From Leptotrichiaceae bacterium (lineage in GTDB: Bacteria > Fusobacteriota > Fusobacteriia > Fusobacteriales > Leptotrichiaceae): a stretch of 12,856 nt of DNA. The position numbers were made by a program, and so were the translations under genes. Position 1 is the first letter of the stretch, and the number at the start of each line of letters is the position of its first letter. Of the stretch, positions 1 through 12,856 are shown piece by piece. Under the pieces are notes generated by a model that saw only the letters and a program-made list of their open reading frames with translations, did no database searches and was not told where the DNA came from. The DNA lies in assembly GCA_030532815.1 (NCBI GenBank), contig JAUNKI010000041.1, positions 1 to 12,856 on the forward strand. The letters are read 5' to 3'.

Positions 1-348
1 TATATATTTTCTAAAGATTCGGGATAAAATATTTTTTATTCTTTTTTAACTAAAATTATTTTAAAATAATAAAATTACATACAAATGTATTTTTAAATTA
101 ATTTTTATTATAAACTTAATTTTTTAAAAATAGGAGATTATTGTAAGAAAACTATAAAAAATAAGGAAAATCAACACTTTTTATTAATTTTCCTGAAAAA
201 TTTTAAATATTAAATTATTGTCCGCAGATTGTTTTATAAAGTTAAAAATATGTTTAATTATAAGTTGTATATATTATTAATTTGATTAAAGACAATAAAC
301 GGACATTTTTAGAAAAATTGGTTTTCATTTATGAAAGGGTAATGAGTA
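1..348. other. Non-coding AT-rich spacer downstream of dus
   Basis: No open reading frame of credible length or with a ribosome binding site is seen here. The stretch holds a good minus-strand hairpin terminator (154-194) and a short TACAT/ATGTA hairpin near 76-89 followed by a T run. Its left end may belong to the control region or 3' flank of a gene outside the window. Confidence 0.6.
151..194 (-). terminator. Probable rho-independent terminator after dus
   Basis: Read on the minus strand, AGGAAAATTAA (184-194) pairs with TTGATTTTCCT (164-174). This gives an 11-base stem with one U-G wobble and a 9-base loop, followed at once by a T-rich tract (TATTTTTTATAG, 152-163). It lies about 155 bases beyond the dus stop. 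The stem is mostly A-U, so efficiency may be moderate, and it could instead serve as an end for a longer 3' UTR. Confidence 0.6.
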
Positions 349-1290
349 TTATATATTTGAAATATATTTAATTTTTAAATTTATATCCTTTTCTCTAATA
401 ATTTCATTCAGTTTCGGTAAAAAATCAGGAATATTCAGATTTTTGAAATATGGTTTTAGAAATTTGTTTATTTCAAGAGCCGCAATAGTTTCGCCTTTAT
501 TTTCAGTTAAATATTCCATATGTTCCAGAACTGTAATTTTTACGGTGTTTAAATCAGGAAACGGTATAATTTTTCCTGTTTTGAAAAATTCCTTTAATCG
601 GGTAATGAGCCAGGGGTTTCCGATAATTCCACGTGAAAGCATTATTCCATCAAGATTGCACGGTTTTATAAGATTTACGATCTGTCCGAGTTCAAATAAA
701 TCACCATTTCCTATAAAATCGAGATCCTGTTTTCTTGGAAGACGGCTTAATGCTGAAACTGTGTTCCAGTCGGATTTTCCCTGATAAAGCTGTTCTCCTC
801 TTCTTCCATGAACACAGATGAAATCAAGATTATATTTATCCGCCATTTTTACATATAATTCAGGAAATGAGAAATTCCCGTATCCGATACGGATTTTAAG
901 AGACAGCTCAGTTTTTTCGTTCAGCTTTTCCTTTAATTCATATAATAAACTGTCAATAAGTCCGATTTTAGGAAGAAGTGCCGAACCTGCACCTTTCTTC
1001 ACGATTTTAGGTTGAGGACAGCCCATATTCAAATTGAGTTTTTTAAATCCCATTTTTTCAGCTTTTAAAAAAGCATTCACAAGTTCATCTTTGTTTTTTC
1101 CGAATATCTGAACACCTTCATTTATTTTATCGTCACATTTTAAAAGTTCATTTTCGGTAATTTTATCATTTTCATTTAACAGATGTGCATTTACCATTTC
1201 AGTAAACATCAAATCAGGGTTAAATTTTTTTAATATTTTTCTGTAGGAATAATCTGTGTATCCTGCCATGGGAGAAATATATATTTTCAT
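349..1290 (-). CDS. dus: tRNA-dihydrouridine synthase (Dus family)
   Basis: This is a 313-residue FMN-dependent enzyme that reduces uridine to dihydrouridine in the tRNA D-loop, acting in the cytoplasm. The TIM-barrel signatures are in order: SPMAGYTD at residues 6-13 (FMN phosphate and isoalloxazine side), the NMGCP motif with catalytic Cys91, KIRIG with Lys132, HGR with His161, GNGD at 194-197, and RGIIGNPW from Arg220. Length matches bacterial Dus proteins. The start at 1290 is preceded by GGAAGG at normal spacing and by a well-spaced promoter, and transcription diverges from the lipoprotein gene. Which subfamily (DusA, B or C) it belongs to is not settled from sequence reading alone, although DusB-type is usual in low-GC bacteria. 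No sign of damage is seen. Confidence 0.93.
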   Translation of the reverse strand: MKIYISPMAGYTDYSYRKILKKFNPDLMFTEMVNAHLLNENDKITENELLKCDDKINEGVQIFGKNKDELVNAFLKAEKMGFKKLNLNMGCPQPKIVKKGAGSALLPKIGLIDSLLYELKEKLNEKTELSLKIRIGYGNFSFPELYVKMADKYNLDFICVHGRRGEQLYQGKSDWNTVSALSRLPRKQDLDFIGNGDLFELGQIVNLIKPCNLDGIMLSRGIIGNPWLITRLKEFFKTGKIIPFPDLNTVKITVLEHMEYLTENKGETIAALEINKFLKPYFKNLNIPDFLPKLNEIIREKDINLKIKYISNI

Positions 1291-1327
1291 TTTCTTACCT
1301 TCCGAATATTTTTAAATTTGTATGATT

Positions 1328-1356
1328 TTTATATCACAAATTATTTTCAAAGTCAA
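1328..1356 (-). promoter_or_regulatory. Sigma70-type promoter of dus
   Basis: Read on the minus strand, TTGACT (1351-1356) and TATAAA (1328-1333) are separated by exactly 17 bases. That places transcription start about 30 bases upstream of the dus start codon. Both hexamers are close to consensus. Confidence 0.75.
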
Positions 1357-1438
1357 TTCAAATAAGAAAATCTCGTTAATCTTATATACTTATCTATATT
1401 GTTAAAAACAAAATAAAAAATAATTCAGGAGGGTAAGG

Positions 1439-2083
1439 ATGAAAAAGATAATAGCATTATTAATGATGACTGTATTAGTTGCAGTTTCATGTACAACTGC
1501 ACCGGACGGAACAAAAAAAGTAAATAAAACAGCTGCAGGAGCAGGAATAGGAGCTGCTGCGGGAGCAGTGCTGGGACAGGTAATAGGAAAGGATACAAAG
1601 GGAACATTAATAGGAACGGCAGGAGGAGCTGCAGTGGGAGCTGTCATCGGAAATATTTTTGACAGGCAGGAAAAAGAACTGAAAAACAGACTGGACGGTT
1701 CAGGAGTGAAAGTGGAAAGAACGGGAGAAGGTGAAATTAAGATTACTGCACCTGAAAATATCACATTTGACACGAACAGCAGCGTAATTAAACCGAGATT
1801 CACAGGTTCTCTTGATTCAGTAGCTGATGTACTCAAAAAATATCCTGATTCAAATATAATAGTTTCAGGGCATACGGACAGTACGGGAAATGATTCTATA
1901 AATAATCCTTTATCAGTGAACAGAGCATCTTCAGTTAAAGCTTATCTTGTAGGAGCCGGAGTTCCGGGGTCAAGAGTGACTTCAGTAGGATATGGAAGCA
2001 GACAACCTGTGGCAAGCAACTCTACAGCAGGCGGAAGAGCTCAGAACAGAAGAGTTGAAATTAAAATAGTTGCAAAACAGTAA
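1439..2083 (+). CDS. OmpA-family lipoprotein with glycine zipper
   Basis: This is a 214-residue envelope protein expected to sit in the outer membrane and bind peptidoglycan. Residues 1-18 form a lipoprotein signal ending in the lipobox VAVSC, so Cys18 is the lipidated residue. Residues 33-72 are a glycine/alanine zipper (repeated GxxxG-like spacing) of the kind that inserts in or spans membranes. Residues about 105-214 are an OmpA C-terminal domain. Asp147 (in HTDSTG) and Arg162 (in NRASS) have the same 15-residue spacing as the diaminopimelate-binding Asp271 and Arg286 of E. coli OmpA. The overall architecture resembles E. coli YiaD. AGGAGGG lies 5 bases before the ATG. The gene diverges from dus and appears monocistronic. 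It is the main evidence that the host has an outer membrane. Confidence 0.92.
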   Translation: MKKIIALLMMTVLVAVSCTTAPDGTKKVNKTAAGAGIGAAAGAVLGQVIGKDTKGTLIGTAGGAAVGAVIGNIFDRQEKELKNRLDGSGVKVERTGEGEIKITAPENITFDTNSSVIKPRFTGSLDSVADVLKKYPDSNIIVSGHTDSTGNDSINNPLSVNRASSVKAYLVGAGVPGSRVTSVGYGSRQPVASNSTAGGRAQNRRVEIKIVAKQ

Positions 2084-2124
2084 TAAAAAATAATTTTTTT
2101 GAATTAAATAGAAAATATTGAAAA

Positions 2125-2248
2125 AGACTGTTTTATAAGTTGAAAAAATAAATAAGCTATAATTTTGTATATTTTTATAAGGATAACAGTTTATAGTAAA
2201 AAATACTATTTATAGCTTTTGAACTGTTTTTAACTTATGAAATAGTTC
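2125..2248. repeat. Nested imperfect long inverted repeat
   Basis: The outer arms, about 22 bases each (2125-2146 and 2227-2248), are inverted copies with a few mismatches and share the core ATAAGTT/AACTTAT. Inside them AGCTATAA (2155-2162) pairs with TTATAGCT (2210-2217), and ATAGTA (2193-2198) pairs with TACTAT (2204-2209). The gaps between outer and inner arms are nearly equal on both sides, 8 and 9 bases. The element starts about 40 bases after the lipoprotein stop. It could be a decayed miniature element or a folded 3' UTR. Confidence 0.5.
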
Positions 2249-2394
2249 TTTTTTATTAGAAAGAGCAGTAAAAATATACTGTATTTAGAATGAAACTGAT
2301 AATTTTTAAATTTTAAATATTTTGATTTTAAAATAAGTTAATTGTAAAATGTGATATGTCGATTTTTTGTAGTTATTAAGATAAAATCTTATTT

Positions 2395-2524
2395 AGCTGT
2401 CTCGTAAAATAGAAAAATATCTCAAATCATAATTTTTATAAAAACAGTGAAACTGACAGTTTATAAACTTGAAAAAAAGATATTATTTATATTAAAAAAG
2501 TAATTTTTGATTTACGAGACAGCT
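2395..2524. mobile_element. MITE-like element with 14-base terminal inverted repeats
   Basis: AGCTGTCTCGTAAA at 2395-2408 is repeated exactly in inverted orientation as TTTACGAGACAGCT at 2511-2524, bounding 130 bases with no coding capacity. The GAGACAGC end resembles the termini of several insertion-sequence families, from general knowledge, so a non-autonomous derivative is plausible. No clear target duplication could be defined because the flanks are T-rich on both sides. A transcript hairpin with a long loop is the alternative reading. Confidence 0.55.
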
Positions 2525-2656
2525 TTTGTTTAAAAACAGTTTCATTATAAGTATAATTTTCAGAAGAATTTTTCTGTTATTTTAAATTCTTTTAGGATAT
2601 AACTATAATTTTTTTAAATTATAATTATTTTGAAGTATATCGGTACAATTTAAATT

Positions 2657-4072
<1,416 letters not shown>

Positions 4073-4076
4073 CTAT

Positions 4077-5741
4077 TTATGAATTTTGAAACTGTTTCAT
4101 GACGAAGTCTAACGAGCCTTTTGGATCCCTTGTTAATTGAATATATTCGGCTCCCTGAGTTTTAATCAGCTTTATTCCGAGTTTATCAGTATCCTGTTTT
4201 ATGTCTTCATAATTTGAAGCGACCTGAGGTGCCAGTATAATTAAATCATAATCTTTCATTATATCGTAATGTGCTCCGTAAGAACCTGCAGCCGCACTTA
4301 TCGGAATATTATGTTCTTTAGCACCCTTTTTCAGTGCATTTGCTAAAAGTCCGCTTGTTCCTCCGCCTGCACATAGGACTAATACTTTTTTCTGTTTATC
4401 AGGTATTAAATTTTCCTGTAATTCATTTTTAGGTTTTTTCATATTTTTTTCCGTCTTATCTTCTTCAGTAAAGCTGTTTCTTTCTCTTTCCATAATCTGA
4501 GTGTCATAGGTTTTGAAGAAAGGGTAGTAGATAATGACATCCACTAATATGAGAAGGAATGTCAGTATAACGGAAAGTTTATCAAAACCGGTTCCCAATA
4601 TTAAACCGATTGGAGCGGGAGTTGTCCATGGAAGAAAATACATAAAACTGTTCATTCCGAGAATATCAACAAAGAATTTGAATAACCATACATTTACTAT
4701 AGGTGTCATAATAAACGGAATAAAGAAAATAGGATTTAATACTAACGGACCTCCGAATAATATAGGCTCATTTACTCCGAATGCAGTGGGGATACATGAA
4801 GCTTTACCTATGGCTTTGTTCTGTTTTGACTTTGAAAGCCACATAAACATAAAAGGGACGACTAAAGTGGCTCCTGTTCCTCCCATAGTAGTAATAAACA
4901 TCTGTAATCCGGGAGTTATTATTTTAGAAGCATGTGTTCCAGCCTGTAACGCTTGCAAATTTGCATCCAAATTGATAAAGGCAATCGCGGATATGGCAGG
5001 TTCGACAATAGACGGACCATGTATTCCGACAAACCAGAACAGTGCTATAACCCCATATATTACCGTTATTCCGATATATCCGTCAGCTGCACTGAATAAA
5101 GGTTTTAATGACTCGATTAGAGCCTGGGCGAAATTGTAACCTAAAATATTTCTTATGAACAGATCCACTCCGTATAAAACCAGAACGGTAATACTGAAAG
5201 GAATTACATCTTTAAAAGTCTGGGATAAATTAGGCGGAACTTCTTTAGGCATTCTTATCGTTATATTTTTTCCTATACAGAATTTATAAATATTTGCAGT
5301 TATAAATGCTGAAACAAATGCACTCAGCAAACCTGCAGTTCCGAGATATCCCCGTCCAAATCCGTTTTCGAGGGGGTCAGCCGCCAGCAGGAGAAAGCCT
5401 GCCATTGATGCCAGCATTACAGATATACTGTTAATTTGGTCTGTGCTTTCCATATTACGGTTGAAAGCATCGGTTAGTGATTTTGCCGTAGTTCCTGCAA
5501 CAAGTAGACCGACAATTCCCATAGAGTAAATATAAGGTTTTACTATTGCAGCTTCAACTGATTTAGGCCAGTAAAATCCGAATATATTCGGAACAAATGC
5601 GATAAGCATAAATAAACTTGAAAATAAAACGACAGGCATTGCTGCTATAAAACCGTCCCGAATAGCTCTCAGATATTTGTTTCGTGATATTTTCTGGAAA
5701 AACGGCTGCATTTTTTCAATTTGAGTTATTAATCCTTTCAT
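4077..5741 (-). CDS. lacE: Lactose-specific PTS enzyme IICB
   Basis: This is a 554-residue inner-membrane permease that carries lactose into the cell and phosphorylates it on O6. Residues about 1-410 are the lactose/cellobiose-type EIIC domain with multiple hydrophobic segments, the conserved [10 protein letters not shown] (His241) and the NEPILFG loop (324-330). A charged linker at about 425-450 joins it to the EIIB domain. Its phosphocysteine is Cys457 in [12 protein letters not shown]. Phosphate passes from LacF His78 to Cys457 and then to sugar. The N-terminus is typical of LacE, and a GGGAG ribosome binding site lies inside the 3' end of lacF. The lacF stop is 6 bases from this start. 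Confidence 0.95.
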
Positions 5742-5747
5742 AAATAT

Positions 5748-6062
5748 CTACACTCCCTTTTTATATAATTCTATAAGATGCTTAGTAATATCTTTCAGTA
5801 GTATAGTTGTCATTAAATGATCCTGACCATGTATCATAATAAAGCTCATTTCTAAATTTTCTCCTCCTGCTTCTTTAGAAAGGATATCAGTTTGAGCATT
5901 ATGAGCTTTTACAATATTTTCCTCTCCTTCCTTTATCAGCTGTTCAGCTGCCTTAAAATCTCCTTTTTGAGCTTTGGTCAAAGCATCCAATAATTTTGAA
6001 CGGGCATCACCTGCGTAAGCTACGATTTCAAATCCGATCATTGTAATATCTTCTCTGTTCAT
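5748..6062 (-). CDS. lacF: Lactose-specific PTS enzyme IIA
   Basis: This is a 104-residue cytoplasmic phosphocarrier of the trimeric, three-helix lactose/cellobiose EIIA family. The phosphorylated residue is His78 in IHGQDHLM; Asp81 is the expected metal ligand and His82 is conserved. The start is placed at 6062 rather than at the in-frame ATG at 6098. The shorter form has the family length of about 103-105 residues, matches the family start ([12 protein letters not shown]), and has AGGAGG 7 bases upstream. The longer form would overlap lacD. The gene lies between lacD and lacE and feeds phosphate to the EIIB domain of LacE. Confidence 0.94.
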
Positions 6063-6069
6063 AGTGTTT

Positions 6070-6075
6070 CCTCCT
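6070..6075 (-). promoter_or_regulatory. Ribosome binding site that fixes the lacF start
   Basis: AGGAGG on the minus strand lies 7 bases before the ATG at 6062, just past the lacD stop. It decides for the 104-residue LacF over a 116-residue form starting at 6098 inside lacD. Confidence 0.85.
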
Positions 6076-6076
6076 A

Positions 6077-7057
6077 TTATTTCAATTTGTTTTTCCAAGA
6101 AATTGCTGTTGTTTTCAGCACTTCGTTTAATTCTTCAATATTTTTACGTCCCGTAGAATTCAGCCATTCCACAGTTTTATTTTCTCCGTATTTTGAAAAT
6201 ATTTCCACACCTTCGGCCCATGTGGCACGTCCACATAACACACCGTTAAATTCAGCACCTGCATTATGTGCAAATTTTAATGTTTCCTGAAATAATTTTG
6301 CACTGACTCCTGCACTTAAATAAATATAAGGCAAATCTGAAACCTTATTCTGTTTTCTGAAAAATTCTTCGGCTTCTTTTTTTGTGTAAATAACTTTATT
6401 TTCACAAAAACCTTCTACAAAGTTCATATTTACCGGAACTTCAACTTTTAATACGTCGACATTGTATCTTTTATCCGAAAAGACTTTCATTGCTTCAATT
6501 ACCTTTCTCGGCTTTACTTTTGCAAATTCTGTGCTGCTGTTGTCCTGAATTTTACTGTCGTAAGTTAATATTTCCAGAAAGAAAGGAATATCCTCTGCGA
6601 GACATTCGGAGCCTACCCTTTCCATGTAGGCTTTTTTCTTATTATTGATTTTTTCCGTTTCATCGACATCATAATATAATAAAAATTTAACTGCGTCAGC
6701 ACCTTTTTCCTTTAAACGTTTTACTGACCATAAGGATAGGCTGTCAGGGAGTCTTCCTGCAGAATTGGTATCATATCCTGTTTTTTCATAAGCTAATAGA
6801 AGCCCTGCGTTTTTATCTTTAATTTCGGCTGCTTCCAGACCATATTCAGGGTCCAGCAAAATGGAGGAAGAATATTTTGTCAGCTCTCTTGATACAAGAA
6901 TTTTAAAATTTTTTATTTGTTCCGATGTTGCTTCTTCCTCTCGATATTTATTCATCATCTTTTTTAAAGCTCCACGCTGATCTATAGCTAAAGCCGATAT
7001 AATACCGTTTTCATTACTCAGCTTTTCTAAAAGAATTTTTTTCTGTTCAGTTATCAT
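6077..7057 (-). CDS. lacD: Tagatose-1,6-bisphosphate aldolase
   Basis: This 326-residue class I (Schiff-base) aldolase cleaves tagatose-1,6-bisphosphate to dihydroxyacetone phosphate and glyceraldehyde-3-phosphate, the last step of the pathway. Length equals that of staphylococcal LacD. The N-terminal region has [13 protein letters not shown] (residues 22-34). Lys204 in [10 protein letters not shown] is the likely Schiff-base lysine and Glu162 the likely acid/base; these are read by position against known LacD proteins and are off by one. AGGAGG, which overlaps the lacC stop, precedes the ATG. In streptococci a LacD paralogue also acts as a regulator; nothing here indicates that role. Confidence 0.94.
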
Positions 7058-7068
7058 TAGAGTTCCTC

Positions 7069-8001
7069 CTATATTTCCGATATTTGTATATTATTGAATA
7101 CATCGTCATATTTTTCGATATCTACGTATCCCGTCATCTTTTCCATAGCATTGAGAATCCCGAGAGTATTCCCGATTTTTAAAAGCTCCCTGTCATTTTT
7201 ACCTGTTTCCAGTGCCGAAGCGATGCCTGCCACTGTTGCATCACCCGAACCGACTGGATTTACTGCCTTTATTTGAGGGATATTTACTTTATAGAATTTG
7301 TCATGATGTCTGGCAAAACAGCCGTTTTTTCCAAGAGATACGATTATCCATTCTATTCCTGAAAAAAAACTGTTTGACAATATATTTTTCAACTCGACGG
7401 AATTTTGTGAAATTTTTTTGTTTACAAGCAGTGAAAGCTCTTCTGCATTAGGTTTTATCACTTTCGGTTTGTATGGACTTTTCAGTACTGAAGTCAGTGC
7501 TTCTCCCGAACAGTCCAGAATAGTACTTTTATTATATTCGTTACATATTTTTATGATTTTTGTATAAAAATCTTTTTCGATTCCTTTAGGTAAACTTCCT
7601 GAAATTGTAACTACCGAAATTTCGCTCAGTAATTTTTTCAGATGTTTGAGAAAACCGTCGGATTCTCCAGAAGTAACTGTCGGACCGCTTTCAAGGATTT
7701 CAGTCTGATTTCCTTCATGTAGGATTGCAATACAGTTTCTTGTTTCTCCTGATATTTCAAAAAAAGAATGTTTTATTTTTTTTGAATTTAATCTGCTTTG
7801 AATATCTTTCCCTGAAAATCCGCCTATTAATCCGCTTGCCAGTACATCATTACCGATTTGCTTCAATATTCTCGTAACATTCAGTCCTTTTCCGCCCGGA
7901 GTTTTCAAAGGTTCGCTAATTCTGTTTACAGTATTTAAGTTGAACTTTTCCAACGGATAGGAAATATCAATTGAAGGATTCATTGTTATTGTTAAAATCA
8001 T
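7069..8001 (-). CDS. lacC: Tagatose-6-phosphate kinase (PfkB family)
   Basis: This 310-residue kinase phosphorylates tagatose-6-phosphate with ATP to tagatose-1,6-bisphosphate. It has the PfkB signature 1 region [12 protein letters not shown] (residues 35-46) and signature 2 [12 protein letters not shown] with catalytic base Asp254. The start is set at 8001, not at an in-frame ATG at 8037. The protein then begins [16 protein letters not shown] like known LacC/PfkB proteins and has the usual 310-residue length, and AGGAGA sits 7 bases upstream. The longer form would overlap lacB by 20 bases. The closely related 1-phosphofructokinase FruK is an alternative by sequence alone, but the operon context decides for LacC. 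Confidence 0.93.
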
Positions 8002-8008
8002 AGTAATT

Positions 8009-8014
8009 TCTCCT
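8009..8014 (-). promoter_or_regulatory. Ribosome binding site that fixes the lacC start
   Basis: AGGAGA on the minus strand, 7 bases before the ATG at 8001 and just upstream of the lacB stop (8018-8020) in the chromosome, supports the 310-residue LacC. Confidence 0.8.
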
Positions 8015-8017
8015 TTT

Positions 8018-8533
8018 TCAATCTTTGTATTCTCCATTATCCCATTTTTTTAAAAATTCATCGAAAAAGTCCGTATTTTTCTGTTCGGTATTGACTGTTT
8101 CGATATTTTTAATTTTTTCTATTATTTTTCGACTTTCTTCGGTATTTTTATATTCAGCTTTTATAAAAGCTTCAATTATATCAAATATTAACAGTTCACC
8201 TGTTATTTTCCCTCCAAATCCGATTACATTTGCATTTAAGCATTCTTTGGCATATATTGCAGTTGTCATATCTCTGACTAAGGCGGATCTTATTCCGGGA
8301 ACTTTATTTACAGCGTTATTTATGCCTACTCCTGTTCCGCATATACAGACGCCTAAATCTGCAGTTCCGCTGCTTACAGTTTCTCCTACTTTTTTTCCGT
8401 ATATTGGATAATGAGTTCTTGTAAAATCATAGGTTCCGCAGTCTATGACTTCGTATCCTTTTGATTTTAAAAAATCCGATACGTTTATTTTTATATCGGT
8501 AACAATATGATCACATCCGATAGCTATTTTCAT
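8018..8533 (-). CDS. lacB: Galactose-6-phosphate isomerase subunit LacB
   Basis: This 171-residue subunit of the RpiB/LacA/LacB isomerase family, together with LacA, converts galactose-6-phosphate to tagatose-6-phosphate in the cytoplasm. The N-terminal GCDH motif (residues 6-9) is present. The CICGTGVG loop (63-70) retains the cysteine expected of a catalytically competent RpiB-like subunit, and [11 protein letters not shown] follows. Length is the same as in Gram-positive LacB. The start has AAGGTG upstream. It lies 30 bases after lacA, and its stop overlaps the leader of lacC. Confidence 0.94.
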
Positions 8534-8563
8534 TTTACACCTTCTTTCATGAATTAGAGATAA

Positions 8564-8989
8564 TCAGCACATTTTATTCAGCATATCCACTCTTATTTGA
8601 TGACGACCTCCGTCATAATGAGCAGTCAGAAAGCCTTTTACTATATTTCTGGCTATTTCCGTTCCTGTAATTTTAGCTCCTATTGTAATTATTCTTGAAT
8701 TGTTGTGTCCTCTTGTCATATAAGCTGAACGTTCGTCGGATACTTCAGCAGCTATTATTCCTTTTATTTTAGCAGCCGTAATAAAACTTCCGGCACCATA
8801 TCCGTCAAAAATTATTCCCAGACTGTCAGGTATATTTTTTACTTCCTGTGCAACAATACAGGTAATATCAACAAAATCCATTCCATTTAGGCTTTTGTCA
8901 ATTACATCATAGCCGTTTTCCGAAAGATAATTCTTAATATTGTCTTTCAGATGTTTTCCGTCCATGTCGGCACCTAATATAACTTTCAT
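8564..8989 (-). CDS. lacA: Galactose-6-phosphate isomerase subunit LacA
   Basis: This 141-residue partner of LacB in the heteromeric galactose-6-phosphate isomerase is the first gene of the structural operon. It shows the RpiB fold sequence pattern, but at the position of LacB's cysteine loop it has DGYGAGS (62-68), as in other LacA proteins. It also has HNNSR (95-99) and the highly conserved C-terminus [21 protein letters not shown] ribosome binding site lies 8 bases upstream of the ATG. A 5' leader of about 85 bases separates it from the proposed transcription start near 9073. Confidence 0.94.
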
Positions 8990-9079
8990 GTTTTCATCTC
9001 CCTGTTTAAATGATAATACTTTTTTCTACGTAGTTTGAGTATTTCGTTTAAATAAATAGTTTTTCAACTTTCTGAATTT

Positions 9080-9108
9080 AATATATCATAAAACGAACAA
9101 AAAAACAA
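9080..9108 (-). promoter_or_regulatory. Promoter of lacABCDFEG
   Basis: On the minus strand, TTGTTT (9103-9108) and TATATT (9080-9085) are spaced by 17 bases. Initiation near 9073 is inferred. The -35 box overlaps the start of a block of TGTTT-type repeats, as expected if LacR controls access. Confidence 0.7.
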
Positions 9109-9154
9109 TAGTTTTTGTTTGAAATTTAAACATAAAATTGTTTATTTGTTTATT
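9103..9154. promoter_or_regulatory. Candidate LacR operator block (TGTTT repeats)
   Basis: An imperfect palindrome AAACAA/TTGTTT (9103-9120) overlaps the -35 box. A second palindrome with TGTTT and AAACA arms around a 7-base centre covers 9116-9132. Direct repeats TTGTTTA and TTGTTTA occupy 9138-9152. The published lactococcal LacR site is rich in TGTTT followed by A/T bases, and TGTTTATTTG at 9140-9149 fits it closely. The role is inferred; in so AT-rich a genome some of these repeats could be chance. Confidence 0.5.
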
Positions 9155-9211
9155 AAGAAAGATATAATATTAAAAATGATGTGTTTATGACAGTTAAATA
9201 TATGATGCATC

Positions 9212-9244
9212 CAGATAAATAAAAATCGGATGTAAAATCCGATT
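9212..9244 (-). terminator. Terminator of lacR
   Basis: On the minus strand, AATCGGAT (9237-9244) pairs perfectly with ATCCGATT (9224-9231) around a 5-base loop, followed by TTTTATTTATC. It starts 15 bases after the lacR stop and separates lacR from the lacA promoter, so the two units are transcribed separately. Confidence 0.85.
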
Positions 9245-9258
9245 AATTATGTTTATTT

Positions 9259-10017
9259 TTATGAAATTACCGATACATATTTTTCCAATTTTTTTATGAT
9301 TTCCTTATCTGTTTTATTTATTATGACGGCAGTTAATTTATCCAATGTATAGAAGGAGGTAAAATCATTTTTGTTGATTTTTGTATGATCCAGCAGTAAA
9401 TATCTTTCTTCCGAATTGTTTATAGCGATCTGCTGTGTATATCCTTCTTCAAAAGTGGAAGTCATTATTTCATTATTTTGTATTCCGTTACAGCTGAAAA
9501 AAATTTTTCCGAAGTACATATTAGACAATAGAGAATTTGTTATTCCACCTACAAAGGCACGTGTGATATCTCTCATATTGCCACCTGTAAGATAGACTTT
9601 AAAAGAATCCGTTTTTTTTTCCGAAAGAATCTCAAAAATCGGAAGACAGTTTGTTACTATCCGTAACACTTGATTTTTAATTTCTTTTGCCAATAGTTCA
9701 ACTGTTGTTCCGGGACCTAAAAAGATAGTATCTCCTTCATTAATAAGTTCAGAAGCCTTAAGTGCGATTTCTTTTTTTTCCTGAATGTTGATAACGTATT
9801 TATCAGTATGTGAAAGTTCCTTATATTGAAAAATATTTTTACTTTTGGCTCCTCCGTGAATTCTTGTCAGAAGTCCCAGCTCTTCAAGTTCTGTTAAGTC
9901 TCTTCTTGCGGTCATATCTGAAACATTGAGGTTTTCAACTATGTCCGCAACTCTTATACTCCCTTTTTCTTCGATTAATTTACTTATGGTAGCTAATCTT
10001 TCATCTTTATTCAGCAT
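9259..10017 (-). CDS. lacR: Lactose operon repressor LacR (DeoR family)
   Basis: This 252-residue repressor has an N-terminal winged helix-turn-helix (about residues 6-58; DIVENLNVSDMTARRDL at 25-41 is the recognition region, then LTRIHGG). A C-terminal sugar-phosphate sensing domain contains GDTIFLGPGTT (95-105). In Gram-positive relatives LacR is released from DNA by tagatose-6-phosphate; that is family knowledge applied here. Length is that of known LacR proteins. GAGGTG precedes the ATG at the right distance. It lies upstream of lacA on the same strand, as in Staphylococcus and S. mutans, and has its own promoter and terminator. A different DeoR-type regulator is conceivable, but context and length favour LacR. 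Confidence 0.93.
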   Translation of the reverse strand: MLNKDERLATISKLIEEKGSIRVADIVENLNVSDMTARRDLTELEELGLLTRIHGGAKSKNIFQYKELSHTDKYVINIQEKKEIALKASELINEGDTIFLGPGTTVELLAKEIKNQVLRIVTNCLPIFEILSEKKTDSFKVYLTGGNMRDITRAFVGGITNSLLSNMYFGKIFFSCNGIQNNEIMTSTFEEGYTQQIAINNSEERYLLLDHTKINKNDFTSFYTLDKLTAVIINKTDKEIIKKLEKYVSVIS

Positions 10018-10035
10018 TTTGGTTCACCTCTTTTA

Positions 10036-10047
10036 AACAGTACTGTT
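10036..10047. promoter_or_regulatory. Palindrome at lacR start site, candidate autoregulatory operator
   Basis: AACAGTACTGTT is a perfect 12-base palindrome, flanked by TTAA/TTTAA on either side. It sits across the expected transcription start (about 10046) of the lacR promoter, a classic position for self-repression. Which protein binds it is not shown by sequence. Its arms (AACAG) differ somewhat from the TGTTT repeats at the lacA promoter. Confidence 0.45.
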
Positions 10048-10321
10048 AACTTATTATATGATAAATCAAACAGAAAATCAATGTTTTTCCTTTTATTTTG
10101 TATGTTCCGTCTACATGTGTTTTCCAGTCCGATGAATTCAACTTCCAAGTATATGTTCCGTCATTACGTAGATACAGTGTTTTGTTGGAATTATAAAAAT
10201 CTCTTCCTGCATATACCCCTGTTCCTTTGGAAAAAGTTCCTGTAACTACATTTGTTACTACTTTAAATAAAAAGGAGGAAATACTCAGAATTATTAAAAT
10301 TGCCAATATAACCAAAAACAT
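10046..10321 (-). CDS. Small membrane-anchored hypothetical protein, probably 3'-truncated
   Basis: This 91-residue frame begins with a hydrophobic segment (residues 1-19), then a soluble part with short beta-strand-like elements: TLYLRNDGTYTWKL (48-61) and HVDGTYKIKGKTLIF (69-83). The dGtY...W...GtY.i.g..l pattern recalls small lipocalin-like envelope proteins, but no family is claimed. The last eight residues (CLIYHIIS) look unrelated and coincide with the lacR promoter, so the original 3' end was probably lost at about 10075. No clear ribosome binding site precedes the ATG. The same frame stays open upstream to about 10363, so the original start may have lain further up or been lost. It may have formed an operon with the broken gene upstream. 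Confidence 0.45.
   Translation of the reverse strand: MFLVILAILIILSISSFLFKVVTNVVTGTFSKGTGVYAGRDFYNSNKTLYLRNDGTYTWKLNSSDWKTHVDGTYKIKGKTLIFCLIYHIIS
10053..10081 (-). promoter_or_regulatory. Promoter of lacR
   Basis: On the minus strand, TTGATT (10076-10081) and a consensus TATAAT (10053-10058) are separated by 17 bases. The promoter occupies the last dozen codons of the upstream reading frame (10046-10321), which suggests that frame is truncated. Confidence 0.75.
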
Positions 10322-10341
10322 TTTTATGACTGCTGTTTTTG

Positions 10342-10830
10342 TCAGTGCAATTTTATTTTTTTACAGTTATTGTTACGGAAAGAGATAAATATATTCTTTG
10401 CGGTATCTGTTTTACGGTTTTTAATCTGTTTAAAAAGAGCTTTTTGAGTATTTTGGAAATTTTCATCGTATTTATTATATTCAGAAATTTCAGTTTCAGT
10501 TTTTAAGAAACAGCTGTTTTTTTCTTTTGAAAAAATTATTCCTTTTTCCGTTAATATTTTTTCGTCGGTTTTATCGGAAGGTTCCCAGCCTTTATTTATT
10601 AAATGTTTTATATACATTTTATTATATATGGACGAAAAAGCTGTCTGTATAACTATAAACAGGAAAAAATGAGAATCGAACAGAAAAATAGTAATAATTA
10701 AGCTTATTATTCCTATAAACCAGTTTTTTCGAAAGAAAGGAACAAAAAATCCGAAAAGGAAAGTCATCCATGAAAAACCGATTTATTTTCTCCTTATTTT
10801 TAGAGTTATTTTATTACTTTATCTGTTCAT
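10342..10830 (-). pseudogene. DUF2628-like membrane protein gene with two in-frame stops
   Basis: An open frame starts at ATG 10767 (141 residues), but that ATG has no ribosome binding site at good distance. In the same frame upstream lies ATG 10830, with GAGGAG before it. It reads MNR, stop (10819-10821), eleven codons (SNKITLKIRRK), stop (10783-10785), then IGFSWM joining the open frame. GFSWxTFxFGFFVPxFR is a typical entry into DUF2628-like small membrane proteins. The hydrophobic segment at about residues 16-45 followed by SIYNKMYIKHLINKGWEP fits that family too. The simplest reading is a gene disabled by nonsense mutations. Alternatively translation restarts: AAGGAG at 10790-10795 sits before an ATC codon where one might expect ATG. 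Function is unknown. Confidence 0.5.
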
Positions 10831-11131
10831 GGTTACAAGCTCCTCTTATTTAAAGTAGCTGATTTTATCATAATTTAGATTAAAGGAATATTAGAGAAAT
10901 GAAAGATATATATTTTATTTTTTGTGTTGAAAAATTTCAAAAAATTATAATGTTTTAAAATTATTTATATAAGAAGGAATAAAAAATGAAGTAGTAGTTT
11001 TAAAATTGGTATTTTAAGATATTATATTTAATTTTACAAAGAATTTAAAAAGTAAAAAAAAAGAAAAATATAAGAGGGGGGACTATTTATTAACAGTATT
11101 TATAATCAATTAAAATTTTGGAGGTAAAATT
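10831..11131. other. Intergenic region upstream of the bacteriocin-like gene
   Basis: No convincing gene is seen. A 19-codon frame at about 10900 lacks a ribosome binding site, and an ATG at 10986 with an AAGGA upstream stops after two codons. A weak promoter candidate (TTGTGT 10922-10927, TATAAT 10946-10951, 18 bases apart) and a purine block AGAGGGGGGA (11073-11082) are the only notable elements. The region is extremely AT-rich. Confidence 0.5.
10922..10951 (+). promoter_or_regulatory. Possible promoter for the bacteriocin-like cassette
   Basis: TTGTGT (10922-10927) and TATAAT (10946-10951) are 18 bases apart, giving a leader of about 175 bases to the precursor gene. A second TATAAT at 11101-11106 would give a short leader but has no -35 box, only the G-rich block upstream. 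Neither is secure in such AT-rich DNA. Confidence 0.25.
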
Positions 11132-11455
11132 ATGGAAATGAAAGAATTAAGTTACAATGAACTAATGGAAATTGATGGCGGAAAAAGAAATAGAGCCAGA
11201 AGAGGTAGAGGAAGTTGGGGTTGTGAATGTAACAGAGATTGGGATAGAATAGCTAAAGGAACAATAGAATTAGGTTATGGAATAGATAGAAAAACTCAAT
11301 CTACAAAGGAAGATAATGCTTTAAGAGGAGAAATAATCAGTCGTGCCGGAGATTATCATATAGACAGAGGTATAAGCAGAATAAAAGAAGGTTGGCGTGG
11401 CGGTTGTACTCGTAGTGAATATAGGGAATTTAACAAATGGCGTGGAGGAAAATAG
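11132..11455 (+). CDS. Double-glycine-leader bacteriocin-like precursor peptide
   Basis: This 107-residue secreted-peptide precursor has leader residues 1-17, MEMKELSYNELMEIDGG, which match the class II bacteriocin/pheromone leader pattern LSxxELxxIxGG exactly, so cleavage after Gly17 by a C39 peptidase is expected. The predicted mature part is 90 residues, long for this class. It carries 16 arginines with a basic start (KRNRARRGRG), cysteines at 31, 33 and 92, several Trp/Gly pairs (SWG, GWRGG, KWRGG), and no obvious membrane helix. The function of the core is unknown; a toxin acting on other bacteria or a modified peptide are the main options. GGAGG lies 7 bases upstream. The next gene overlaps by 19 bases, and a C39 exporter remnant follows at 12403. 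Confidence 0.75.
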   Translation: MEMKELSYNELMEIDGGKRNRARRGRGSWGCECNRDWDRIAKGTIELGYGIDRKTQSTKEDNALRGEIISRAGDYHIDRGISRIKEGWRGGCTRSEYREFNKWRGGK

Positions 11456-12318
11456 AAAAATTAGGGAATATTTCCATATTTTTATTTATAATTAGTTTTC
11501 TAAATGTCATATTTGTATTTATATTAAGAAAATTAATTATAAATTCAAGAATAAATTCCATAATTACAATACATAAATTAATAAGTTATTTATTAGATAT
11601 TCCGATCATTTATTATTTTATAAGAAATAATAAAAATAAAAAATATTTTATAAAAAAGGAAAAAATAGGGATAAAGAATTTTGTTAACTATTATTCATTG
11701 ATGTTTTTTATAGGACTGCTTATAAATATAATATCTGTTATGCCTAAGATAATAATGGAAAATAAGAAAAGTGATATTTTGTATGATTATTCTTCTTATA
11801 ATATTAATATAATAATATTTTCAGTTATAATAATAGCTCCTATTATAGAAGAATTAATGTTTCGCGGAGTAATAATGAATGATTTGAAAGAATACGGTTA
11901 CAAATCTGCAGTAATCATAAATTCAGTACTGTTTGGCCTTTCCCATATAGAAATAAGTAAAGTTATAATGACTACTTTATTAGGAATAATTTTTTCCTAT
12001 GTTGCATACCGATATTCATTAAAATGTTCTATTTTGCTGCATGTAATATGGAATTTAAATTCAGGAATAGGAACAATATTTTACTTTAATAAAATTCCTG
12101 AAGAAATATTAATATTATCTATGGGAGGACTATCTTTGGTTTTATTTCTAATTTTTATAATTGGAATAATAAAAAGAAAGTATACAGATATATTTTTTAT
12201 GTTTAAATTTAATAAGAGAGATAAAGAGAACACTATTTTATTTTTAAAAAATAATATTATATTTCTTTTTATAATAATGATAATGTTTTTTCTAAATAAT
12301 TATTACTGGTATTTGTAA
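11437..12318 (+). CDS. CPBP-family intramembrane metalloprotease, candidate immunity protein
   Basis: This is a 293-residue polytopic membrane protein, with hydrophobic segments at about residues 12-31, 46-63, 86-102, 123-137, 156-168, 176-192, 222-245 and 272-288. All three CPBP (CAAX protease/bacteriocin-processing, Abi) motifs are present: EELMFRG with Glu138, Glu139 and Arg143; FGLSH with His170; HVIWN with His202 and Asn206. These residues form the metal-binding active site of the family. Members next to double-glycine bacteriocin genes often confer self-immunity, while others cleave signal peptides or leaders. The start overlaps the precursor's last 19 bases, with AGGGA 9 bases before it inside the precursor, implying translational coupling. 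It ends just before a strong terminator. Confidence 0.85.
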   Translation: MAWRKIEKLGNISIFLFIISFLNVIFVFILRKLIINSRINSIITIHKLISYLLDIPIIYYFIRNNKNKKYFIKKEKIGIKNFVNYYSLMFFIGLLINIISVMPKIIMENKKSDILYDYSSYNINIIIFSVIIIAPIIEELMFRGVIMNDLKEYGYKSAVIINSVLFGLSHIEISKVIMTTLLGIIFSYVAYRYSLKCSILLHVIWNLNSGIGTIFYFNKIPEEILILSMGGLSLVLFLIFIIGIIKRKYTDIFFMFKFNKRDKENTILFLKNNIIFLFIIMIMFFLNNYYWYL

Positions 12319-12327
12319 ATAGCTTTA

Positions 12328-12370
12328 AAAACAAAGAGTTTCTACCAAATAAAGAAACTCTTTGTTTTCT
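12328..12370 (+). terminator. Strong terminator after the CPBP gene
   Basis: A perfect 16-base inverted repeat, including AACAAAGAGTTTCT at 12330-12343 and AGAAACTCTTTGTT at 12353-12366, has a 9-base loop and a T-rich 3' side. It lies 10 bases past the CPBP stop and should end the precursor-protease transcript before the exporter remnant. The A-rich 5' side means it could work in both directions. Confidence 0.88.
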
Positions 12371-12402
12371 AAATAAAATTAAAAAAGAGGTAATAGATAG
12401 TT

Positions 12403-12534
12403 ATGTTAAAAAAATATCATAATGTTTTGCAAAGAGATGAAAGAGATTGTGGATCAGCCTGTATTTTAACCATAGCGAAACAGTTTAATTCTGATTTTTC
12501 AGTCGCAAAATCGGAAGATATAACTGAAACCTGA
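12403..12534 (+). pseudogene. Truncated C39 peptidase/bacteriocin ABC exporter remnant
   Basis: Forty-three codons begin MLKKYHNVLQRDERDCGSAC, the hallmark start of the C39 peptidase domain of bacteriocin exporters (LagD/ComA/PCAT type). Gln10 is the oxyanion-hole residue and Cys16 in RDCGSAC the nucleophile. The family needs a His and an Asp about 80-100 residues later, then six membrane helices and an ATPase, roughly 700 residues in all. Here a TGA ends the frame at codon 44 and the opposite strand is soon occupied by another gene, so the rest is absent. The tail after about residue 32 no longer looks like C39. GAGG lies 12 bases before the ATG. It is separated from the CPBP gene by a terminator. 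It is most likely a deletion relic. Confidence 0.75.
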
Positions 12535-12548
12535 TATATTAGAGGTAT

Positions 12549-12818
12549 TTAAAATTTAATCAAACGGCAGTATAAAAAAATATGTATAATCAGAATTAAG
12601 AGTAATCCGATACGAAAATAAGGTTTTCTGATTTTATGACGATATAGGATCATTCCTGCTGTACCGCCTAATGCTCCTCCAAGCAACGAACACCCCAGTA
12701 ACATAAATTCTGAAATTCTCCATTTGCGATGTTTCGCTTTGTACTTATCAATTGCAAATAATATAAAAGTCAGGAGATTAAGTATAATTAATAATTCTTT
12801 TATAAAACTTTTCGGCAT
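12549..12818 (-). CDS. DUF1294 family small membrane protein
   Basis: This 89-residue protein has two or three hydrophobic segments (about 7-23, 38-57 and 69-86). The DUF1294 hallmarks are in order: DKYKA (24-28), WRISE (33-37), GGALGG (47-52) and RHK (60-62). Length is full for the family, whose function is unknown. No clear ribosome binding site precedes the ATG at 12818, so the true start may differ by a few codons. It converges on the exporter remnant with 14 bases between stops and probably marks the chromosomal side of the bacteriocin-like cassette. Confidence 0.82.
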   Translation of the reverse strand: MPKSFIKELLIILNLLTFILFAIDKYKAKHRKWRISEFMLLGCSLLGGALGGTAGMILYRHKIRKPYFRIGLLLILIIHIFLYCRLIKF

Positions 12819-12856
12819 TATTTTTCGTATGTTAAACGGAGTAGTCTTAAAAAACT

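Follow-up and report, generated by a model that had tools for sequence, protein, structure and literature searches.

A double-glycine peptide precursor, an overlapping CPBP-type gene and a truncated C39 exporter gene in a Leptotrichiaceae bacterium

Organization of the locus

The sequence analysed, called the window throughout, is a whole stretch of 12,856 nucleotides from a Leptotrichiaceae bacterium. In a scan with ompA, Leptotrichia hongkongensis came closest, at 74%, and the host genus may conceivably be Pseudoleptotrichia. Similarity of the window to G002, a genome of the same genus, covers positions 348-2110 and 12546-12853, and the genes dus, ompA, and DUF1294, which are adjacent in the two same-genus genomes (G001 and G002), are interrupted in the window by 10.4 kb between ompA and DUF1294. 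The intervening segment (positions 2111-12545, delimited by the breaks in similarity to G002) is absent from both genomes and carries a tagatose-6-phosphate/PTS-type operon and a bacteriocin-type locus; either an insertion in the window or a loss in G001 and G002 would account for the difference. Most of the segment is the operon, which is of PTS, phospho-glycosidase, and tagatose-6-phosphate type with a DeoR-type regulator (names given by eye, from the translations). Two ORFs on the minus strand in the interval between the regulator and the precursor gene (positions 10046-10321 and 10342-10767) had no Pfam match above cut-off.

The bacteriocin-type locus starts with an ATG-initiated ORF on the plus strand (positions 11132-11455), read directly from the DNA, that encodes a 107-amino-acid precursor consisting of a 17-residue leader (positions 11132-11182, with Gly-Gly at its end) and a 90-residue core (residues 18-107). 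A ribosome-binding site, GGAGG with a 7-nt spacer, occupies positions 11120-11131 of the same strand; a promoter scan found 14 sites where shuffled sequence averaged 16, and thus no promoter is claimed. The leader, MEMKELSYNELMEIDGG, is an exact fit to LSxxELxxIxGG, as an earlier note on this DNA had claimed, and has hydrophobic residues at -4 (I), -7 (L), and -12 (L). Direct reading also bore out the note's counts for the core (90 residues, 16 Arg, Cys at 31, 33, and 92), but its "scattered Trp-Gly pairs" was loosely worded: one WG (29-30) and one GW (87-88) are present, the Trp residues being at 29, 37, 88, and 103. The core has 14 Gly (15.6%), with a computed pI of 10.2, a charge of about +9.8, and a GRAVY of -1.38; this last value, the sole basis for the comparison, agrees with the claim that the core has no membrane helix. 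The GC content of the precursor gene is 36%, that of the gene overlapping it 20%, and that of the window 31%.

The chance of such an ORF was gauged from 300 windows simulated with the first-order base transitions of the real one. The simulated windows averaged 0.78 ATG ORFs of at least 80 amino acids, none of which had the strict or the loose leader pattern; at a threshold of at least 40 amino acids, one loose leader match was obtained in all 300 windows, as against one in the real window. The precursor attained the cut-off of no family model, with TIGR01847 bacteriocin_sig just missed (14.7 bits, cut-off 15.7) and PF10439 Bacteriocin_IIc at 13.9 bits (cut-off 27.1).

The overlapping CPBP gene

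The start of the next gene lies 19 nt inside the precursor ORF. This gene (positions 11437-12318, plus strand) encodes a 293-amino-acid CPBP/Rce1-like membrane protein, which matched PF02517 with 72.3 bits (cut-off 22.4; E 4.2e-20). EELMFR, FGLSH, and HVIWN, at residues 138, 166, and 202, correspond to EExxxR, FxxxH, and HxxxN, which we take to be the defining CPBP/Rce1-like motifs, and they were kept in all 18 proteins aligned. A sequence search with the protein against PDB gave no match, and 17 plasmid records matched it, none covering more than 80% of the query.

CPBP relatives were detected in 31 of 149 genomes (own included), and the neighborhoods were fetched for 13 of the 30 others, that of G025 being scanned by script only. 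A precursor lies directly 5' of the CPBP gene in the window and in five of these 13 (G031, G004, G027, G016, and G022); the relatives in G031 and G004 are 41-43% identical to the window protein. The window protein joins, in an 18-row tree, three Leptotrichia CPBPs encoded directly 3' of precursors, and this group stands apart from nine CPBPs not directly after precursors. The support for the grouping, 83/84, is under the tool's own mark, and the window branch is long, a situation in which, according to the tool, groupings can be spurious. Between G031, G004, and G027, dN/dS of the CPBP gene is 0.33-0.41; for the second CPBP of G031 and G004, it is 0.47. From the gene layout, the CPBP protein is probably the best candidate for an immunity protein.

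Hairpin, C39 stub, and export machinery

The CPBP gene is followed by a terminator-like hairpin (positions 12331-12370, plus strand) with 13-nt arms and a 9-nt loop, and then a T-rich stretch; the fold of positions 12319-12402 is predicted at -18.5 kcal/mol. The terminator scan overlooked this hairpin because its 9-base loop exceeds the 8 of the rule. The hairpin core is common to Leptotrichia at the same place.

Beyond the hairpin, a C39 peptidase/ABC exporter gene begins and breaks off after 43 codons (positions 12403-12534, plus strand). This stub is 65% identical to residues 1-43 of the 718-amino-acid exporter of G004, and its DNA can be aligned with C39 genes up to about position 12534. 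The stub protein matched PF03412 with 25.3 bits over profile positions 2-33 of 133, and the genome-wide search gave it 21.2 bits (cut-off 22); the N-terminal DCG region of the catalytic domain is present and the remainder absent. The end of the stub could, less probably, be an assembly join. No other C39 match occurs in the genome, but the assembly is 82.5% complete and might lack an exporter encoded elsewhere. Other matches of this genome to the G004 exporter start at residue 142 or later and therefore do not include the peptidase part. No HlyD was seen by eye in the window, and a search of the genome with the HlyD-like adaptor of G004 was negative (a search with no positive control); a TolC-like protein is present, PF02321 matching two stretches of a 429-amino-acid frame above cut-off. 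Across 33 family genomes, 11 have C39 domains above cut-off, the window's own not among them, and the two same-genus genomes, each 99% complete, had no C39 at E<=1e-5.

The earlier note had missed the CPBP gene as well as the hairpin and stub behind it. Its statement that export and cleavage are well founded stands for relatives, some of which have a C39 exporter beside the precursor, but it is not supported for the genome of the window.

The peptide family

As a query on its own, the precursor found only itself among 5.77 billion proteins and had no match in GTDB contigs. PADLOC had no match for the precursor or the CPBP protein, and the precursor family profile had none in viral contigs. The family was reached only via a genome search of relatives and via the CPBP neighbor. 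Matches to the precursor at E<=1 occurred in 32 of 149 genomes (own included), of which the own genome, G031, and G004 were retained; the other 29, all having an E of 0.019 or worse and no whole-length match, were taken as a group to be chance. The precursor relatives of G031 and G004, both Leptotrichia, adjoin CPBP relatives. The G031 precursor as query retrieved 14 proteins (own genome's included), and a five-row profile retrieved 20, including that of the window and a Streptobacillus moniliformis protein. Matches extending beyond the leader were only to the window's own family (Leptotrichia and Streptobacillus) and to unnamed metagenome proteins. Among 98 Fusobacteriota genomes (own included), 12 matched at E<=0.1; those with low-E matches beyond the leader (own genome, G031, G004, G016, G022, and G027) all represent one family, and the matches in G028, G005, G008, G035, G063, and G069 were leader-only or doubtful.

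At least 90% of the aligned family rows retain the C-x-R motif, and P0017 shares both GSWG and C-x-RDW with the window precursor. Eight chosen cores were compared (window, P0017, G031, P0005, P0018, P0019, P0016, and G028, the last having the leader alone in common). They range from 56 to 99 residues, and seven are basic and carry cysteine both in their N-terminal part and close to the C-terminus; the exception, P0016 from Streptobacillus, is acidic and has no Cys. Against a profile of seven relatives' cores, the window core without its leader scored 22.6 bits, a value that none of 4814 scored shuffles (5000 made; maximum 14.0) reached. With sub-family profiles, the window score was reached by 0 of 4300 shuffles for the Leptotrichia CxRDW type, 2 of 4965 for P0017, 15 of 4952 for P0018/19, and 14 of 4433 for P0016, the likeness to the P0018/19 and Streptobacillus types thus being weak when each is taken alone. 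A profile search of PDB gave an engineered protein (E 8.5e-4), with no stretch passing by itself, and carnobacteriocin B2 (E 0.64, residues 3-43); both were treated as uninformative.

These comparisons uphold the earlier view of a bacteriocin-like precursor with a double-glycine leader in a fusobacterium, the homologues keeping that leader. The core is less of an oddity than was then thought, given six further cores of 56-78 residues, five of them basic with two Cys. An outcome that the note would have counted against its reading, a frame not conserved in relatives, came true in part, as the frame is broken in some of them. Of the 14 proteins found with the G031 query, four retain the whole core (in one, the annotated start lies further in) and ten are shortened or altered at the C-terminus; some of the ten come from contigs of less than 1 kb, and short contigs and sequencing errors may lie behind some of these cases. 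The dN/dS of the precursor core segment, about 0.8, comes from four differences only and is too thin for use.

Several other double-glycine peptides were encountered in other genomes. G022 (L055) has two further ones on the opposite strand, with Gly/Ala-rich cores, and at least six short ones surround a single C39 exporter/HlyD-like pair in G005 (L089, L107). G063 (L106, L113, L116) has three whose leaders are almost alike and whose cores differ, interspersed with hydrophobic proteins of 210-243 amino acids; these may form a further cassette array, outside the window's family but within its order.

Fuller and decayed clusters in relatives

The six paired clusters, the window and five relatives, are in differing states of integrity. 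G004 has a frameshifted precursor, a CPBP gene, the C39 exporter, and an HlyD-like adaptor (PF13437); in G031, the precursor and CPBP gene are intact and the C39 frame is 404 amino acids. The precursor of G027 is broken, and only the first eight C39 codons follow its hairpin (DNA read by eye). In G016, the precursor is intact and overlaps the CPBP gene, and the C39 gene is broken; in G022, a stop interrupts the precursor, the C39 gene is whole (727 amino acids), and the adaptor lies in two frames. The near-identical precursors of G022 (L091) and G016 (L093) differ by an in-frame TGA in one, the other being open. Overall, CPBP is open in six of six clusters, the precursor in three, and C39 in two; all three are intact together in none of them, so no genome showed a fully working cluster of the CPBP type. 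TIGR01193 was above cut-off in all three exporters tested (G004, G022, and G028).

An immunity-type gene thus persists in several genomes beside a broken precursor or exporter. A second locus in G012, G031, G029, G027, and G024 consists of a hydrophobic-peptide gene, the hairpin, and a truncated C39 gene, with no precursor in the listed stretches; it thus matches the window except for the missing toxin gene. In this orphan locus (L206, L207, L209, L211, and L212), a thioredoxin-like gene (by eye) stands beside a small hydrophobic peptide and the hairpin, and the C39 frame ends at the same point (..VVVHDLYLF).

Block exchange between relatives

G028 has a full C39 exporter beside a different immunity-type gene, and its comparison with G004 shows where the two clusters part. 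The upstream region and leader are common, with 86% DNA identity over 360 columns, and the alignment ends at position 13248 of L066 and 9766 of L063, in each case exactly where the GG codons end. Past these codons, G028 has a different core, and a 59-amino-acid hydrophobic peptide replaces CPBP; similarity then resumes, at 97% over 3339 bp, from the hairpin region through C39 and HlyD, the stretch starting in G004 at the last bases of the CPBP gene. The same borders were obtained between G028 and G031, but the close kinship of G031 and G004 makes this a single exchange. The core and immunity gene therefore differ as a block in one comparison of relatives.

A hairpin pattern was found at 14 distinct places in the 33 family genomes (own included) and at none in the backward-read control. 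In ten cases a C39 gene or remnant follows immediately, and in 12 a CPBP or small hydrophobic-peptide gene comes immediately ahead. The places that deviate are two ends of additional CPBP genes that have no C39, a G004 copy by a transposase-like ORF, and one place in G022 by unrelated genes. A looser pattern occurred nine times in 0.19 Mb of fetched neighborhoods, and not at all in 1.42 Mb of ompA-scan loci (mostly other phyla) or in 3.8 Mb of simulated sequence.

A cassette exchange in Leptotrichiaceae is our tentative reading of these borders, and we rate it somewhat short of an even bet. The upstream region with the leader and the hairpin with the exporter would be fixed, whereas the core and its matching immunity gene, either CPBP or a small hydrophobic protein, would be swapped as a block by recombination at the GG codons and the hairpin. 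Leftover hairpin-ended immunity genes would then accumulate as immunity-only remnants with C39 stubs, and the window would be one such state in which the toxin core has been kept. The small hydrophobic peptide, with two membrane helices as read by eye, may itself be a leaderless bacteriocin.

Interpretation and alternatives

With a double-glycine precursor, a CPBP gene, and a stub here, and a full exporter in G004 and G022, we consider the window probably to hold a decayed locus of bacteriocin or class II microcin type, its own exporter lost, the CPBP protein serving in immunity, and the locus orphaned. The fuller form in relatives has the precursor, then the probable immunity gene, then the hairpin. 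Removal of the leader after Gly-Gly and export of the cationic core would be the work of a C39-peptidase ABC exporter together with its HlyD-like adaptor and presumably a TolC-like channel. A disulfide linking the N-terminal and C-terminal cysteines may close the core. The exported core would act on related bacteria, the CPBP membrane protein shielding the producer; both killing and immunity are read here from gene layout. As the exporter is down to 43 codons, the peptide is probably not exported by machinery of its own, and the locus most likely survives through its immunity gene, whose retention after exporter loss selection would presumably favor.

The peptide might still leave through another C39 exporter encoded in the missing part of the genome, the locus then being a live weapon. 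This was considered because blp strains of pneumococcus with a broken exporter can use ComAB, which exports for BlpAB-negative strains according to passages of PMC12150690; the precursor frame, start site, and leader are all intact, and the assembly is incomplete to the extent given above. Such an exporter seems quite unlikely, however, in that the stub is the sole C39 match, the other matches to the G004 exporter do not reach its peptidase part, nothing matched the G004 adaptor (with the reservation on controls already made), and the two nearly complete same-genus genomes have no C39 at the threshold used. Somewhat less improbable, though still unlikely, is that the precursor and CPBP gene are functionless relics that have not yet decayed, a view that overlaps our preferred one as to the loss of export. 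The truncated exporter fits it, as do the broken precursors of G004, G027, and G022 and the 10 of 14 database relatives that are shortened or altered (some from very short contigs). Against it, the precursor, ribosome site, CPBP frame, and hairpin of the window are all intact, CPBP is open in every paired cluster, and its dN/dS among the three Leptotrichia genomes stays at 0.33-0.41.

The CPBP protein could instead be a protease that processes the peptide, by trimming or releasing it, the pair being a signal or surface peptide system and not a toxin with its immunity. The conservation of the CPBP motifs in all aligned proteins and the position of the gene directly after the precursor in six genomes are compatible with this, and a role in peptide processing has been suggested for some CPBP members (Pei et al., as cited in PMC9200625). 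We nevertheless hold it to be very unlikely: in G028 the 59-residue hydrophobic peptide takes the CPBP slot behind the same leader and ahead of an exporter 98% identical, several CPBP genes occur without a double-glycine precursor in the listed stretches, and no sensor-kinase-like ORF adjoins the precursor, as judged by eye.

Comparison with known systems

Titles and the starts of abstracts, among the literature matches listed, gave no description of class II bacteriocins of Leptotrichiaceae or of this peptide family; the fusobacterial matches in the portion of PMC4573289 consulted are linocin-like, and the passages of PMC6469967 hold no mention of Leptotrichia. The leader region of PF10439 Bacteriocin_IIc does align, P0018 and P0019 giving E values of 5e-5 and 2e-5 over stretches to residues 37 and 40, but the window precursor scores well under the cut-off of that model and none of six relatives tested passes it.

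Class II microcins, by the passages of PMC9746304 and PMC10680697, have leaders of 15-18 residues ending in GG or GA, with hydrophobic residues at -4, -7, and -12, and searches for microcin-like peptides have admitted lengths of up to 150 residues and Gly contents of 12-26% (PMC10680697). The window precursor has a 17-residue leader of just this pattern, a length of 107 residues, and 14 Gly among the 90 residues of its core, and its relatives have the C39 exporter and HlyD-like adaptor. It differs in the Arg-rich hydrophilic core, the CPBP gene in the immunity position, the Fusobacteriota host, and the reduction of the exporter to a stub. The gene order parallels that of mcbABCI of Moraxella catarrhalis, described in the relevant part of PMC2761928 as an HlyD-family protein, an ABC transporter, a double-glycine peptide, and a tested immunity gene that overlaps the peptide gene at its 3' end. 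The likeness is one of gene layout: McbI has 74 amino acids and is described there as unlike other proteins, and the exporter genes are upstream.

The pneumococcal blp/pnc loci likewise combine double-glycine bacteriocins with CAAX-protease genes, considered immunity genes in the passages seen of PMC4860687, and often have a broken exporter gene (PMC4860687 and PMC12150690, in part). Their host is of course Gram-positive, their bacteriocins are two-peptide, and quorum-sensing genes are in the locus. The Leptotrichia clusters would offer a diderm parallel to the broken-exporter pattern of blp, with CPBP proteins as candidate immunity factors. A family with recognizable borders would also allow mining for weapons of oral Leptotrichia, including cores too diverged for a homology search. 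The kind of system is a known one; what is new here is the peptide family, its pairing with CPBP in this host, and the borders at the leader and hairpin.
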